This document shows positions 1 through 64,000 of a stretch of 64,000 nt of DNA, piece after piece. How positions within the stretch are numbered: the stretch's first letter is position 1; the number at the start of each line of letters is the position of its first letter. The notes under the pieces are model-generated. The model was not told the origin of the DNA. It saw nothing but the letters and a program-made list of their open reading frames with translations, and did no database searches. The translations under genes were made by a program, and so were the position numbers. Origin of the DNA: Streptomyces erythrochromogenes (GTDB lineage Bacteria > Actinomycetota > Actinomycetes > Streptomycetales > Streptomycetaceae); contig NZ_CP108036.1 of assembly GCF_036170895.1 (NCBI RefSeq), forward strand, positions 1,364,001-1,428,000, given 5' to 3'.

Positions 1-1
1 C

Positions 2-520
2 ACGGCACCGACCGCGACGACCGCGAAGGCCGCCGGGGCCGCTGAGTCCGCCGGGGAACCGGCGGGAACGGATGCCCGGACGCCGGCGGGCGCCGACGCC
101 GTGGACCTCTCCCGTCCCGCACTGCACACGACGGGTGTGGTGGGCGCGGGCGACCGTTCCATCGTGGCGGTCTTCACCCTGCACCCCGGCGGAACGCCCT
201 ACGGCAAGGCCTACACGGACATCGGGCGGCTGACCCGTTCGCTGGACGTCCCCGGCGCCTCCCGCCCCGCCGGGACGTGGGTCGGCACCTGGGGCAGCGG
301 GGTCCGGGTCCGCACCCAGGCGACGACCACCTCCGGCGCGATCACCACGCTGCCCGCCGGGGTCGAGGTCCTGGTCGGCTGCCAGAAGCGCGGGCAGCAG
401 GTCAGCCAACCGCCCTACGTCAACGACTGGTGGGCCCAACTTCCCCAGTACGGCGGCTACATGACCAACATCTATCTCAGCGTGCCGGAGAACCAGGTAC
501 CCGGGGTGCCGGTCTGCTGA
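2..520 (+). CDS. C-terminal part of a secreted SH3-like hypothetical protein (5' truncated by window)
   Basis: The reading frame is open from the left edge and ends at TGA 518-520, so the true start lies upstream. The first ~30 visible residues are Ala/Pro/Thr/Gly-rich, like the linker after a signal peptide or membrane anchor. The last ~80 residues hold a compact domain with WVGTWGSGVRVRTQATT and a single Cys pair (VGCQKRG and the C-terminal PVC), resembling bacterial SH3-like extracellular domains. A GTG at 101 could be taken as a start, but the frame continues upstream with normal codon use. Function unknown. Confidence 0.6.
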   Translation, partial: TAPTATTAKAAGAAESAGEPAGTDARTPAGADAVDLSRPALHTTGVVGAGDRSIVAVFTLHPGGTPYGKAYTDIGRLTRSLDVPGASRPAGTWVGTWGSGVRVRTQATTTSGAITTLPAGVEVLVGCQKRGQQVSQPPYVNDWWAQLPQYGGYMTNIYLSVPENQVPGVPVC

Positions 521-608
521 CCGGGCTGCGGGAGCGGCCCTCGGCTCATACGGCGAGTGCCGACCCGCCGTCGCGTTGCGAGACGACCTTCGAACAAGGA
601 GAACTGCG

Positions 609-980
609 ATGAACAAGCGTGCACTTGGCTCCCTGGCCGCGGCGGCGGCGATCACCGGCCTGCTGGGGGCGGCGCCGACGGCCTCGGCCGCAGAGGTTCC
701 GCCGGGCTGCGACAAGGGCTACTTCTGCGTCTACTCGGGGGACTACGGGACGGGTCAGCTCGTCCTGAAGTCGGACGGCAACTGGTCGGGCAGCGTCACC
801 GGCCGGTCCATCTTCAACAACGGCGCGCCCTTCCCCGGCCTCGACCACATCCAGGTCGAGTGGAAGGGCATCGGCCCCGGCACGGAGTGTGTCCACTACT
901 ACCCCGGCCCGGGCGACTACGGCATCAACTTCAACCACAACGCCGTCATCACCAAGGTGACGTGGCGCGGAGAGTGCTAG
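609..980 (+). CDS. Secreted peptidase inhibitor family I36-like protein
   Basis: This 123-residue protein begins at ATG 609, preceded by a strong AAGGAG at about 598-603. Residues 1-28 form a signal peptide ending TASAAE. The mature part begins with PPGCDKGYFCVYSGDYGTG, the Cys-rich start of the peptidase inhibitor I36 family typified by Streptomyces SMPI; later Cys residues near the C-terminus (GTECVHYY and the terminal GEC) could complete two disulfides. It probably acts outside the cell on metalloproteases, though this is inferred from family membership. An upstream in-frame ATG at 576 lacks a ribosome site. The stop overlaps the end of the opposing transposase remnant. Confidence 0.8.
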   Translation: MNKRALGSLAAAAAITGLLGAAPTASAAEVPPGCDKGYFCVYSGDYGTGQLVLKSDGNWSGSVTGRSIFNNGAPFPGLDHIQVEWKGIGPGTECVHYYPGPGDYGINFNHNAVITKVTWRGEC

Positions 981-1180
981 GTGTATTGCCTCGTCGGGTT
1001 GGGGACGCGGCCTGCGGGTGGTTCGCCTGCGAGTGCGGTGTGTCCGCGGTGGTGATTGCAGGAGCGGAGCCAGCCGGGGAACGCTTCGCGGCGTTCGATG
1101 TCTGACCGGTAGGGGCGGGCGTAGGCCCATTCGTCGAGCAGGGTGCGGTTGAAGCGTTCGACCTTGCCGTTGGTCTGCAT
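977..1180 (-). pseudogene. IS481-family transposase, C-terminal remnant
   Basis: The frame reads TNGKVERFNRTLLDEWAYA, then a stretch ending in a HTALAGEPPAGRV-type tail. This is the C-terminal end of the rve (DDE) integrase domain of IS481-type transposases, with the Glu of GKVERFN corresponding to the last catalytic acid. Only ~67 residues remain; the HTH region and the two catalytic Asp residues are missing, so it cannot be active. Homology stops at about 1180, exactly where a different transposase fragment begins on the other strand. The ATG at the 5' end is fortuitous. Confidence 0.8.
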
Positions 1181-1425
1181 CTGTTCTTCGCGCCGACGCG
1201 GGAGGAGGCGGCGTGGGGGCGGAGTGGATGGACGCGGATGGAGATCAGCCGGCCCTGCTGCTGGCGTTGAAGTCGTACCAGCGGATGGGCCGGTTCCCGA
1301 GGCCGGAGGAGTATCCGGCGGCGGTGGTCGACTTCGTGCGCCGCGCGGTGGAGCTGCCGGAGACTACGCCGGTTATGGTGGGTGGCCGTACGGCGGTGCG
1401 GAAGCGGCGGGTGGTGCATTCGTAG
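1181..1425 (+). pseudogene. Tn3-family transposase (DUF4158) N-terminal remnant, frameshifted
   Basis: One frame gives FFAPTREEAAWG from 1184. After a shift near 1215 the next frame gives ALLLALKSYQRMGRFP and then EEYPAAVVDFVRRAVELP, ending at TAG 1423-1425. Both pieces resemble the DUF4158 N-terminal domain of Tn3-family TnpA (typically a LALLVLLKSYQRLGYFP-like motif followed by PAAVVEHV). The remaining ~900 residues of a TnpA are absent. The GTG at 1213 is a chance start. The assignment rests on recalled motif similarity. Confidence 0.55.
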
Positions 1426-1572
1426 ACCCTTGACGGCCTCGGTCTCCTGTCCCGGACCCGGGTGCGAAGCAGGCGTCTCAGCTCTCGGCGGGGGCGGCGG
1501 GCCGGCCTGCTTGCCGGGAATCGGATCGCCATCAACGGGGTTGGTGGGGGATGAGCCGTTGATTGGAGGGCC

Positions 1573-2583
1573 ATGCGAGCGATTCAGGTGTACGAAGTGG
1601 GCGGTCCCGAGGTGCTGCAGGAGGCCGAGGTGGACCAGCCGCGGCCGGGTCCGGGCGAGGCGATCGTGGAGGTCGCCGCATCCGGGGTCAACTTCCTCGA
1701 CGTCTACCACCGCGAAGGCCGGTACAGCCTCCCGCTGCCCTTCACCCCGGGCGCTGAGGGCGCCGGCACGGTCGTCGAAGTCGGACCCGGCGTCGCTGAC
1801 GTCGCAGTCGGGGACCGGGTCGGTTGGGTGGAGATTCCCGGCACGTATGCCGAGCGGGCCGTCGTGGACTCCTCCCGGCTGGTGCCGCTGCCCGACGATA
1901 TCGACTTCGAGACCGCCGCCGCCGTGCTCCTCCAAGGCATGACCGCGCACTATCTCGTCAAGGATGCCTACCCGGTTCAGGGGGGCGACACGGTGCTCGT
2001 GCATGCGGCCGCTGGTGGCATGGGGCTGCTTTTGACCCAGCTCATCACCCATCTCGGCGGCAGGGTGATCGGCACGACGTCGACCACGGCGAAGGCCGAG
2101 CTGGCGAAGCGTGCCGGGGCCGCTGAGGTGATCCTTTCCTCCGCAGTCGACGATCTCGCAGCCGAGGTGAGGCGGCTCAACGGCGGTCAGGGACTGCCGG
2201 TTGTCTTCGACGGCGTCGGCGCGCACACCTTCGATGCGAGCCTCGCCAGCCTGCGAACCCGCGGCCATCTCGTGCTCTTCGGCGCGGCAAGTGGTGCCGT
2301 GCCGCCGTTTGATCCGATTCGGCTCGCCCACGGCGGTTCGCTGACCCTGATCCGGCCCAGCCTCGGGGACTTCATCGCCGATCGGTCCGAACTGCTCCGA
2401 CGGGCCGCCGATGTGTTCGAGTGGGTGCGCTCCAAGGCGCTTGAGGTCACCGTAACGGGCCGCTACGCATTGTCCGAGGCCGCCCAGGCCCACAGCGATC
2501 TGGAGGCTCGGCGTACCACCGGCAAGCTGCTCGTCGTACCCGATGCGGCCGCTGTTGGACGCCGCGAGGAGACGCAGAGCTGA
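1573..2583 (+). CDS. NADPH:quinone oxidoreductase (medium-chain dehydrogenase/reductase)
   Basis: The 336-residue protein is full length for the QOR-type MDR family. The GroES-like half contains VAASGVNFLDVYHREGRY and PFTPGAEGAGTVVEVGPGV, and the Rossmann half contains HAAAGGMGLLLTQL, matching the NADPH-binding AAGGVG-type loop of quinone reductases. The structural and catalytic zinc ligands of alcohol dehydrogenases are absent, as expected for QOR. It likely reduces quinones or enones with NADPH in the cytosol. It stands alone after the transposase remnants, with no co-directional neighbour, so its physiological substrate cannot be told. Confidence 0.88.
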   Translation: MRAIQVYEVGGPEVLQEAEVDQPRPGPGEAIVEVAASGVNFLDVYHREGRYSLPLPFTPGAEGAGTVVEVGPGVADVAVGDRVGWVEIPGTYAERAVVDSSRLVPLPDDIDFETAAAVLLQGMTAHYLVKDAYPVQGGDTVLVHAAAGGMGLLLTQLITHLGGRVIGTTSTTAKAELAKRAGAAEVILSSAVDDLAAEVRRLNGGQGLPVVFDGVGAHTFDASLASLRTRGHLVLFGAASGAVPPFDPIRLAHGGSLTLIRPSLGDFIADRSELLRRAADVFEWVRSKALEVTVTGRYALSEAAQAHSDLEARRTTGKLLVVPDAAAVGRREETQS

Positions 2584-2654
2584 TCGCGGGCGACGAGGTC
2601 GGGGAGCAGCCAGGGCGCGCACCGTGCCGGGCGCCGTGACCCGGTGAACCCTTC

Positions 2655-3743
2655 CTAGACGCGGGTGATGTCGGCGAGGCCGTGGAGCGCGGACAGGGCG
2701 AGGGCCAGGAAGAAGTCGCCCCAGACGAGTTCGTGGCGGACCGCCAGTCGCTTCGCCGCGTCGTAGCAGCCGTCCAGGAGCATCCCGGGCGGGCGGACAC
2801 CGTCGTCGCCGGTGAAATGGGACCGGGTGAGGCGGTCGAGGATCTCCTCGGCCCGGAGCGCGTACTGCTCCGCGCGGGGGCCGGGCGTCCGGGCCAGTTT
2901 CAGCAGGGCGACCGCCGTGATCGCCGCGGCCGAGGTGTCGAGGGGACCGTCCGGGCGGCCGGTGTCGGCCGGCGGGACCGGCCGGCCGGTCAGCACCCCG
3001 CCGCGCGTGATCAGCAGGGCGGCCGCCTCGGTGAGACGGGTGAAGTCGCCTGCGGGGACGGCCGGTCGGAGCAGGGCGTCGGCGACCGCGAGGAGCAGCC
3101 ACGCCTGTCCCCGGCTCCAGCCGGGCGGCGGGTCCTCGCAGGGCTGCCACCGGCCGGTGGCCGTCTCGAAGCCCAGGGCGGGCCGGAACCACGGCGCCGC
3201 GTCGCCGGGCCGGCCGAGGCAGAGGTCCAGGTGCCGGTGGAGGTGGGCGGCCGCCGCGGCCGCCCCGCCCGGTCCGGCGCCCGCGAGGAGCGGCACGGTG
3301 CCGGGTACGGCGTCCACGCGGGCGAGCAGCCGGGGGCCGCCCAGGGCGTCGCCCCAGGGCAGGATCCCGAGTTCCGGGTCGCAGGCCGACAGGCAGGCCC
3401 GGGCCGCCCGGGCGCGGAGCGCGGCGGCTTCGGCGTCGTCGCCTGCCGCGGCGGTCCCGTACCAGAAGATGAGGCCGCGGGTGGCGGTGTCGGCGCCGGC
3501 CCACGGTTCGAGACGGGCCGTGCACGCGGCGGCGGCCCGCCGGTCGGGCTCGGCTCCGGTGTACCGCGCCCGCAGCCACAGCAGCCCGGCCCAGAAGCCC
3601 CCGGTCCACGAACCGCGGCCGGTCGTGGTCCACCGTCCGTCGGCCGGGTCGGCGTAGAGGGGGAAGCGCGGTCCCACCTCGGCTGCGGTCACCGCCACCC
3701 GCTCCATGACCGCTGCCAGCGCCCGGCCGGTCGCGGCGCTCAC
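2655..3743 (-). CDS. GH88-like (unsaturated glucuronyl hydrolase-type) family protein
   Basis: A 362-residue (alpha/alpha)6-barrel-type protein starting at GTG 3743, whose first bases overlap the stop of the upstream MFS gene (GTGA). Motifs typical of GH88 are GSWTGGFWAGLLWLRARYTG near the N-terminus, PPGWSRGQAWLLLAV in the middle, DTSAAAITAVALLKL, and ELVWGDFFLALAL near the end. GH88 enzymes hydrate the vinyl ether of unsaturated glucuronyl oligosaccharides; here the substrate is unknown, and many actinobacterial members are annotated only as glycosyl hydrolases. There is no signal peptide, so it is cytosolic. The coupled transporter could import its substrate or export a product. Confidence 0.7.
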   Translation of the reverse strand: MSAATGRALAAVMERVAVTAAEVGPRFPLYADPADGRWTTTGRGSWTGGFWAGLLWLRARYTGAEPDRRAAAACTARLEPWAGADTATRGLIFWYGTAAAGDDAEAAALRARAARACLSACDPELGILPWGDALGGPRLLARVDAVPGTVPLLAGAGPGGAAAAAAHLHRHLDLCLGRPGDAAPWFRPALGFETATGRWQPCEDPPPGWSRGQAWLLLAVADALLRPAVPAGDFTRLTEAAALLITRGGVLTGRPVPPADTGRPDGPLDTSAAAITAVALLKLARTPGPRAEQYALRAEEILDRLTRSHFTGDDGVRPPGMLLDGCYDAAKRLAVRHELVWGDFFLALALSALHGLADITRV

Positions 3744-4945
3744 GCCGTGCCTCCGCGCCGGTCCCGTACCGCCCAGAGGAACGCGACGGCCGCGGCCGCC
3801 GCGAACTCCGCCGCCACCAGGAGCCAGCCCGGTCCGTACCGCCCGCTCTGCGCGAGCAGGCCGAACAGCGGCGGGCCGAGCGCGAATCCGGCGAAGAACC
3901 CGGCCGCGACCAGCGCGGAGTCCTGTCCGGCCCGCCCGGGGGCGGCCCGCTGGAGGACCAGCACCATCGAGACGGCGTTGCCGGAGACGGCGAACACCCC
4001 GACGGCGACCGCGCCCACCCACACCAGCGGGCCCGCCACGAGGGCGGCCGCCAGCAGGGCCGCCGCGCCCAGCGCGCCGCACGCGAGCCAGCCCGGGAGC
4101 CATTCGGCGCGCCCGGGACGGGCCGCCTTGGACCAGCCCACCCGGCCGGCGATCCCGGCCACTCCCAGCACGGCGACCAGGGCGGCTGCCGTCGTCGGTC
4201 CCATGCCCAGGCGCTGCGCGCCGAAGAGGGCGAGATAGGTGTTCACCGAGGCGATTCCCGCACCGAGGAACAGCGAGAACACGGCCAGCCAGGCCACCAT
4301 CGCGCGCGGGACGAGTTCCGTACGGGGGCCGACCGCCGGCGGCGGGGGGTCCGCCGGAAGGACCCGCAGCGCCCACAGCCCGGTGAGCAGGGCCGCCGCG
4401 GCGCCCGTCCAGACCGCACCCCGCCAGCCGATCCCGCCCGCGAGGGCGGCCAGCGGCGCTCCGGCCGCGAAGGCGCCCAGCTGCACGCCGGACTGCTTGA
4501 GGCCGGTGACGGCGCCCCGCCGGGCGGGCGCTACGGAGCGCAGCACGGCCTTGTTGGTGGCCGGGTTGGCGAGCGCCTGCGGTACGCCGCCCAGTGCGAC
4601 GGCGCCCAGCAGCAGGCCGGCGCCGGGGGCGGCCCCGATCAGGGCGAGCGCCGCGGCGGAGAGGAGCAGCAGTACGACGAGCGAGCGCCGGGGGCCGATC
4701 CGGTCCACGATCCGCCCGCCCGCCGGGGACAGGGCGGCGGCCGTTCCGAAGCCGATCGTGGTGGTCAGTCCCAACAGGGCCGGTGAGATGCCCAGTTCCG
4801 TCACGAGGCGCGGACCGAGCGCGCCGATCAGGAACAGTTGCAGCATCGAGAACGCCATGGCGCAGGTGAGGAGAGCCGTCAGCCGCCGCCCCGCACCGCC
4901 GTCCTTCTCCGTCGACGATGCCGTCGCCGTTCTCTCCGACGCCAC
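3740..4945 (-). CDS. MFS transporter
   Basis: A 401-residue major facilitator protein with about 12 hydrophobic segments and an N-terminal charged tail of ~25 residues. The loop between helices 2 and 3 reads GGRIVDRIGPRRSLV, the canonical GxxxDRxGRR-type motif A. The GTG start at 4945 is preceded by GGGAGAC at good spacing. It shares an operon with the GH88-like gene through a 4-nt overlap. A sugar or drug substrate cannot be distinguished from sequence. Confidence 0.85.
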   Translation of the reverse strand: MASERTATASSTEKDGGAGRRLTALLTCAMAFSMLQLFLIGALGPRLVTELGISPALLGLTTTIGFGTAAALSPAGGRIVDRIGPRRSLVVLLLLSAAALALIGAAPGAGLLLGAVALGGVPQALANPATNKAVLRSVAPARRGAVTGLKQSGVQLGAFAAGAPLAALAGGIGWRGAVWTGAAAALLTGLWALRVLPADPPPPAVGPRTELVPRAMVAWLAVFSLFLGAGIASVNTYLALFGAQRLGMGPTTAAALVAVLGVAGIAGRVGWSKAARPGRAEWLPGWLACGALGAAALLAAALVAGPLVWVGAVAVGVFAVSGNAVSMVLVLQRAAPGRAGQDSALVAAGFFAGFALGPPLFGLLAQSGRYGPGWLLVAAEFAAAAAVAFLWAVRDRRGGTA

Positions 4946-5140
4946 AAAGTCTCCCTTCCCAGGACGTTGAACCGCTCGTTCGGCCGGGTAGGCAGTCGGA
5001 TGGAGCGGCGGGTCGGTTCCCGCCCCTCCGCTGTGCCCTGCACCACACGAGGCAGACGGCCCGGCTGTGACATGGTGGGGCCGCGGAAACTTGTCCGGAA
5101 GTGCGCACCCTGATGTGCGGCTCGGGAGGCCGGTGCGAGG

Positions 5141-5845
5141 ATGAGCCCCGCCATGGAGCCGGTCCGCTGTTTACGCGCCCTACGGGCTGCGATGTTCGCA
5201 GCCCTCTGTGTGCTGCTCGCGGCCATCGGGCACATGCTCATGTCGGGCGCTGCGGTGCCCTGGTGGGCGTTGTCCGTCGGGTTCGCGGCGGCCTCGGGGG
5301 CGGCTTGGTCCCTCGCGGGCCGTGAGCGCGGGATCCTCGCCGTCACGGGGGCCGCCGTCGCCGTCCAGGCGGTGCTCCACTCGGCCTTCTCCCTGGCCCA
5401 GCCCCTGGCCGGGTCCGCGGCCGAGCCGGCCCTGCAGAGTGGAACCGCGGGCGCGGAAGCGGCTGTTCACGCACATCACGCCGTGCACCCGATGGCGGAA
5501 GCCGCGTCCGCTCCGACGGCCATGCACATGGCGGGTGGTGGGCACGGGGCCTCGGCCGTGCCGATGGCGTTCATGTCACCTGCCGGGATGCTGATCGCCC
5601 ACTTGCTGGCCGCCGTGCTGTGCGGTCTGTGGCTCGCCCACGGCGAGCGTGCCCTCTTCCGCGTGGTGCGCGCCGTGGCCGCCCGGCTGCGGGCCCCGCT
5701 GCGGCTGCTCCTGCGGCCGGTCACGGCCGCGCACCGGCCGCGCCTGCGGGTGCGCCGGCCGCGCCGGACGCGCGTACTGCGGCAGCTGTTCCTCGTCCAC
5801 GCCATCACCTCGAGGGGTCCGCCGGCGGCGACCGCTGTCCTCTGA
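5141..5845 (+). CDS. His-rich membrane protein next to an ECF sigma factor
   Basis: A 234-residue integral membrane protein with hydrophobic segments at about residues 15-35, 40-57, 64-85 and 142-165, and a highly basic Arg-rich C-terminal tail from ~170. Between the third and fourth segments lies a loop rich in His and Met (VHAHHAVHPMAEA, then MHMAGGGHGAS), suggesting metal binding, probably on the outer face. Codon 11 is TTA (5171-5173), the rare Leu codon read by the bldA tRNA. It lies ~280 bp upstream of, and co-directional with, an ECF sigma gene, so it may help sense or signal. No known family was recognised. Confidence 0.65.
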   Translation: MSPAMEPVRCLRALRAAMFAALCVLLAAIGHMLMSGAAVPWWALSVGFAAASGAAWSLAGRERGILAVTGAAVAVQAVLHSAFSLAQPLAGSAAEPALQSGTAGAEAAVHAHHAVHPMAEAASAPTAMHMAGGGHGASAVPMAFMSPAGMLIAHLLAAVLCGLWLAHGERALFRVVRAVAARLRAPLRLLLRPVTAAHRPRLRVRRPRRTRVLRQLFLVHAITSRGPPAATAVL

Positions 5846-5872
5846 CGACAGCCGGTCACCCGAGCCGCATCG

Positions 5873-5913
5873 GCATCCGCATCCGCATACGCATACGCAT
5901 ACGCATCGCATCC
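5873..5913. repeat. GCATMC hexanucleotide tandem repeat
   Basis: Between the His-rich membrane gene and the sigma gene there are two GCATCC units, three GCATAC units, one 5-nt GCATC and one more GCATCC. This is a short satellite-like array inside the spacer ahead of the sigma gene. Copy number could vary by slippage; no coding role is visible. Confidence 0.8.
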
Positions 5914-6123
5914 GCGTTCGTGTGCGCGACCGCTCTCGCGCACGCCGCGCACGCCGCGCACGTACCGGATGCACCTGACGCTTCCGACGCACCTCGTACA
6001 CCACAGGTGTCGCGCGGATGCCGCGCCTCGGGCCCTCGGCCCTGCCCTCCGGCAGGCCGTGCCCCTCACCGGTCCCGCCCCCGTGCGGCGCCGGACTCCC
6101 CTTGCACATAAGGACCTTTGGCG

Positions 6124-6822
6124 ATGACTCCTGCCCTGACGACCATCCAGTCCTGTACCGCCGCCGAGCGTCCCGCCCGGCACACCCAGGCCTCCGACGC
6201 GGCGGTGACCCGGCTGGCGCTCGACGCCCGAGACGGCGACCGCGCGAAGACGGACCGCTTCGTGCGCGCCCTCCACCGCGATGTCTGGCGCTACGTCGCC
6301 TACCTGAGCGCCGACACCCAGGCCGCCGACGACCTCACCCAGGACGTGTTCCTGCGGGCGCTGGCGAGCCTCCACCGGTTCGAGGGCCGCTCCTCCGCAC
6401 GCACCTGGCTGCTGTCCATAGCCCGGCGCACCGTCGTGGACAGCCTGCGCCACGCCGCCGCCCGGCCGAGACTGTCGGACCGCTGCGACTGGCAGACGGC
6501 CGCCGAGCAGGCCCAGCCGTACGACGTGCCGGGCTTCGAGGACGGCATCGCGCTGGCGGAACTGCTGGCCGCGATCCCGTCCGAACGCCGAGAGGCCTTC
6601 GTCCTCACGCAGTTGCTGGGTCTCCCCTACGCGGAGGCGGCCGAGGCCATCGGCTGCCCGATCGGCACGGTCCGCTCCCGCGTGGCCCGGGCGCGCACCT
6701 CCCTCATCGCGCTCCTGACGGACACCCCCACGCCCGCGCCGGAGCCGCAGGCCCCGGCCGCGCAGGGCGAGCGGGCCCCGCGGGGGACGCGCGAGGCGGT
6801 GCTCTCGGCGTCGCCCGCCTGA
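6124..6822 (+). CDS. ECF RNA polymerase sigma factor
   Basis: A 232-residue extracytoplasmic-function sigma factor. Region 2 is seen as VWRYVAYLSADTQAADDLTQ, followed by DVFLRALASLHRFEGRSSARTW-like sequence typical of sigma 2.4. Region 4 contains ERREAFVLTQLLGLPYAEAA and CPIGTVRSRVARAR, the recognition-helix signature. The C-terminus carries an extra ~30-residue Pro/Ala-rich tail. I chose ATG 6124 because AAGGA at 6110-6113 is 10 nt away; TTG 6118 would be only 4 nt away. No anti-sigma gene of the usual zinc-binding type follows; the upstream His-rich membrane protein is the only candidate partner. Confidence 0.88.
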   Translation: MTPALTTIQSCTAAERPARHTQASDAAVTRLALDARDGDRAKTDRFVRALHRDVWRYVAYLSADTQAADDLTQDVFLRALASLHRFEGRSSARTWLLSIARRTVVDSLRHAAARPRLSDRCDWQTAAEQAQPYDVPGFEDGIALAELLAAIPSERREAFVLTQLLGLPYAEAAEAIGCPIGTVRSRVARARTSLIALLTDTPTPAPEPQAPAAQGERAPRGTREAVLSASPA

Positions 6823-6860
6823 TCCGGGACGCGGCCCGGAAGGGGCGGCGGCGCGCCGGG

Positions 6861-6899
6861 CCCGTGGGCCGCCGCCCCCCGTGGGCGGCGGCCCACGGG
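6861..6899. terminator. Bidirectional hairpin terminator between sigma gene and RidA gene
   Basis: A perfect 17-bp inverted repeat (6861-6877 and 6883-6899) with a 5-nt loop lies between two convergent genes. The stem is almost all G/C and has no long T run, as is common for Streptomyces terminators. It would serve both strands. Confidence 0.75.
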
Positions 6900-6900
6900 G

Positions 6901-6957
6901 TCAGGGGCGGGCCGCGGGGTCAGGGGCGGGCCGCGGGGTCAGGGGCGGGCCGCGACG
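6901..6957. repeat. Three tandem 19-bp repeats supplying minus-strand stop codons in all three frames
   Basis: The 19-bp unit starting TCAGGGGCGGGCCGCGG occurs at 6901, 6920 and 6939; the third copy differs at its last bases. On the minus strand each copy begins with TGA. Because 19 is not a multiple of 3, the copies place a stop in each frame. The copy at 6939 supplies the natural RidA stop. Confidence 0.85.
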
Positions 6958-7340
6958 GCCTCGACCTCGAACAGCATGTCCGGAGTGGCCAGGCCCGCGA
7001 CCCCGATGAGGGTCTGCGTGGGCGGCTTGGCACCCCAGCGCTCCTGCACGGCTGCGGCGATCGGCCCGAGCTTGGAGACGTCGTGGCCCACCACGTACGT
7101 CCTGAGCTGGACGACGTGGCCGAGGTCGAGCCCGTGGGCGGCGAGGGCGACACCGATGTTGTGGAACGTCTGCTCCACCTGCTCGGAGAAGTCGGCCGAG
7201 ACGACCGCCCCGTCCGGACCGGATCCGTACTGGCCGGCGACGAGGACGAGTTCCGTTCCCGCGGGGAGGCCGGCGGTGTGGCTGTAGCCGAACGGGGTCG
7301 GGTCGTGCAGACCGTCGGGGTTGACGATGTCGTGTGCCAT
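6939..7340 (-). CDS. RidA family (YjgF/YER057c/UK114) protein
   Basis: A 133-residue single-domain Rid protein, close to the usual ~130. Visible family features are the central QTFHNIGVALAAHGLDLGHVV segment, RTYVVGHDVSKLGPIAAAV, and the C-terminal LIGVAGLATPDMLFEVEAVA. The Arg that contacts substrate carboxylates in RidA (usually in an NRVGVxxLP...C..VE context) is not obvious, so this may be an Rid2/Rid-like paralogue rather than a true 2-aminoacrylate deaminase. ATG 7340 is preceded by GAGAGG. It is divergent from the WYL regulator, which may control it. Confidence 0.82.
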   Translation of the reverse strand: MAHDIVNPDGLHDPTPFGYSHTAGLPAGTELVLVAGQYGSGPDGAVVSADFSEQVEQTFHNIGVALAAHGLDLGHVVQLRTYVVGHDVSKLGPIAAAVQERWGAKPPTQTLIGVAGLATPDMLFEVEAVAARP

Positions 7341-7395
7341 GGGGGCCACCTCTCGTGTGCAATGGACTGTGTCGCGTTGAAGCCTCGCAACCAAT

Positions 7396-7414
7396 CACGA
7401 CATCGTGTGTCGTG
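7396..7414. promoter_or_regulatory. 7-5-7 inverted repeat, candidate WYL regulator operator
   Basis: CACGACA (7396-7402) and TGTCGTG (7408-7414) form a perfect inverted repeat with a 5-bp spacer in the 94-bp gap between the divergent RidA and WYL genes. A TAGCGT -10-like element at 7423-7428 lies just before the WYL GTG, so the repeat sits over the -35 zone of that gene. Confidence 0.55.
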
Positions 7415-7434
7415 TATTCCGGTAGCGTTTTCGG

Positions 7435-8442
7435 GTGCGCGCCGATCGTCTGGTCTCCCTGGTACTGCTGCTGCGGCAGCACGGCCGGCTGTCCGCGACC
7501 ACGCTGGCCCGCGAGCTGGAGGTGTCCACCCGGACCGTGCTGCGCGACATCGACGCGCTGTCCGCGGCCGGTGTCCCGGTCTACGCCGAGCGCGGCCGGC
7601 ACGGCGGTTTCACCCTGCTGCCGGGTTTCCGTACCGAGCTCACGGGGCTGAACCACGACGAGGCGCTCGCCCTGTTGGTCGCCGGATCGCGGCGCGGCGC
7701 GCAGGCGTTCGGCCTCGGCTCGGCGCTCGCTTCGGCCATGCGCAAGGTGGTCGACGCGCTGCCCGAGGGCCAGCGGGCCACAGCGGCGGGTGCGGCGCGG
7801 CGCCTGCTGATCGACCCGGAGACCGACGCCCTCGCGCGCCGGCTGGTCACCGAGGAGCTGCCCGACGCCGTGGTGACCGAGGTCCGGCGGGCGGTGTTCG
7901 CAGGGCGCCGGCTGCGCATCCGCTACGCGGCCGCGGGCCGGGACCCCGAGTGGCGCACGGTGGACCCGATAGGCCTGGTCACCGTGCGCGACCAGGGCTA
8001 CTTGCTGGCCACGCGGGCCGGCGCGGACCGCACCTACCGGCTGTCCCGGGTCCTGGCCGCCGAGGAGCTCGCCGAGCCGGCGCAGCGGCCGGAGGGGGTC
8101 GATCTGGACCTGGCGTGGCAGGAGCGCAGCAGGCGGTTCCGGGCCGGCGGTGACCAGGTCACCGTGCTGGTACGGGTGGACCCGGCACGGCGGGAGGACC
8201 TGGTGGGCAGCGCGGTGGCCGTCCTCGCCGAGGGAGGCGACGCGGAGGGCGGCGCGGAGGGCCGGCTGCGGCTGGAGGTCACCTTCCAGGACCCGAGGCA
8301 CGCCGAATGGGCGCTGTGGCAGCTCGCCGCGAGCGCGGAGGTACTGGCGCCGCAGTGGCTGCGCGACTCCCTGCACGACCGCGCGGCGGCCATCGCCGCC
8401 CGCTACGCCGCACCGTCCCCGGAACCCACGCCGTCCGCGTAG
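7435..8442 (+). CDS. WYL-domain transcriptional regulator (YafY/DeoR-like HTH)
   Basis: A 335-residue helix-turn-helix/WYL protein. The N-terminal winged helix reads RQHGRLSATTLARELEVSTR, then TVLRDIDALSAAGVPVYAER. A WYL domain follows at about residues 140-220 (RRLRIRYAAAGRDPEWRTVD, GYLLATRAGADRTYRLSRV), with a C-terminal WCX extension. WYL domains bind ligands such as nucleic-acid fragments or small molecules. The GTG start is 6 nt after a TAGCGT -10-like hexamer, suggesting a leaderless transcript. Likely targets are itself and the divergent RidA gene. Confidence 0.87.
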   Translation: MRADRLVSLVLLLRQHGRLSATTLARELEVSTRTVLRDIDALSAAGVPVYAERGRHGGFTLLPGFRTELTGLNHDEALALLVAGSRRGAQAFGLGSALASAMRKVVDALPEGQRATAAGAARRLLIDPETDALARRLVTEELPDAVVTEVRRAVFAGRRLRIRYAAAGRDPEWRTVDPIGLVTVRDQGYLLATRAGADRTYRLSRVLAAEELAEPAQRPEGVDLDLAWQERSRRFRAGGDQVTVLVRVDPARREDLVGSAVAVLAEGGDAEGGAEGRLRLEVTFQDPRHAEWALWQLAASAEVLAPQWLRDSLHDRAAAIAARYAAPSPEPTPSA

Positions 8443-8656
8443 GACACCCCTGGGGAGGCAGGGCGGAACGCGGCAAGATATCAGCCTTTCCAGGAATCGC
8501 CGGAGTGTTTATCCGATGGTGATGTCCTCCGGCGGCGGCGTCACACCGGGCACTACCGTCCCGTGACACCCCCGGGAATGCGGGTGTTGCACCGCACGAC
8601 GCTTGCGGGACCTCCCTGCCCCGCCACCTCCCGGCCCCACGGAGCAAGGAGGCACA

Positions 8657-9340
8657 TTGCTGTCATTGCGGCGGAGAAACACGCGAGGCTGGTCGACGGC
8701 CACCCGGTACTCGATCGCGAGCGCCGTCGTCATCACCGCGCTCGCGCTCACCCTGATCGCCCTGCTGGTCCCCGTGGACAAGTTCGGCAGCCGGGCCAAT
8801 GCCGCCACCGCGGCGGCGCCGGCACCGGCCGACGACGACGGTCTGGGAACGGTGAGCACGGCGTTCGGGCCGCTGACCGCCGCGGACCGCGACTTCGTCC
8901 GCAAGGTCCGGCTCGCCGGGCTGTGGGAGCTGCCCGCCGGACGGCAGGCCCAGCAGCGCGGTTCACGGCCTGCGATCCGCACGGCCGGGGACCACCTCGT
9001 CGACGGCCACACCGAACTGGACCGTCAGGTCATCCAGGTCGGCCAGGCCCTCGCCATCGACCTGCCCAACCAGCCCTCCGCGCAGCAGCAGGACTGGCTG
9101 GGCCAGATGAACCGCGCCAAGGGAGACGAGTACGAACGGCTGTTCGCCCAGCTGTTGCGCCGAGCGCACGGAAAGGTGTTCTCCCTGGTGGCCGCCATCC
9201 GGAACCAGACCCGCAATTCCATGGTGCGAGCCCTCGCCACGTCCGCCAACGCCACGGTCCTGGACCACATCACGGTCCTCGAAGACACCGGGCTGGTCGA
9301 CTTCGACGGGCTCTCCGACAATGTCCCACCGACGAAGTGA
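8657..9340 (+). CDS. DUF4142 domain-containing secreted/anchored protein
   Basis: I begin the 227-residue protein at TTG 8657, four bases after a perfect AAGGAGG (8646-8652); CTG 8660 is an equally possible start. The longer frame from 8603 has no ribosome site. A transmembrane or signal segment (about residues 17-40, ITALALTLIALLVPV) follows a basic N-terminus. The rest is the helical DUF4142 domain with LTAADRDFVRKVRLAGLWEL, GDHLVDGHTELDRQVIQVG and a ferritin-like helical pattern. The function of DUF4142 is unknown. The stop is 9 nt before the DUF1996 gene, so the two are probably co-transcribed. Confidence 0.78.
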   Translation: MLSLRRRNTRGWSTATRYSIASAVVITALALTLIALLVPVDKFGSRANAATAAAPAPADDDGLGTVSTAFGPLTAADRDFVRKVRLAGLWELPAGRQAQQRGSRPAIRTAGDHLVDGHTELDRQVIQVGQALAIDLPNQPSAQQQDWLGQMNRAKGDEYERLFAQLLRRAHGKVFSLVAAIRNQTRNSMVRALATSANATVLDHITVLEDTGLVDFDGLSDNVPPTK

Positions 9341-9349
9341 AGTGATCGC

Positions 9350-10726
9350 ATGAGTCCAAAGGGCCACAAGCGCGCCCGATTGTCGACCAAGCTCGTGGGA
9401 GTGGTCTCCGCGCTCGTGCTGGGCGGCGGCGGGGTCGCCGTCATCGCCGGCAACGCTTCCGCGGGCCAGGACGACAACCGCAAGTCGCAGTTGACGACCA
9501 CCATCGACTGCCCCGACGTGGGCGAGAAGCTCACGGCCGTGCCCGAGCAGGCCAAGGCCGAGGTCGACGAGAACCTGGCCAAGCTGGACGACCAGGTGGC
9601 GGACGCCTACCGGCGGCTCGCCTCCGGCCAGGCGCAGGGCGATGCACTCCTCGGCGAGCTGAAGCAGAAGCGGGAACAGACCATCAAGGGCGTGTCCGAC
9701 GCGATTGACCGGGCGGGGGACCCCCCGAAGGAGATCGCCGCGTTGAGCTCCTGCCAGATGAAGAAGGCCTCGGCCGAGGAGGACGGCGGGGGCGGAGCGG
9801 CGGCGCTGGCCTCCGACGCCAAGTCCTCCGCGGCCGGCAAGAAGGGCGCTCCGGCGAAGAACGACTTCGTGAACATCACCAAGGTCCGTCCCAACGTCCG
9901 TACGCCCCGGGCGCAGAACAACGCCTCCAAGGGCTCCTTCAGCGTGAACTGCGGCCGCAACGAGAACGGCCACTTCAACCCCGACAACGTCATCGTCGCC
10001 CCCGGTGTGTCCAACGGCGCGCACCACATGCACGACTACGTGGGCAACGTGTCCACGGATGCCTTCTCCACCAACGACAGCCTCGCCAGGGCCGGCACCA
10101 CGTGCGGCAACGGCGACCAGTCCACCTACTACTGGCCCGTGCTGCGTCTGCGGGACGGCAAGGCGGAGCGGGACGCACAGGCGCCCGGCGGCGGGCAGGA
10201 CGGCAACGTCGGCACGATCCTGAAGCCCAAGCAGGTCACGATCACCTTCAAGGGCAGCCCCGAGGGCAAGGTCAAGGCCATGCCCCGCTTCCTGCGGATC
10301 ATCACCGGTGACGCCAAGGCGCTCACCAACGGCACGGCCAATGCCAACGCCTCCTGGAGCTGCACGGGGTTCGAGGACCGCCAGCTGAAGGACAAGTACC
10401 CGATCTGCCCCAAGGGCAGTGACGTGGTGCGCACCTTCTCGTTCCAGAGCTGCTGGGACGGCCGGAACACCGACAGCGCCAACCACCGCACGCACGTGGC
10501 GTTCGCTGACCGCAACGGCCGCTGCCAGAAGGGCTTCACCGCCATCCCGCAGCTGGTCCAGCGCATCGTGTACGGGGTGCAGCCGGGCTCCCGCATCGCC
10601 GTGGACAGCTTCCCGGAGCAGCTGCACAAGCCGGTGACCGACCACGGAGACTTCATCAACGTGATGTCGAACGGCCTGATGAACAAGGCCGTGAGCTGCA
10701 TCAACGACGGGCGCAACTGCCGCTGA
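9350..10726 (+). CDS. DUF1996 domain-containing secreted protein
   Basis: A 458-residue protein with an N-terminal signal or anchor (residues ~17-38, GVVSALVLGGGGVAVIAG) and a helical charged region to ~150. The DUF1996 domain follows, opening with FSVNCGRNENGHFNPDNVI and containing the conserved NGAHHMHDYVGNVSTDAFST. Eight or so Cys residues in this part probably form disulfides. DUF1996 proteins are widespread secreted proteins in actinobacteria and fungi with no proven activity; the HHMHD motif suggests a metal site. It is likely co-transcribed with the DUF4142 gene just upstream. Confidence 0.85.
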   Translation: MSPKGHKRARLSTKLVGVVSALVLGGGGVAVIAGNASAGQDDNRKSQLTTTIDCPDVGEKLTAVPEQAKAEVDENLAKLDDQVADAYRRLASGQAQGDALLGELKQKREQTIKGVSDAIDRAGDPPKEIAALSSCQMKKASAEEDGGGGAAALASDAKSSAAGKKGAPAKNDFVNITKVRPNVRTPRAQNNASKGSFSVNCGRNENGHFNPDNVIVAPGVSNGAHHMHDYVGNVSTDAFSTNDSLARAGTTCGNGDQSTYYWPVLRLRDGKAERDAQAPGGGQDGNVGTILKPKQVTITFKGSPEGKVKAMPRFLRIITGDAKALTNGTANANASWSCTGFEDRQLKDKYPICPKGSDVVRTFSFQSCWDGRNTDSANHRTHVAFADRNGRCQKGFTAIPQLVQRIVYGVQPGSRIAVDSFPEQLHKPVTDHGDFINVMSNGLMNKAVSCINDGRNCR

Positions 10727-10804
10727 CGTTCGCGGCGGTTCGCCCCCTTCCGCCCCCGGGGCGGGCGCTCCCCCCCTTCCTCACCCCGCGCCCGCCCCGG
10801 GAAA

Positions 10805-10843
10805 GGTGTTGGTCCGAAGCCCCTTCGGACCAACACCGCTTTT
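10805..10843 (+). terminator. Rho-independent terminator after DUF1996 gene
   Basis: A perfect 15-bp stem (10805-10819 and 10823-10837) with a 3-nt CCC loop is followed by GCTTTT. It is flanked by AAA on the other side, so it may work in both directions. Confidence 0.85.
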
Positions 10844-10882
10844 GTGTGTCCGCCCGGGGGCGCGCCGTGGTCCGCCCGCCCC

Positions 10883-10980
10883 GGGCGCTGTCGTGTGTCC
10901 GGGCCCGGGCGCTGTCGTGTGTCCGGGCCCGGGCGCTGTGCTGTGTCCCGGCCCGGGCGCTGTCGTGTGTCCGGCGACCC
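10883..10980. repeat. Four tandem copies of a ~24-bp GC-rich repeat
   Basis: The unit GGGCGCTGTCGTGTGTCCGG plus GCCC starts at 10883, 10907, 10931 and 10955, with small changes in the third and fourth copies and a decayed fifth. It fills part of the 525-bp gap between the convergent DUF1996 and PucR genes; the rest of that gap is GC-rich with nothing else recognised. Confidence 0.8.
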
Positions 10981-11251
10981 GGGTGCTGTGGTCTCCCCGG
11001 CCCGCGGCGGGCTCGTACGTCCGACCCCGGGGCACGCGCGTACGTCCGGCCCCGGTCCGCGTGCGGCACCCGGCGCACGGGCCGGCGACGTCGCCCCGGG
11101 CGGTGTGCGCGGACATGGCACACGAAGGCCCGGCCCGGCCCCGTGAGGACGGGGGCCGGGCCGGGCCGGTGTGGTTCGGGGTGTCGTTCGGGGGTGTGTT
11201 CAGAGGGGGTTCAGTGGCTCAGAGGGGTCGGGGGTTCAGGGGTTTCGGGGG

Positions 11252-12574
11252 TCAGAGGCCGTTGACGCGGGCCATGCGGCCGACGACGACGGGGGTGAAG
11301 TCCGCCTGGATCACGCGGGCCGTCCTGCGGGTCACGCGCGAGTGCTGGCGCCGTACCTGGGCCATCAGGCGGCGGCTGCGCAGGGCCATCTCCAGCTCGA
11401 ACCGGGTCCGCGGGTCACGCAGGCCGGTACCGAAGAGCTTCTCCAGCTGGCGCATGCGGTACCGCACGGTCTGCGGGTGCACGCTGAGGGCCTTGGCGGC
11501 CTCGGGGGCACCGCCGCCCTCCAGCCAGGCGAGCAGGGTCACCTCCAGCCGCTCGCTCTGCCGCGGGGTCAGGTCCGCGAGGGGCCGCAGCCAGCGGGCG
11601 GCCAGTGCGTGGGCCAGGGGCTCGTCCTGGAGCAGGAGCAGCGTCGAGAGGTGGTCGTCGACGAAGACGGGCCTGGCCTCGATGCCCGGTCGGCTGGGGG
11701 TCAGACCGGCCAGGCGCAGCGCCCAGCGCAGGGATGAAGCGGTGTCCCGGATCGGGACGGCGTGCCCCACGGCCGTGAACCGGCCGCGCAGCAGGTGCTC
11801 CAGCGGTCCGCGGATCTCCGGGTCAGGGCTGGGGACCAGCAGGCACGGCCGGCCGGCGAACATCCCGACGAGGGCGTCGTCCAGGACGCCCGCCAGCTGC
11901 TGCGCCTCGCCGGGCGTGGCCGGCACAATGGCCCGTACGGCCAGCGGGAGGGGCCATCCGGCCGCCTCGGCGAGTTCGGTGAGGGAACTGTCGGACGCGA
12001 CGCGGTCGTCGGTGAGGATCCTGAACAGCTCCTGGCGGGCCCGTTCGCCCGGGCGGATGCCATCACCGGTCTCCTCCTCGGTTTCCTCCCGGGTGGTCAC
12101 CCGGACCCGCTTGAGGGCCGGTTCGCGGATCCCGTCGCGGGACCCGGGGCGGACCTCCTCGCGGATGTCGTCGCGCCGGCCCTCGTGCGTGATCTCGCAC
12201 TCGTTCGTGTATGTCGCCTCCCTGCTGCGGGCCTTGCCGCGGCCCACGGTTGCGAGCTCGGTTGCGGCCTCTGTTTCGGCCTCGGTTTCGGCCTCGGTTT
12301 CGACCTGGTTCTCTGCCTGGTCCTGGCACTCGTCCGGTGTTTGTTCCCGGGTCCGCTCCTGGTAGCCGAGGGTGGTGAGGAGTGCCTCTTCCACCCGCTG
12401 CCGGAGCAACTCTGCATCAATGGCATCGTTGTCATCGATAAGTGCGGAAAATTCCGGAATTCCATGCAGAAGCTCCTCCACTATCTCGGCGGCCAGTGCG
12501 GGAAGTTCCCTGCGCAGGACGCGCGTCCACTCGCCTCGGGGGCGGGACCAGATGCGGTTCAGAAGTTCGCACAT
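11252..12574 (-). CDS. PucR/CdaR-type transcriptional regulator
   Basis: A 440-residue regulator with a C-terminal PucR helix-turn-helix (HTH_30): LLAWLEGGGAPEAAKALSVH then PQTVRYRMRQLEKLFG at about residues 345-385. The central part (~180-330) is the GGDEF-like or ligand-sensing region of this family. Residues ~70-170 hold an odd low-complexity acidic stretch, ETEAETEAETEA, followed by an Arg/Glu-rich segment, encoded partly by a 12-bp DNA repeat at about 12258-12312. ATG 12574 has a modest ribosome site. It is transcribed away from the electron-transfer operon and could regulate it. Confidence 0.82.
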   Translation of the reverse strand: MCELLNRIWSRPRGEWTRVLRRELPALAAEIVEELLHGIPEFSALIDDNDAIDAELLRQRVEEALLTTLGYQERTREQTPDECQDQAENQVETEAETEAETEAATELATVGRGKARSREATYTNECEITHEGRRDDIREEVRPGSRDGIREPALKRVRVTTREETEEETGDGIRPGERARQELFRILTDDRVASDSSLTELAEAAGWPLPLAVRAIVPATPGEAQQLAGVLDDALVGMFAGRPCLLVPSPDPEIRGPLEHLLRGRFTAVGHAVPIRDTASSLRWALRLAGLTPSRPGIEARPVFVDDHLSTLLLLQDEPLAHALAARWLRPLADLTPRQSERLEVTLLAWLEGGGAPEAAKALSVHPQTVRYRMRQLEKLFGTGLRDPRTRFELEMALRSRRLMAQVRRQHSRVTRRTARVIQADFTPVVVGRMARVNGL

Positions 12575-13027
12575 CGTTTTCCTCGTTCGTGCCGGGGTGA
12601 GGCTTGCCCGGGGAAGAGCGGCAAGCCGGCCGAGGTTGCCCCCACGTCAACATCGTTGCCTGACGCGGGAGTTGCGGCCCTCGTACTCCCTCCTGGAGAG
12701 GTCCGACCACCTACAGTCCCGGGACTTTGCTCTCTTTTTACTGTCCGGGACGCGTAGGCGGCGGGCGGCGCGGTGGCCTGTCGCAACCTCCGCTGGAGGG
12801 GAATCTTCCGGTGTTGTTCGATGCGCCGGAGACGCGCTGCGAGAAATTATCACGTTTCGATAAATCCTGTGGAGCTGATGTGACGCTCCACGATGCTGCT
12901 GCACTCCGGCCCCAAGTTCCCTCGGCCGGCGCGGAGTTTCACAGCGCGGCCGGGCAGAGACGACAACGACCCCCGGGTTCCGAGCGCCAGGTGGAGTGCT
13001 CGGAACCCAGGCGCACAGGAGACCTGG
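12575..13027. other. Divergent promoter region between PucR and electron-transfer genes
   Basis: This 453-bp gap holds no gene I can support. It has a 12-bp perfect palindrome AGTCCCGGGACT at 12715-12726, an A/T-rich stretch at 12727-12742, and an A/T-rich inverted repeat TTATC (12847-12851) / GATAA (12859-12863). These are plausible promoter or operator elements for one or both divergent genes, without further proof. Confidence 0.4.
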
Positions 13028-14071
13028 ATGCCCTTGCCCCAGCCGCACATGCCTCGCCCACACAGGGCCCGCCGTAAAAGCCGACACGCGGCATCGGCTC
13101 CGGCAGCAGGACGGAGGGCCGCCCGGCGGCCCTCCCTCCTGCCGACGCCCGGACGGATGAGTCCGGGCGCCATCTGCGCCGTCGGCGCGGCCATCGTCTC
13201 CGTCACCGTGGCCGCCCGCGCGGGCGCCTTCTCCCAGTTCTGGGACTTCCTCGACTTCGGGGCGGGCGTGCTCTCGCTCGTCTCGCTCACCTCCACCGTC
13301 CTGTGGGGACTGATCTCCACCGACCGGCTGCTGCTGAAATCGGGTCACCGGCTGCTCGCCCAAGGCGTGCACCGCGGCCTGGCCGTATCCGGGCTGGGCT
13401 TCCTGGCCCTGCACATCTGGGTCAAGATCGCGGAGCAGCGGACCACCGCGTCCGCGGCGGTGGTGCCGTTCACGGACATCGATCAGCCCGTACTGATCGG
13501 GCTCGGCAGCCTCGCCGGGTACCTCTTCGTCGCGGTCGCCGTCTCCGGCGCGGTGCGCAGCGTGTTCGCCACCAAGGGCCGGTCCCTGTGGTGGCGGGCC
13601 CTGCACTTCGGCGCGTATCCGGCGTGGGGCGCCTCGCTGGTGCACGGGCTGAAGGCGGGCCGTGCCGCCGACCTCTATGTCACGGTGGCGTACGCGCTGT
13701 GCCTGCTCGGTGTCGCCGGCATGCTCGCGTTCCGGCTCAAGTCCCGGATGACCGAGTCGCCGTCCAGGCCCCCCGGCACGGCCAGCACTCAACAGCTGCC
13801 CGTCGTGGCCGCCGTCCCCCGGCAACGGCGGGAGCCCCGCGCACGGGCGGCCGGCTCACGGGCGTCCGGCTCGCGGGCGGCAGGCTCACGGGCAGCCGGC
13901 TCGCGGGAGAAGTTCACCGGGCCCGCCGCTCCGCCCACGGACGACCAACCCGCACTCACGGCCGTGTACTCGACCGACCCGACCGGCTCCTACATGGACG
14001 CCGGCCTCGGCATGGGTACCGCCGTGGGCATGGACGGGGACCAGTTCGCCACCCGCGAGTGGCGGCTGTGA
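13028..14071 (+). CDS. Bis-heme b membrane protein (ferric reductase/cytochrome b-like)
   Basis: A 347-residue membrane protein; the start ATG 13028 is preceded by AGGAGA. After a basic 43-residue N-terminus there are about five to six transmembrane segments. Paired His residues 14 apart in one helix (H115, H129: VHRGLAVSGLGFLALH) and 13 apart in another (H193, H206: LHFGAYPAWGASLVH) match the two-heme arrangement of ferric reductase and cytochrome b561-type proteins. A long disordered Ala/Ser/Arg-rich tail follows, with an AGSRA-like repeat at ~280-295. It is coupled by a GTGA overlap to a NuoF-ferredoxin protein, so it probably moves electrons across the membrane. Confidence 0.75.
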   Translation: MPLPQPHMPRPHRARRKSRHAASAPAAGRRAARRPSLLPTPGRMSPGAICAVGAAIVSVTVAARAGAFSQFWDFLDFGAGVLSLVSLTSTVLWGLISTDRLLLKSGHRLLAQGVHRGLAVSGLGFLALHIWVKIAEQRTTASAAVVPFTDIDQPVLIGLGSLAGYLFVAVAVSGAVRSVFATKGRSLWWRALHFGAYPAWGASLVHGLKAGRAADLYVTVAYALCLLGVAGMLAFRLKSRMTESPSRPPGTASTQQLPVVAAVPRQRREPRARAAGSRASGSRAAGSRAAGSREKFTGPAAPPTDDQPALTAVYSTDPTGSYMDAGLGMGTAVGMDGDQFATREWRL

Positions 14072-15519
14072 GCGGCTTCCCGCGCCCCAGCCTCGGCTGC
14101 GTGGGCGCTCCCAGACTGCTGGCCGGGCTCGACCAGGCCCCCCGGCTCGACCGCGTCGCCCATCTGACGACGCACGGCCAACTCCCGCGCTACCGCCCGG
14201 ACGAGCTCGTCGACCTCGCCGAGAACATCGACCTGCGGGGGCGCGGCGGAGCCGGGTTCCCCTTCGCCCGGAAGCTGCGCGCCGTCATGCGGGCGGCCGA
14301 GGGCCGCGACACCGGAACCGCGGTCGTCGTCAACGCCAGTGAGGGCGAGCCGAGTTGTCTCAAGGACAAGGCTCTGCTGCTGCACGTCCCGCACCTGGTG
14401 CTCGACGGAGCCCTGCTGGCCGCCGCCGCGGTCGGCGCCGAAGACGTCGTCATCGGCGTCACCCGGCCCGACGTCGAGCAGTCGCTGCGCGCGGCCGTCG
14501 CGGAACGCGGCCCGGCAGGCCGCCAGGTGCGGGTGCAGGCCCTGCCCGAACGCTTCGTGACCGGAGAGAGCACCTCGATGGTCAACGGCCTGAACGGTGG
14601 GCCGACGCTGCCTTCGGGACAGAAGGTACGGACCAGCGAGCGGGGCCTGGGCGGCATGCCCACCCTGTTCTCGAACACCGAGACCTACGCCCAGCTCGCC
14701 GTGGCGGCCCGCCTCGGTGCGCTGGACTACCGGGCGGTCGGCCTGCCCTCCGAGCCCGGCACGGTGATGCTGACCATCGCCGGCTCCACGGTCGTCGAGG
14801 CGCCGCTGGGGACCTCGCTGGCGTACGTACTGGAGCTGTGCGGCCTGGATCCCGGCCAGGGCGTACTGGTGGGCGGCTACCACGGCAAGTGGCTGGATCC
14901 GGGGTCCGCCCGCATCGCCGACCTGTCCCGGGGGTCCCTCGCGGCCTTCGACGCGGTGCTGGGGGCGGGGGCGGTGCTGCCCCTGCCGGAGGACACCTGC
15001 CCGGCCGGCGAGGTGGCCCGGGTGACCCGCTGGATGGCGGACGAGACGGCCGGTCAGTGCGGCCCCTGCTTCCGGGGACTGCCCGCGCTGGCCGACGTGG
15101 TGGAGGACGCGGTCCGGGGCGGGGGCAGAACCGCACTGGAAACCATCGAGGCCCGGATGAAAGTGGTACGCCGCCGCGGCGCGTGCAGCCATCCGGACGG
15201 CACCGCGGCCTTCGTGGACTCGGCGCTCGCGGCGTTCCCGGACGAGTTCCGCGACCACGCCCTCGGCAGCGGCTGCGGCCGACGGGTGGTGGGGGCGCTG
15301 CCCCTGCCGGAGGACGAGACCCCGGAGGAACGGCTGGTGGTCGACTGGACCCTGTGCAGGGGGCACGGGCTGTGCGTGGACATCCTCCCCGACGTCGTAC
15401 GGCTCGACGCGGACGGCTACCCGTCCCAGGCGTCCATGCCCGTACCCGCGCAGTTGCGGCAGAAGGCCCAGCGCGCGGTGCGGCGCTGCCCCGCGCTCGC
15501 GCTGCGCATCCAGGACTGA
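14068..15519 (+). CDS. NuoF-like flavoprotein fused to a C-terminal ferredoxin
   Basis: A 483-residue protein. The N-terminal two-thirds resembles NADH-quinone oxidoreductase subunit F: LRGRGGAGFPFARKLRAVM and VVVNASEGEPSCLKDKALLL (FMN/NADH site), then a SLBB-like domain, then a 4Fe-4S region with TAGQCGPCFRG and RGACSHPDG. The first Cys of the usual CxxCxxC is Ala here. The last ~70 residues form a 3Fe-4S/4Fe-4S ferredoxin (CRGHGLCVDILPDVVRLD, VRRCPALALR). It likely takes electrons from NAD(P)H and passes them to the coupled heme protein. GTG 14068 overlaps the preceding stop. Confidence 0.82.
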   Translation: MSGFPRPSLGCVGAPRLLAGLDQAPRLDRVAHLTTHGQLPRYRPDELVDLAENIDLRGRGGAGFPFARKLRAVMRAAEGRDTGTAVVVNASEGEPSCLKDKALLLHVPHLVLDGALLAAAAVGAEDVVIGVTRPDVEQSLRAAVAERGPAGRQVRVQALPERFVTGESTSMVNGLNGGPTLPSGQKVRTSERGLGGMPTLFSNTETYAQLAVAARLGALDYRAVGLPSEPGTVMLTIAGSTVVEAPLGTSLAYVLELCGLDPGQGVLVGGYHGKWLDPGSARIADLSRGSLAAFDAVLGAGAVLPLPEDTCPAGEVARVTRWMADETAGQCGPCFRGLPALADVVEDAVRGGGRTALETIEARMKVVRRRGACSHPDGTAAFVDSALAAFPDEFRDHALGSGCGRRVVGALPLPEDETPEERLVVDWTLCRGHGLCVDILPDVVRLDADGYPSQASMPVPAQLRQKAQRAVRRCPALALRIQD

Positions 15520-15571
15520 ACCAACGCCCCCGGGTTCAATGTTGGCGCGATCTGACAAATTCTCAGGGAGA

Positions 15572-15602
15572 TTGACATTCTCCGTCAGCGGCCCCGTAGA
15601 AA
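15572..15602 (+). promoter_or_regulatory. Candidate promoter of lipoprotein gene
   Basis: TTGACA (15572-15577) is followed after 19 bp by TAGAAA (15597-15602), about 45 bp before the lipoprotein start. The -35 is perfect; the spacing is slightly long, so the -10 call is tentative. Confidence 0.45.
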
Positions 15603-15647
15603 TTACCCAGGGCACGAGAACGCGAATCCTGACCTGAAGGAGAGATC

Positions 15648-16676
15648 GTGAAGAAAATGCGTCGTGGAGTATTCGCCGGGTCGGCCGTCGCGGTATTGAT
15701 GCTGACCGCCGCATGTGGCAGCGGCGATAATTCCGCGGGAAAGGGAGATTCGGTCCAGCCGGTGGGCGACAGCAAACAGGCGGGGTCCGGTTACGACGGT
15801 TACGGGGGCGGTTCGGGCGCCGTCCCGGCGGCCGACGCCGTCAAGAACGGCCCGGCCGGAGAGCTCAAGGTCAAGGCCACCACGGAGCTGGGACCGACGG
15901 TCACCGACAGCGCGGGCTTCACGCTCTACCGGTTCGACAAGGACACGCCCAAGCCCCCGAAGTCCAACTGTGAGGGGGACTGCGCGACGGCCTGGCCGGC
16001 GGTCTCCGCGGACGACGCCTCGGCCGGCGAGGGCATCGACAAGAGCCTGCTCGGATCGGTCGAGCGGGCCGACGGCACCAAGCAACTGACCCTGGCGGGC
16101 TGGCCGGTGTACCGCTACGCGAAGGACACCAAGGCGGGCGACACCCTCGGCGAGGGCGTCGGCGGGACCTGGCACGTACTGGCACCGGACGGCAAGCCGG
16201 CCAAGGCCGGCGGCGGCGCGGGCTCCGGGTCGGGCGCCGACCCGAGCGCGGGCGGCGGTGCCGGCGAGGAAGCCGGTGCGGGTGAGGCCGGCGGCGGGCA
16301 GGAGAAGGCGCAGGCGGATCCGGTCGGCGTCAACCGGAACACGAAGCTCGGCGCCATCCTCACGGACGCCGAGGGCCGCACGCTGTACCGGTTCGACAAG
16401 GACAGCGCCTGGCCGATGAAGACCAACTGCCTCGGCGCCTGCCTGAACACGTGGAAGCCGGCCAAGGCCGTCGACAAGGAACTGGTGAAGGGAATTCCCG
16501 CGGAATTGGTGGGAACGTTCAAGCGGCCCGACGGTACCGAACAGCTGACGATCGACTGCTGGCCGATGTACACCTTCGCCGGCGACAAGGAAGCGGGCGA
16601 CATCAACGGACAGGGCAAGCAGGGCACCTGGTTCGCGGTCTCCGACAAGGGCAAGAAGGTGACGGCCACCGGCTGA
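15648..16676 (+). CDS. SCO0930-type lipoprotein with duplicated COG4315 repeats
   Basis: A 342-residue lipoprotein: signal peptide with lipobox LTAAC (Cys 23), then two copies of a ~110-residue unit. Each unit has an L(Y)RFDKD strand (FTLYRFDKDTPKPPKSNCEG and RTLYRFDKDSAWPMKTNCLG), a CxxxC-type pair (CEGDCATAWP, CLGACLNTWKP) and a YRYAKD/YTFAGD element before a GTWHVL/GTWFAV end. A Gly/Ala-rich linker separates them. COG4315 proteins are secreted and of unknown role. AAGGAGAG precedes the GTG start. The position after the NuoF and cytochrome genes suggests it may accept electrons outside the membrane. Confidence 0.82.
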   Translation: MKKMRRGVFAGSAVAVLMLTAACGSGDNSAGKGDSVQPVGDSKQAGSGYDGYGGGSGAVPAADAVKNGPAGELKVKATTELGPTVTDSAGFTLYRFDKDTPKPPKSNCEGDCATAWPAVSADDASAGEGIDKSLLGSVERADGTKQLTLAGWPVYRYAKDTKAGDTLGEGVGGTWHVLAPDGKPAKAGGGAGSGSGADPSAGGGAGEEAGAGEAGGGQEKAQADPVGVNRNTKLGAILTDAEGRTLYRFDKDSAWPMKTNCLGACLNTWKPAKAVDKELVKGIPAELVGTFKRPDGTEQLTIDCWPMYTFAGDKEAGDINGQGKQGTWFAVSDKGKKVTATG

Positions 16677-16747
16677 GGCCGTGAAGCCCACCCCCAAGGG
16701 CTTTTCCGCGCCGGCCGGCAACGAATAGCACGACACCCCCCAAACGC

Positions 16748-16791
16748 GTGGTGCCCGGGCCCCTCCCCTCCCGGGCACCACGACCCCTTTT
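16748..16791 (+). terminator. Rho-independent terminator after SCO0930-type lipoprotein
   Basis: A perfect 12-bp stem, GTGGTGCCCGGG (16748-16759) with CCCGGGCACCAC (16770-16781), has a 10-nt loop and is followed by a TTTT run at 16788-16791. Confidence 0.8.
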
Positions 16792-16815
16792 CCCCGATCA
16801 GCCCGTGAGGTCCGC

Positions 16816-17379
16816 ATGCCGACCACCGACCGCCCCGCCCCCCGGATCCGCCCGTCCTTCGCGGCCGTCGCCGCGGCGTGCGTCACCGTACTGCTGTGCG
16901 GAGGGTGCGCCGGACACGCGGCCACACCCGTCGCCGCGGAGGCGGCGGCCACACCCGGCACCTCGATCGAGCAGATCGCGACGGCCATCGGCTGCACACC
17001 CGAAGTGAGCGTGGACGCAGACGAGTTGCGGCAGGGCGGCTGCGAGACCGGCCAGGGCGCCTACCGCATGGCCACCTTCGCCGCCCAGAAGGGACTGCGC
17101 GCCTGGCTGGACGAGGCCCGCGCGTACGGCGGGGTCTACCTGGTGGGCGACCGGTGGGTCGTCACCACCCAGTCGGCGGACGCCCTGAACGCGCTCCGCG
17201 AACGGCTCGGCGGATCCGTCGAGACCGGTACCTCGCACGGCGCGCCCTCCTCCGGGCACACCGACCCCTCCGCGCACGCCGCTCCCTCCGGGGGCGCGAC
17301 ACCCTCCGCAGGCGCGCCTTCCGCTCCCACGGGGCCCTCCGAGCACTCCGGCCACTCGACTCCCGCCGCGGGCGGTTGA
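16816..17379 (+). CDS. Small lipoprotein of unknown function
   Basis: A 187-residue protein with a signal peptide and lipobox-like LLCGGC (Cys 33), which would anchor it to the outer face of the membrane. The folded part (about residues 50-135) has two Cys residues (IGCTPEVSVDADELRQGGC) and a sequence ending YLVGDRWVVTTQSADAL. The last ~55 residues are a low-complexity Ser/Pro/Gly/Ala tail with several His. No known domain was recognised. It follows the electron-transfer set after a terminator, so it has its own promoter. Confidence 0.7.
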   Translation: MPTTDRPAPRIRPSFAAVAAACVTVLLCGGCAGHAATPVAAEAAATPGTSIEQIATAIGCTPEVSVDADELRQGGCETGQGAYRMATFAAQKGLRAWLDEARAYGGVYLVGDRWVVTTQSADALNALRERLGGSVETGTSHGAPSSGHTDPSAHAAPSGGATPSAGAPSAPTGPSEHSGHSTPAAGG

Positions 17380-17532
17380 GTCGGGGCCGATCCGACGGCG
17401 GCGTGTCGGCCAGTGTCCTGATATCGGCTCATTCGTGAGGAGCACACGGCACTGCCCTCCGGGATGACTCGTCCGGGGCATCGCGTGCAACAAGGTGGAC
17501 TCGTAAGCGACTTCACCGAAAGGAACGGCTCT

Positions 17533-19104
17533 GTGCGCCTGAAACACCTCGCACCAGTGCTCGCCACCGCCGGCCTCATCGCGACCACCGTGCCCCTGCT
17601 GACCGCGACGCAGGCCGCCGCGGCTCCCGCGGCCGACCACCTCCGGCAGAAGCCCGCCTGGCAGCGGTGCAGCCCCGAACAGCCGGCCTCGTACGAGTGC
17701 GCCACGCTGAAGGTCCCGCTGGACTACAGGCGCCCCGACGGACGCACGATCGACATCGCGATATCCAGGATGAAGAGCGAGGACCCCGCCAAGCGCCACG
17801 GCGTCCTGCTGCTGAACCCCGGCGGCCCCGGCGGTCCGGGTCTCGACCTGCCGCTGATGATGGACGGGATGATGCCCAAGGAGGTGCGGGAGGGTTACGA
17901 CCTCATCGGCTTCGACCCGCGCGGGGTCGGCGCCAGCAGCCCCATCACCTGCGGGCTGAACGACGCCGAGCAGGCCTTCGACCGTGCCTACCGTCCGGAG
18001 ACCTTCCCCTCCGACGTGACGTGGGCCCGCACCGTCGCCGACAAGTGCCGCGAGAAGGCCGGTGCGGTGCTGCCCCACATCACCACCCGCAACACGGCCC
18101 GCGACATGGACACCATCCGCGCGGTGCTGGGCGAGAAGAAGATCTCGTACGTGGGCTACTCGTACGGGACCTACCTCGGCGCGGTGTACTCGCAGATGTA
18201 CCCGGAGCGCACCGACCGCTTCGTGCTCGACAGCGGTGTGGACCCGCAGCGGATCTGGCGCGGGATGATCCAGGTGTGGGCCACCGAGGCCGAGCCCGCC
18301 TTCGCGCGGTGGACGCAGTGGGCGGCCGAGCGGTCGGCCGAGTTCGGGCTGGGCGACGACCCGAAGGCGGTCTCCGCCACGTTCTGGGGTCTGGTGGAGC
18401 GCGCCGACCGGGAGCCCATCGACTTCGAGGGCTTGAAGGTCACCGGAGACATGATCCGGTCCGCGCGCGGGATGTTCTTCTACCCGGCGCAGGCCACGCC
18501 GCTGATCGCGGCCCTGAAGGCCGCCGCCGAGGGCACACCGCAGGCGGCGGGCGCGGACGTGGCGGCGCTGAAACTGCAGCTGCTCGGCCGGACGGCCGAG
18601 GAGCCCGCCACGGACAACGGCACGGCCGCCTTCTGGGCCGTGGTCTGCGGGGACACCGGCAACTGGCCCCGCTACACGGAGCAGTACGAGCGGGACGCGG
18701 CGAAGGACAAGGTGAAGTACCCGCTGTACGGGGACTTCGCGTCCAACATCAAGCCGTGCGCCTTCTGGGACCGGCCGGTGGAGTCGGCCACGCCGATGCA
18801 CAAGAAGGCCAACGTGCTGACGGTGCAGAACGAGTGGGACTCCCAGACCCCGCTCACCAGCGGCCAGGGCCTGCACCGCGCGCTCAAGGGCTCACGGATG
18901 GTGTTGGCGGCCGGCGGTGAGGGCCACGGTGTGTACCTCGTCGACCCCAACTCCTGCGCCAATGCCCCGGTCAACACCTACCTGGCCACGGGCAAGCTGC
19001 CCGCCCAGGACGTGACCTGCCAGAACCCGCCGGCGGCCGCGGAGAGGCGCGGATCCGCGCCGGCGAAGCCCCTGCCCTTCCCCGGGGTTCCCGGGCGGTT
19101 CTGA
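17533..19104 (+). CDS. Secreted tripeptidyl aminopeptidase (alpha/beta hydrolase, peptidase S33-like)
   Basis: A 523-residue exported enzyme starting at GTG 17533, 8 nt after AAAGGAA. The signal peptide ends near ATQAAAAPAAD. The catalytic triad is visible: Ser210 in VGYSYGTYLG, Asp436 in NEWDSQTP, His465 in GEGHGVYL. The oxyanion region LLLNPGGPGGPGLD and the C-terminal Cys-containing TAP domain match Streptomyces tripeptidyl aminopeptidases (Tap/SlpD/SlpE type), which release tripeptides from secreted proteins. A long N-terminal extension from ATG 17464 lacks a ribosome site. Transcribed alone, convergent with the SRPBCC gene. Confidence 0.9.
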   Translation: MRLKHLAPVLATAGLIATTVPLLTATQAAAAPAADHLRQKPAWQRCSPEQPASYECATLKVPLDYRRPDGRTIDIAISRMKSEDPAKRHGVLLLNPGGPGGPGLDLPLMMDGMMPKEVREGYDLIGFDPRGVGASSPITCGLNDAEQAFDRAYRPETFPSDVTWARTVADKCREKAGAVLPHITTRNTARDMDTIRAVLGEKKISYVGYSYGTYLGAVYSQMYPERTDRFVLDSGVDPQRIWRGMIQVWATEAEPAFARWTQWAAERSAEFGLGDDPKAVSATFWGLVERADREPIDFEGLKVTGDMIRSARGMFFYPAQATPLIAALKAAAEGTPQAAGADVAALKLQLLGRTAEEPATDNGTAAFWAVVCGDTGNWPRYTEQYERDAAKDKVKYPLYGDFASNIKPCAFWDRPVESATPMHKKANVLTVQNEWDSQTPLTSGQGLHRALKGSRMVLAAGGEGHGVYLVDPNSCANAPVNTYLATGKLPAQDVTCQNPPAAAERRGSAPAKPLPFPGVPGRF

Positions 19105-19118
19105 CCCGGCTCCGATGT

Positions 19119-19571
19119 TCAGCGCGTGAGGGACGCCTCCGCGGCCGCCTTGATACGGCGGCCGAAGTCGGGGGCGTCCTTGCGTGCCGCGCTCGCCGCG
19201 ATGCCGACGAGGAGCTTGCCGAGGCCGTGGCCGTCGAGCGTGTTGAAGATCCGGACCCGGGTGCGCCCGCCGGGGAGGGGCTCGAAGTCGTAGCCGCCCT
19301 CCGCGGTGACCAGGTTGCGGCTCTGCTCGGTCCAGCGGATCAGGTTCGGCGGGTCGAAGCCGACGATCCGGAACTCCCGGGCGGTCTTCATCCCGGCGTC
19401 CTTGACCGTGCTGCGGAAGACGGTGCCGAGCGCGGTGGGGCCGTCGGGGGTCTTGGTGATCTGCTGGACGCGCGGACTGAAGTCGGGGTCGTTGCGTCCG
19501 TCTGCGAGGTAGGCGAAGACCTGCTCGACCGGCCGGTCGATCTCGATGCTCGCCTCGAACTGTCCGGACAT
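19119..19571 (-). CDS. SRPBCC family (polyketide cyclase/START-like) protein
   Basis: A 150-residue single-domain protein of normal length for the family. It opens with FEASIEIDRPVEQVFAYLAD, the usual first strand and helix of SRPBCC folds, and contains RIVGFDPPNLIRWTEQSRNL and GRTRVRIFNTLDGHG. It binds a hydrophobic ligand in a deep pocket; the ligand is unknown. It converges with the peptidase gene, 14 bp apart. Confidence 0.82.
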   Translation of the reverse strand: MSGQFEASIEIDRPVEQVFAYLADGRNDPDFSPRVQQITKTPDGPTALGTVFRSTVKDAGMKTAREFRIVGFDPPNLIRWTEQSRNLVTAEGGYDFEPLPGGRTRVRIFNTLDGHGLGKLLVGIAASAARKDAPDFGRRIKAAAEASLTR

Positions 19572-19917
19572 GTCCGCTCCTCGGTGCGACTACCCGTGCC
19601 ATGTTCCCAGACCCTCGGCCGACGCGCGCGCCCGGGAATCCGTCCACCGGGCCGGCCGGCGTCCCCTACGATGCGTCTCGTCGGGTACATGTCGGCGGCG
19701 GCTCGATCGGCAAGGTGGCGGTGCTCGCCGAGGCCGTGGGCCGCGCCCCCGCTCCTTCGGCGGGCAGGCCTGATCGCGGCGCTCGCCAAGGGCAGGCAGC
19801 CGGGCTCCGACGTACGGGCCTCCACCCAGGCCGGGGCGGCGGCGCCAACGGGACCTCCTTCGGCACGCTGACCCGCAGCCCGGCAGGTCGTCCGCATCCT
19901 GCCGGCGGCGACGGAGG
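19572..19917. other. Intergenic region without a supported gene
   Basis: A 346-bp GC-rich stretch between two minus-strand genes. Short frames on both strands lack ribosome sites and recognisable domains. It must hold the SRPBCC promoter near its left end; no hairpin or repeat was recognised. Confidence 0.5.
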
Positions 19918-20364
19918 TCAGCCGAGCAGCGCGTAGACCGTGGAGGCGGTGGCGGCCGGTTCGTCGGCGCCCTCGGGGGTCAGGGTGATGTCGGCGAAGG
20001 CCATGCGCTTGCCGAGCTTGGTGACCCTTACGTGGATCAGCACGTCGGCGTCGATCACCGGCCGCTGGAAACTCGTCGACTGCTGGACGGTGGTCATCGG
20101 GCCGTACCCGCCGCGCGCGGCGGAGATCGCGATGACCGTGGCGGTGTCGGCGGCGGCCATCATGGCCTGCCCGGAGAGGCCGCCGCCGTCCCGCGCGAGG
20201 TCGGCGGACCACGGCAGCCGCAGGACGGCGTGCCGCTCGCCGGTCTCCTGGACGGTCAGTCCGAGGGTGAGCACCCAGGGGGCGAAGTTGTCGGTGAGGA
20301 TCTTGTCTGCTTCTGCGGGAGAGAACGTCACCGGGAGATTGTGGCGGCCCGCCCGGACCGCCAC
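19918..20364 (-). CDS. Hotdog-fold thioesterase-like protein (PaaI/DUF4442 type)
   Basis: A 148-residue hotdog protein. Family features are a central helix region DGGGLSGQAMMAAADTATVI and the strands PMTTVQQSTSFQRPV and VTKLGKRMAFADITLTPEGAD. PaaI-type enzymes hydrolyse acyl-CoA thioesters. I use GTG 20364 because AAGGGG lies just upstream; GTG 20331 (VTFSPAEAD) is the alternative. It starts 13 nt after the stop of dienoyl-CoA reductase and is most likely co-transcribed with it, linking both to unsaturated fatty-acid breakdown. Confidence 0.75.
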   Translation of the reverse strand: MAVRAGRHNLPVTFSPAEADKILTDNFAPWVLTLGLTVQETGERHAVLRLPWSADLARDGGGLSGQAMMAAADTATVIAISAARGGYGPMTTVQQSTSFQRPVIDADVLIHVRVTKLGKRMAFADITLTPEGADEPAATASTVYALLG

Positions 20365-20377
20365 AATCCCCTTTCGG

Positions 20378-22564
<2,187 letters not shown>

Positions 22565-22577
22565 CTAGGCTCGGCGG

Positions 22578-23876
22578 ATGGCGGACCACCACACCCCGAC
22601 TCCGGACGGCTCCGGGCCGGCGTACCGTACGGCCGGTCCCGAAGACGGGGACCCGCTGGTCCTGCTGACCGCGCCGCAGGACACGGCCGGCGACTGGGCA
22701 CCGGTACGGGACGCACTGGCGCGCGGGCGCCGGATCCACGCCCCGGACCTGAGCGGGCCCACCGGGGGCGGCCGGCCGGCGCCGCTGGTGCGCGACGACC
22801 TGCTCGGCTTCCTGGACGCCCTGGGGCTGGACCGGGTGGACCTGGTCGGGCACGCGACGGGCGCCCTCGTGGCCCTCCTGGCCGCACAGGCCGCACCGCA
22901 CCGCGTGGTCCGGCTCGTCCTGGCGGACCTGCCGCCAGCCCTCCCCCGCGAACCACCCGCCGCGCCCGGGCGGATCACGGCCCCGACCCTGGTGGTGAAC
23001 GGCGCCGCGGATGCGGCCGGCCAGGTCCCGGACGCGCGGATGCTGGCGATCGCGGCGGACGGGCGGCCGGTCCACCAGGCCGCGCCGGCGGAGTTCGCGA
23101 CAGCAGTCGAGGCCTTCCTCGCCGAGGTGCCCGACAGCGAACTCGCCCGCCGCTGGCTGGCCGGGTCCGGCATCACCCAGACCGGAGAGTCGGCGTGGTG
23201 GGACGCCGATCCCCCGGCCTGTTCCCTCACCGCCGACGACGTCAGCGACCAGATGGGCTGGCTCGTCTTCGACGACGAGGACCTCGGCCTCGCCGACCGG
23301 CTGCGCGTGGCGCTGGGGCTGATGGACCTGCTCGGCGCCCACCCCCTGCTGGCAGGCCAGATCCACATGGCCCACCTCGGGCCGCGGGGACCGCTCCCCC
23401 AGGACGTCCTGTGGGACGGCTACCGCCGGCGTCTGGAAGCCGTCCGCGACCACGAGGCCTACCCCAGCTCACTGTGGCTCGACTGGTTCGAGGACCCCGG
23501 AACCGCCGGAACGGCCTTCGCGGCGGTCCTCGGCGACGACCGGCACCTGCTCCTGCCCGGCGCCCCCGAGCCGCTGGTCCGCAGGGCGCGCCGGGTGCTG
23601 GAACACTCGGGACCCGTGGGATGGGACGCGAAGGCGGAGACCTACCGGGCCGCGGCCCGGTTCCCGGCCCTCCACCACGCGGTGTTCCGTGCGGTCCTGC
23701 GCAGCTACCACGACCTGTACGGCGACCTCGATCCCGTCCAGGGGCTCACCCTGCTGGACGGGCTGGACCTTGCGCCGGGCACCGAGCACCTGGCTCCGCT
23801 GCGCCGGGTGCTCGCGGACGGCCACCGTCACCACTACGCCTCACCGCAGGCGTGGGACGCGGCCCTGGACCGGTGA
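22578..23876 (+). CDS. Alpha/beta-hydrolase-fold protein lacking its nucleophile, with extra C-terminal domain
   Basis: A 432-residue protein. The first ~200 residues follow the alpha/beta hydrolase pattern (PLVLLTAPQDTAGDWAPVRD, RRIHAPDLSGP, VDLVGHATGALVALLAAQ, TLVVNGAADAA). The nucleophile elbow, normally GHSxG, reads GHATG, so the Ser is Ala and hydrolysis by the normal mechanism is unlikely. Residues ~205-432 form an additional Trp- and Leu-rich helical region (QMGWLVFDDEDLGLADRLR, LWLDWFEDPGTAGTAFAAVL) not recognised from any family. It is divergent from the dienoyl-CoA reductase operon and may share its operator. Confidence 0.65.
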   Translation: MADHHTPTPDGSGPAYRTAGPEDGDPLVLLTAPQDTAGDWAPVRDALARGRRIHAPDLSGPTGGGRPAPLVRDDLLGFLDALGLDRVDLVGHATGALVALLAAQAAPHRVVRLVLADLPPALPREPPAAPGRITAPTLVVNGAADAAGQVPDARMLAIAADGRPVHQAAPAEFATAVEAFLAEVPDSELARRWLAGSGITQTGESAWWDADPPACSLTADDVSDQMGWLVFDDEDLGLADRLRVALGLMDLLGAHPLLAGQIHMAHLGPRGPLPQDVLWDGYRRRLEAVRDHEAYPSSLWLDWFEDPGTAGTAFAAVLGDDRHLLLPGAPEPLVRRARRVLEHSGPVGWDAKAETYRAAARFPALHHAVFRAVLRSYHDLYGDLDPVQGLTLLDGLDLAPGTEHLAPLRRVLADGHRHHYASPQAWDAALDR

Positions 23877-23916
23877 CGGCGGCCGATCCGGGGCGGCGCG
23901 GTCCCACGGGCGCAGG

Positions 23917-26900
23917 TCAGGCGCGGCGGAGGCGGATCGTGAGGATCTGGAAGGGGCGCAGGGTCAGGGCGACGGAGCCGTCCGCCGCCGGGGACGCGAC
24001 GGCCGTGCCCGCGAGGGGCCGTTCCAACAGGTCGCTCTCGACCGCCTCCGCGATCGGGAAGCCCGCCGTGAGGGTGGCCGTGGCGCGGCCGCCGCGGGAC
24101 TCGTAGAGGCGGACGATCACGTCGCCGCCGCGGTCCTCGGCGAGCTTGACCGCCTCGACCACCACCGCGTCCTCGTCGACCGCCAGCAGCGGGGCGACCG
24201 GGCCGGCGCCGTGCACGGTGCGCTCGGGCAGGTTCAGCGCGTGGCCCTCGCGGACCGCGTCCCCGATCCCCGCGCCGGGCGCGAGCGAGAACCGCAGGGT
24301 GTGGGCGCCCTGGTCGGTCTCCGGGTCCGGGTAGCGCGGGGCCCGCAGGAGGGAGAGCCGTACGGTGGTGGTCTGGCCCCCGTCGGCCCGTACGTCGCGG
24401 GTCACGTCGTGCCCGTACGTGGAGTCGTTGAGCAGGGCGACTCCCCAGCCGGGCTCCTCGGCGTGGATCCAGCGGTGGGCGCAGATCTCGAACTTGGCCG
24501 CCTCCCAGGAGGTGTTGGTGTGGGTGGCCCGGTACACGTGCCCGAACTGCGTCTCCGACGCGGTCCGTTCGGCCTTCACGTCCAGGGGGAAGGCCGCCTT
24601 CAGGAACTTCTCCGTCTCGTGCCAGTCGACGTCCGTGACGATGTCGACCGTCTTGGCCCCGGCCCGCAGGGTGATCTGCTGGACCACCCCGGACCGCCCG
24701 AAGGAGCGGGTCACCCGTACGGTCGCCGAGCGCGGTCCGCTCTCGGCGACCTCCAGGACGTCCAGCCCGACGAGGTCGGTGACGTTGTTGCGGTAGAACT
24801 CGTCGACGTCCCAGGCGTCCCACATGTTGGGGAAGTCGGGGTGGATCTGGAGCAGGTTCGCGGCGGCCCCCGGGGCGACGGACTCGCGGCGCGCCTGAAG
24901 GTCGTAGACGGAGACGATCAGGCCGCGGCCGTCGATCTCCACCAGCAGCCGGCCGTTGGCCAGGACGTGCCCACCGCCGTGCCGCTCCTCCACGGTGACC
25001 GGCTCCGGCGGCTGGACCGGCCGGCCCGCCCCGCCCGCCGGGACACCGCGGCGGGCGTACGGGGCGCAGTTGAAGACGAGCTCCTCGGCGCCCTCCCCCG
25101 CCAGCGCCTGCTGCGCGGCGAGGGTGATCCCCCGGAGCTCCTCGGCCACCTGTCCGTACGTCTCGCGGGCCTCGCGGTGCACCCAGGCGATGGAGGATCC
25201 CGGCAGGATGTCGTGGAACTGGTGAAGCAGCACCGTCTTCCAGACCCGCTCCAGGTCCTCGTACGGGTACGCGTACCCCGCCACCCGCACGGCGGCGGTC
25301 GCCGCCCACAGCTCGGCCTCGCGCAGCAGCGATTCGCTGCGCCGGTTGCCCTGCTTGGTCTTGGCCTGGGAGGTGTAGGTGCCGCGGTGCAGCTCCAGGT
25401 AGAGCTCGCCGGCCCAGACGGGCGCGTCCTCGTACTCTGCGCGGGCCTTCTCGAAGAAGGCGTCCGGCCGCTCGATCTCGATGCGCGGGGAGCCTTCGAG
25501 GTCGCGCTGGCGCCGGGCGCGGGCGAGGTGCTCGCGGGTGGGTCCGCCGCCGCCGTCGCCCCAGCCGAAGGGGGTCAGGGAGCGGGAACCACGGCCCTTC
25601 TCGCGGTAGTTGCGGGCGGCGTGGGCCATCTGGGCGCCGCCCAGGTCGGAGTTGTAGGTGTCGACGGGCGGGAAGTGGGTGAAGACGCGGGTGCCGTCGA
25701 TGCCCTCCCACCAGAAGGTGTGGTGGGGGAACTTGTTCACCTGCGACCAGCAGATCTTCTGGGTCAGGAACCACCGGGAGCCGGAGAGCTTGACGATCTG
25801 CGGCATGGCGGCGGTGTAGCCGAAGGAGTCGGGCAGCCAGACGTTGTGCGTGTCGATGCCGAATTCGTCCAGGAAGAACTTCTTTCCGTAGAGGAACTGG
25901 CGGGCCATCGCCTCGCCGCCGACCATGTTGGTGTCGGACTCCACCCACATGCCGCCGACCGGCACGAACTGGCCGTCCGCGACCTTCTTCTTGACCCGCT
26001 CGAACAGCTCGGGCCGATGGGTCTTGATCCAGTCGAGCTGCTGCGCCTGCGACATCGCGAAGACGAACTCGGGGTGTTCGTCCATCAGGTTGACCATGTT
26101 GGACGCGGTACGGGCGACCTTGCGCACCGTCTCGCGCAGCGGCCACAGCCACGCGGAGTCGATGTGGGCGTGGCCGACCGCGCTGATGCGGTGCGCGGAG
26201 GCGTTGGCGGGGGCGCCGAGGACCCCGGCGAGGCGGGCGCGGGCGGCGGCCGCCGTGCCGGGCACGTCGGTGAGGTCGACCGCGTCCAGGGCGGCGCCGA
26301 GGGCGTGCAGGATCCCGTGGCGGCGGGCGTCCTCGGTACCGAGCTGCGTCATCAGCTCGTAGAGCACGTCGAGGTCCTGGACCAGCTCCCAGACCTCGGT
26401 CTCGAAGAGGGTGAGGTCCATCCGGGCGAGGCGGTACAGGGGCTGGTCGCCGCTGGTGCGCGCGTCGCCCTCGTAGGAGGGGCGGTGGTCGACGAGGACG
26501 GGGTTGGCGGCGGCCTCGACGTACCATTCGATCCGCTCGCCCCCTTCTGCGCGGTCGGCCACGCGCACCCAGTCGTTGTACGGGTTGAGGGCCTTGATCT
26601 CGCGGCCGTCGGCGCGGTGGACCAGGCCCTCGCACTGGAAGCCGGGCATCATCCGGTCGAAGCCGAGGTCGAGGACGGCCTCCACGGTCCGGCCCGCCCA
26701 CCCGGCGGGGACGGTTCCGGTGACCTTGAACCAGGTGGTGCCCCAGGCCGGACCCCACGCGTCGCCGGGTGCGCAGGGCCCGTAGGGCGCCGCCAGGCCC
26801 TCAGCGACGGGGACGGGCTCGCCCGGGGCGTCCCAGCGCTCGACGGTCAGCGGGAGCGGGCTGGAGTGGACGGCCGGCTTGATGCGCTCGTGGAGCACCC

Positions 26901-26940
26901 GGCGGAGGCGGTGTTCGGTGATGCTGCGGTCGTCATGCAT
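23917..26940 (-). CDS. Alpha-mannosidase, glycoside hydrolase family 38
   Basis: A 1007-residue cytosolic enzyme of the usual GH38 length. The N-terminal catalytic domain has the zinc-binding GHAHIDSAWLWPLRETV (about residue 250) and the nucleophile motif NVWLPDSFGYTAAMP (Asp near residue 369). A long beta-rich C-terminal domain follows. It removes alpha-linked mannose from glycans. There is no signal peptide, so substrates must be imported. It lies 67 bp downstream of the permease gene on the same strand, as the last gene of the sugar-ABC operon, and most likely degrades the imported oligosaccharide. Confidence 0.92.
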   Translation of the reverse strand: MHDDRSITEHRLRRVLHERIKPAVHSSPLPLTVERWDAPGEPVPVAEGLAAPYGPCAPGDAWGPAWGTTWFKVTGTVPAGWAGRTVEAVLDLGFDRMMPGFQCEGLVHRADGREIKALNPYNDWVRVADRAEGGERIEWYVEAAANPVLVDHRPSYEGDARTSGDQPLYRLARMDLTLFETEVWELVQDLDVLYELMTQLGTEDARRHGILHALGAALDAVDLTDVPGTAAAARARLAGVLGAPANASAHRISAVGHAHIDSAWLWPLRETVRKVARTASNMVNLMDEHPEFVFAMSQAQQLDWIKTHRPELFERVKKKVADGQFVPVGGMWVESDTNMVGGEAMARQFLYGKKFFLDEFGIDTHNVWLPDSFGYTAAMPQIVKLSGSRWFLTQKICWSQVNKFPHHTFWWEGIDGTRVFTHFPPVDTYNSDLGGAQMAHAARNYREKGRGSRSLTPFGWGDGGGGPTREHLARARRQRDLEGSPRIEIERPDAFFEKARAEYEDAPVWAGELYLELHRGTYTSQAKTKQGNRRSESLLREAELWAATAAVRVAGYAYPYEDLERVWKTVLLHQFHDILPGSSIAWVHREARETYGQVAEELRGITLAAQQALAGEGAEELVFNCAPYARRGVPAGGAGRPVQPPEPVTVEERHGGGHVLANGRLLVEIDGRGLIVSVYDLQARRESVAPGAAANLLQIHPDFPNMWDAWDVDEFYRNNVTDLVGLDVLEVAESGPRSATVRVTRSFGRSGVVQQITLRAGAKTVDIVTDVDWHETEKFLKAAFPLDVKAERTASETQFGHVYRATHTNTSWEAAKFEICAHRWIHAEEPGWGVALLNDSTYGHDVTRDVRADGGQTTTVRLSLLRAPRYPDPETDQGAHTLRFSLAPGAGIGDAVREGHALNLPERTVHGAGPVAPLLAVDEDAVVVEAVKLAEDRGGDVIVRLYESRGGRATATLTAGFPIAEAVESDLLERPLAGTAVASPAADGSVALTLRPFQILTIRLRRA

Positions 26941-27007
26941 GACAGCTGCTCCCGGAGGTGGTGGTCGGTCGGTACGGAGGGCCTGCGGGTTCGTCGGACG
27001 GTCCGGC

Positions 27008-27850
27008 TCAGAGCTTGACGGCTCCCTCGCCCACTCCCTTGAAGAAGAAGCGCTGGAGGGCGAAGAAGAGGAGCATCATCGGCAGGAGCGCGGCCATCGC
27101 GCCGGCGGCGATGAGCCGCTGGTCGTTGACGGTGGTGGCGCCGGCCAGGGTCTTCAGGCCGAGCTGGAGGGTGTAGTGGTCGCTGTCGGTGAGGACCAGC
27201 AGCGGCCACAGGAAGTCGTCCCAGGCGCCCATGAAGCTGGTGATGCAGACGACGGCCAGGGCTCCCTTGGCGGAGGGGACGAAGACCCGGGTGAAGCGGG
27301 TCCACTCGCCCGCTCCGTCCAGGACGGCGGCCTCCTCGACCTCCTTGGGCACGGCGAGGAAGGCCGCCCGCATGATCATGATGTTGAGCACGGAGACCGC
27401 GCCGGGCAGCCAGACGCCGATGAGGGTGTCGACCAGGCCCATCTCACGGACCGTGAGGAACATCGAGATCATCACGGACTCGAAGGGGAACATCAGAGTC
27501 GCGACGAGGACCGTGAAGACGACCTCGCGGCCCTTCCAGGCGGCGCGGGAGAGGGCGTAGCCGCCCATCGCGGCGAAGAGCATGTTCGAGGTGATGGCGA
27601 GGACCGCGACGACGAGGGTGTTGCCGACGTACTGGAGCAGCGGGAAGGACTCGGCGACGCGTACGTAGTTGTCGAGGGTGGGCTGTGTGGGCAGCACTCC
27701 GTCGTACACGTTCTCGGTGCGGCCGCGGATCGAGGTCAGGAACTGCCACACGATCGGGCCCAGCATGACCACCAGCATGAGCAGCAGGGTGCCGTACCGG
27801 GCGGCCAGGCCGAGCCGGCGGCGCGCGCGGCCGGGGGATGCCGTGCTCAT
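27008..27850 (-). CDS. Sugar ABC transporter permease (MalG type)
   Basis: A 280-residue inner-membrane permease with six predicted helices. The EAA loop is EVEEAAVLDGAGEWTRFTRV (with the typical ...G...I/F.P), which contacts the ATPase. It begins at ATG 27850, overlapping the TGA of the partner permease (ATGA), with GGGAGACGAGGG upstream. Together with the adjacent MalF-like protein it forms the channel of a carbohydrate importer. No ATPase gene is nearby; Streptomyces often uses the shared ATPase MsiK for such systems. Confidence 0.9.
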   Translation of the reverse strand: MSTASPGRARRRLGLAARYGTLLLMLVVMLGPIVWQFLTSIRGRTENVYDGVLPTQPTLDNYVRVAESFPLLQYVGNTLVVAVLAITSNMLFAAMGGYALSRAAWKGREVVFTVLVATLMFPFESVMISMFLTVREMGLVDTLIGVWLPGAVSVLNIMIMRAAFLAVPKEVEEAAVLDGAGEWTRFTRVFVPSAKGALAVVCITSFMGAWDDFLWPLLVLTDSDHYTLQLGLKTLAGATTVNDQRLIAAGAMAALLPMMLLFFALQRFFFKGVGEGAVKL

Positions 27851-28806
27851 CCCTCGTCTCCCTTCGTCAGGCGGCGGCCCAGCAGGCTGAAGACCAGCGT
27901 GAGGAGGAACAGCAGGATCGATATGGCGCTGGCGTAGCCGGTCTCGCCGGAGAAGCCGAGCCCCACCTGGCGGATGAGGAAGGGCAGGGTGCGGGCTCCG
28001 CCGCCGGGCCCGCCGCTCTCGCCGCCGAGGATGTAGATCTCGGTGAAGACGCGCAGGGCGGAGATGGCGGAGAGGGTTCCGACCAGCAGCATCATCGGCT
28101 TCACCTGGGGGACGGTGATGCTGAAGAACCGGCGGACGGGGCCGGCGCCGTCGATCGCGGCGGCCTCGTGGAGGGAGTCGGGGACGTTCCCGAGGGCGGC
28201 CAGGTAGAAGACCATGTAGTAGCCGAGGCCCTTCCACACGGTCACGATCATCGCGGAGACCAGCAGCATCGTGCTGTCCGTCAGGAACGGGACGGGCTCG
28301 GAGACCAGGCGGAGCCGCTGGAAGACGGTGTTGACGAGTCCGTCGCTGCGCAGGACCCACTGCCAGATCAGTCCGACGACCACGGCGGAGGCGATCACCG
28401 GCGTGTAGAAGGCGGAACGGAAGAAGCCGATGCCGGGGATCCTGGCCTGGACGAGGACCGCGAGGGCCAGCGGCAGGAGCACCAGGCAGGGGACGACGAC
28501 CAGGAGGTAGAGGACGCTGTTGCCGGTCGCGACCCAGAAGTCGGGGTCGGCGAAGGCCCGCCGGTAGTTGTCGAGGCCGACGAACCCGCCGCCGCGCAGG
28601 ATCCGGGCGTCGGTGAAGGAGAGGATGACGGTGTTGACGAACGGCCAGAGGCTGAACAGCAGCACCATCGCCAGACCGGGCGCGAGGAAGAGGTAGGGGG
28701 TCCACCAGGTGCGGTGGGGCAGGCCGGTGTCGGCCTCCATGGACCGCAGCGCCGCTCTGCGGCGGCGCTGGTCCGCCGCGGGCGGGCGGGTGCCGAGGGC
28801 CGTCAC
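27847..28806 (-). CDS. Sugar ABC transporter permease (MalF type)
   Basis: A 319-residue permease with a basic cytoplasmic N-terminus (residues 1-35) and six helices, beginning FLAPGLAMVLLFSLWPFVN. The EAA loop is DSLHEAAAIDGAGPVRRFFS. GTG 28806 overlaps the stop of the solute-binding protein gene (GTGA), and its own stop overlaps the MalG-type gene. It forms the heterodimeric pore with that protein. Confidence 0.9.
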   Translation of the reverse strand: MTALGTRPPAADQRRRRAALRSMEADTGLPHRTWWTPYLFLAPGLAMVLLFSLWPFVNTVILSFTDARILRGGGFVGLDNYRRAFADPDFWVATGNSVLYLLVVVPCLVLLPLALAVLVQARIPGIGFFRSAFYTPVIASAVVVGLIWQWVLRSDGLVNTVFQRLRLVSEPVPFLTDSTMLLVSAMIVTVWKGLGYYMVFYLAALGNVPDSLHEAAAIDGAGPVRRFFSITVPQVKPMMLLVGTLSAISALRVFTEIYILGGESGGPGGGARTLPFLIRQVGLGFSGETGYASAISILLFLLTLVFSLLGRRLTKGDEG

Positions 28807-30140
28807 GTGCGGGCCGCGTCGGCGAGGAGCCTGTTCGCCGCTTCCTCGGCCTTCTTCACCGCCGTCCGGGCGTCCTGCTCACCCGTGATGGCCTTCTGTA
28901 CCTCGCGTACGACGGCGTCCCCCACCTGGTTGGTCCACTGGACTGGGGTGTTGGCGTCGAGGGCGGCGGTCTTCAGCTGCTCGGCGCCGACCGCCCGGGC
29001 GAGGGTCTCGGCGTCCTTGCCGTCGCCCCGGTCGGCGAAGAACGGGTCGGCGAGACCCTGGGCGTTGGAGGGATAGATGGTGGCCTTCCTCGAGAACTCC
29101 ACCTGGTTGGGTCCGTTGGTGACCCATTTCGCGAACTCGGCTGCCGCGTCGGGGTGCTTGGTGTCCTTCCGGATGCCGAGCGACTGGGCGTAGATGCCGA
29201 TGTGGCCGAGCCGGCCGGTGACGGCTCCCGCGACCTGCGTCTTGGCGTAGACCTGAGGGGCGTTCTGCTTGATGTCCTTGACGAATCCCGGGGAGCCCGG
29301 GCCGAAGACGAGTTTGCCGCCGCCGTAGAGCTGGTTGATGTCGTCCGACTTGAGCAGGGACTCCTTGGGCATCGCGCCCTTGGCGTACAGGTCCTTCATA
29401 CGTTCCACCCATTCGACGGCCTTGTCGGTGTCGAAGGTGAACCGGTCCTTCTGGGGGCTGAGGAGGGGCACGCCCATCTTCTGCCAGTCGCCGGGCAGCC
29501 GCCCCTTGGGGTCGGCCATGAAGGCCGAGTACTGGCCGCCGGACCGGGCGGCGATCTGTTCGGCGTAGTCGAAGAACTGCTCCACGCTGGTGGGCGGTGC
29601 GGCCGGGTCCAGCCCGGACCTCTCGAAGAGCTCCCTGTTGTAGGTGAGGATCTCCGGGGTCACGTACCAGGGGTAGGCGTAGACGCTGTCGCCCCTTCCG
29701 GGCAGTTTGAACTGCTCCCAGGCGCCCGGCACGTACTCCTTGGCCGAGTCCCCGTCGAGTTTCGCGACGTCGGCGAGCATGCCCCGGTCGCCGAGGAGCT
29801 GGAAGGAGTCGGTGGAGAGGTTGACCACGTCCGGGAGGGCGCCGGCCTGCGCGTCCGCGACGAGCTTCTCGTTGTAGCCGTCGCCCGGCACGTCCTCCCA
29901 CTTGACCTCCACTTCGGGGTGCTCCTTTTCGAAGGCGTCGATGACGGCCTGTACGTAGCCGGTGAAGGTGGGCTTCAACTGGAGGGTCCGGAAGGTGATC
30001 TCACCGGCCACCCTGCCCGTTCTCTCCGCCTCCTCGGCATCCCCGGTGCCGGCGCCGCCGAGACCGCACGCGGTGGCCGAGAGGAGGGCGCCTGCCACCA
30101 GTGCGGCAACAGCCGTACGGGTCGGGTTCGAACGGGTCAT
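28803..30140 (-). CDS. Sugar ABC transporter solute-binding lipoprotein
   Basis: A 445-residue binding protein beginning at ATG 30140, with a weak AAGGCGG ribosome site. The signal peptide ends in the lipobox LSATAC (Cys 25). The mature part is a family 1 extracellular solute-binding protein (VIDAFEKEHPEVEVKWEDVP, GALPDVVNLSTDSF, YPWYVTPEILTYNRELFERS). It captures the sugar outside the membrane and delivers it to the two permeases. It is the first gene of the operon SBP-MalF-MalG-GH38, and two LacI-type operator copies lie in its upstream region. Confidence 0.9.
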   Translation of the reverse strand: MTRSNPTRTAVAALVAGALLSATACGLGGAGTGDAEEAERTGRVAGEITFRTLQLKPTFTGYVQAVIDAFEKEHPEVEVKWEDVPGDGYNEKLVADAQAGALPDVVNLSTDSFQLLGDRGMLADVAKLDGDSAKEYVPGAWEQFKLPGRGDSVYAYPWYVTPEILTYNRELFERSGLDPAAPPTSVEQFFDYAEQIAARSGGQYSAFMADPKGRLPGDWQKMGVPLLSPQKDRFTFDTDKAVEWVERMKDLYAKGAMPKESLLKSDDINQLYGGGKLVFGPGSPGFVKDIKQNAPQVYAKTQVAGAVTGRLGHIGIYAQSLGIRKDTKHPDAAAEFAKWVTNGPNQVEFSRKATIYPSNAQGLADPFFADRGDGKDAETLARAVGAEQLKTAALDANTPVQWTNQVGDAVVREVQKAITGEQDARTAVKKAEEAANRLLADAART

Positions 30141-30315
30141 CGTCGCCGCCTTCGCAGAAGTCCGGCCTCGTCGCCGGAGGCGGTGCCCACGGTCGCGGGA
30201 AAGCAAGACCTCGTCAATGAGGCCGAGTTGACGCTGGCCGATGACGACGGGTACCGAATCCCGGGGCGGGACGGAGCGGGGCCGGAAGGGCTGCGACCCC
30301 ACACTCCCGAGCTGG

Positions 30316-30331
30316 ACTAATGCGCTTTAGT
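30316..30331. promoter_or_regulatory. LacI-type operator copy 1 upstream of sugar operon
   Basis: ACTAATGCGCTTTAGT is a 16-bp palindrome with one mismatched pair and a central GCGC, as seen in LacI-family operators. It lies ~176 bp before the solute-binding protein gene. Confidence 0.65.
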
Positions 30332-30421
30332 ACAAAGATCGGAGATCCCGGTATCGATTCGATAACGAAGCGCCGCGCATGGCAATGTTGACTCTTTGTC
30401 GCTGCTTTCCCCCGGGCTCGC

Positions 30422-30437
30422 ACTAATGCGCTTTACT
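30422..30437. promoter_or_regulatory. LacI-type operator copy 2
   Basis: ACTAATGCGCTTTACT repeats the first 14 bases of copy 1 exactly, 106 bp away (about ten helical turns), which would suit DNA looping by a LacI-family tetramer. The regulator gene is not in the window. Confidence 0.6.
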
Positions 30438-30611
30438 TCCACCCGCGACCCCCAATACCGCGCTGTTGTGCGTCGCATGGCTGCGGCGTGCGGGGGAGGA
30501 CGGCGCCGCCGCCGAACTCGTCGAGGAGCTGCGGCCCTTCGCCTCCGAGGTCCGGTTCGCGCCGCCGCGGGGATCGCCGTCCCGCTCGCCGCCCTCCGCC
30601 GTGCCGCCTAG
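30427..30611 (+). pseudogene. Possible gene remnant (no start, unrecognised family)
   Basis: One open frame after TAA 30424-30426 reads NTALLCVAWLRRAGEDGAAA and then ELVEELRPFASEVRFAPP, a helix-like composition that looks coding, but it has no start codon with a ribosome site. It runs across the stop of the convergent serine hydrolase. It may be the tail of a broken gene or may be chance. Apart from this and the two operators, the 467-bp gap 30141-30607 contains only the sugar-operon promoter region. Confidence 0.25.
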
Positions 30612-31996
30612 TCGGCGGTCGTCCTGGGGGCGCAGCGCATGCCGATGTAGCAGCAGGGGGTGCCGTCGACGAGGGCGGCGAAGACGACGGGCATCCAGTC
30701 CTCGCTGAAGGAGGGGCCGGCGCCGGCCGCGGCGAAGACCGTCGCGCTGAGCGGGACGAGGTCCATCTCCAGCGGCGGCGAGAAGTCCCGCATGCCGTCG
30801 GCGAACTCGTAGCGCAGCTGCGGGGTCCCGTCGGGGGCGACGCCGACCGTGATGACGACGCCCTCGCGCCGGTAGGTGCCGAGCAGCGGGGTCATGTCGA
30901 CGGTCGGCGGGTGCGCGGGCGGTGCGAAGGGCGGCGGCAGGCGGACTTCGGCGAGGTCCGCGAGGAGTTCGCGGAACAGGTCGGCGTAGAGGCGGCGTGC
31001 GCCGCCGCCGTTGGTGAGCAGGACGACGACGACGTCGGCGCCGGGGATGACGCGCAGGTAGGCGTTCTGGCCAATGGAGGCGCCGTCGTGCCCGTAGCCG
31101 GGGACTCCGTTCCAGTCGTAGAGGGACCAGCCCAGCCCCCATCCGTCCGCGCTGACCGTCCACCGGTCGGGGACGTCGACCTCCCACCGCTGCATGGCCG
31201 CGACGGCGCGGGCGCCCAGGACCTGGGTGCCGTCGGCGGTGGCGCCGCCGTCGAGGTGCATCTTGGCCAGGCGCAGCACGTCGGCGGCGCTCGCCAGGAC
31301 CCGGCCGTACGGTCCGGCCGAACGGGGCATCATGTCCCAGGCCGGCGCCGGTTCGGGCTCCGGGCCCTCGCCCGGGAGGTGGCCCATCGCCGTACGGAAG
31401 GCCAGCGCCTCCTCGGGCAGGGTCATGGTGTGGGTCAGGCCCAGGGGGGCGACGATCCGCTCCTTCAGGGCCTGGTCCCAGGTGCGTCCGGTGAGGACCT
31501 CGACGATGCGGCCGAGGACGTTGTAGCCGACGCTGCTGTAGGAGACGGCGGTGCCGGGCGGGCAGTCGAGCGCCACGTTCCGGGCGGCCCGCACGTACAC
31601 GGCAAGGCAGTCGTCACCGCGCCCGCTGTCGTAGGTGAAGTCGCAGGTGAGACCGGCGGTGTGGCTGAGCAGCCGGCGTACGGTGATCTCCTTGTCCGCC
31701 CCGGGGGCGGCGGCCGGGGTGAACTCCGGGAGGATCTCTGCGACGGGCGTGTCCAGGTCCAGGCGGCCGCCGTCGACGAGCTGCATGACCAGCGTGGCGG
31801 TGTAGATCTTGGCCATCGAGCCGAGCTGGAACACCGAGTCGGTGGTGGCCTCCACGCCTGTTCCGCGGTGCAGCAGGCCGCTCGCCAGTTCGTGGATCCG
31901 TCCGTCGACGAACACCGCGAGGGTGGCGCCGGGAACGTGGTGGGCGGCGCGCAACGCGTCGAGGCGGCTCTGCCAGTAGGCAGGTGAGAACGTCAC
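30608..31996 (-). CDS. Serine hydrolase of the class C beta-lactamase/PBP4-like family
   Basis: A 462-residue protein with the SxxK motif in QLGSMAKIYTATLVMQLVD (Ser about residue 60), a YSS in place of the common YxN (AVSYSSVGYNVLGRIVE), and HDG in GYGHDGASIGQNAYL as the third motif. The family includes esterases, D-aminopeptidases and carboxypeptidases. A C-terminal beta-rich domain of ~120 residues follows. There is no signal peptide, so it is probably cytosolic. GTG 31996 is preceded by AAGGA at 6-nt spacing. It is divergent from the AraC regulator across a 268-bp gap. Confidence 0.83.
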   Translation of the reverse strand: MTFSPAYWQSRLDALRAAHHVPGATLAVFVDGRIHELASGLLHRGTGVEATTDSVFQLGSMAKIYTATLVMQLVDGGRLDLDTPVAEILPEFTPAAAPGADKEITVRRLLSHTAGLTCDFTYDSGRGDDCLAVYVRAARNVALDCPPGTAVSYSSVGYNVLGRIVEVLTGRTWDQALKERIVAPLGLTHTMTLPEEALAFRTAMGHLPGEGPEPEPAPAWDMMPRSAGPYGRVLASAADVLRLAKMHLDGGATADGTQVLGARAVAAMQRWEVDVPDRWTVSADGWGLGWSLYDWNGVPGYGHDGASIGQNAYLRVIPGADVVVVLLTNGGGARRLYADLFRELLADLAEVRLPPPFAPPAHPPTVDMTPLLGTYRREGVVITVGVAPDGTPQLRYEFADGMRDFSPPLEMDLVPLSATVFAAAGAGPSFSEDWMPVVFAALVDGTPCCYIGMRCAPRTTAD

Positions 31997-32264
31997 GTCG
32001 GATCCTTCGACTCGGTGGTCTCGTACGGATCACAGCGCGTGCGCAGGCGGTCGGCGATCCGCGTCCCCGTGATCGCCGCCACCGTAGGCAGGTCCCTCGG
32101 GCGTCCATAAGGACCTGCACGCGTCAGCGAGGGAACCCCCGGCGCCACCGGGGAACCGCGGCGGGCCGGGAGCGCGCGTTTCGCGCCGCGCGGGGACGTC
32201 CGGACGCCAAGCTGCGTGTCGCAAGGGGAAGTTCGCACGAGCCGCTGGTAGCGTCACCCGCCCT

Positions 32265-33320
32265 ATGCAGCCTCACCACGCCCACGGCACCATATCCGTG
32301 CACCTCGCGCGGTTCATCGTCGACGCCCTGCGCCGGTCGGGCGGGGACACGGGCAGGTTCGCCCGGTTCCACGACCTCGGCCCCGAGGTGCTGGGCAACG
32401 AACTGGCCCGGGTCTCGACCCCGTCGGCGCTGGCCGTGTGGGAGGAGCTGACGCTCACCGAGCCCGGAACGGCGGTCGGCGCCCTGCTCACCGACGAGGC
32501 GCCGATCGGCACGTTCGGGCTGTGGGACTACCTGGTCACCAGCGGGCCCAGCCTGCGCGAGTCCCTGAAGCAGGTGGTGGAGTACAACGCCGTCATCGGC
32601 GACCCGGCGCACGAGAAGCTCCTCGTCGAGGAGGACGGACGCAGCTTCACCATCCGCCACGCGACGGGCAGTTGGGGGCCGGACGTGGTGGAGGCGATCG
32701 ACTGGTTCGCGCTGGCCATGTTCCTGACCCGGGCGCGGGCCGCCACCGGGCGGGCCCTCGCGCCGCTGCGCGTCTCCGTCACGCACCGGGCGCCCGGCGG
32801 ATACCGCCGGCTGGCGGAGTTCTTCGGCACCGCCCGCATCGACTTCGGGGCGCCGTACAACTCGATCACCTTCCACGACGACGACGTACGCGTGCCGCTG
32901 CCCAAGGCGCAGCCGGGGCTGGACCGCCTCCTGGCGCAGCAGGCCCGGCTGACCCTGGCGGCCGCCCAGCCGGTCATGCTCTGGCAGGACAGCTTCCGGA
33001 TGGTTCTCGCCGGCGCCTTCCGGGAGGACGCCGTGAACCTGGAGCACGTGGCGGGACGGCTGGCGATGAGCCCGCGCACGCTGCAACGGCGGCTGCGGGA
33101 GCTCGGCACGACCTGGCGCGAGGAGGTCGAATCCGTGCGCCAGGAGCGGACGATGGAGTTGCTGCGCAGCACCGATCTGCCGCTGCAGGTGATCGCGGCC
33201 CGGGTCGGGTACAGCGACATGCGCGCGCTGCGCCGGGCGGTGCGGCGCTGGGACGGGCGGGCGCCCCGCGACATCCGCAACGCGGCCGTGCCCGCGGCGC
33301 CCGCCGCCCCCGGCGGCTGA
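32265..33320 (+). CDS. AraC-family transcriptional regulator
   Basis: A 351-residue regulator. The N-terminal ~200 residues match the arabinose-binding-like domain of the OruR/ArgR-type subgroup (PTPSALAVWEEL-like start, TFGLWDYLVTSGPSLRESLK, HRAPGGYRRLAEFFGTARIDFGAPYN). The C-terminal double HTH is AVNLEHVAGRLAMSPRTLQR, then RLRELGTTWREEVE, and PLQVIAARVGYSDMRALRRAV. The divergent serine hydrolase gene is the likely target. The inducer is unknown. Confidence 0.87.
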   Translation: MQPHHAHGTISVHLARFIVDALRRSGGDTGRFARFHDLGPEVLGNELARVSTPSALAVWEELTLTEPGTAVGALLTDEAPIGTFGLWDYLVTSGPSLRESLKQVVEYNAVIGDPAHEKLLVEEDGRSFTIRHATGSWGPDVVEAIDWFALAMFLTRARAATGRALAPLRVSVTHRAPGGYRRLAEFFGTARIDFGAPYNSITFHDDDVRVPLPKAQPGLDRLLAQQARLTLAAAQPVMLWQDSFRMVLAGAFREDAVNLEHVAGRLAMSPRTLQRRLRELGTTWREEVESVRQERTMELLRSTDLPLQVIAARVGYSDMRALRRAVRRWDGRAPRDIRNAAVPAAPAAPGG

Positions 33321-33325
33321 CGCGC

Positions 33326-33691
33326 CTACTTCATCGGGTACTTGGTCTTCTCCGCGAGCTTGCCGTCCTTGAAGCAGAAGCGGAGCACCGTCTCCTTGCC
33401 CATATCGGCGTCGCCGGTGGAGATGTACCAGGCGCAGGTGCTGCCGTCGGGCTCGACCGGTCCGCCCTCCTTGAGGGCGCTCTTGACGAAGCTCTCGCCC
33501 GACGGGAGCTTCGCGCGGACGTCGCTCTCCGCGTCGCCGGTCTTCACGCCCTCGTAGACCGCGGGGTCGACCATGCTCCTGTCGGCCACGTCGACGAGCT
33601 TGCCCATGCCGAAGACCACCGCGGCGACGACACCGATGCCCAGCACCAGCGCCACGCCGCAGCCGATCAGACAACCCTTGCGCTGAGCCAC
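33326..33691 (-). CDS. Small single-pass membrane protein of unknown function
   Basis: A 121-residue protein with an N-terminal membrane anchor or signal (residues 6-29, GCLIGCGVALVLGIGVVAAV) and an extracellular part with two Cys (STCAWYIS, LRFCFKDGK) that could form a disulfide. The sequence ends FKDGKLAEKTKYPMK. The VYEGVKTGDAESDVRAKLP segment resembles small outer-membrane-assembly-type (SmpA/BamE-like) folds, only loosely. It converges with the AraC gene, 5 bp apart. Confidence 0.65.
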   Translation of the reverse strand: MAQRKGCLIGCGVALVLGIGVVAAVVFGMGKLVDVADRSMVDPAVYEGVKTGDAESDVRAKLPSGESFVKSALKEGGPVEPDGSTCAWYISTGDADMGKETVLRFCFKDGKLAEKTKYPMK

Positions 33692-33881
33692 GCCCGTTCC
33701 TCCAAGTCGCTTCGCGTCCGGCGGCGATCGCCTGGACGCTCACACCCTCGCAAGGGACGCGGTCCGCGGGCTGTCCTCGAAAGTCGTCACCCGCCGCAAC
33801 GATCGTCGTTCGAGGTAGGCCCGGCGTTGCGTGTATACAGGGAGAAGATCGACCTTCCGGGCGGAACGAGAGGAACCCACC

Positions 33882-34355
33882 GTGAACGAGCCCACCATCG
33901 AGCCTCTGATCGTCGTCGGCGTGGACGGTTCCCACCATTCCAAGGAGGCCGTGCGCTGGGCCGTGGAGCAGGCCCGGCTGGTCGGCGGCCGGGTGCACGC
34001 GGTCATGGCCTGGGAGTGGAACCGCAATCCCTTCGCCATCGGCATGGCGGAGGCCCAGTTCGCCGAAGAGGAGGCGGAGACGGCCGAGGAGACGGCCCGC
34101 CGGAAACTGGCGGACACGGTCACCGCGGCCGTCGGCGCCTCCCCCGGCGTACCGGTCTTCCGCCGCGTCGAGCAGGGCTCGCCGGCGCAGGTCCTGGTCG
34201 ACGCCTCGAAGGAGGCGGACCTGACGGTGGTCGGGACCCGCGGGTACGGCGGTTTCAAGGGCGCGTTGCTGGGATCGGTGAGCCAGCAGGTCGTGCAGTA
34301 CTCCGCCGGCACGGTGGTGGTCGTCCGCGAGAGCGAGGACGACGGCGAGGCCTGA
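33882..34355 (+). CDS. Universal stress protein (UspA family)
   Basis: A 157-residue single-domain USP. It starts LIVVGVDGSHHSKEAVRWAV and ends with the ATP-binding motif VVGTRGYGGFKGALLGSVS followed by VQYSAGTVVVVRE, which keeps the G-2x-G-9x-G-S pattern of nucleotide-binding members. GTG 33882 has AGAGGAA upstream. A TATACA element at about 33833-33838 may be its -10. Such proteins respond to stress or hypoxia in actinobacteria. Confidence 0.87.
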   Translation: MNEPTIEPLIVVGVDGSHHSKEAVRWAVEQARLVGGRVHAVMAWEWNRNPFAIGMAEAQFAEEEAETAEETARRKLADTVTAAVGASPGVPVFRRVEQGSPAQVLVDASKEADLTVVGTRGYGGFKGALLGSVSQQVVQYSAGTVVVVRESEDDGEA

Positions 34356-34388
34356 CCGCCCCCGGGCCGGGACTCGGGGCCGACGGAC

Positions 34389-35330
34389 TCAGGCCACCGG
34401 TTCCGTCAGGTCCCGCGGGTCCGTGTTGGCCCCGCACAGGATGACGGCGACCCGCTCCCCCAGCGGCTCCGGAGCTTCGCGCAGGGCCGCCAGGGCGGTG
34501 GCCGCGCCGGCCTCGACCACGATCCGGTGCTCCTCCCAGACGGCGCGCCGGGCCGCGGTGATCGCCTCGTCGGGGACCAGGACGGACGTCACGTTCTTCT
34601 CCTGCGCGGCCGCCAGCGCGTCGGCCGAGACGCGGGTGGCTCCCAGGGAGTCGGCCGCCACGGAGTCCACGGCGACGTCGACGGGCCGGCCCGCCTCCAG
34701 GGCCGCGTTCAGGGACCGGCAGTTCTCCGGTTCGGCCGCGACGACGTGTACGCCGTGTTCGCGCGCGGCGGTGGCCACCCCCGCGAACAGTCCGCCGCCG
34801 CCCACCGCGACGACCACGGTGTCCAGCCCGGGCAGGGCGCCGCGGATCTCGTCGAGCAGGGTCCCGGCGCCGGCCGCGATGAGCGGATGGTCGTACGCGT
34901 GGCTGCTCAGCGCCCCGCTCTCGGCGGCGAACTCCTGACAGGCGGCGAGCGCTTCGGCGTACCGGTCGCCGACGAGCCGGACGTCGGCCCCGTAGCCGCG
35001 CAGCCGTTCCACCTTCACGCGCGGGGCGTTGGCGGGCAGGAAGACCGTCGCGGGCACGGTCAGGGCGCTGGCCGCCCAGGCACAGGCCAGGCCGGCGTTG
35101 CCGCCGGAGGCGATGGTGACGCCGGCGGCCGGGAGGGTGCCGGCGTCGTGGTGGGCGGCGAGGAAGTTGCGGGCGCCGCGCGCCTTGAAGCTGCCGGTGT
35201 GCTGGAGGTACTCCAGCGCGTACCAGACGCCGTCGGCCGCGGGCGCGACCGTGACGGGCCGTACCCCGCCGTCGATCCGCGCGGCGGCGGCGCGCACGGC
35301 GGCGTAGTCGAGCTGCTGCGGACGTTCCAT
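34389..35330 (-). CDS. PLP-dependent serine/threonine dehydratase-like enzyme
   Basis: A 313-residue fold-type II PLP enzyme, as in IlvA/serine racemase. Lys49 in YLQHTGSFKARGARNF forms the Schiff base; ASGGNAGLACAWAAS and VVVAVGGGGLFAGVAT bind the cofactor phosphate. There is no C-terminal ACT domain, so it is a catabolic-type dehydratase. Substrates could be Thr, Ser or a hydroxy-amino acid. ATG 35330 follows GGGGAG; an alternative ATG at 35345 overlaps the stop of the TetR gene. It forms an operon with that regulator. Confidence 0.85.
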   Translation of the reverse strand: MERPQQLDYAAVRAAAARIDGGVRPVTVAPAADGVWYALEYLQHTGSFKARGARNFLAAHHDAGTLPAAGVTIASGGNAGLACAWAASALTVPATVFLPANAPRVKVERLRGYGADVRLVGDRYAEALAACQEFAAESGALSSHAYDHPLIAAGAGTLLDEIRGALPGLDTVVVAVGGGGLFAGVATAAREHGVHVVAAEPENCRSLNAALEAGRPVDVAVDSVAADSLGATRVSADALAAAQEKNVTSVLVPDEAITAARRAVWEEHRIVVEAGAATALAALREAPEPLGERVAVILCGANTDPRDLTEPVA

Positions 35331-35344
35331 GGTCGGTCTCCCCA

Positions 35345-35986
35345 TCAGGTGGCGGGCCGGACGGCCTCGATCAGCTGGCGCAGGGCGCCGTAGTACACCT
35401 CGTGGTCCGTCAGGGCGGGCAGTACGTCGGGCAGTCCGCCGGAGAGCACGGGGAACTCCTCGGGATCGAGCGCGGCCAGGGCGGCGCGCGAGGCGGAGGT
35501 GACCGCGGCCGGATCCCGGTGGTCCACGAAGGCCGCGCTGCCCAGGGTGAGCAGGTACATGCGGCGGTATGCGGTGATCGCCTCGGTGACGGTCATGCCG
35601 GCGGCGACGCTGTCGGCGAGGGCCGGCTCGACCAGCCGGGCCAGCAGCTGCCGGCCGAGCCAGGGCCGGCCGCCGCGCAGCACGAGCAGTCCGGGGTGGG
35701 CGGTGAGCAGCAGGTACAGCGCGCGGAACCGCTGCTCGGTGGCCTGCGCCCAGTCGGTGCCGGCGGGGATCTCGGGGAGCTGGGCGGCCAGGTGCTCGGT
35801 GCACAGGTCGAGCAGTCCGGCGAGGTCCGTGCAGCGGCGCTGGACGGTGGCGTGGGAGACGTCGAGGCGGTCGGCGAGGGTGCGGAAGCTGAGGCGCTGC
35901 GGCCCCTCCTCGTCGAGGATCCGCAGGGCGGCCACGGCGATGGCCTCGCGTGTCGCACGGTCCAGGGCGTCGGATCTCCTCGGCAT
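35345..35986 (-). CDS. TetR-family regulator
   Basis: A 213-residue TetR protein. The N-terminal HTH reads ILDEEGPQRLSFRTLADRLD then VSHATVQRRCTDLAGLLD, and the C-terminal domain (TetR_C-type, residues 80-210) is all helical. The gene is the first of a two-gene operon with the PLP dehydratase. A perfect 25-bp palindrome begins 1 bp upstream of its ATG, so the protein most likely represses its own operon. Confidence 0.87.
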   Translation of the reverse strand: MPRRSDALDRATREAIAVAALRILDEEGPQRLSFRTLADRLDVSHATVQRRCTDLAGLLDLCTEHLAAQLPEIPAGTDWAQATEQRFRALYLLLTAHPGLLVLRGGRPWLGRQLLARLVEPALADSVAAGMTVTEAITAYRRMYLLTLGSAAFVDHRDPAAVTSASRAALAALDPEEFPVLSGGLPDVLPALTDHEVYYGALRQLIEAVRPAT

Positions 35987-35987
35987 A

Positions 35988-36012
35988 GATACAACGTATC
36001 ATACGTTGTATC
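35988..36012. promoter_or_regulatory. Perfect 25-bp palindromic operator of the TetR operon
   Basis: GATACAACGTAT (35988-35999) and ATACGTTGTATC (36001-36012) flank a single central C. This 12-1-12 perfect palindrome directly abuts the TetR start codon and is A/T-rich against a GC-rich background, a classic TetR autorepression site. A transcript starting inside or next to it would have almost no leader. Confidence 0.85.
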
Positions 36013-36141
36013 GTCTCTTTCGTGTGACATCAATTGCAGCCATATTGCTGGTCATCAGCCGACAAACAGCGACTTGCGTTGACACTGAGTAGTCGCCTCG
36101 GTGCACTGGGCCCACGACTGCCCCCACGTCAAGGAGACCCA

Positions 36142-37830
36142 GTGCCGCCTCGCCTGCGCGCAACGCTCCCCTGTCTGACCGCGGCCGCCCTGTTCGCCCT
36201 CGCGCTCTCCCCCGCCCCGGTGGCGGCGGAGCCCCGGGCGACCTCGGACACCCCGCTCGCGCTCACCCCTCCCATGGGCTGGAACAACTGGGCGCACTAC
36301 ATGTGCGACATCGACGAGGCCAAGGTGGTCGCCAACGCCGACGCGCTCGTCTCGACGGGGCTCGCGGCCAAGGGCTACGACACGGTGACCGTCGACGACT
36401 GCTGGATGACCAAGAGCCGCGACGCGCAGGGGAACCTGGTGGTCGACACCGCCAGGTTCCCGCACGGCATGGCCTGGCTCGGCGAGTACCTGCACGCCAA
36501 GGGCCTGAAGTTCGGCATCTACCAGGACGCCGGCTCCCTCACCTGCGAGAAGTACCCGGGGAGCGGGGCCCCCCAGGGCGGCGGGGCCGACCACTACGCC
36601 CGGGACGCACGGCAGTTCGCCTCCTGGAAGGTGGACTACGTCAAGATGGACGGCTGCAACCTGTGGGTGCCGGAGGGCCGCACGAAGGAGCAGGCCTACC
36701 GGGACGCCTACAACGCCGTCGCGAAAGCCCTGCGCGAGAGCGGCCGGGACATGGTCCTGTCCGCCTCCGCGCCCGCCTACTTCCAGCAGGGCGAGTGGGG
36801 CGGCTCCGACTGGCACCGGGTGCTCGGCTGGGTCGGCGAGACCGGCCAGCTGTGGCGCGAGGGCAAGGACATCAAGGTCTACAACCCGGCCGCGCCCGCC
36901 ACCTCCCGGTGGAGTTCGGTCCTGGGCAATTACGGATACAACCGCTGGCTCGGCCGCTATGCCGGCCCCGGCAACTGGAACGACCCCGACTTCCTGCTCG
37001 CGGGCGCCCCCGGCCTCACGGCCGCCGAGAGCCGCAGCCAGGTCGCCCTCTGGGCCATGATGGCGGCCCCCTTCATCCTGTCCTCCGAGGTCTCGAAGCT
37101 GACCCCGGCGGGGCTCGCCGCCCTCGGCAACACCCGGATGATCGCGCTGGACCAGGACCCGATGGGCCGTCAGGGCTCCGTGGTCTCCTCCAACGCCACC
37201 TTCGAGATCCTGGTCCGTCCCCTCGCGAACGGCGACCGGGCGGTGGCCGTGCTCAACCGCTCGGCGAACACCCGTGACATCCGGGTCCCGCTCGACGAGA
37301 TCGGCCTGACCGAGTGCACGGCCGACGCCCAGGACCTGTGGAGCGGTGCGCGCTCCGAGGTCTCCGACGCGCTGACCGGCAAGCTGGCCGGCCACGACAC
37401 CGCCGTGTGGCGGCTCAGCCCGCGCGGCTGCGCCGAGGCCGTGCCGACCGGGCAGATCGTCGGTGACGGCGCCCGCTGCGCGGACGGGGCGAACACCAGC
37501 GGTGTCGGCGCGGTCGTGATGGCGGCCTGCACCGGAGCCCCCGACCAGCGGTGGTTCCTGGACGACGACGCCCGCCTGCGGCTCGCCGGCGAATGCCTGT
37601 CGGCGGGCGAGAACGGCTCCGTGGAGCTGGCCGACTGCGCGCCGCGGGGCAGCGGGCAGCCCGGCCAGAGCTGGTCCCACCGCCGGGACGGAGCCCTGGT
37701 CGAGGAGGTCAGCGGCCTGTGCCTGACCGCGCCCGCCGCGGCCGCCACGCCCGACGCCCCCGCCGAGCGGCTGCGGCTGACCCCCTGCGGCGACCACCGG
37801 GTCGACCAGGCCTGGTCCCTGCCGGTCTGA
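36142..37830 (+). CDS. Secreted alpha-galactosidase, GH27, with C-terminal ricin-type lectin domain
   Basis: A 562-residue exported enzyme starting at GTG 36142 after AAGGAG. The signal peptide ends near PAPVAAEPRA. The GH27 barrel starts LALTPPMGWNNWAHYMC; the nucleophile is Asp170 in VDYVKMDGCN, and the acid/base Asp lies in the GPGNWNDPDFLLAG region. The last ~130 residues form a beta-trefoil with QRWFLDDDARLRLAGECLS and QSWSHRRDGAL, a CBM13-like sugar-binding domain. It removes terminal alpha-galactose from extracellular glycans. The stop is 15 bp before the GH89 gene. Confidence 0.92.
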   Translation: MPPRLRATLPCLTAAALFALALSPAPVAAEPRATSDTPLALTPPMGWNNWAHYMCDIDEAKVVANADALVSTGLAAKGYDTVTVDDCWMTKSRDAQGNLVVDTARFPHGMAWLGEYLHAKGLKFGIYQDAGSLTCEKYPGSGAPQGGGADHYARDARQFASWKVDYVKMDGCNLWVPEGRTKEQAYRDAYNAVAKALRESGRDMVLSASAPAYFQQGEWGGSDWHRVLGWVGETGQLWREGKDIKVYNPAAPATSRWSSVLGNYGYNRWLGRYAGPGNWNDPDFLLAGAPGLTAAESRSQVALWAMMAAPFILSSEVSKLTPAGLAALGNTRMIALDQDPMGRQGSVVSSNATFEILVRPLANGDRAVAVLNRSANTRDIRVPLDEIGLTECTADAQDLWSGARSEVSDALTGKLAGHDTAVWRLSPRGCAEAVPTGQIVGDGARCADGANTSGVGAVVMAACTGAPDQRWFLDDDARLRLAGECLSAGENGSVELADCAPRGSGQPGQSWSHRRDGALVEEVSGLCLTAPAAAATPDAPAERLRLTPCGDHRVDQAWSLPV

Positions 37831-37845
37831 GGCCCGGGCGAAGGC

Positions 37846-40161
37846 ATGAGCAACGCGAACCCGAAACCGCAGCCGGACCCGATGCCACGACGCGGACGCC
37901 GGCTGCCCGCCACCCGCCCGGTCGCCCTCGCCGCGCTCCCCGCGGCGCTGCTGGCCGTGATCTGCGCGGGGGTGCCCGCACGTGCCGACGTACGGGCGGA
38001 CCCGCGGCCCGCGGTACGGGCCGGTGCGCCCGCGCAGGCGCGGCGGGCCGCGACCTTCGACACCGCCCCCGCCCGGGCCGCCCTGCAGCGGCTGCTCCCG
38101 CGGCACGCACGGCAGTTCACCCTGGTGCCCGACCCGGCCGCCGGACCCGACACCTTCACCGTGTCCGGGACCGCCGGGGCGATCACCGTGCGCGGCAGCA
38201 CCGGAGCCACCCTGCTCACGGGCGTCGGCTGGTACCTCCAGCACGTCGCCGGGGCCGACATCGGCTGGCCCGGCGAGAGCATCGGCATGCTGCCCGCCCG
38301 GCTGCCGGCCGTACCGTCAGCGGTCACCCGCGCCGCACAGGTCCCGCACCGGTACGCCCTCAACGACACCGACGACGGGTACTCGGGCCCGTACCGCACC
38401 TTCGAAGAGCACCAGCGGCAGATCGACCTGCTCGCCCTGCACGGCATCAACGAGGTGTTCGTGCAGGCCGGGGCGGAGTACCCGTACTACCGGGCGCTCC
38501 AGGGGTTCGGGTACTCCGCCGAGGAGCTGCGCCAGTGGGTCCCCGGCCCCGGCCACCAGAGCTGGTGGCTGCTGCAGAACCTGAGCGGCTTCGGCGGCCC
38601 CGTCTCCGAGCGGCTGATGCGCGAACGCGCGGAGCTCGGCGGCCGGATCGCGGAGCAGTTGCGCGGGCTCGGCATGACGCCGGTGCTGCCCGGCTACTTC
38701 GGCACCGTGCCGCCCGGCTTCGCCGCCCGCAACGCCGGGGCGGCCACGGTCGCGCAGGGCGACTGGGCGGGCTTCGACCGCCCGGACTGGCTGGATCCCT
38801 CCTCGCCGGTCTTCGCGAAGCTGGCCGCCGCCTACTACGCGCAACAGCGCGCGGTGTTCGGGGACAGCGCGATGTACCGGATGAGCCCGCTGCACGAGGG
38901 CGGCCAGACCGGCTCCGTCGACGTCGGCGCGGCGGCGGGCGCCATCCAGGACGCCCTGCACGCAGCCCACCCCGGTGCGCTGTGGGCCGTACTGGGCTGG
39001 CAGGACGATCCGACCGCGGAGCTGCTGGCCGGGGTGGACACCTCGAAGCTGCTGATCCTGGACGGGCTGTCCGACCGCTACAACCGGCTGGACCGCGAGC
39101 AGCGCTGGGGCGGCGCCCCGTATGCGATGGGCACCATCTACAACTTCGGCGGACACACCACGATCGGCGCCAACACCTCGGTGTGGCTGGAGCGCTTCGG
39201 TCCCTGGCGCGCCAAGAGCAACAGCGCGCTGACGGGCATCGCCTACCTGCCGGAGGCCACCGGGACCAACCCGGCGGCCTTCGACCTCTTCACCGACCTC
39301 GCCTGGGATCCCGGGCCGGTCGACCAGCGCGCGTGGTTCGCCGGTTTCGCGGCCCGCCGCTACGGCCGGCCCGACGCCGAGGCCGCCGCCGCCTGGGAGG
39401 AGCTCCGCAAGGGCCCGTACAGCACCTCCTCGGGGCTGTGGTCGGAGTCGCAGGACAGCCTGTTCAGCGCCCGGCCGAGCCTGTCCTCGACGGGGGCGGC
39501 GTACTGGAGCCCCAAGTCGATGCGCTATCCCGCCGGTTCGGTGCGCCGGGCGCTGGACCACCTCCTGAGGGTGGATCCGGCGCTGCGCGGATCCAGCGCC
39601 TACCGCTTCGACCTCGTGGACACCGCCCGGCAGGCCCTCGCCAACCACTCGCGGGTACTGCTGCCGAAGATCAAGGCGGCCTACGAGGCCGAGGACCTGA
39701 CCCGCTTCCGCGTGCTGACGGCCGAATGGCAGGATGGGATGCGGCTGTTGGACCAGGTGACCGGATCCGACCCGAACCTCCTCCTCGGGACGTGGCTCTC
39801 CCGGGCCCGCTCCTGGGGCGCCGACCGGGCCGAGCAGGACCGGTACGAGTACGACGCCCGCTCCCTGCTGAGCGTGTGGGGCCGGCGCAGCACCAGCGAG
39901 GGCGGGTTCCTGCACGACTACGCGAACCGCGAATGGAGCGGCCTGATCTCGGAATTGTACGCCCCGCGCTGGGCGGCCTACTTCGCGACGCTGGACGAGG
40001 CACTGGTCGCCAAGGCCGCACCGCGGGAGATCGACTGGCACGCCTTCGAGGAGGAGTGGGCCGGGCGGACCACCCGGCACCCGGACCGGCCGAACGGGGA
40101 CCCGTACCGGCTGGCCGTCGCCGTCGCGGCGGCCCTCCCCCCGGCGGCGGCCACCGGCTGA
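37846..40161 (+). CDS. Secreted alpha-N-acetylglucosaminidase (GH89, NAGLU-like)
   Basis: A 771-residue enzyme with the three-part NAGLU layout: a small N-terminal alpha/beta domain, a TIM barrel (about 150-480) and a helical C-terminal domain. Probable catalytic residues are Glu351 in MSPLHEGGQTG (acid/base) and Glu470 in AYLPEATGTNPAAFD (nucleophile), by analogy with human NAGLU Glu316 and Glu446. The signal peptide begins at Met13 (PRRGRRLPATRP, then a hydrophobic run ending VPARA); ATG 37882 is an alternative start. It removes terminal alpha-linked GlcNAc from mucin- or heparan-type glycans. Co-transcribed with the alpha-galactosidase. Confidence 0.9.
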   Translation: MSNANPKPQPDPMPRRGRRLPATRPVALAALPAALLAVICAGVPARADVRADPRPAVRAGAPAQARRAATFDTAPARAALQRLLPRHARQFTLVPDPAAGPDTFTVSGTAGAITVRGSTGATLLTGVGWYLQHVAGADIGWPGESIGMLPARLPAVPSAVTRAAQVPHRYALNDTDDGYSGPYRTFEEHQRQIDLLALHGINEVFVQAGAEYPYYRALQGFGYSAEELRQWVPGPGHQSWWLLQNLSGFGGPVSERLMRERAELGGRIAEQLRGLGMTPVLPGYFGTVPPGFAARNAGAATVAQGDWAGFDRPDWLDPSSPVFAKLAAAYYAQQRAVFGDSAMYRMSPLHEGGQTGSVDVGAAAGAIQDALHAAHPGALWAVLGWQDDPTAELLAGVDTSKLLILDGLSDRYNRLDREQRWGGAPYAMGTIYNFGGHTTIGANTSVWLERFGPWRAKSNSALTGIAYLPEATGTNPAAFDLFTDLAWDPGPVDQRAWFAGFAARRYGRPDAEAAAAWEELRKGPYSTSSGLWSESQDSLFSARPSLSSTGAAYWSPKSMRYPAGSVRRALDHLLRVDPALRGSSAYRFDLVDTARQALANHSRVLLPKIKAAYEAEDLTRFRVLTAEWQDGMRLLDQVTGSDPNLLLGTWLSRARSWGADRAEQDRYEYDARSLLSVWGRRSTSEGGFLHDYANREWSGLISELYAPRWAAYFATLDEALVAKAAPREIDWHAFEEEWAGRTTRHPDRPNGDPYRLAVAVAAALPPAAATG

Positions 40162-40315
40162 CCAGGACGCGGCCTACACCAGCTGCAGCGGCTGCGACCG
40201 CCCGATGCCCGGATGATCACCCGCCAGGAGGAAAGTCGGCGCTCGTGCGGGGGAGATCGCGGGCTGCGGTTCGCCGCGCGGGGACGGCACTCGATTGACT
40301 GGCCCGGAGAAGACC

Positions 40316-40351
40316 AGGGGCGGCCGCCGGAGCGATCCGGTGGCCGCCCCT
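40316..40351 (+). terminator. Hairpin terminator after GH89 gene
   Basis: A 16-bp stem (40316-40331 with 40336-40351, one G·T pair) has a GCGA loop and is followed by TCC. It lies 45 bp before the next operon's start and separates it from the glycosidase operon. Confidence 0.75.
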
Positions 40352-40394
40352 TCCGATGCCACGAAGCGCGACGCGAGCAGGAGTGCACCCGAGC

Positions 40395-40742
40395 ATGTCC
40401 CAGACCGAACACGACCAGTCCGCCTACCGGCGGGAACAGCAACAGCAGCAGGAGCGGCCCGCGGGCGCCGGCTCCGCCGCCGCGTCCCTGGAACTGCTGA
40501 CGCTGCTCGCCGCAGGGGTGGCCGACCTGGCCCTCGACCAGCTGCGGCAGACCGCCGACCGCGCGCAGGACGCGCTGCGCCGCGCCGACCTGCGCGAACT
40601 GCTCACCGACGGGGTGGTGGAGCTGCGCAAGCGCGGCGAACTGGCCACCCGCAGGGCGGGCATGGGCGACGAGAACTACCTGGAGACCATGGCCCGGCGC
40701 GCCGCGGAGCGGACCACCTCCGAGGGCCGCCCCTGTGCATGA
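40395..40742 (+). CDS. Small Gln-rich helical protein leading the isoprenoid operon
   Basis: A 115-residue protein of unknown family. The first ~28 residues are polar and Gln-rich (YRREQQQQQERPAGAG). Residues 30-110 are strongly helix-forming, with an amphipathic Leu/Ala pattern (LELLTLLAAGVADLALDQLR), then Arg/Asp/Glu-rich helices (TADRAQDALRRADLRELLTD). This suggests a coiled-coil or membrane-surface protein. ATG 40395 has GCAGGAG 10 nt upstream. Its stop overlaps the start of the polyprenyl synthase gene by 8 nt, so it is translationally linked and may be an accessory or scaffold subunit. Confidence 0.65.
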   Translation: MSQTEHDQSAYRREQQQQQERPAGAGSAAASLELLTLLAAGVADLALDQLRQTADRAQDALRRADLRELLTDGVVELRKRGELATRRAGMGDENYLETMARRAAERTTSEGRPCA

Positions 40743-41769
40743 CCACACCGGCTTCAAGGAGCGCATCGACGAGGTGCTCGTCCGGCTGGCCGACGACGAG
40801 GAGCGGGCCCTGCTCGGGCTGCACGCCGAACTCACGCCGCTTTCGGAGCAGTTACGCCGTTCACTGGCGCAGGGCAAGCGCATCCGGGCCGCGTTCCTGT
40901 ACTGGGGGTGGCGGGCGGCGGGCCAGCCGGACTGCGAAGGGGTGATCCGGGCCGCGGCCGCCATGGAGCTCGTCCACGCGGCCGCCTGCACCCACGACGA
41001 CATCATCGACGACAGCCGGATGCGGCACGGGCAGCTCACCGCGCACGCCGCCTTCGCCGCCAACGGGCAGCGCTCCACCGCCCTCGCGATGATCCTCGGC
41101 GACCTGCTGATGGGGTACGCCGGGCACGTCTTCACCTCCTGCGGGCTGCCCGGCGCGTACCTGGCCCGGACCGTCCCCCTCTGGTCCACGCTGCTCCGCG
41201 AGACGATGGCGGGCGAGTTCCTGGAGGTGCTGCGCACCGAGGCGAGAGCGGACCGGGAACCGCTGGTGGCGGAGTCCCTGGAGGTCGCCCGCTTCAAGAC
41301 GGCCAAGTACACGGTGGAGCGGCCCCTGCACCTCGGCGCCACCCTCGGCGGCGGCTCCGGCGCCCTGCTGGACGCCTTCTCGGGCTACGGCCTCCCGCTC
41401 GGCGAGGCCTTCCAGCTGCGCGACGACCTGCTGGGGACGTTCGGCGACCCGGCACGGACCGGCAAGTCGAACCTGGACGACCTGCGGGACGCCAAACCCA
41501 CGGCCCTGCTCGCCCTGACCGTGGCGGCGGCCGGACCCGACGACCGCCGGCTGCTCGCGAAGCTGGTCGGCAACCCCGAGCTGTGCGAGGAAGAGGCCTC
41601 GTCGGTGCGCGAGCTGATGGAGCGGTGCGGGGCCAGACAGCGGGTGGAGGACATGATCCGCGAGCGCATCGGCCGGGCCGAGGCCGCGCTGGACCTCGCC
41701 CCGATGCCTGCGGAGGCCCGGTCCGCGCTGAAGGGGCTGGCCGCGACCGCCGCCGACCGCTCCCTGTAG
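40735..41769 (+). CDS. Polyprenyl diphosphate synthase (isoprenyl synthetase)
   Basis: A 344-residue trans-prenyltransferase. The first Asp-rich motif is ACTHDDIIDDSRMRHG and the second is QLRDDLLGTFGD, both intact for Mg2+ and substrate diphosphate binding. It condenses isopentenyl diphosphate with an allylic primer; chain length (C15-C20 or longer) cannot be fixed by eye. Codon 40 is TTA (40852-40854), so translation should depend on the bldA tRNA and be developmentally controlled. It sits between the small helical protein and the Lcp-like oxygenase in one operon, suggesting its product or a derivative is the oxygenase substrate. Confidence 0.88.
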   Translation: MHDHTGFKERIDEVLVRLADDEERALLGLHAELTPLSEQLRRSLAQGKRIRAAFLYWGWRAAGQPDCEGVIRAAAAMELVHAAACTHDDIIDDSRMRHGQLTAHAAFAANGQRSTALAMILGDLLMGYAGHVFTSCGLPGAYLARTVPLWSTLLRETMAGEFLEVLRTEARADREPLVAESLEVARFKTAKYTVERPLHLGATLGGGSGALLDAFSGYGLPLGEAFQLRDDLLGTFGDPARTGKSNLDDLRDAKPTALLALTVAAAGPDDRRLLAKLVGNPELCEEEASSVRELMERCGARQRVEDMIRERIGRAEAALDLAPMPAEARSALKGLAATAADRSL

Positions 41770-41832
41770 CCGATCGGCGAACAAGCCCCGCCTGCCGCCC
41801 CGCACCCGAAGAAGACGACAAGGACGACCGAC

Positions 41833-43020
41833 GTGAACGCCAACGCAACCAAGACCGCCCCGGCGCGCCCCCGTTACGACCACGCCGCCCTCGACGCCCT
41901 GAGCACCCAGGGCGATCCGCTCGCCGACGAGACCGTCGCCGAGATGTTCCGCCGCGAGGAGGTCGGCGACCTCAACACCCTCATGCGGTTCTTCACCACC
42001 GCCGGCGACAAGCTCCCCGAGCAGCTCCCGAATTCCGCGCGCGCCTACTTCGAGGCGACCGCCATGCCCCCGAGCTGGGTGGACTGGGACGTGATGGAGC
42101 AGGCCAGGCTGTTCTTCATGGACAACGCGGCCCACATCAACACCGGCCTGTCCTTCGCGGCCATGCCCGCGACCTACGCCGTCCCCCGGCTCTCCCGGCT
42201 GCTGGCCTCGACGCACTCGATGGCGTACCCCTCGCGCCGGATGGCCAACACCGGGCAGTTCGTCACCTACCTCATGCAGACCAACTCCTTCGCGGAGGGC
42301 AGCAAGTTCATCCCCGCCGCACAGAAGGTGCGGCTGCTGCACGCGGCGGTCCGCCACCACCTGCGCCACGGCGGCCACTGGGACGTCGAGAAGGACGGGG
42401 TGCCCATCTGCCAGGAGGACATGATCGGGGGGCAGATCTGCTTCTCGCTGCTGGTCCTCGACGCCATGCACCGGCTCGGCATCCACATGAGCGAGGACGG
42501 CGCCGAGGCCTACTTCTACGCCTGGCGGGTCGTGGGCGCCATGCTCGGCTGCGACATGTCGACGGTGCCGGAGACCCTCACCGAGGCCCGCGACTACTGC
42601 GACCTCTACCTCCTGCGCAACCTCGGCCCGTCGCCCGAGGGGGTCCGCCTCAACGCCCAGCTGATGCGCATGTACGAGGACGTGGTCCCGGGCACCTTCT
42701 TCGACCCGATGGTCCCCGCCACCGTCCGGTTCCTCGTCGGCGACACCATCGGCGACTGGCTGGAGATCCCGCGCACCGCCTGGGACACGGCGGCCAAGGC
42801 GGTGCCGGTGTTCCTCGGGCTGCTGGAGACCATCGAGGACAGCAGCCCGTACGCGGAGTGGGCGCTCGACAAGGCCGGCTCGCTGCTCTCCGGCTTCGAG
42901 CTGGCCTCCCTGACCCGGGGCCGGGTCATGCACCACGCCATCCCCGCGGAGCTGAAGGGCGACTACGGGGTGAAGGCGCCGCGCACCGGGCGCTGGGTGC
43001 CGCCGGCGCCCGTGCACTGA
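41833..43020 (+). CDS. MpaB/latex-clearing-protein-like oxygenase (DUF2236)
   Basis: A 395-residue protein of the ER-bound oxygenase MpaB/Lcp family. Lcp rubber oxygenases bind heme b and use Arg164, Thr168 and His198 (Streptomyces K30 numbering). Here RRMANTGQF gives Arg136 and Thr140, and VRLLHAAVRHH gives His170, exactly the same 4- and 30-residue spacing. Unlike secreted Lcp there is no Tat or Sec signal (the N-terminus is polar: MNANATKTAPARPRYDH), so it is probably cytosolic. Members cleave C=C bonds in isoprenoids (rubber, or the farnesyl chain of a mycophenolic acid precursor). GTG 41833 follows AAGGA. The neighbouring polyprenyl synthase fits an intracellular isoprenoid substrate. 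Confidence 0.8.
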   Translation: MNANATKTAPARPRYDHAALDALSTQGDPLADETVAEMFRREEVGDLNTLMRFFTTAGDKLPEQLPNSARAYFEATAMPPSWVDWDVMEQARLFFMDNAAHINTGLSFAAMPATYAVPRLSRLLASTHSMAYPSRRMANTGQFVTYLMQTNSFAEGSKFIPAAQKVRLLHAAVRHHLRHGGHWDVEKDGVPICQEDMIGGQICFSLLVLDAMHRLGIHMSEDGAEAYFYAWRVVGAMLGCDMSTVPETLTEARDYCDLYLLRNLGPSPEGVRLNAQLMRMYEDVVPGTFFDPMVPATVRFLVGDTIGDWLEIPRTAWDTAAKAVPVFLGLLETIEDSSPYAEWALDKAGSLLSGFELASLTRGRVMHHAIPAELKGDYGVKAPRTGRWVPPAPVH

Positions 43021-43081
43021 CGTCCCTCCGCTCCCCCGTGGCGACGACGCGCCGCGCCGGGGCCCGGGGCAGACTGGCGGT

Positions 43082-44671
43082 GTGAGGGCAGACCGAGGCG
43101 GTTCCGGGAGGCCGCGGCGAGCGGTGGGCACCGCCTGCGGCGTCGTCGCCGCGTTCGCCGGCCTCGCGGTGGCGGAGCTGGTCGCGGCGGCGGTCCGGCC
43201 CGAGGCCTCCCCGGTGACCGCAGTCGGCGGGGCCGCCGTCGACCTGACGCCCACGGCAGTCAGGGAGTGGGCCATCGCCCTGTTCGGCACCGCCGACAAG
43301 GCGGTGCTGACGCTCGGCATCGTCGCCGTCCTCGCCGCGGTCGCGGCCGCGGCCGGGCTGCTCGCGGTACGCAGCCTGCCCGCCGGGATCGCGGTCGCGG
43401 GCGGTTTCGGGCTGCTGGGGGCTGCGGCCGCGCTCAGCCGGCCGGAAGCCGCCTGGCAGGACGCGCTGCCCTCGCTCGCCGGCGGACTGGCGGCGGCCGG
43501 TGTGCTGTGGCTGCTGGTCACCGCGGCCGCGCGGCCCCGGCCGGCGGGGGCCCCGACCGGCGGCGCCTGGGCGATGGACCGGCGCGGCTTCGGCCGGCTG
43601 GTCGTCGGCGTCTTGGCGGTGTCTTCCGCGGCCGGTCTCGCCGGGCGGCGCCTGGGCGCCCACGGCTCCGCCGGGGCGACCGCCTCCAGGGCCCGCCTCG
43701 TCCTCCCGCGGCCCGCCGTGCCCGCACCGCCGGTGCCGGCCGGCGCGGACCTGCGGGTGCCTGGCCTCGGCCCCTTCCTCACCCCCGCCCCGGACTTCTA
43801 CCGGGTGGACACCGCGCTGGTCGTGCCCCGCGTGGACGCCGACACCTGGCGGCTGCGCATCCACGGCGAGGGGGTCTCGCGTCCCCTCACCCTCGACCTT
43901 CGGGAGCTGCTGGCCCGCCCCCTGGTCGAGCACGACATCACCCTCACCTGCGTGTCGAACGAGGTCGGGGGTCCGTACGCGGGCAACGCCCGATGGCTCG
44001 GCGTGCGCCTCGCGGACCTGCTCCGCGAAGCCGGGGTGCGGCCCCCCTCCCGCGGCGGCCCGGCCGACCAGCTCGTGGCCCGTTCCGTCGACGGAATGAC
44101 ACTGGGCACGCCCGTCGAGACGGTCATGGACGGCCGGGCGGCGCTGCTGGCCGTGGGGATGAACGGCGAGCCGCTGCCCTTCGCGCACGGCTTCCCCGTC
44201 CGGATGGTCGTACCGGGCCTGTACGGGTACGTCTCCGCCTGCAAATGGCTGAGCGAGCTGCGGCTGACCACCTTCGCCGCGTACGACGCGTACTGGGTGC
44301 GCAGGTCCTGGGCGCAGCAGGCCCCCGTGAAGACCCAGTCGAGGATCGACACCCCGCGCCCGTACGCGGCCCTGCGACCGGGCCGGGTGGCGGTGGCGGG
44401 GGTGGCCTGGGCGCAGCACCGGGGGATCCGGCGGGTCGAGGTACGGGTGGACGGCGGCCCCTGGCAGGAGGCGAGGCTCGGGGCGGCGGACGGCGTGGAC
44501 ACGTGGCGGCAGTGGGTGTGGCCGTGGGAGGCGACGGCCGGGCTGCACACGCTGGAGGTCCGGGCGACGGACGGGACGGGCGCCGTCCAGACCGGGGTCC
44601 GCGGCGGAACCGTGCCGGACGGGGCGACCGGATGGCACGCGGTGGACGTCCGCGTCCGGGCCCCGGGCTGA
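43082..44671 (+). CDS. Membrane-anchored molybdopterin oxidoreductase (sulfite oxidase family)
   Basis: A 529-residue protein. About five transmembrane helices occupy residues 1-190 (for example GTACGVVAAFAGLAVAELVA and AVLTLGIVAVLAAVAAAAGL). The rest is an oxidoreductase molybdopterin-binding domain, with the Moco Cys in HDITLTCVSNEVGG and the substrate-side PFAHGFPVRMVVPGLYGY, then a Mo-co dimerisation domain (RRVEVRVDGGPWQEARLG) to the end. The active site should face outward. The substrate is unknown. The GTG start lacks a clear ribosome site. It is co-directional with the isoprenoid genes, 61 bp downstream, and may belong to that operon. Confidence 0.85.
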   Translation: MRADRGGSGRPRRAVGTACGVVAAFAGLAVAELVAAAVRPEASPVTAVGGAAVDLTPTAVREWAIALFGTADKAVLTLGIVAVLAAVAAAAGLLAVRSLPAGIAVAGGFGLLGAAAALSRPEAAWQDALPSLAGGLAAAGVLWLLVTAAARPRPAGAPTGGAWAMDRRGFGRLVVGVLAVSSAAGLAGRRLGAHGSAGATASRARLVLPRPAVPAPPVPAGADLRVPGLGPFLTPAPDFYRVDTALVVPRVDADTWRLRIHGEGVSRPLTLDLRELLARPLVEHDITLTCVSNEVGGPYAGNARWLGVRLADLLREAGVRPPSRGGPADQLVARSVDGMTLGTPVETVMDGRAALLAVGMNGEPLPFAHGFPVRMVVPGLYGYVSACKWLSELRLTTFAAYDAYWVRRSWAQQAPVKTQSRIDTPRPYAALRPGRVAVAGVAWAQHRGIRRVEVRVDGGPWQEARLGAADGVDTWRQWVWPWEATAGLHTLEVRATDGTGAVQTGVRGGTVPDGATGWHAVDVRVRAPG

Positions 44672-44838
44672 TCCCCCGCTCCTGCGCCTGTCGGACCGGC
44701 CGGGAGGCGCCGGTCGGCCGCGTCACCCGTGGAACGGCTCCCGCATGCGACGGGTGGGGCCGCCGGTTAGCCTGCCGGGACGAGGCCTGCGATCGCTTGG
44801 GGGACCTTCGCCTTCGAACCCGCAATGGGAGGCACGCC

Positions 44839-46017
44839 GTGCGGCGCTACCGGACCTTCACAGCCGCCTGTCTGGGCAGTCTCCTGCTGGGCGCTTCACT
44901 GGCGGGCGGCTGGACCGCCGACCGCGCCGAGAGCGCCGCCGCGCAGTGCCCGGAGGGCCGGGTCTCCCGGGGAGGCACCTGCCTGCCGGACGACACGGAG
45001 GAGTTCGTCGCGCAGCAGGTCACGGAGGCGCTGAAGACGTACAGGCTCACCGCGGCGATGGCCGGGGTGTGGGTGGACGGCGAGCGGGTCTCGACCGCCG
45101 CGGCCGGGGAGACGATGACGGGCTTCCCCGCGACGACGGACATGCGGTTCCGCATCGGGTCCGTCGCGATCCCGCTGATGACGACCGAGCTGCTCAAGCT
45201 GGTCGACGAGGGCAGGGTCACGCTCGACGACAAGCTCTCCCGCTGGCGCCCGGACCTCCCGCACGCGGCCGAGATCACGCTGAGGATGCTGGCGTCCGCC
45301 TCCTCCGGGTACGCGGACTACGTCACGGACAAGGCCTTCATCGCCGCCCTCTACAAGAACCCCTTCCGGCACTGGACCGGCGAGGAGCTGGTACGGATCG
45401 CGATGTCCAGGCCCATGGCCCGGCCGCCCGGTTCGGGCTTCGCCTACTCGCACGCCAACTGGGTGCTCCTGGGCGACGTCATCGCCAGGGTGGAGCAGAG
45501 GCCCCTGGGGGACGTGATGCGGGAGAACGTCCTGGAACCGATGGGCCTGACGCACACCGCCATCTCGTCCAGGGCCGAGATCCCCGCGCCGGTGCTGCAC
45601 GGCTTCGACAACGAGCGGGGCGTGTTCGAGGACTCCACCTACTGGGACCCCTCGTGGACGGTGGCGGAGGGGGCGGTGATGACCTCGACGCTGGAGGACA
45701 TGGCGAAGTCCTTCGCGGCCATCGGCGAGGGGAGGCTGCTGACCCCCGAGTCGCACGAGCTCCAGCTCACGCCCGTGGTCAAGGTCAAGGGGAACGCCTG
45801 GTTCGCCCTGGGGCTCCCCGTGGAGAACACCTGGATCCTCCAGAACCCCTCCCTCGCGGGCTACGCCGGTACGGTCGCCTACCTGCCGTCGCGGAAGCTC
45901 GCCATCGCGACGGTGGCGACCCAGGGCCTCGGCAGCACCGTCCAGAACGCCAGCTCGAACGTGCTCCAGGCGATCGCCGCCCACCTGGCCCCGGAGCGCC
46001 CCGTCACCCTGGGCTGA
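44839..46017 (+). CDS. Exported serine-hydrolase-like protein with degenerate catalytic motifs
   Basis: A 392-residue exported protein of the beta-lactamase/class C PBP fold. The signal peptide runs to about residue 32 (SLLLGASLAGGWTADRAES). The fold is clear (MRFRIGSV..., LLKLVDEGRVTLDDKLSRW, VLEPMGLTHTAIS). The SxxK motif reads GSVAIPLMTT, so the general-base Lys is Ile. The YxN motif reads FAYSHANWVLLG, with His for Asn, and the third His/Lys-x-Gly is unclear (GYAGTVAY). Hydrolase activity is therefore doubtful; it may be a binding or regulatory protein. GTG 44839 follows GGGAGG. Confidence 0.75.
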   Translation: MRRYRTFTAACLGSLLLGASLAGGWTADRAESAAAQCPEGRVSRGGTCLPDDTEEFVAQQVTEALKTYRLTAAMAGVWVDGERVSTAAAGETMTGFPATTDMRFRIGSVAIPLMTTELLKLVDEGRVTLDDKLSRWRPDLPHAAEITLRMLASASSGYADYVTDKAFIAALYKNPFRHWTGEELVRIAMSRPMARPPGSGFAYSHANWVLLGDVIARVEQRPLGDVMRENVLEPMGLTHTAISSRAEIPAPVLHGFDNERGVFEDSTYWDPSWTVAEGAVMTSTLEDMAKSFAAIGEGRLLTPESHELQLTPVVKVKGNAWFALGLPVENTWILQNPSLAGYAGTVAYLPSRKLAIATVATQGLGSTVQNASSNVLQAIAAHLAPERPVTLG

Positions 46018-46065
46018 CCTGCTGACCTGCTGACCGCGGGACCCGGTCCCGGCGGGCAGCGGGGG

Positions 46066-47361
46066 TCAGCGGCGGTGCAGGCGGACCGGCAGCGCCTCGA
46101 CGCTGTTGCCGATGAAGCTGCGCTGGTGCGGGAGTTCGGCCTCGGGGCCGGCGAGGTCGAGGTCGGGGAAGCGGGTGAACAGCCGCTCCAGGGCGGTGGT
46201 GGCCTCCAGGCGGGCGAGCGGGGCGCCGACGCAGTAGTGCGCGCCGTGCCCGAAGGAGAGGCTGCGGGCGGCGGTGGGGCGGGTGATGTCGAAGCGGTCG
46301 GCGTCCGGGCCGTGGAAGTCCTCGTCGCGGCCGGCCGCGGTGTAGCCGGCGAGGACCGGGGTGCCCTGGGGGACGACGGTGCCGCCGACGGTCAGGTCGC
46401 GGGTGGGGTAGCGGAAGGGGAACCAGCTGACGGGGCCGTCCCAGCGCAGCGTCTCGTCCACGACGTCCGACCAGGTCGCCTTGGCCTCCAGGACGAGGGA
46501 GAGCTGGTCGCGGTGCGTGCACAGGGCGCGCACGGCGTTGCTGATGAGGTTGAGGGTGGTCTCGTGGCCCGCGACGAGCATCAGCCGCATGCTGCCGATG
46601 AGTTCGGCCTCGCTGAGCCGGTCGCCGTCGTCCTCGCGGGCGGCGATCAGGGCGCTGGTGAGGTCCTCGCCCGGCTCCGCCCGGCGGGTCGCGGCGATCG
46701 TGCCCATGAGCTCGACGAGCTCCCGTACGGCGGCCATCGCCTCGGCCGGGGTGGTGTCGGTCGCGACGAGCACCTTGTTGGACAGGTGGTGCAGGCGTCC
46801 CCGGTGCTCGGGGTTCACGCCGAGCAGCTCGCAGATGACGCTCATCGGGAGCGGGAGCGCGAAGTGTTCGCGCAGGTCGGCGACCCCGTCGGGGGATGCG
46901 GCCGCGGCCCGGTCCAGGTCGTCGAGGAGCTCGGCGGTGAGTTCCTCGACGCGCGGGCGCAGGCGTTCCACCTGGCGGGCCGTGAAGGCCCGGCCGACCA
47001 GGGCGCGCAGCCGGCGGTGGTCGTCCTCGTCGGCGGTGTGCATGCCCTGGGCGTTGGCGAAGGCCCGCAGGGGCCAGTCGCGGGGGATGCTGCCGTCGTG
47101 GAGGGCGGTGAAGTGCCGGGCGTCCTTGGCCACTTCGGGGTGGGCGAGGAACTCCTTCAGCGCGTCGTGTCCCAGGACGACCGCTCCGGGCACCCCGCCG
47201 GGGAGCACGACCTGCGCGACCGCGCCGTGCTCGGCGCGCAGCCGGGCGTTGAGGGCGTGGGGGCAGCCGCCGGCGGGGTCGATCACGTACGGGGTGTCCG
47301 GGCCTGGCGGGGTCTGCGGGACGGGTGCGGTGTGCGGGACGGGTGCGGTGTGCGACGACAA
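46066..47361 (-). CDS. Cytochrome P450
   Basis: A 431-residue soluble bacterial P450. The I-helix oxygen-binding motif is LMLVAGHETTLNLISN, the ExxR is DETLRWDGP, and the heme-binding loop is SLSFGHGAHYCVGAPLAR with the proximal Cys. It resembles actinobacterial P450s that hydroxylate macrolides, terpenes or steroids (CYP105/107-type), but the substrate is unknown. The start TTG 47361 is preceded by AGGAGAA at 5-nt spacing. No ferredoxin gene is adjacent. It converges with the degenerate serine-hydrolase-like gene. Confidence 0.9.
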   Translation of the reverse strand: MSSHTAPVPHTAPVPQTPPGPDTPYVIDPAGGCPHALNARLRAEHGAVAQVVLPGGVPGAVVLGHDALKEFLAHPEVAKDARHFTALHDGSIPRDWPLRAFANAQGMHTADEDDHRRLRALVGRAFTARQVERLRPRVEELTAELLDDLDRAAAASPDGVADLREHFALPLPMSVICELLGVNPEHRGRLHHLSNKVLVATDTTPAEAMAAVRELVELMGTIAATRRAEPGEDLTSALIAAREDDGDRLSEAELIGSMRLMLVAGHETTLNLISNAVRALCTHRDQLSLVLEAKATWSDVVDETLRWDGPVSWFPFRYPTRDLTVGGTVVPQGTPVLAGYTAAGRDEDFHGPDADRFDITRPTAARSLSFGHGAHYCVGAPLARLEATTALERLFTRFPDLDLAGPEAELPHQRSFIGNSVEALPVRLHRR

Positions 47362-47446
47362 GCCGGTTCTCCTGACCTGGTGGACGGAACTCGGTCAACA
47401 GTGCTGCTCCGCCGGGTGGTTGGACAAGCCCGCGCCCCGGCCCGTC

Positions 47447-48685
47447 TCAGAACCAGGTGAGGGTGAGGGGGAAGGCCGCGCCCGCGGTGGCTCCGGTGGA
47501 GTCGGTCGCGGTGGCGGTGATCCGGACCGTGCCGCCGCCCCAGGGCCGGCCGGTGATCCGCCCGGAGGCGCTGTCGAGGGTCAGCCCCCAGGGCAGGCCG
47601 GTGGCGGCGTACCGGACGGGGGGCTTCCCGCCGGTGGTGGTGAGCTGGATGGTGCAGGGCTGGTTGAACTTGCACGCCTGCGGCCCGGGATCGGCGAGCC
47701 TCAGGTCGCCGGGGGTGGGCGTGGGGGTCGGGGTGGGCGTGGGTGTGGGCGTCGGGGTGGATCCGCAGCCCGGCGCGGCATCCGGCGGCAGCGGCACCCG
47801 CCAGATCTGGGTGTCGTCCTCCGACCCGACGAGCAGGTTGGCGCAGTCCGCGTACGTGACCGTCTCGCCCTGCGACTGGGCCGGGAGGGCGACGTCCGCG
47901 AGCTTGACCCCGGCCGTGTCGTAGACGGAGGCCGTGTTGGCGCCCAGCGGCCCGCCGCTGCGCAGGACGTAGGAGGCCCCCGACGGGGAGTAGGCGCCGT
48001 CGGTGGCGAACACCGGGGCGGGACCGACCGCCGTGAGGGTGTTGACCTGCCCGGGAAGCGGCGGCAGCGGGGCCCGGTACAGCCGGCCGGTGGCTCCGAT
48101 GAGTTTGCTCGCCACGTACATCCGGCCGGTCACCGGGTCGGCGAGCAGGGACTCGGCGTCGTGCCTGCCGTCGGCGTAGGCGAAGCGGTGGGTCACCGGC
48201 GTGACGGTGGCGTCGGCGAGCCGCTCCGGCTCGGGGAAGGCGTGGACGGTGATCTCGGCGCGCCCGCTGAGGTTGTCCCCGATGTCGCCGACCAGGATCG
48301 CCGGGCCGCCGGCGGCGTCCTTGCCGAGCGCCAGGCCCTCCCAGTCGGTGTTGGCGGCGCCGGAGACGGTGAGGGTGGCCGCAAGCCGGCCGGTCGGGGT
48401 GCTGCAGTCGACGGCGAACACCTGGTTCGTGTTGCCGCTGTCGTTGACGGCGTAGAAGACGCCGGGGTGCCTGCGGCTCATGGCGATGCCGCTGAGCTCG
48501 GCCAGTCCGCCGGGCAGGGTGCACTTCTTCTCCGGCGCCAGGGACGGGGCCGCGGCCGCCACCGCGGTGTCGGAGGGGGCCGGGGAGGCGGTGGCACTGG
48601 TCATCCAGGCGGCCGCGGGCAGGATCGTGGCGAGGGCCGCGGTCGCGAGGGCGGCGGCCCGGGGAGCTGTCAGGAGTGGGGACAT
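47447..48685 (-). CDS. Secreted beta-propeller-like protein with TP-repeat linker and Ig-like domain
   Basis: A 412-residue exported protein; the signal peptide ends near ATASPAPSD. Residues ~55-300 look like a propeller or SdiA-type repeat domain (GLAELSGIAMSRRHPGVFYAVND-like opening, NTDWEGLALGKDAAGGPAILVGDIGDN). A (TP)n linker encoded at about 47712-47760 separates it from a C-terminal putative Ig domain (YAATGLPWGLTLDSASGRIT), the He_PIG type seen in secreted proteins. It has no recognised catalytic residues. ATG 48685 was chosen because the signal peptide starts there; ATG 48694 and 48760 are upstream alternatives without a clear ribosome site. Confidence 0.72.
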   Translation of the reverse strand: MSPLLTAPRAAALATAALATILPAAAWMTSATASPAPSDTAVAAAAPSLAPEKKCTLPGGLAELSGIAMSRRHPGVFYAVNDSGNTNQVFAVDCSTPTGRLAATLTVSGAANTDWEGLALGKDAAGGPAILVGDIGDNLSGRAEITVHAFPEPERLADATVTPVTHRFAYADGRHDAESLLADPVTGRMYVASKLIGATGRLYRAPLPPLPGQVNTLTAVGPAPVFATDGAYSPSGASYVLRSGGPLGANTASVYDTAGVKLADVALPAQSQGETVTYADCANLLVGSEDDTQIWRVPLPPDAAPGCGSTPTPTPTPTPTPTPTPGDLRLADPGPQACKFNQPCTIQLTTTGGKPPVRYAATGLPWGLTLDSASGRITGRPWGGGTVRITATATDSTGATAGAAFPLTLTWF

Positions 48686-48822
48686 GTGCACCATGTGAGG
48701 GGACGAACGGCGCCGGCGCCAGGCCCAACCTCCTCCCGTTCGAGCATCGTTCAATGCCACGGGTGCATGTGGCGCGTTTCCGTCGGGGCATGTCCGGTCG
48801 GGGCAGGTACGGACAAGGCGTG

Positions 48823-48882
48823 TTCGGTCGGGACACGTCCGGTCGGGCCACGTTCGGTCAGCGCACGTCCCGTCAGCGCACG
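48823..48882. repeat. Four tandem 15-bp repeats at the 3' end of the LysR gene
   Basis: Units of consensus TYCSGTCRGSVCACG lie head-to-tail at 48823, 48838, 48853 and 48868, with weaker copies further left from 48791. The last unit contains the LysR stop codon (48873-48875). The rest of the 187-bp gap to the beta-propeller gene holds no gene. Confidence 0.75.
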
Positions 48883-49766
48883 GGCTCGCGGACCGGGGCC
48901 TTGTGCCCGGCCTGCGCGATGAACGCGCGGGCGGCGCGGCTCAGCGGCCGCCGGGCGTGGGCGATGCCCACCGGGCGCAGCAGGGGCGGGGTGAAGGAGC
49001 GGATCTCCGCCCGACTCCCGAACGCCCTCAACACCACGTCCCGGTACCAGATGAGGGAGCCGCGGCCGTCCGTCACACCCGTCACCCAGGCGAGGCGTTC
49101 GTCGACTTCTAGGGAGGGCACGGGCCGCACCCCCAGGCAGCTGAACATGGCCTCCATCTCCGTACGCCGGCCGGTGCCGGGGGTGGGCAGCACCATCGGC
49201 AGTCCGTCGAGCATGCGGAACGGCACCGGGTCGGGCAGCCGGGAGCCGACCGGGGAGATCAGCACCACCTCGCGTTCCTGGATGAAGTGGGTGGAGAGCT
49301 CCTTGTCGACGGGCAGGTCGACCAGGGCCAGCTCCGACCGCCCCTGGGTCAGTGCCTCGACCAGCGCTTCCCGGCTGCTGTGCTGCTGGAGCCGCACGTC
49401 GACGTTCGGGTGGCGCTCGGTGAAGGCGACGATCAGGTCGGCGGCCAGGTCCAGCGCCAGGGTGGGGGTGCTGACGAGGGTGAGCACCGCCCTGGTGTCC
49501 TTGCCGTGCGAGATCCCGATGTCGTCGATGGCCTCCACCGCGTTGAGCACGGTGCGGGCCAACCGGACGACCCGGGCCCCCTCCGGTGTGAGGTCCACCC
49601 CCCTTCCCCGGCGGGCGAGGAGTTCGACCCCCAGGTCCCGTTCCATGGCCTGGACGGCCCGGGACAGGGCGGATTGGGCGACGAAGACCGAGGCCGCGGC
49701 GCCGGTGATGGACCGGCAGTCCGCGACGGCGACGAGATACCGGAGCTGGGCGAGGGTGGGGGTCAT
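48873..49766 (-). CDS. LysR-family transcriptional regulator divergent from the PKS cluster
   Basis: A 297-residue LysR protein. The winged HTH covers LAQLRYLVAVADCRSITGAA and SVFVAQSALSRAVQAMERDL; the effector-binding domain follows (VLTLVSTPTLALDLAADLIV). ATG 49766 is the start. It is transcribed away from the polyketide genes across a 464-bp gap and is the nearest regulator to them, so it may control the cluster. Its own 3' end runs into a 15-bp tandem repeat. Confidence 0.87.
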   Translation of the reverse strand: MTPTLAQLRYLVAVADCRSITGAAASVFVAQSALSRAVQAMERDLGVELLARRGRGVDLTPEGARVVRLARTVLNAVEAIDDIGISHGKDTRAVLTLVSTPTLALDLAADLIVAFTERHPNVDVRLQQHSSREALVEALTQGRSELALVDLPVDKELSTHFIQEREVVLISPVGSRLPDPVPFRMLDGLPMVLPTPGTGRRTEMEAMFSCLGVRPVPSLEVDERLAWVTGVTDGRGSLIWYRDVVLRAFGSRAEIRSFTPPLLRPVGIAHARRPLSRAARAFIAQAGHKAPVREPVR

Positions 49767-50046
49767 GACCGGACGGTAACCGCGCGGGGCCGTACCTGTA
49801 AGGGCTCGTCCGGTGAACAACTTCCCGCGACCGGCGTGACGTTCATGCCCGGTCGGCCCCCAGGCATACCGGTGCGGCATGCCCGCGGCGCCGCCGTACG
49901 CCGGCCCGCGCGGCCGGCCCGGCCCGGGCCGGCCGGGATCGCCGCAGGTCAAAGGCTCGGCGAGGGCGGCCGGTGGGGCCGCCCACGGGCCGCGCCGGGT
50001 GTGCCCGGGGTACCGATAATGCGAAGCGCCCTCCTCCGCACGGCTG

Positions 50047-50075
50047 TTGACAGTGCACAGCGCCCCCCGCACGAT
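50047..50075 (+). promoter_or_regulatory. Candidate promoter of the PKS operon
   Basis: A perfect TTGACA (50047-50052) is followed by 17 bp and CACGAT (50070-50075), ~155 bp before the PKS start. The -10 is weak (matching A and final AT only), which would fit activator dependence. Nothing else was recognised in the 464-bp gap 49767-50230. Confidence 0.4.
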
Positions 50076-50230
50076 GCAACGCGGCGTCCGGGTGTTTGAC
50101 CACCGTTCAAGCCCGCCGCGCCTCCCGGCTGCGCCGCTCTCCGCCCGCCCGCCGTCCGCCGGCTCGCCCGTCCTCCCGTTCTTCCGCCCTGCCTTGCGTC
50201 ATGTCACACAGCACTGGAAGAGGAGCGCTC

Positions 50231-53200
50231 GTGATCCCCCATCCCCCACAGTCTCCCGCCGTCCGCGACCTGGTCGTCGCGGTCAGCCCCTTCGAGGAGC
50301 CCCGTCCGCGGATCGTGACCGCCGCCGAACGTGCCGGGGCCCTCGGGCTGCTCGATCTCGGGCGGGACGCGAGCGCCGCCCGCCGCGCACTCGCGGAACT
50401 GGGCCGCCGGCTCGGCGGTGCTTCCCCCGGCACCGGCGCCTCCCCCGGCAGCGGCGCGGCCGCGGGCGCGGGCCGGTACGGCGTGCGGGTGCCCGCCGGC
50501 TGCCCGCTGGGGCCCGGGGACCTGCCGCCCGAGGTGGACACGGTGCTGCTCGCCGACCCCGCGTCACTCACCCCCGGCAGGGTGGCCGACTGGGCCGCGG
50601 CGGCCGGCCGGCCGCGGGTCTGGGCCGAGGTCACCACCCTTTCCGAGGCCACGACCGCGGTGGCCGCCGGCGCGCACTCCCTCGTCGCCAAGGGACACGA
50701 GGCCGGCGGCCGGGTGGGCGGGAGCACCACCTTCGTCCTGCTCCAGCAGCTCCTCGCGGACCCCGCGATCGGCCTGCCCGTACTGGCCTGCGGCGGGATC
50801 GGGCCGCACACGGCGGCCGCGGCCGTCGCGGGCGGGGCCGCCGGAGTGCTGCTCGACGTACAACTGGCCCTGACCGTCGAGGGAGAGGCCGACCTGCCGC
50901 ACGAAGTGGCGGCCGCACTGCGGGCGATGGACGGATCGCAGACCCGGGTCCTGAACGGGCACAGGGTGTTCGCCCGGCCCGACCTGACCCCGCCAGAAGG
51001 CCCGGTGGCCGGCCTGCTCGGCGCACGGGACCTGCGCACGCAGCTCCTGCCCGTCGGGCAGGACGGTGCGTGCTCCGCCCGGCTGGCCGCCCGCCACCGG
51101 ACCACCGGCGGCGTGCTCCAGGCCGTACGCGAGGCCGTCACCGGGCATCTGGCGGACGCCGTACGGTCCGAGCCGCTCCTCGGGCCGCTGCCCGTCGCGC
51201 AGGGACCGATGACCCGGGTGAGCGACCAGGCGGCCTTCGCCGGGGCGGTGGCCGCCGCGGGCGGGGTCCCCTACCTCGCGCTGGCCGTCATGGAGGGCCC
51301 GGACGTACGCCGGCTCCTCGCCGAGACCGCCGAGCGGCTCGGGGACCTCCCGTGGGGCGTCGGCCTGCTCGGCTTCGCCCCGCCCGAGCTGCGGCGGGAG
51401 CAACTGGCGGCGGTGACCGGGGCCCGCCCGCCGTACGCGATCATCGCCGGCGGCACCCCGGCGCAGGCCGCCCCGCTGGAGGCGGCCGGGATCCGCACCC
51501 ACCTGCACGTGCCCTCGCCGGGCCTGCTGGAGCGCTACCTCGCGGAAGGAGCGCGGCGGTTCGTCTTCGAGGGCCTGGAATGCGGCGGGCACGTCGGGCC
51601 GCGCGCCTCCTTCCCCCTCTGGGAGGAGCAGATCGATCTGCTGCTGCGCTCCTGCCCCGACCCGGCCGCCCTGGACGTCCTGTTCGCGGGCGGGATCCAC
51701 GACGAGCGGTCCGCCGCGATGGCCGTGGCGGCCGCCGCACCGCTGGCCGGGCGGGGCGCGCGGATCGGGGTGCTGATGGGCACCGCGTACCTGTTCACGG
51801 AGGAGGCCGTGGCGGCGGGCGCGGTGCTGCCGGGGTTCCAGCGGGCGGCACTGGAGTGCGCGGACACCGTGCTTCTGCACACCGCGCCCGGACACGCCAC
51901 CCGCTGCGCGTCCACCCCGTACGCCGCGACCTTCGAGGCGACCCGGCGGCGGCTCGCGGAGAGCGGCGTCGAACCGCGTGAGATGTGGGAGGAGCTGGAG
52001 CGGCTGAACCTGGGGCGGCTGCGGATCGCCAGCAAGGGCCTGCGACGGCCCCCCGGCGGGGGTGCGCCGGAGCCCGTCTCCGAGGAACGGCAGGCGGCCG
52101 ACGGCCTGTTCATGCTCGGTCAGGCGGCGACCCTGCGCACGCGGACCACGACGGTCGCGGCCCTGCACGCCCAGGTCACCGAAGGTGCCACCGCATGGCT
52201 GGAACGGCGGGCCGAGGAGCTGGCCGCCGGCGAGCCGCTCGGGGCCGCCGACCCGGTGGACGTCGCCATCGTGGGCATGGCCTGCGCCTACCCGGGCGCG
52301 CAGGACCTCGCCGCCTACTGGGCGATGGTCCTCGCCGGGACGGACGCGGTCACCGAGGTGCCGGCCGAGCGCTGGGACCCGGCGCTCTACTACGACGCCG
52401 ATCCGGCCCGGGCCGGGGAGCGCACGCCCTCCCGCTGGGGCGGTTTCCTCGGCCCGGTGCCCTTCGACGCGCTCGCGCACGGTATCCCGCCCGCCTCCCT
52501 CTCCGCGATCGAGCCGGTGCAGCTGCTGGCCCTGGAGATCTCGGCGCGGGCCCTCGCCGACGCCGGCTACGGCAGGGACCGCGCCTTCGACCGCTCCCGG
52601 ACGTCGGTGGTCTTCGGCGCGGAGGCCGGCACCGAACTGGCCGGCGCATACGGGCTGCGCGCCCTGCACCCGGCCTACCTCGGCGACCTCCCGGCCGCCC
52701 TGGACGAGCAGCTGCCGCGGCTCACCGAGGACTCCTTCCCCGGGATCCTCGCCAACGTCATCGCCGGCCGCGTGGCCAACCGTCTCGACCTGGGCGGCGC
52801 GAACTGCACGGTGGACGCCGCCTGCGCCTCCTCCCTCGCCGCGCTCGACCTCGCCTGCCGGCAACTGCGCGACGGGGACAGCGACATGGTGCTGTGCGGC
52901 GGCGCCGACGTGCACAACGGCATCAACGACTACCTGATGTTCGCCTCCGTCCACGCCCTGTCCCCCGGCGGCCGCTGCCGGCCCTTCGACGCCGCCGCCG
53001 ACGGGATCGCCCTCGGCGAGGGCGTCGGCGCGGTCGTACTGAAGCGGCTGGCGGACGCGGAACGCGACGGCGACCGGGTGTACGCCGTGGTCAAGGCGGT
53101 GGGCGCCGCCAGCGACGGCCGGTCCCTCGGCCTGACGGCCCCGCGGCCCGAGGGCCAGCGACGGGCCCTGGAACGGGCCTACGCGCGCGCGGGCATCGCC

Positions 53201-56200
53201 CCTGCGGAGGTGGGCCTGATCGAGGCGCACGGCACCGGCACGGTGGTCGGCGACAGCACCGAACTGGCCGTACTGAGCGACCTGTTCACCGCATCCGGCG
53301 CCACCGCCGGAGCCTGTGCACTGGGTTCCGTGAAATCCCAGCTCGGCCACACCAAGTGCGCGGCCGGGCTGGCCGGACTGATCAAAGCCGCCCGCGCCGT
53401 CCACTCGGGCGTCCGGCCGCCCACCCTCCACATCGGCACCCCGAACCCGGCCTGGCGGCCGGAAGCCAGCCCCTTCTCCTTCGACACCGAACCCCGGCCC
53501 TGGACCGTACCCGCCCACCGGCGCTTCGCGGGGGTGAGCGCCTTCGGCTTCGGCGGCACCAACTACCACGCCGTGCTGGCCGGTTACGGAGGCTCGGAAG
53601 AGCCCCGGCACGGCCTGGAGGAATGGCCGGCCGAGCTGTTCTGCTTCCGCGGCGCGGACCGCCGGTCGGCGGGCCGCGCGATGGCACGGCTCGCGGCGCG
53701 CCTGGAGGAGAACGACACGGCGGGGCGCCCCTGGACCCTGCGGGACCTCGCGGCCGAGACCGCTCCGGGCGACGCGCCCGTGGCTGTGGCCGTGGTGGCC
53801 TCGGACCTCGACGAACTGGCGGTCCGCCTGGAGCAGGCCCGGTCCTACACCCCGGGCCCGGGCGTCCACGTACGGGAGGAGTCCGCGGACCCGGTCCGGG
53901 TGGCGTTCCTGTTCCCCGGCCAGGGCAGCCAACGCCCCCGCATGCTGGGCCGGTTGTTCACCGCCTTCCCCGGTCTGCGCGGCCTGCTGGACACGGCTCC
54001 CCCGGAAGTGGTGTCGGCGATGTTCCCGCCGGCGGCGTTCACCGCCGAGGGGCGGGCCGCGCAGCGGGCGGCGGTCACCGACACCCGGGTCGCCCAGCCG
54101 GCCCTCGGCCTGGCGGGAGCCGCGGCGCACCGGTTGCTCGGCGAACTCGGCGTACGGCCCGACTGCGTGGCCGGGCACTCGTACGGGGAGCTCACCGCGC
54201 TGTGGGCGGCGGGGGCCTACGACACGCAGAGCCTGCTCCGGCTGAGCGCACACCGCGCCGAGGCGATCCTGGCGGCGGCCGGCGCGGACCCGGGGGCGAT
54301 GGCGGCGGTGTCGGCCGCGCCGGAGGAGGTCCGGGAGCTCGCCGCCCGTGCGGGGTGTGTGGTGGCGAACCACAACGCGCCGCGGCAGTGCGTGATCTCG
54401 GGCCCGTCGCCGGCCGTCGCCGCGGCGGTGGCCGCACTGCGCGAGGCGGGCCTGCCGGCGGAGCCGATCCCGGTCGCCTGCGCGTTCCACAGCGAGGTGG
54501 TGGCGGGGGCGGCGGCCTCCCTGGCCGGGGAACTGGCGCGGACGCCGGTGACCGCGCCGGCCGTCCCGGTGTGGTCGAACACGACGGCCGAGCGGTATCC
54601 GGCGACGGCCGAAGGCGTACGCAGCCTTGCGGCTCGCCAGGTCGCCGAGCCGGTCCGGTTCGTGGAACAGGTGGAGGCCATGTACGCGGCCGGCGTGCGG
54701 ACCTTCGTGGAGGCGGGGCCCGGGCGGGTCCTGTCCGGACTCGTCGGCCGGATCCTCGGCGAGCGCCCGCACACGGCGGTCCCGCTGGACGTGCCGGGCG
54801 AAGACGGCCTGGTCCGCCTGGTCACGGCGCTGGCCGAACTGACGGCGGCGGGCGTTCCGGTGGCCCCGGAGGCCCTCTTCCGCGGCCGGACCTCCCGCCT
54901 CCCGGACCGCGCCCCGCGCCGGCCGGGCTGGCTGGTGGACGGCCACCTGGTCCGCACGACGGACGGCACCCCGGTCCGAGGCGGCCTGCAGCCGGCCCGC
55001 CGCGTACGGATCCCTGCGGCGCCGGAAACGGGTACGGCGGCAACCGGCACGGGAGCGGGCACGGAGTCCGACACGACGAGGAAGACGGCCATGGCCGACG
55101 AGGGAGCGTGGTCGACGATGAACGGCACGGGCACAGGCACGGCCACCACCAGGCCGATACCGTCGGCCGGCTCGGACGGCTCGGACGGCTCGGCCTCGGA
55201 CGGGCGCGAAGAGGCGGTACTGGAGTACCTGCGCGGCGCCCGCGCCCTGGTGGAGGCCCAACGGGACGTCCTGCTGGCCTACTTGGGCACCCCGCGCCCG
55301 CCCGACGGCCAAGGCGGTTCCGGCGGGGTCGGGAGCGTGCGGGGACGATCCCCGCAGGGCGCCGAACGCACCGCCGCCACACGCCCCGACCCGGAGGCCC
55401 GTTCTTCGGCGGCCGAGGAGACGCCCCGGCGCGCGCCCGGCCCCGCCGGAACCGCCCCCGGCGAAGCCCCCCGCGAAGCGCCCGGCACGGGCCCCCGCCC
55501 GGGACCCCGCTCCGCCCAGGACGTCATGGACGTGGTCCTGGACATCGTCCACACCCGGACCGGCTACCCCCTGGACATGCTCGACCCCGACCTGGACCTG
55601 GAGGCGGACCTCTCCATCGACTCCATCAAGCGCGTGGAGATCATCGGAGCCCTCGCCGACCGGATCGGCCTCCCCCAGGCCCCGGACCGGACCCCGGACC
55701 AGGACGGATCCGCCGAGTCCGCGATCGAGGAGCTGTCCCGGCTCAAGACCCTGCGCGGCATCGTGGACTGGGTCACCTCCCACACCCCCGGCGGCCCGAC
55801 CGCGGAATCGGAACCCGCCGCACCGGCGGTCGGCCGGCTCCGCGTGGACCTCTCCCCCCTCCCCCCGGCCGACGGCGACCCGGCAGCCCTCCACGGTCTG
55901 CGGATCGGGATCGTCGAGGACGACCAGGGCCTCGCGCCCGCCCTCGCCGCCGCCCTGGAGGCCCTGGGCGCCGAACCGCGGATCCTCCGCACGGCCGAGG
56001 CCGGGCTCGACGGCATCGTCGACCTGTCCTCCCTGCGGGCGGGAGCCGAACCCGTACTGCCCGAAGCCTTCCCGGGCCTGCGCAACGCCCTGACCGGCGG
56101 AATCCCAAGGCTGCTGCTCGTCGCCGCCGGCGGCCCGGGCGCCCCCGGCGGAGCCGGACTGCACGGCTTCGCCCGCTCCGCCGCCCTCGAATTCCCCGCC

Positions 56201-57283
56201 GCGCTGGTGCGCGCCGTGGACGTCCACCCCAAGGAGGACCCGGAGCGCGTCGCCGCGCAGCTCGTCTGCGAACTGGGCTCCTCCCTCCCGGCCCACGCCT
56301 CCGTCGGCTACACCCCCGAGGGGACGCGTGTCGCCCGCCGGCCGGTGCCCGCTCCCCTGCCCGCCCCGGACGGGCCCCGGCCCGCCCTCCTGGACCCGGG
56401 CTCGGTGGTCCTCCTCACGGGCGGGGCCCGCGGGATCACCGCACGCACGGCGCTCGCCCTGGCCCGCGCGACCGGATGCCACATCGAACTGGTCGGCCGC
56501 ACCCCCGAGCCGCCCCCCTCGCCGAGCCCCTCTCCGAACCCCGCGGCGGACGCGTTCGCGCACGCCCAGGACCGCGTCGCGCTGCGCGCCGCCCTGATCG
56601 CCTCCGGACTGCGCAGGCCCGCGGAAATCGAGGCGGCGGCCTCGCGGATCCTCGCCGAGCGCGAGGTGCGGGCCACCCTCACCGCCCTCGCCGCGGTGGC
56701 GGCCTCCGTCCGCTACCACTGCGCGGACGTCACCGACGAGCGGGCCGTACGGGCGGTCGTGGCCGACGTACGGGAGCGCCACGGACGGCTGGACGGCATC
56801 GTGCACGGCGCCGGGATCCTGCGCGACGGGCTGCTGCGCGACAAGCGGCCGGAGGACTTCACCGAGGTGTTCACCACCAAGGTGGCCGGGGCCCGGCACC
56901 TGGCTGCCGCGGCCGCCGAGCACGGGACGTGGCCCGCGCCCCGCTTCCTGGCCCTGTTCGGCAGCGTCGCGGGGGTGTACGGGAACCGCGGGCAGAGCGA
57001 CTACGCCGCGGCCAACGACGCGCTCGACGGCCTCGCGCACACCTGGGCGGAGTCCTTCCCCGGGCGGGTGCTGTCCGTCGACTGGGGACCCTGGGCGGCC
57101 GAAGCGGGCGGGATGGTCACTCCCGAGCTGGAGCGCGCCTACGCCCAGCGCGGTGTCCCGCTCCTCGCACCGGACGCCGCAGCCTCCGCCTTCCTCGACG
57201 AACTGGCCCGCGGGAGCGACGTACAGGTGGTCCTGATGGCGCCGTCGGCACCCACGGCACCGGAGGGCTCCGGCGATGAGTGA
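50231..57283 (+). CDS. Iterative type I PKS of PUFA/HglE type: NPD-NPD-KS-AT-ACP-KR
   Basis: A 2350-residue synthase starting at GTG 50231 after GAAGAGGAG. Domains in order: a first FabK/nitronate-monooxygenase-like barrel (~10-260; AKGHEAGGRVGG has Arg161 where the catalytic His would be); a second, intact barrel (~310-600; FEGLECGGHVGP, His454), giving a likely enoyl reductase; KS (~675-1110; Cys865 in DAACASS, His1000 in EAHGTGT, His1040 in GHTKCAAG); AT (~1222-1530; Ser1317 in GHSYGE, His1420 in AFHS, malonyl-type); ACP (~1755-1840; Ser1798 in SIDSIKRVEI, the PUFA-synthase style motif); KR (~2050-2340; TGGARGIT, Ser2245, Tyr2258, Asn2262). It builds and reduces an acyl chain. Its stop overlaps the next gene. 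Confidence 0.88.
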   Translation: MIPHPPQSPAVRDLVVAVSPFEEPRPRIVTAAERAGALGLLDLGRDASAARRALAELGRRLGGASPGTGASPGSGAAAGAGRYGVRVPAGCPLGPGDLPPEVDTVLLADPASLTPGRVADWAAAAGRPRVWAEVTTLSEATTAVAAGAHSLVAKGHEAGGRVGGSTTFVLLQQLLADPAIGLPVLACGGIGPHTAAAAVAGGAAGVLLDVQLALTVEGEADLPHEVAAALRAMDGSQTRVLNGHRVFARPDLTPPEGPVAGLLGARDLRTQLLPVGQDGACSARLAARHRTTGGVLQAVREAVTGHLADAVRSEPLLGPLPVAQGPMTRVSDQAAFAGAVAAAGGVPYLALAVMEGPDVRRLLAETAERLGDLPWGVGLLGFAPPELRREQLAAVTGARPPYAIIAGGTPAQAAPLEAAGIRTHLHVPSPGLLERYLAEGARRFVFEGLECGGHVGPRASFPLWEEQIDLLLRSCPDPAALDVLFAGGIHDERSAAMAVAAAAPLAGRGARIGVLMGTAYLFTEEAVAAGAVLPGFQRAALECADTVLLHTAPGHATRCASTPYAATFEATRRRLAESGVEPREMWEELERLNLGRLRIASKGLRRPPGGGAPEPVSEERQAADGLFMLGQAATLRTRTTTVAALHAQVTEGATAWLERRAEELAAGEPLGAADPVDVAIVGMACAYPGAQDLAAYWAMVLAGTDAVTEVPAERWDPALYYDADPARAGERTPSRWGGFLGPVPFDALAHGIPPASLSAIEPVQLLALEISARALADAGYGRDRAFDRSRTSVVFGAEAGTELAGAYGLRALHPAYLGDLPAALDEQLPRLTEDSFPGILANVIAGRVANRLDLGGANCTVDAACASSLAALDLACRQLRDGDSDMVLCGGADVHNGINDYLMFASVHALSPGGRCRPFDAAADGIALGEGVGAVVLKRLADAERDGDRVYAVVKAVGAASDGRSLGLTAPRPEGQRRALERAYARAGIAPAEVGLIEAHGTGTVVGDSTELAVLSDLFTASGATAGACALGSVKSQLGHTKCAAGLAGLIKAARAVHSGVRPPTLHIGTPNPAWRPEASPFSFDTEPRPWTVPAHRRFAGVSAFGFGGTNYHAVLAGYGGSEEPRHGLEEWPAELFCFRGADRRSAGRAMARLAARLEENDTAGRPWTLRDLAAETAPGDAPVAVAVVASDLDELAVRLEQARSYTPGPGVHVREESADPVRVAFLFPGQGSQRPRMLGRLFTAFPGLRGLLDTAPPEVVSAMFPPAAFTAEGRAAQRAAVTDTRVAQPALGLAGAAAHRLLGELGVRPDCVAGHSYGELTALWAAGAYDTQSLLRLSAHRAEAILAAAGADPGAMAAVSAAPEEVRELAARAGCVVANHNAPRQCVISGPSPAVAAAVAALREAGLPAEPIPVACAFHSEVVAGAAASLAGELARTPVTAPAVPVWSNTTAERYPATAEGVRSLAARQVAEPVRFVEQVEAMYAAGVRTFVEAGPGRVLSGLVGRILGERPHTAVPLDVPGEDGLVRLVTALAELTAAGVPVAPEALFRGRTSRLPDRAPRRPGWLVDGHLVRTTDGTPVRGGLQPARRVRIPAAPETGTAATGTGAGTESDTTRKTAMADEGAWSTMNGTGTGTATTRPIPSAGSDGSDGSASDGREEAVLEYLRGARALVEAQRDVLLAYLGTPRPPDGQGGSGGVGSVRGRSPQGAERTAATRPDPEARSSAAEETPRRAPGPAGTAPGEAPREAPGTGPRPGPRSAQDVMDVVLDIVHTRTGYPLDMLDPDLDLEADLSIDSIKRVEIIGALADRIGLPQAPDRTPDQDGSAESAIEELSRLKTLRGIVDWVTSHTPGGPTAESEPAAPAVGRLRVDLSPLPPADGDPAALHGLRIGIVEDDQGLAPALAAALEALGAEPRILRTAEAGLDGIVDLSSLRAGAEPVLPEAFPGLRNALTGGIPRLLLVAAGGPGAPGGAGLHGFARSAALEFPAALVRAVDVHPKEDPERVAAQLVCELGSSLPAHASVGYTPEGTRVARRPVPAPLPAPDGPRPALLDPGSVVLLTGGARGITARTALALARATGCHIELVGRTPEPPPSPSPSPNPAADAFAHAQDRVALRAALIASGLRRPAEIEAAASRILAEREVRATLTALAAVAASVRYHCADVTDERAVRAVVADVRERHGRLDGIVHGAGILRDGLLRDKRPEDFTEVFTTKVAGARHLAAAAAEHGTWPAPRFLALFGSVAGVYGNRGQSDYAAANDALDGLAHTWAESFPGRVLSVDWGPWAAEAGGMVTPELERAYAQRGVPLLAPDAAASAFLDELARGSDVQVVLMAPSAPTAPEGSGDE

Positions 57284-60200
57284 ACGACGGCCACGGCAGG
57301 GCGGCGGCCCCCGCCCGACCGACGCGGCGATCGTCGGGATGGGCGCGGTGTTCCCCGGAGCCGCCGATCTGGCCGCCTACCGCCGCAATCTCCTCGCCGG
57401 TACGGACTGCATCGGCGACGTCCCGCCCGAACGCTGGGACCCGGAGGTGTACTTCGACCCGGAGGCGGCCGCCGGGCCCGCGGCCGGCGACCGCTTCTAC
57501 TGCCGGCGCGGCGGCTTCGTCGACGGTCTCGCCGCCTTCGACCCGACCCGGTTCGGAATCATGCCGGCCGCCGTGGAGGGCGCCGAACCCGACCAGATGC
57601 TGGCCCTGCACGCGACGGCCGAGGCGATCGCCGACGCCGGCGGCGAGGACCGGCTGCCGGCCGACCGCTCGCGGATCGGGGTGGTGCTGGGCCGCGGCGG
57701 GTTCATGGGCGTGGCCACCGCCCGGCTGGACCAACGGGTGCGTACGGCGCACCAGTTGGCGCAGACCCTGCGCGAACTGGCGCCGGAGCTGGGCGAGCGG
57801 CGGATCGCCGCGGTGCGCTCGGCCTTCCAGGACGCCCTGGGGCCGGAACGGCCCGACGCCTCGATCGGGCTCGTCCCGAGCTTCACGGCGGCCCGGACCG
57901 CGAACCGGCTGGACCTGCGCGGGCCCGCCTACACGCTCGACGCGGCCTGCGCCTCCTCCCTGCTGGCGGTGGACCAGGCCGTGGGGCTGCTGGCGGCCGG
58001 GCGCTGCGACGCGGTGGTCGCCGGGGCGGTGCACCACTGCCACATCGCGACGCTGTGGAGCGTCTTCACCCAGCTGCGGGCGCTCAGCCCGAGCGGGTCC
58101 ATCAGGCCCTTCGACCGCAGGGCCGACGGGACCCTGCTGTCCGAGGGCACCGGGGTGGTGCTCCTCAAGCGGCTGGCGGACGCGGAGCGGGACGGCGACC
58201 GCGTGTACGCGGTGGTCCGCGGGACGGGCGTGGCCGGGGACGGCCGCGCGGCGAGCCTGATGAGCCCCCTGGTCGCGGGCCAGGTACGGGCCCTGGAGCG
58301 GGCCTGGCGGGAGGCCGGCCTGGACCCGCGGGAGGCGGGCGCGCTGGGGCTGCTGGAGGCGCACGGCACGGGCACCCCGGTCGGGGACGCCGCCGAACTG
58401 GACACCCTGGCGCAGGTCTTCGGCCCGCCGGGGCCGGACGGGCCCGGGATCGGCTTCGGTTCGGTGAAGTCGATGCTCGGGCACACGATGCAGGCCTCGG
58501 GCATGGCCGGGCTGATCAAGGCCGCGCTCGCGGTGCACGAGGGGGTGCTGCCGCCGACGCTGCACCTGGAGGAACCGCACCCCGACCTGGCCCGGACCCG
58601 GATGCGGCCGGTGGCCGCGGCGCAGCCGTGGGAGCGCGGTCCGGCGCCCCGCCGGGCCGGGGTCAACGCCTTCGGCTTCGGTGGGATCAACGCGCACGCG
58701 GTGCTGGAGGAGGCCCCGGCGGCCGCCCGCCCGAGGCTCCCGGTGCGACGTTTCCTGCCGCTGGGCGGCGCGGTCGCGCCCTCGGGTCCGGCCGCGCACG
58801 GCGACGTACTCCTGATCGGGGCGGACACCCCGGCCGAGCTGTCGGCGCGGCTGGCGGCCGCCTCCCCCGTGTCCGGGGGCGAGGGGCCCTGCCGGGTCGC
58901 GGTGGTCGGGCCGACGCCCCAGCGGCTCGCGCTGGCGGCGAAGGTGGTGGCGCGCGGCCGGCCGTGGCGCGGCCGCGGCGACGTGTGGTTCGCGCGGCAG
59001 CCGCTGGGCGGGCAGGTGGCGTTCCTGTTCCCGGGCCTGGAGCCGGAGTTCGCGCCCGTGGTCGACGACGTCGCGGAGCGGTTCGCGCTGACGCCGCCCC
59101 GCCTCACCCGGGGCGCGTCGCTCGTGGAACGTGCCCTGGACGCGATCGCGACCGGCCGCTTCTACGCCCGGGTCCTGCCGGCCCTCGGCGTCGGGGCCGA
59201 CGTACTGGCGGGCCACAGCCTGGGCGAGTGGGCGGCGATGGTGGCGGCCGGCATGTATCCGCAGGAGGCCGCCGACACCTTCCTGGACTCGCTGCGCCCG
59301 GGCGACCTGCGGGTCCCGGACCTCGTGTACGCGGCGCTGGGCTGCGGCGCGCCCCGGGCGCAGGCAGCGCTGCACGGCATGGACCGGGTGGTGCTCAGCC
59401 ACGACAACTGCCCGCACCAGTCGGTGGTCTGCGGCGAACCGGACCAGGTGGCGGCCGTGGTCGCCCGCCTGCGCGCCGACGGGGTCCTCGGCCAGGAGCT
59501 GCCGTTCCGTTCGGGCTTCCACACCCCGATGTGGGAGCCGTACCTCGGCCAGGTCCGCGCGGCCTTCGACCGGCTGCCGCTGCGGCCCGGCTCCCTCCCG
59601 GTCTGGTCGGCCACGACGTGCGCGCCGTTCCCGTCCGCTCCGCGGGACGTGCGGAACCTGGTGGTCCGTCACCTCCTGGAGCCGGTCCGCTTCCGCGAGC
59701 TGGCCCTGGGGCTCTACGAGCAGGGCGTGCGCACCTTCGTCATCCTGGGTCCGGGCAGCCTGCCCGGCTTCGTCGAGGACACCCTGCGCGACCGCCCCCA
59801 CCTCTCGGTGTCCACCTCCGCACCCCGGCTCGGCGGCCTCGCGGCCCTGGAACGCACCTGCGCCGCCCTCTGGTCCGAGGGCCACACGGTGTTCCCTGCG
59901 GGAAGCCCGACGTGGCTCAAGGCCGGGGCCGGGCCGCGCGACCGCCCGCGGGTAGGGGCCTCGGCCGAGGCCGCAGGAGGCAGGTCCCCGGTCGGGGCCG
60001 AGCCCGGCTCCGCTCAGACCGGCGCACCGGTGCCACCGGGGACCGCAGGCCGCCCGGACTTCCGGCCGGGGACGGCCCGGGTCGGTGACGGGCGGAGCCC
60101 GGTCGGCGCGGCCGAACCGGACCGCGCCGCGGGCACCGGTACGGGCTGCGCCGTCCCCCTGGACCTCGGGTCGCCGTTGGTGCGGCTCGGCGAGGAGGCC

Positions 60201-62084
60201 CGGGCCTCCCTGGCCGGCATGCTCGCCCCGGCCCCGGCCCCGGCACCCGCCGCGCGGCCGGTGGACCGGCCGGTGCTGCTGTCCGCTCTGGACGCCGTAC
60301 TCGCCGACACCGACGCGGCCGCTCGGGCCGTGACCGGGGCATGGACGGCATCGGGAAGCGCTCCGGGGCCGGGCCGGAGGACCGAGCCGGAGGCCGGGAC
60401 CGGAACGGGGCCCAGCCCGGGAGCCGCCCCGGACGCCGGGAGCGGAGCCGGGTCGGGCCTTGCGGCCGGTGCCGCAGGAGGCGGGGCGCAGACCCTCCGG
60501 CTTTCCCTCGCCGAGCTGCCCTGCGTACGGGACCACTGCGTCTACCTCCAGCCCGACGGCTGGTCCGAGGACTCCGACCGGTTCCCCGTCGTGCCCATGA
60601 CCACCATGCTGGAGCTGGCCGCCGACGCCGCCCGGCGGCACGCCCCGCCCGGCCTCGCCGTCGTCGGCTACGAGGACGTACGGGCCCTGCGGTGGCTCGC
60701 CGTCGAGCCGGCCGTCGACGTCGAGGTCTCCGTCCGCCCGGACGGGCCCGGCCGGATGCGCGTCGCGCTCGGCGCCTACGCCTCGGTGGTCGTGCTGTTC
60801 GGCGAGCGGTACGAAGGGCCGCCGGCACCCGACGGCACGCCGCTGCGCGACGCCGGGCCGGCCCCGGTCAGCGCCGAGGCCCTCTACCGGGACCGGTGGA
60901 TGTTCCACGGGCCGCGTTTCGCCGGGGTCCACGAGGTCCGGGCGGTCGGCTCGGACGGCATCCACGGCGTGCTGCGGGTCCTGCCCGACCCGGGTGCGCT
61001 CCTCGACGCCGCAGGGCAGCTCTTCGGGCACTGGATGCAGCTTCGGCTCCCGGTGGACCGGCTGGTGTTCCCGGCCACCGTGGACCGCATCCGCCTCTAC
61101 GGTCCGCCGCTGGCCCCGCCGGAGCTGCTCGCCGCCACCGCCCGGATCCGTGCCGTGCAGGACGTCACCGTACGCGGGGACGTCGAGTTGCGCCGGCCCG
61201 GCGGCGAGGTGTGGGCCCGGATCGAGGGGTGGACGTACCGCCGCTTCGGCGCCGACGAGCGGGTCTGGCCGATGAAGTTCACCCCGGAGGTCTGCGGCAT
61301 CGGCGAGCCCCGGCCGGAGGGCTGGTGCCTGGCGCGGCGCCGCTGGAGCGATCCCGCCTCTCAGGAGCTGGTGATGCGCCGCTACCTCGGCGCCGCCGAG
61401 CGGGAGGTCTACGAGCGGCTGGCGCCGCGGGCCCGGGCGCCCTGGCTGCTGGGCCGGATCGCGGCCAAGGACGCGCTGCGCGGGCTGCTGTGGGACGGCG
61501 GTGCCGGGCCGGTGTTCCCGGCCGAGGTTCCGGTCGGCAACGACCCCGCCGGCCGGCCGCTGGCCGAGGGGCCGCTCACCCGCGGCTTCCGGCTGTCGAT
61601 CGCCCACAAGGACCGGATCGCGGTCGCCCTCGCCCACCCCGACCGGGCGGTCGGCATCGATGTCGAGGCGGTGACCGCCGACCCGGACGCGCTGGTCCGG
61701 ATAGCCCTCGGGCCGGGTGAACTCCGGCTCGCCGAAAGGCTGGCCGCCCACGGGGACCGCGGCCTGCCGGCCGCGCTGACCGCGCTGTGGTGTGCCAAGG
61801 AGGCCGCCGCGAAGGCGGACGGCGGCGGGCTGGGCGGCCGGCCCCGGGACTGGCGGGTGACCGGCGACCGGGATTCCGGCGAGCTGCTCGTGACGTCCCC
61901 CGACGGCGCCCCGTACCCGGTCCGCACCACCCTGCTCACCGGTACTCCGCCCGCCGACCCGGCGATCGCCGGCCCGCCGGTCACCGCGCCACCGACCGAT
62001 CACGTCGTCGCCTGGACCCCGCACCCCGCGGCGGCGGCGCCCGCCGTCCCCTTCCACCTCACGGAGACCCGTCATGGCAACTGA
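57276..62084 (+). CDS. Iterative PKS partner: KS-AT-DH with fused phosphopantetheinyl transferase
   Basis: A 1602-residue protein. KS (~8-490): Cys225 in DAACASS, His363 in EAHGTGT, His403 in GHTMQASG, all intact. An AT (~580-880) has FLFPGLEPEF in place of FPGQGSQ and Ser648 in GHSLGEWAAM, His749 in GFHTPMWEP, reminiscent of PfaB. A ~190-residue Ala/Gly/Pro linker follows. DH (~1078-1345): His1087 in VRDHCVYLQPDGW. The C-terminus (~1350-1580) is an Sfp-type transferase with GIDVEAV (Asp1462, Glu1464) and WCAKEAAAKA (Lys1508-Lys1513), which could activate the cluster's own ACPs. ATG 57276 overlaps the previous stop by 8 nt. Confidence 0.88.
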   Translation: MSERRPRQGGGPRPTDAAIVGMGAVFPGAADLAAYRRNLLAGTDCIGDVPPERWDPEVYFDPEAAAGPAAGDRFYCRRGGFVDGLAAFDPTRFGIMPAAVEGAEPDQMLALHATAEAIADAGGEDRLPADRSRIGVVLGRGGFMGVATARLDQRVRTAHQLAQTLRELAPELGERRIAAVRSAFQDALGPERPDASIGLVPSFTAARTANRLDLRGPAYTLDAACASSLLAVDQAVGLLAAGRCDAVVAGAVHHCHIATLWSVFTQLRALSPSGSIRPFDRRADGTLLSEGTGVVLLKRLADAERDGDRVYAVVRGTGVAGDGRAASLMSPLVAGQVRALERAWREAGLDPREAGALGLLEAHGTGTPVGDAAELDTLAQVFGPPGPDGPGIGFGSVKSMLGHTMQASGMAGLIKAALAVHEGVLPPTLHLEEPHPDLARTRMRPVAAAQPWERGPAPRRAGVNAFGFGGINAHAVLEEAPAAARPRLPVRRFLPLGGAVAPSGPAAHGDVLLIGADTPAELSARLAAASPVSGGEGPCRVAVVGPTPQRLALAAKVVARGRPWRGRGDVWFARQPLGGQVAFLFPGLEPEFAPVVDDVAERFALTPPRLTRGASLVERALDAIATGRFYARVLPALGVGADVLAGHSLGEWAAMVAAGMYPQEAADTFLDSLRPGDLRVPDLVYAALGCGAPRAQAALHGMDRVVLSHDNCPHQSVVCGEPDQVAAVVARLRADGVLGQELPFRSGFHTPMWEPYLGQVRAAFDRLPLRPGSLPVWSATTCAPFPSAPRDVRNLVVRHLLEPVRFRELALGLYEQGVRTFVILGPGSLPGFVEDTLRDRPHLSVSTSAPRLGGLAALERTCAALWSEGHTVFPAGSPTWLKAGAGPRDRPRVGASAEAAGGRSPVGAEPGSAQTGAPVPPGTAGRPDFRPGTARVGDGRSPVGAAEPDRAAGTGTGCAVPLDLGSPLVRLGEEARASLAGMLAPAPAPAPAARPVDRPVLLSALDAVLADTDAAARAVTGAWTASGSAPGPGRRTEPEAGTGTGPSPGAAPDAGSGAGSGLAAGAAGGGAQTLRLSLAELPCVRDHCVYLQPDGWSEDSDRFPVVPMTTMLELAADAARRHAPPGLAVVGYEDVRALRWLAVEPAVDVEVSVRPDGPGRMRVALGAYASVVVLFGERYEGPPAPDGTPLRDAGPAPVSAEALYRDRWMFHGPRFAGVHEVRAVGSDGIHGVLRVLPDPGALLDAAGQLFGHWMQLRLPVDRLVFPATVDRIRLYGPPLAPPELLAATARIRAVQDVTVRGDVELRRPGGEVWARIEGWTYRRFGADERVWPMKFTPEVCGIGEPRPEGWCLARRRWSDPASQELVMRRYLGAAEREVYERLAPRARAPWLLGRIAAKDALRGLLWDGGAGPVFPAEVPVGNDPAGRPLAEGPLTRGFRLSIAHKDRIAVALAHPDRAVGIDVEAVTADPDALVRIALGPGELRLAERLAAHGDRGLPAALTALWCAKEAAAKADGGGLGGRPRDWRVTGDRDSGELLVTSPDGAPYPVRTTLLTGTPPADPAIAGPPVTAPPTDHVVAWTPHPAAAAPAVPFHLTETRHGN

Positions 62085-62400
62085 CATCCTCGCCGAGATC
62101 ACCGGCATGCTCGTGGAGATCGTCGGCGACGAGTACCTGCTCGCGGAGGAGGTCACGATGAAGACGACGTTCAACGAGGACCTCGCCCTGGAGAGCGTCG
62201 AGTTCGTCGCCCTCGCCGAGCTGCTCCACCATCGCTACGGCGCGGACGTGGATCTGATGGGCTTCCTCGCGGAAAAGGACATGGACGCCATCCTGGCCAT
62301 GTCCGTCGGCGAACTCGTCACCCACATCGGCCGGATCACCCGGTCGTCCCTGGCCCGGGCCCACGTCTCGGCGGGCGACTCTCCCGCGTCGGCCGGCTGA
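62074..62400 (+). CDS. Acyl carrier protein
   Basis: A free-standing 108-residue carrier protein, ATG 62074, whose start lies inside the end of the upstream PKS gene (11-nt overlap). The phosphopantetheine site is Ser41 in NEDLALESVEFVALAELL, with the downstream helix HHRYGADVDLMGFLAEKDMD. The last ~20 residues are a Ser/Ala tail. It may carry the extender or the finished acyl chain to the following hydrolase or glycosyltransferase, being modified by the transferase fused to the neighbouring PKS. Confidence 0.85.
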   Translation: MATDILAEITGMLVEIVGDEYLLAEEVTMKTTFNEDLALESVEFVALAELLHHRYGADVDLMGFLAEKDMDAILAMSVGELVTHIGRITRSSLARAHVSAGDSPASAG

Positions 62401-62407
62401 GCCCGCC

Positions 62408-63268
62408 ATGGCCGTCGTACTCGCCGACTCCCTCCACTTCCACGTCCAGCGACTCCCGGCCGCTGCCGGCGCCGACGCTCCCGACCGTCCCGCCGTGGTG
62501 TTCCTGCACGGCCTGGTCGTCGACAACCTGTCCTCCTTCTACTGTCCGCTGGCCGTGCCGGTGGCCCGGTCCGGGCACGAGGCCGTCCTCTACGACCTGC
62601 GCGGCCACGGCCGCACCGAACGCCCCGCCACCGGCTACGACAGCCGCACCGCCGTACGCGACCTGTTCGCGCTGCTGGCCGCCCTGGGCCTGGGGCACCG
62701 TCCCGTGCACCTGGTCGGCAACAGCTACGGCGGCACCCTCGCCCTGCACGCCGCCCTGGCCCGGCCCGACCGCGTCAGCGGGCTCACCCTCCTCGAACCC
62801 CCGCTCAGCGGAGCCTGGGTGGAGAACATGGTGGACACGCTGTCGGCCGCCGCCCTCAGCCTGGAGGACAGTCCGGTACCCGCCGAGCTGCGCACCCTGC
62901 GGCTGCGCAAGGCCGCCAACCTCACGGCCATCGCCGACGCCCTCCTCAACCGCACGTCGCTCATCGACGACATCGCCGCGAGCCGCCCCTTCACACGGGC
63001 CGACCACGCCCGGCGGGCCTGCCCGGCCCTGATCGTCTGCGGGGAACACTCCGAGCTGGTGCACGGAGCCCGCGAGCTGGCCCGGCACGCACCCCGCTGC
63101 GAGCTGCGGATCCTGCCGGGCCTGGGGCACGACGTCCTCAAGGAGAGCAGCGGGGTCCTGCGGGAAGCCGTGCTCGCCCACATCGCGGCGACGGCCCCGA
63201 CGACCCCGGCGGCCTCATCGGCCGCGGCGACGGCGGCCCGGCCGCGGGCAGGAGCTCTGGTCCGGTGA
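62408..63268 (+). CDS. Alpha/beta hydrolase (possible chain-releasing thioesterase)
   Basis: A 286-residue alpha/beta hydrolase with FLHGLVVDNLSSFY (oxyanion loop), LVGNSYGGTLALHAALARP (nucleophile Ser in GNSYGG), an acid in LIVCGEHSELV and the His in PGLGHDVLKES. It sits directly after the ACP and its stop overlaps the glycosyltransferase start (GTGA), so it probably releases or transfers the acyl chain from the ACP. Ester hydrolysis of another substrate remains possible. The last ~25 residues are an Ala/Thr tail. Confidence 0.82.
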   Translation: MAVVLADSLHFHVQRLPAAAGADAPDRPAVVFLHGLVVDNLSSFYCPLAVPVARSGHEAVLYDLRGHGRTERPATGYDSRTAVRDLFALLAALGLGHRPVHLVGNSYGGTLALHAALARPDRVSGLTLLEPPLSGAWVENMVDTLSAAALSLEDSPVPAELRTLRLRKAANLTAIADALLNRTSLIDDIAASRPFTRADHARRACPALIVCGEHSELVHGARELARHAPRCELRILPGLGHDVLKESSGVLREAVLAHIAATAPTTPAASSAAATAARPRAGALVR

Positions 63269-64000
63269 GGGTGCTGTTCACCGTGCCGCCGCTGGCGGGG
63301 CACGTCAATCCGACCGTGGCCGTCGGGGCCGAACTCGCCGCCCGGGGCCATGAGATCGCCTGGACCGGCCCGGCGGGCGCGCTCGCCCGCCTGCTTCCCG
63401 CCCAGGCCCTGATCCTGCCCGCCGGCGAGGAGGCGGGCGGTGCGTACTCGGAGCTCCACGAGCGCTGGCGGAACCTGCGCGGGGTGGGTGCGCTGCGGTT
63501 CCTGTGGGAGGAGGCGCTGGTGCCGCTGGCCCGGGCGATGGTGCCGGGCGTGGAGCGGGCCGTGCGCGCCTTCGGACCGGACGTGGTGGTCGCCGACCAG
63601 CAGGCCCTGGCCGGACCGCTGGTCGCCCGGCGGCTCGGCGTGCCCTGGGCGACGTCCGCCAGTACCTCGGCCGAACTGACCCGGCCCTTCGCGGACTTCC
63701 CGAAGGTCGGCGAGTGGGTGGCCGGGCAGATCGCCGGCCTGCTCGCGGAGTTCGGCGCGGGCCGGCCGCCGCGGGCAGGGGAGGCACAGGGGTGGGACCC
63801 GAGGTTCTCGGAGCGGCTGGTGCTGGTGTTCTCCACACCCGAACTCGTCGGAACCGCCGGGGAGTTCCCCGCACACCACGCGTACGTCGGCCCGGCGTTC
63901 GGAGCCCGTCCGGCCGCGCCCGGGTTCCCCTGGCAGCGGCTGGATCCGGGGCGCCGGCGCGTACTGGTGTCCCTCGGCACCCTCAACCAGGAGGCCGGCG
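63265..64000 (+). CDS. GT1/MGT-type glycosyltransferase (3' truncated by window)
   Basis: GTG 63265 overlaps the hydrolase stop. The first ~245 residues show the N-terminal acceptor domain of UGT/MGT-type GT-B enzymes: VLFTVPPLAGHVNPTVAVGA, with the His of the H-x-N-P motif as likely catalytic base, then GHEIAWTGPAG and DVVVADQQALAGPLVARRLG. The linker PGRRRVLVSLGTLNQEAG opens the sugar-nucleotide domain, which runs off the window. It probably glycosylates the PKS product. Its C-terminal donor-binding motif is not visible. Confidence 0.85.
   Translation, partial: MRVLFTVPPLAGHVNPTVAVGAELAARGHEIAWTGPAGALARLLPAQALILPAGEEAGGAYSELHERWRNLRGVGALRFLWEEALVPLARAMVPGVERAVRAFGPDVVVADQQALAGPLVARRLGVPWATSASTSAELTRPFADFPKVGEWVAGQIAGLLAEFGAGRPPRAGEAQGWDPRFSERLVLVFSTPELVGTAGEFPAHHAYVGPAFGARPAAPGFPWQRLDPGRRRVLVSLGTLNQEAG

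Follow-up and report, generated by a model that had tools for sequence, protein, structure and literature searches.

An operon that begins in the 64,000-nt stretch of DNA analysed here (the window) most likely codes for an iterative synthase, PUFA/Hgl-like and of Type M, which, together with its tailoring enzymes, would make a glycosylated long-chain acyl lipid. We put the probability of this reading at about 0.75, on the basis of gene order, domains, catalytic residues and conserved linkage. The 2011 catalogue that listed Type M synthases named no product for them, and comparison now gives them steady partners: a free ACP, a Ser-Glu-His hydrolase, a glycosyltransferase (GT) and often a methyltransferase (MT). 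A vague “PUFA-like” label would then become a testable glycolipid claim for about one-third of the genomes sampled from the genus (49/150) and for 32/35 Frankiaceae genomes.

The operon genes all lie on one strand of one assembly in open frames, five of them beginning inside the window (Table 1), and the junctions along PKS1, PKS2, the free ACP, the alpha/beta hydrolase (ABH), GT, MT and a galactokinase-like gene (GalK-like) measure -8, -11, +7, -4, -4 and -4 bp. A first-pass annotation had described five one-strand genes, overlapping or closely spaced, with these domain orders and with a free ACP, a hydrolase and a glycosyltransferase. Pfam recovers that picture (NMO in two stretches, KS, AT, PP-binding and KR in PKS1; KS, AT, PS-DH and ACPS in PKS2), the free ACP falling below threshold, and the active-site residues that had been read in both KS domains, the AT, KR, DH, ACP and PPTase are all present in the sequence. 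The five genes stand, but the extent assigned to them was too short: inspection to the right of position 64000 found MT and GalK-like joined on by 4-bp overlaps, and then a phosphoesterase gene preceded by AAGGAG. Protein matches place the host in Streptomyces, close to S. erythrochromogenes/S. virginiae.

Table 1. Features of the operon and its flanks; positions past 64000 continue the numbering of the window.
Feature	Position	Strand	Description
Flanking protein	47447-48760	-	He_PIG Ig-like C-terminal domain
LysR-type regulator	48873..50072	-	Pfam HTH_1 + LysR_substrate; divergent from operon
PKS1	50231..57283	+	GTG start, 2350 aa; NPD(probably pseudo)-NPD-KS-AT-ACP-KR (Pfam order)
NPD1	50231..51190 (approximate)	+	FabK/NMO-like domain
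NPD2	51191..51919	+	NMO/FabK matches; motif EGLECGGH
KS1	52259..53434	+	C865/H1000/H1040
AT1	53906..54760	+	S1317, GHSYGE and AFHS
ACP of PKS1, single	55532..55672	+	LSIDSIK
KR	56405..57097	+	S2245/Y2258/N2262
PKS2	57276..62084	+	1602 aa; KS-AT-DH-PPTase (Pfam, ACPS = PPTase)
KS2	57327..58571	+	C225, H363, H403
AT2	59166..59828	+	S648; GHSLGE / SGFHTP
DH	60492..61259	+	H1087, D1244xxxQ1248
PPTase core	61647..61925	+	D1462/E1464/K1513
Free ACP	62074..62400	+	108 aa; motif LALESVEF, Ser41
ABH	62408..63268	+	286 aa; Pfam Abhydrolase
GT	63265..64449 (window stops at 64000)	+	394 aa; GT-B, MGT/UDPGT kind
MT (SAM methyltransferase)	64446-66299	+	4-bp overlap with GT
MT, N-terminal part	64446 to ~65315	+	extra domain preceding methyltransferase
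GalK-like	66296-67372 (L010:3297-4373)	+	4-bp overlap with MT
Phosphoesterase gene	~67401-68657		phosphoesterase domain; He_PIG Ig-like C-terminal domain

Residue conservation was read from alignment columns comprising the sequence itself and 59 relatives for PKS1 or 75 for PKS2. The KS1 Cys is kept in 55/60, the AT1 Ser in 55/60, the ACP Ser in 56/60 and the KR Tyr in 54/60; AFHS in AT1 we take to be a malonyl-type motif. The first-pass annotation had listed two NPD domains. NPD2 is a presumed working enoyl reductase in which His454 is kept in 59/60. NPD1 probably is non-catalytic: position 161, presumably the site of the catalytic His in FabK-like enzymes, is Arg in 54/60 and His in 0/60. 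From the Arg of NPD1 and the retained His of NPD2 we therefore infer one working enoyl reductase, and thus one active NPD, in PKS1. The top NCBIfam match of PKS1 is PfaA (TIGR02813), at 888.3 bits against a curated cut-off of 1010.1. In two Frankia loci (L044 7768-9924 and L045 8245-9993) the ACP-KR part is out of frame with the KS-AT part, such that PKS1 is split there; the complete fusion is thus not found in every locus.

In PKS2, the Cys, His and His of KS2 are each present in 76/76 aligned sequences, and because this triad is complete, KS2 looks like a catalytic KS rather than a dead, chain-length-factor-like one. The AT2 Ser is found in 69/76, and the DH columns retain His in 74/76, Asp in 75/76 and Gln in 75/76. 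The Asp, Glu and Lys of the PPTase core occur in 50/76, 49/76 and 48/76; directly upstream of the core lie the motifs NDPAGRP (P1a) and LSIAH (P1b'), and a motif search of PKS2 did not find the P0 pattern.

Secondary lipid synthases were divided into Types A-T by Shulse and Allen (2011; PMC3098273), in the accessible part of whose text Type M comprises members from Actinosynnema, three Frankia, Renibacterium and S. avermitilis with no product listed, the PPTases of Types M-T carry P1a x(G/D)xP and P1b' hShxH without P0, and the word “glycosyl” does not occur. Fused pfaDA and pfaBC-PPTase genes in a Renibacterium-like arrangement are described in an excerpt of a further paper (PMC13291983). The present operon fits Type M by described architecture and motifs, as distinct from KS comparison with published Type M sequences. 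PKS1 would be pfaD fused to pfaA (ER-KS-AT-ACP-KR, with ACP-KR split off in the two Frankia loci) and PKS2 a pfaBC-like KS-AT-DH protein bearing a PPTase domain, whose AGRP and LSIAH without P0 follow a pattern common to Types M-T and not specific to M. Relatives occur, as in the excerpted account of Type M, in Frankiaceae and Streptomyces, the match to the 2011 Frankia cluster being by description only. The PUFA/HglE-like synthase of the first-pass annotation thus holds as a likeness, given the PfaA match and the fit of the PPTase motifs to the lipid-synthase set as excerpted; that annotation saw no evident product, and none was found, but it missed the fit to what is, in the excerpt, a product-less family published in 2011.

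The PfaABCD synthases of Shewanella and Moritella share with PKS1 the KS-AT-ACP-KR order, a FabK-like ER and, we assume, the LSIDSIK ACP motif. They differ in having 4-6 tandem ACPs, where PKS1 has one PP-binding stretch, and a chain-length factor, where PKS2 has a single KS with its triad intact; in the operon, moreover, the PPTase is fused, and GT and ABH are present. A limited literature search found no characterised cluster of this kind and no product report, which does not imply absence in print. A Rhodococcus glycolipid paper lists, in the part available, an hglE-KS cluster but names other genes where it treats its glycolipids (PMC8396431).

Downstream of the synthase, the free ACP reaches only E=0.018 against Pfam PP-binding, missing the cut-off, while its Ser41 is invariant in 69/69 aligned sequences. 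In ABH (n=64), Ser106 is kept in 62/64, residue 130 is Glu in 61/64 and Asp in 3/64, and His241 is present in 64/64; position 215, where the acid usually sits, is Ser in 64/64. The catalytic triad is probably Ser106-Glu130-His241. GT matches UDPGT/EryCIII-like families in Pfam, with His13 in 66/72, Asp111 in 72/72 and Gln327 in 72/72; it scores 182 bits against the macrolide GT model TIGR01426, under the cut-off of 260, and its nearest solved structural relatives include oleandomycin glycosyltransferase and YjiC. Structural comparison gives sugar methyltransferases, C- rather than O-type, as the nearest folds of MT, all of the matches being filled by its C-terminal domain. MT is thus sugar-methyltransferase-like by fold, and a shared methyltransferase fold proves no function. 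Its N-terminal domain alone forms a ~253-aa protein in three Actinomadura loci (L072, L078, L079). GalK-like folds like a galactokinase but lacks the customary catalytic loops; it is probably a pseudokinase and may act as a sensor, much as Gal3p does.

A scan of named genomes gave 292 pattern stretches, 250 relatives and 79 retained loci, to which two plasmid loci were added. The order PKS1-PKS2-ACP-ABH-GT repeats in Streptomyces, Embleya, Actinomadura, Frankia and Skermania, and also in uncultured Pseudonocardiales and Acidimicrobiia; because it recurs across actinobacterial orders, the gene set is no chance grouping. Many actinobacteria of the soil have relatives of it. Counts from long loci, drawn from best matches and so biased toward close relatives, give GT in 62/62, ACP in 57/62 and ABH in 52/62 loci that extend 4.5 kb or more past PKS2, and MT in 38/50 and GalK-like in 31/50 loci that extend 7.5 kb or more; the ten loci missing ABH are Actinomadura only. 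Among 150 genomes sampled evenly across the genus, our own included, PKS2 is found in 49, GT in 50 and both in 48, and GT lies downstream of PKS2 on the same strand, 1,087-2,592 bp off, in 49 of the 50 PKS2 places (the exception being G155). Eighteen hand-picked places among the 50 all have ACP, ABH and GT, with MT in 14/18 (13 as the C-terminal half only) and GalK-like in 1/18. The glycosylated product proposed in the first-pass annotation draws support from this conserved GT linkage and from the sugar-methyltransferase-like MT. Clusters of the present type, at a threshold of at least 66% identity across the DH-PPTase part, account for 11/50 places, and in the PKS2 tree the sequence groups with Embleya and one Actinomadura copy, separate from the plasmid type. 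Across the class, a PKS2 relative was found in 54/394 sampled genomes and 12/137 genera.

Streptomyces sp. NBC_01243 and NBC_00984 each have the six-gene unit on a large linear plasmid (L091 and L092), with transposase genes adjoining downstream; this location and the adjoining transposase genes suggest that the unit can move as one piece. In five Actinomadura loci (L041, L070, L084, L088, L090) the KS1 Cys is lost in 5/5, the AT1 Ser in 4/5 and the KR Tyr in 5/5, the PKS1 ACP motif is changed or absent, the PKS2 AT Ser and PPTase motifs are lost and ABH is absent in 4/5. Their frames are open, KS2 and GT are retained, and so is DH except for a His-to-Gln change in L088, so that they look like a PKS retaining one active half. 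Since GT is kept in them despite the lost PKS1 residues, it can persist without a working PKS1.

One carrier family is Frankiaceae, several loci being 90-100% identical to named Frankia loci in the best segment, and here a PKS2 relative and GT occur in the same 32/35 genomes. A nifH match over the cut-off is found in 25/35. The synthase approaches core status in the family and is not tied to nitrogen fixation, because it is carried by 24/25 nifH-positive and 8/10 nifH-negative genomes (Fisher p=0.19); both nifH-negative genomes that lack it are small, at 3.0 and 3.2 Mb, one of them 63% complete. A lipid of the nitrogen-fixing Frankia vesicle is not supported as the product, as synthase presence does not track nifH.

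In the pathway that we favor, the built-in PPTase would activate the ACPs, AT1 would load malonyl units, and KS1 and/or KS2 would condense them. KR, DH and the one NPD likely to be active would reduce the β-carbon, probably leaving a hydroxyl in some cycles, to give a chain that is most likely hydroxylated and largely reduced and that would be transferred to the free ACP. GT would then put a sugar, probably from a UDP-hexose, on a hydroxyl; ABH would release or esterify the chain, MT would methylate, perhaps on the sugar, and GalK-like would probably serve as a non-catalytic partner. Against this reading stand the sub-cut-off PfaA score of PKS1 and its split in Frankia, the GT retained in the five Actinomadura loci, the absence of ABH from ten loci of that genus, and the fold likeness of MT, which proves no function.

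Two of the alternatives are special cases of the favored reading, and their odds overlap with it. The first takes the product to be a fattiviracin/cycloviracin-class glucolipid macrodiolide, for which the synthase would supply trihydroxy C22-28 acids, GT would glucosylate the hydroxyls, ABH would join two units via a glucose hydroxyl and MT would methylate the outer sugars. The enzyme set matches (a reducing synthase, the presumed malonyl-type AT1, GT, ABH and the sugar-MT-like MT), and the chemistry of fattiviracin, cycloviracin and macroviracin would lie within its reach, a likeness taken from structures alone; their hydroxyl positions presumably resemble those of the heterocyst glycolipid diols from a related synthase. 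The available portion of PMC4365757 describes fattiviracin and cycloviracin as acylglucose dimers whose acyl parts are trihydroxy fatty acids, one more glucose being present on each. Cycloviracin has no C2 methyl branch of the glucolypsin kind and has non-cyclic sugars methoxylated at C2, and an ester from glucose C6, as described for glucolypsin, closes the backbone that they share. If this were the product, the operon would supply genes for antiviral glycolipids, but we consider it unlikely, though well short of remote, as carriage by 32/35 Frankiaceae genomes is unlike a rare antibiotic, the nearest folds of MT are C- and not O-methyltransferases, and a single GT must act at several sites. 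Limited literature searches found no gene cluster for fattiviracin, cycloviracin or macroviracin and nothing linking hglE-KS to the producers Kibdelosporangium albatum (cycloviracin) or S. microflavus (fattiviracin); neither species was seen among the best 120 of 1031, 608 and 434 matches, where species names are partly incomplete, or in the 79 loci of 250 relatives from the named-genome scan. Quite unlikely is the wider proposal that the operon is both the missing pathway for these macrodiolides and the source of a core version of the glycolipid in almost all Frankiaceae species, whether or not they fix nitrogen.

The other special case, a sugar on a long fatty alcohol serving as an envelope lipid, for example as an oxygen barrier in Frankia vesicles, follows from HglE, the heterocyst glycolipid synthase, and the antiSMASH hglE-KS class, which we take to pair a PUFA-like synthase with a glycosyltransferase as the operon does. 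In heterocyst glycolipid loci a thioester reductase releases the chain as an alcohol. The seven operon proteins, in contrast, have no thioester reductase Pfam match, and a free ACP and ABH are present; a heterocyst-type sugar-linked alcohol thus finds no support within the operon. Despite the near-universal carriage in Frankiaceae, this product is very improbable: presence is independent of nifH, and the vesicle envelope is reported, in the text accessible, to be hopanoid (PMC5745019). The macrolide GTs among the nearest models and solved relatives of GT fit another reading, improbable in our estimation, of a free PUFA or polyene chain with GT as a self-protection or inactivating enzyme. However, GT is more constant in the long loci than ACP or ABH and overlaps both neighbors by 4 bp, and a resistance gene would not ordinarily be so constant. 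An EPA-type PUFA operon seems scarcely credible. The SCO0126-SCO0127 cluster of S. coelicolor, labelled eicosapentaenoic acid in the part seen of a Streptomyces genome paper (PMC5932044), is likewise an actinobacterial PUFA-like synthase, but by its published description, as excerpted, it is of Type L, with KS-CLF-DH2-AT and a PPTase bearing P0 and P1b (F/S)NxSH (PMC3098273), whereas in the present operon KS2 retains its triad, PKS2 lacks P0 and LSIAH replaces NxSH; it was dropped as the same cluster.

The divergent LysR-type gene is a possible candidate for the cluster regulator; a homologue above 100 bits is present in 23/81 compared loci, many of which have little upstream DNA. Elsewhere in the same genome, a second PKS (C1:7003905-7006607, L098) scores 460 bits against the PfaA model and has a different layout, KS-AT-ACP-aminotransferase. 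Both flanking proteins, one on either side, carry He_PIG Ig-like C-terminal domains. Homologues of each are found in 22/81 loci, and six of the 22 for the first protein sit at the place of the phosphoesterase gene.
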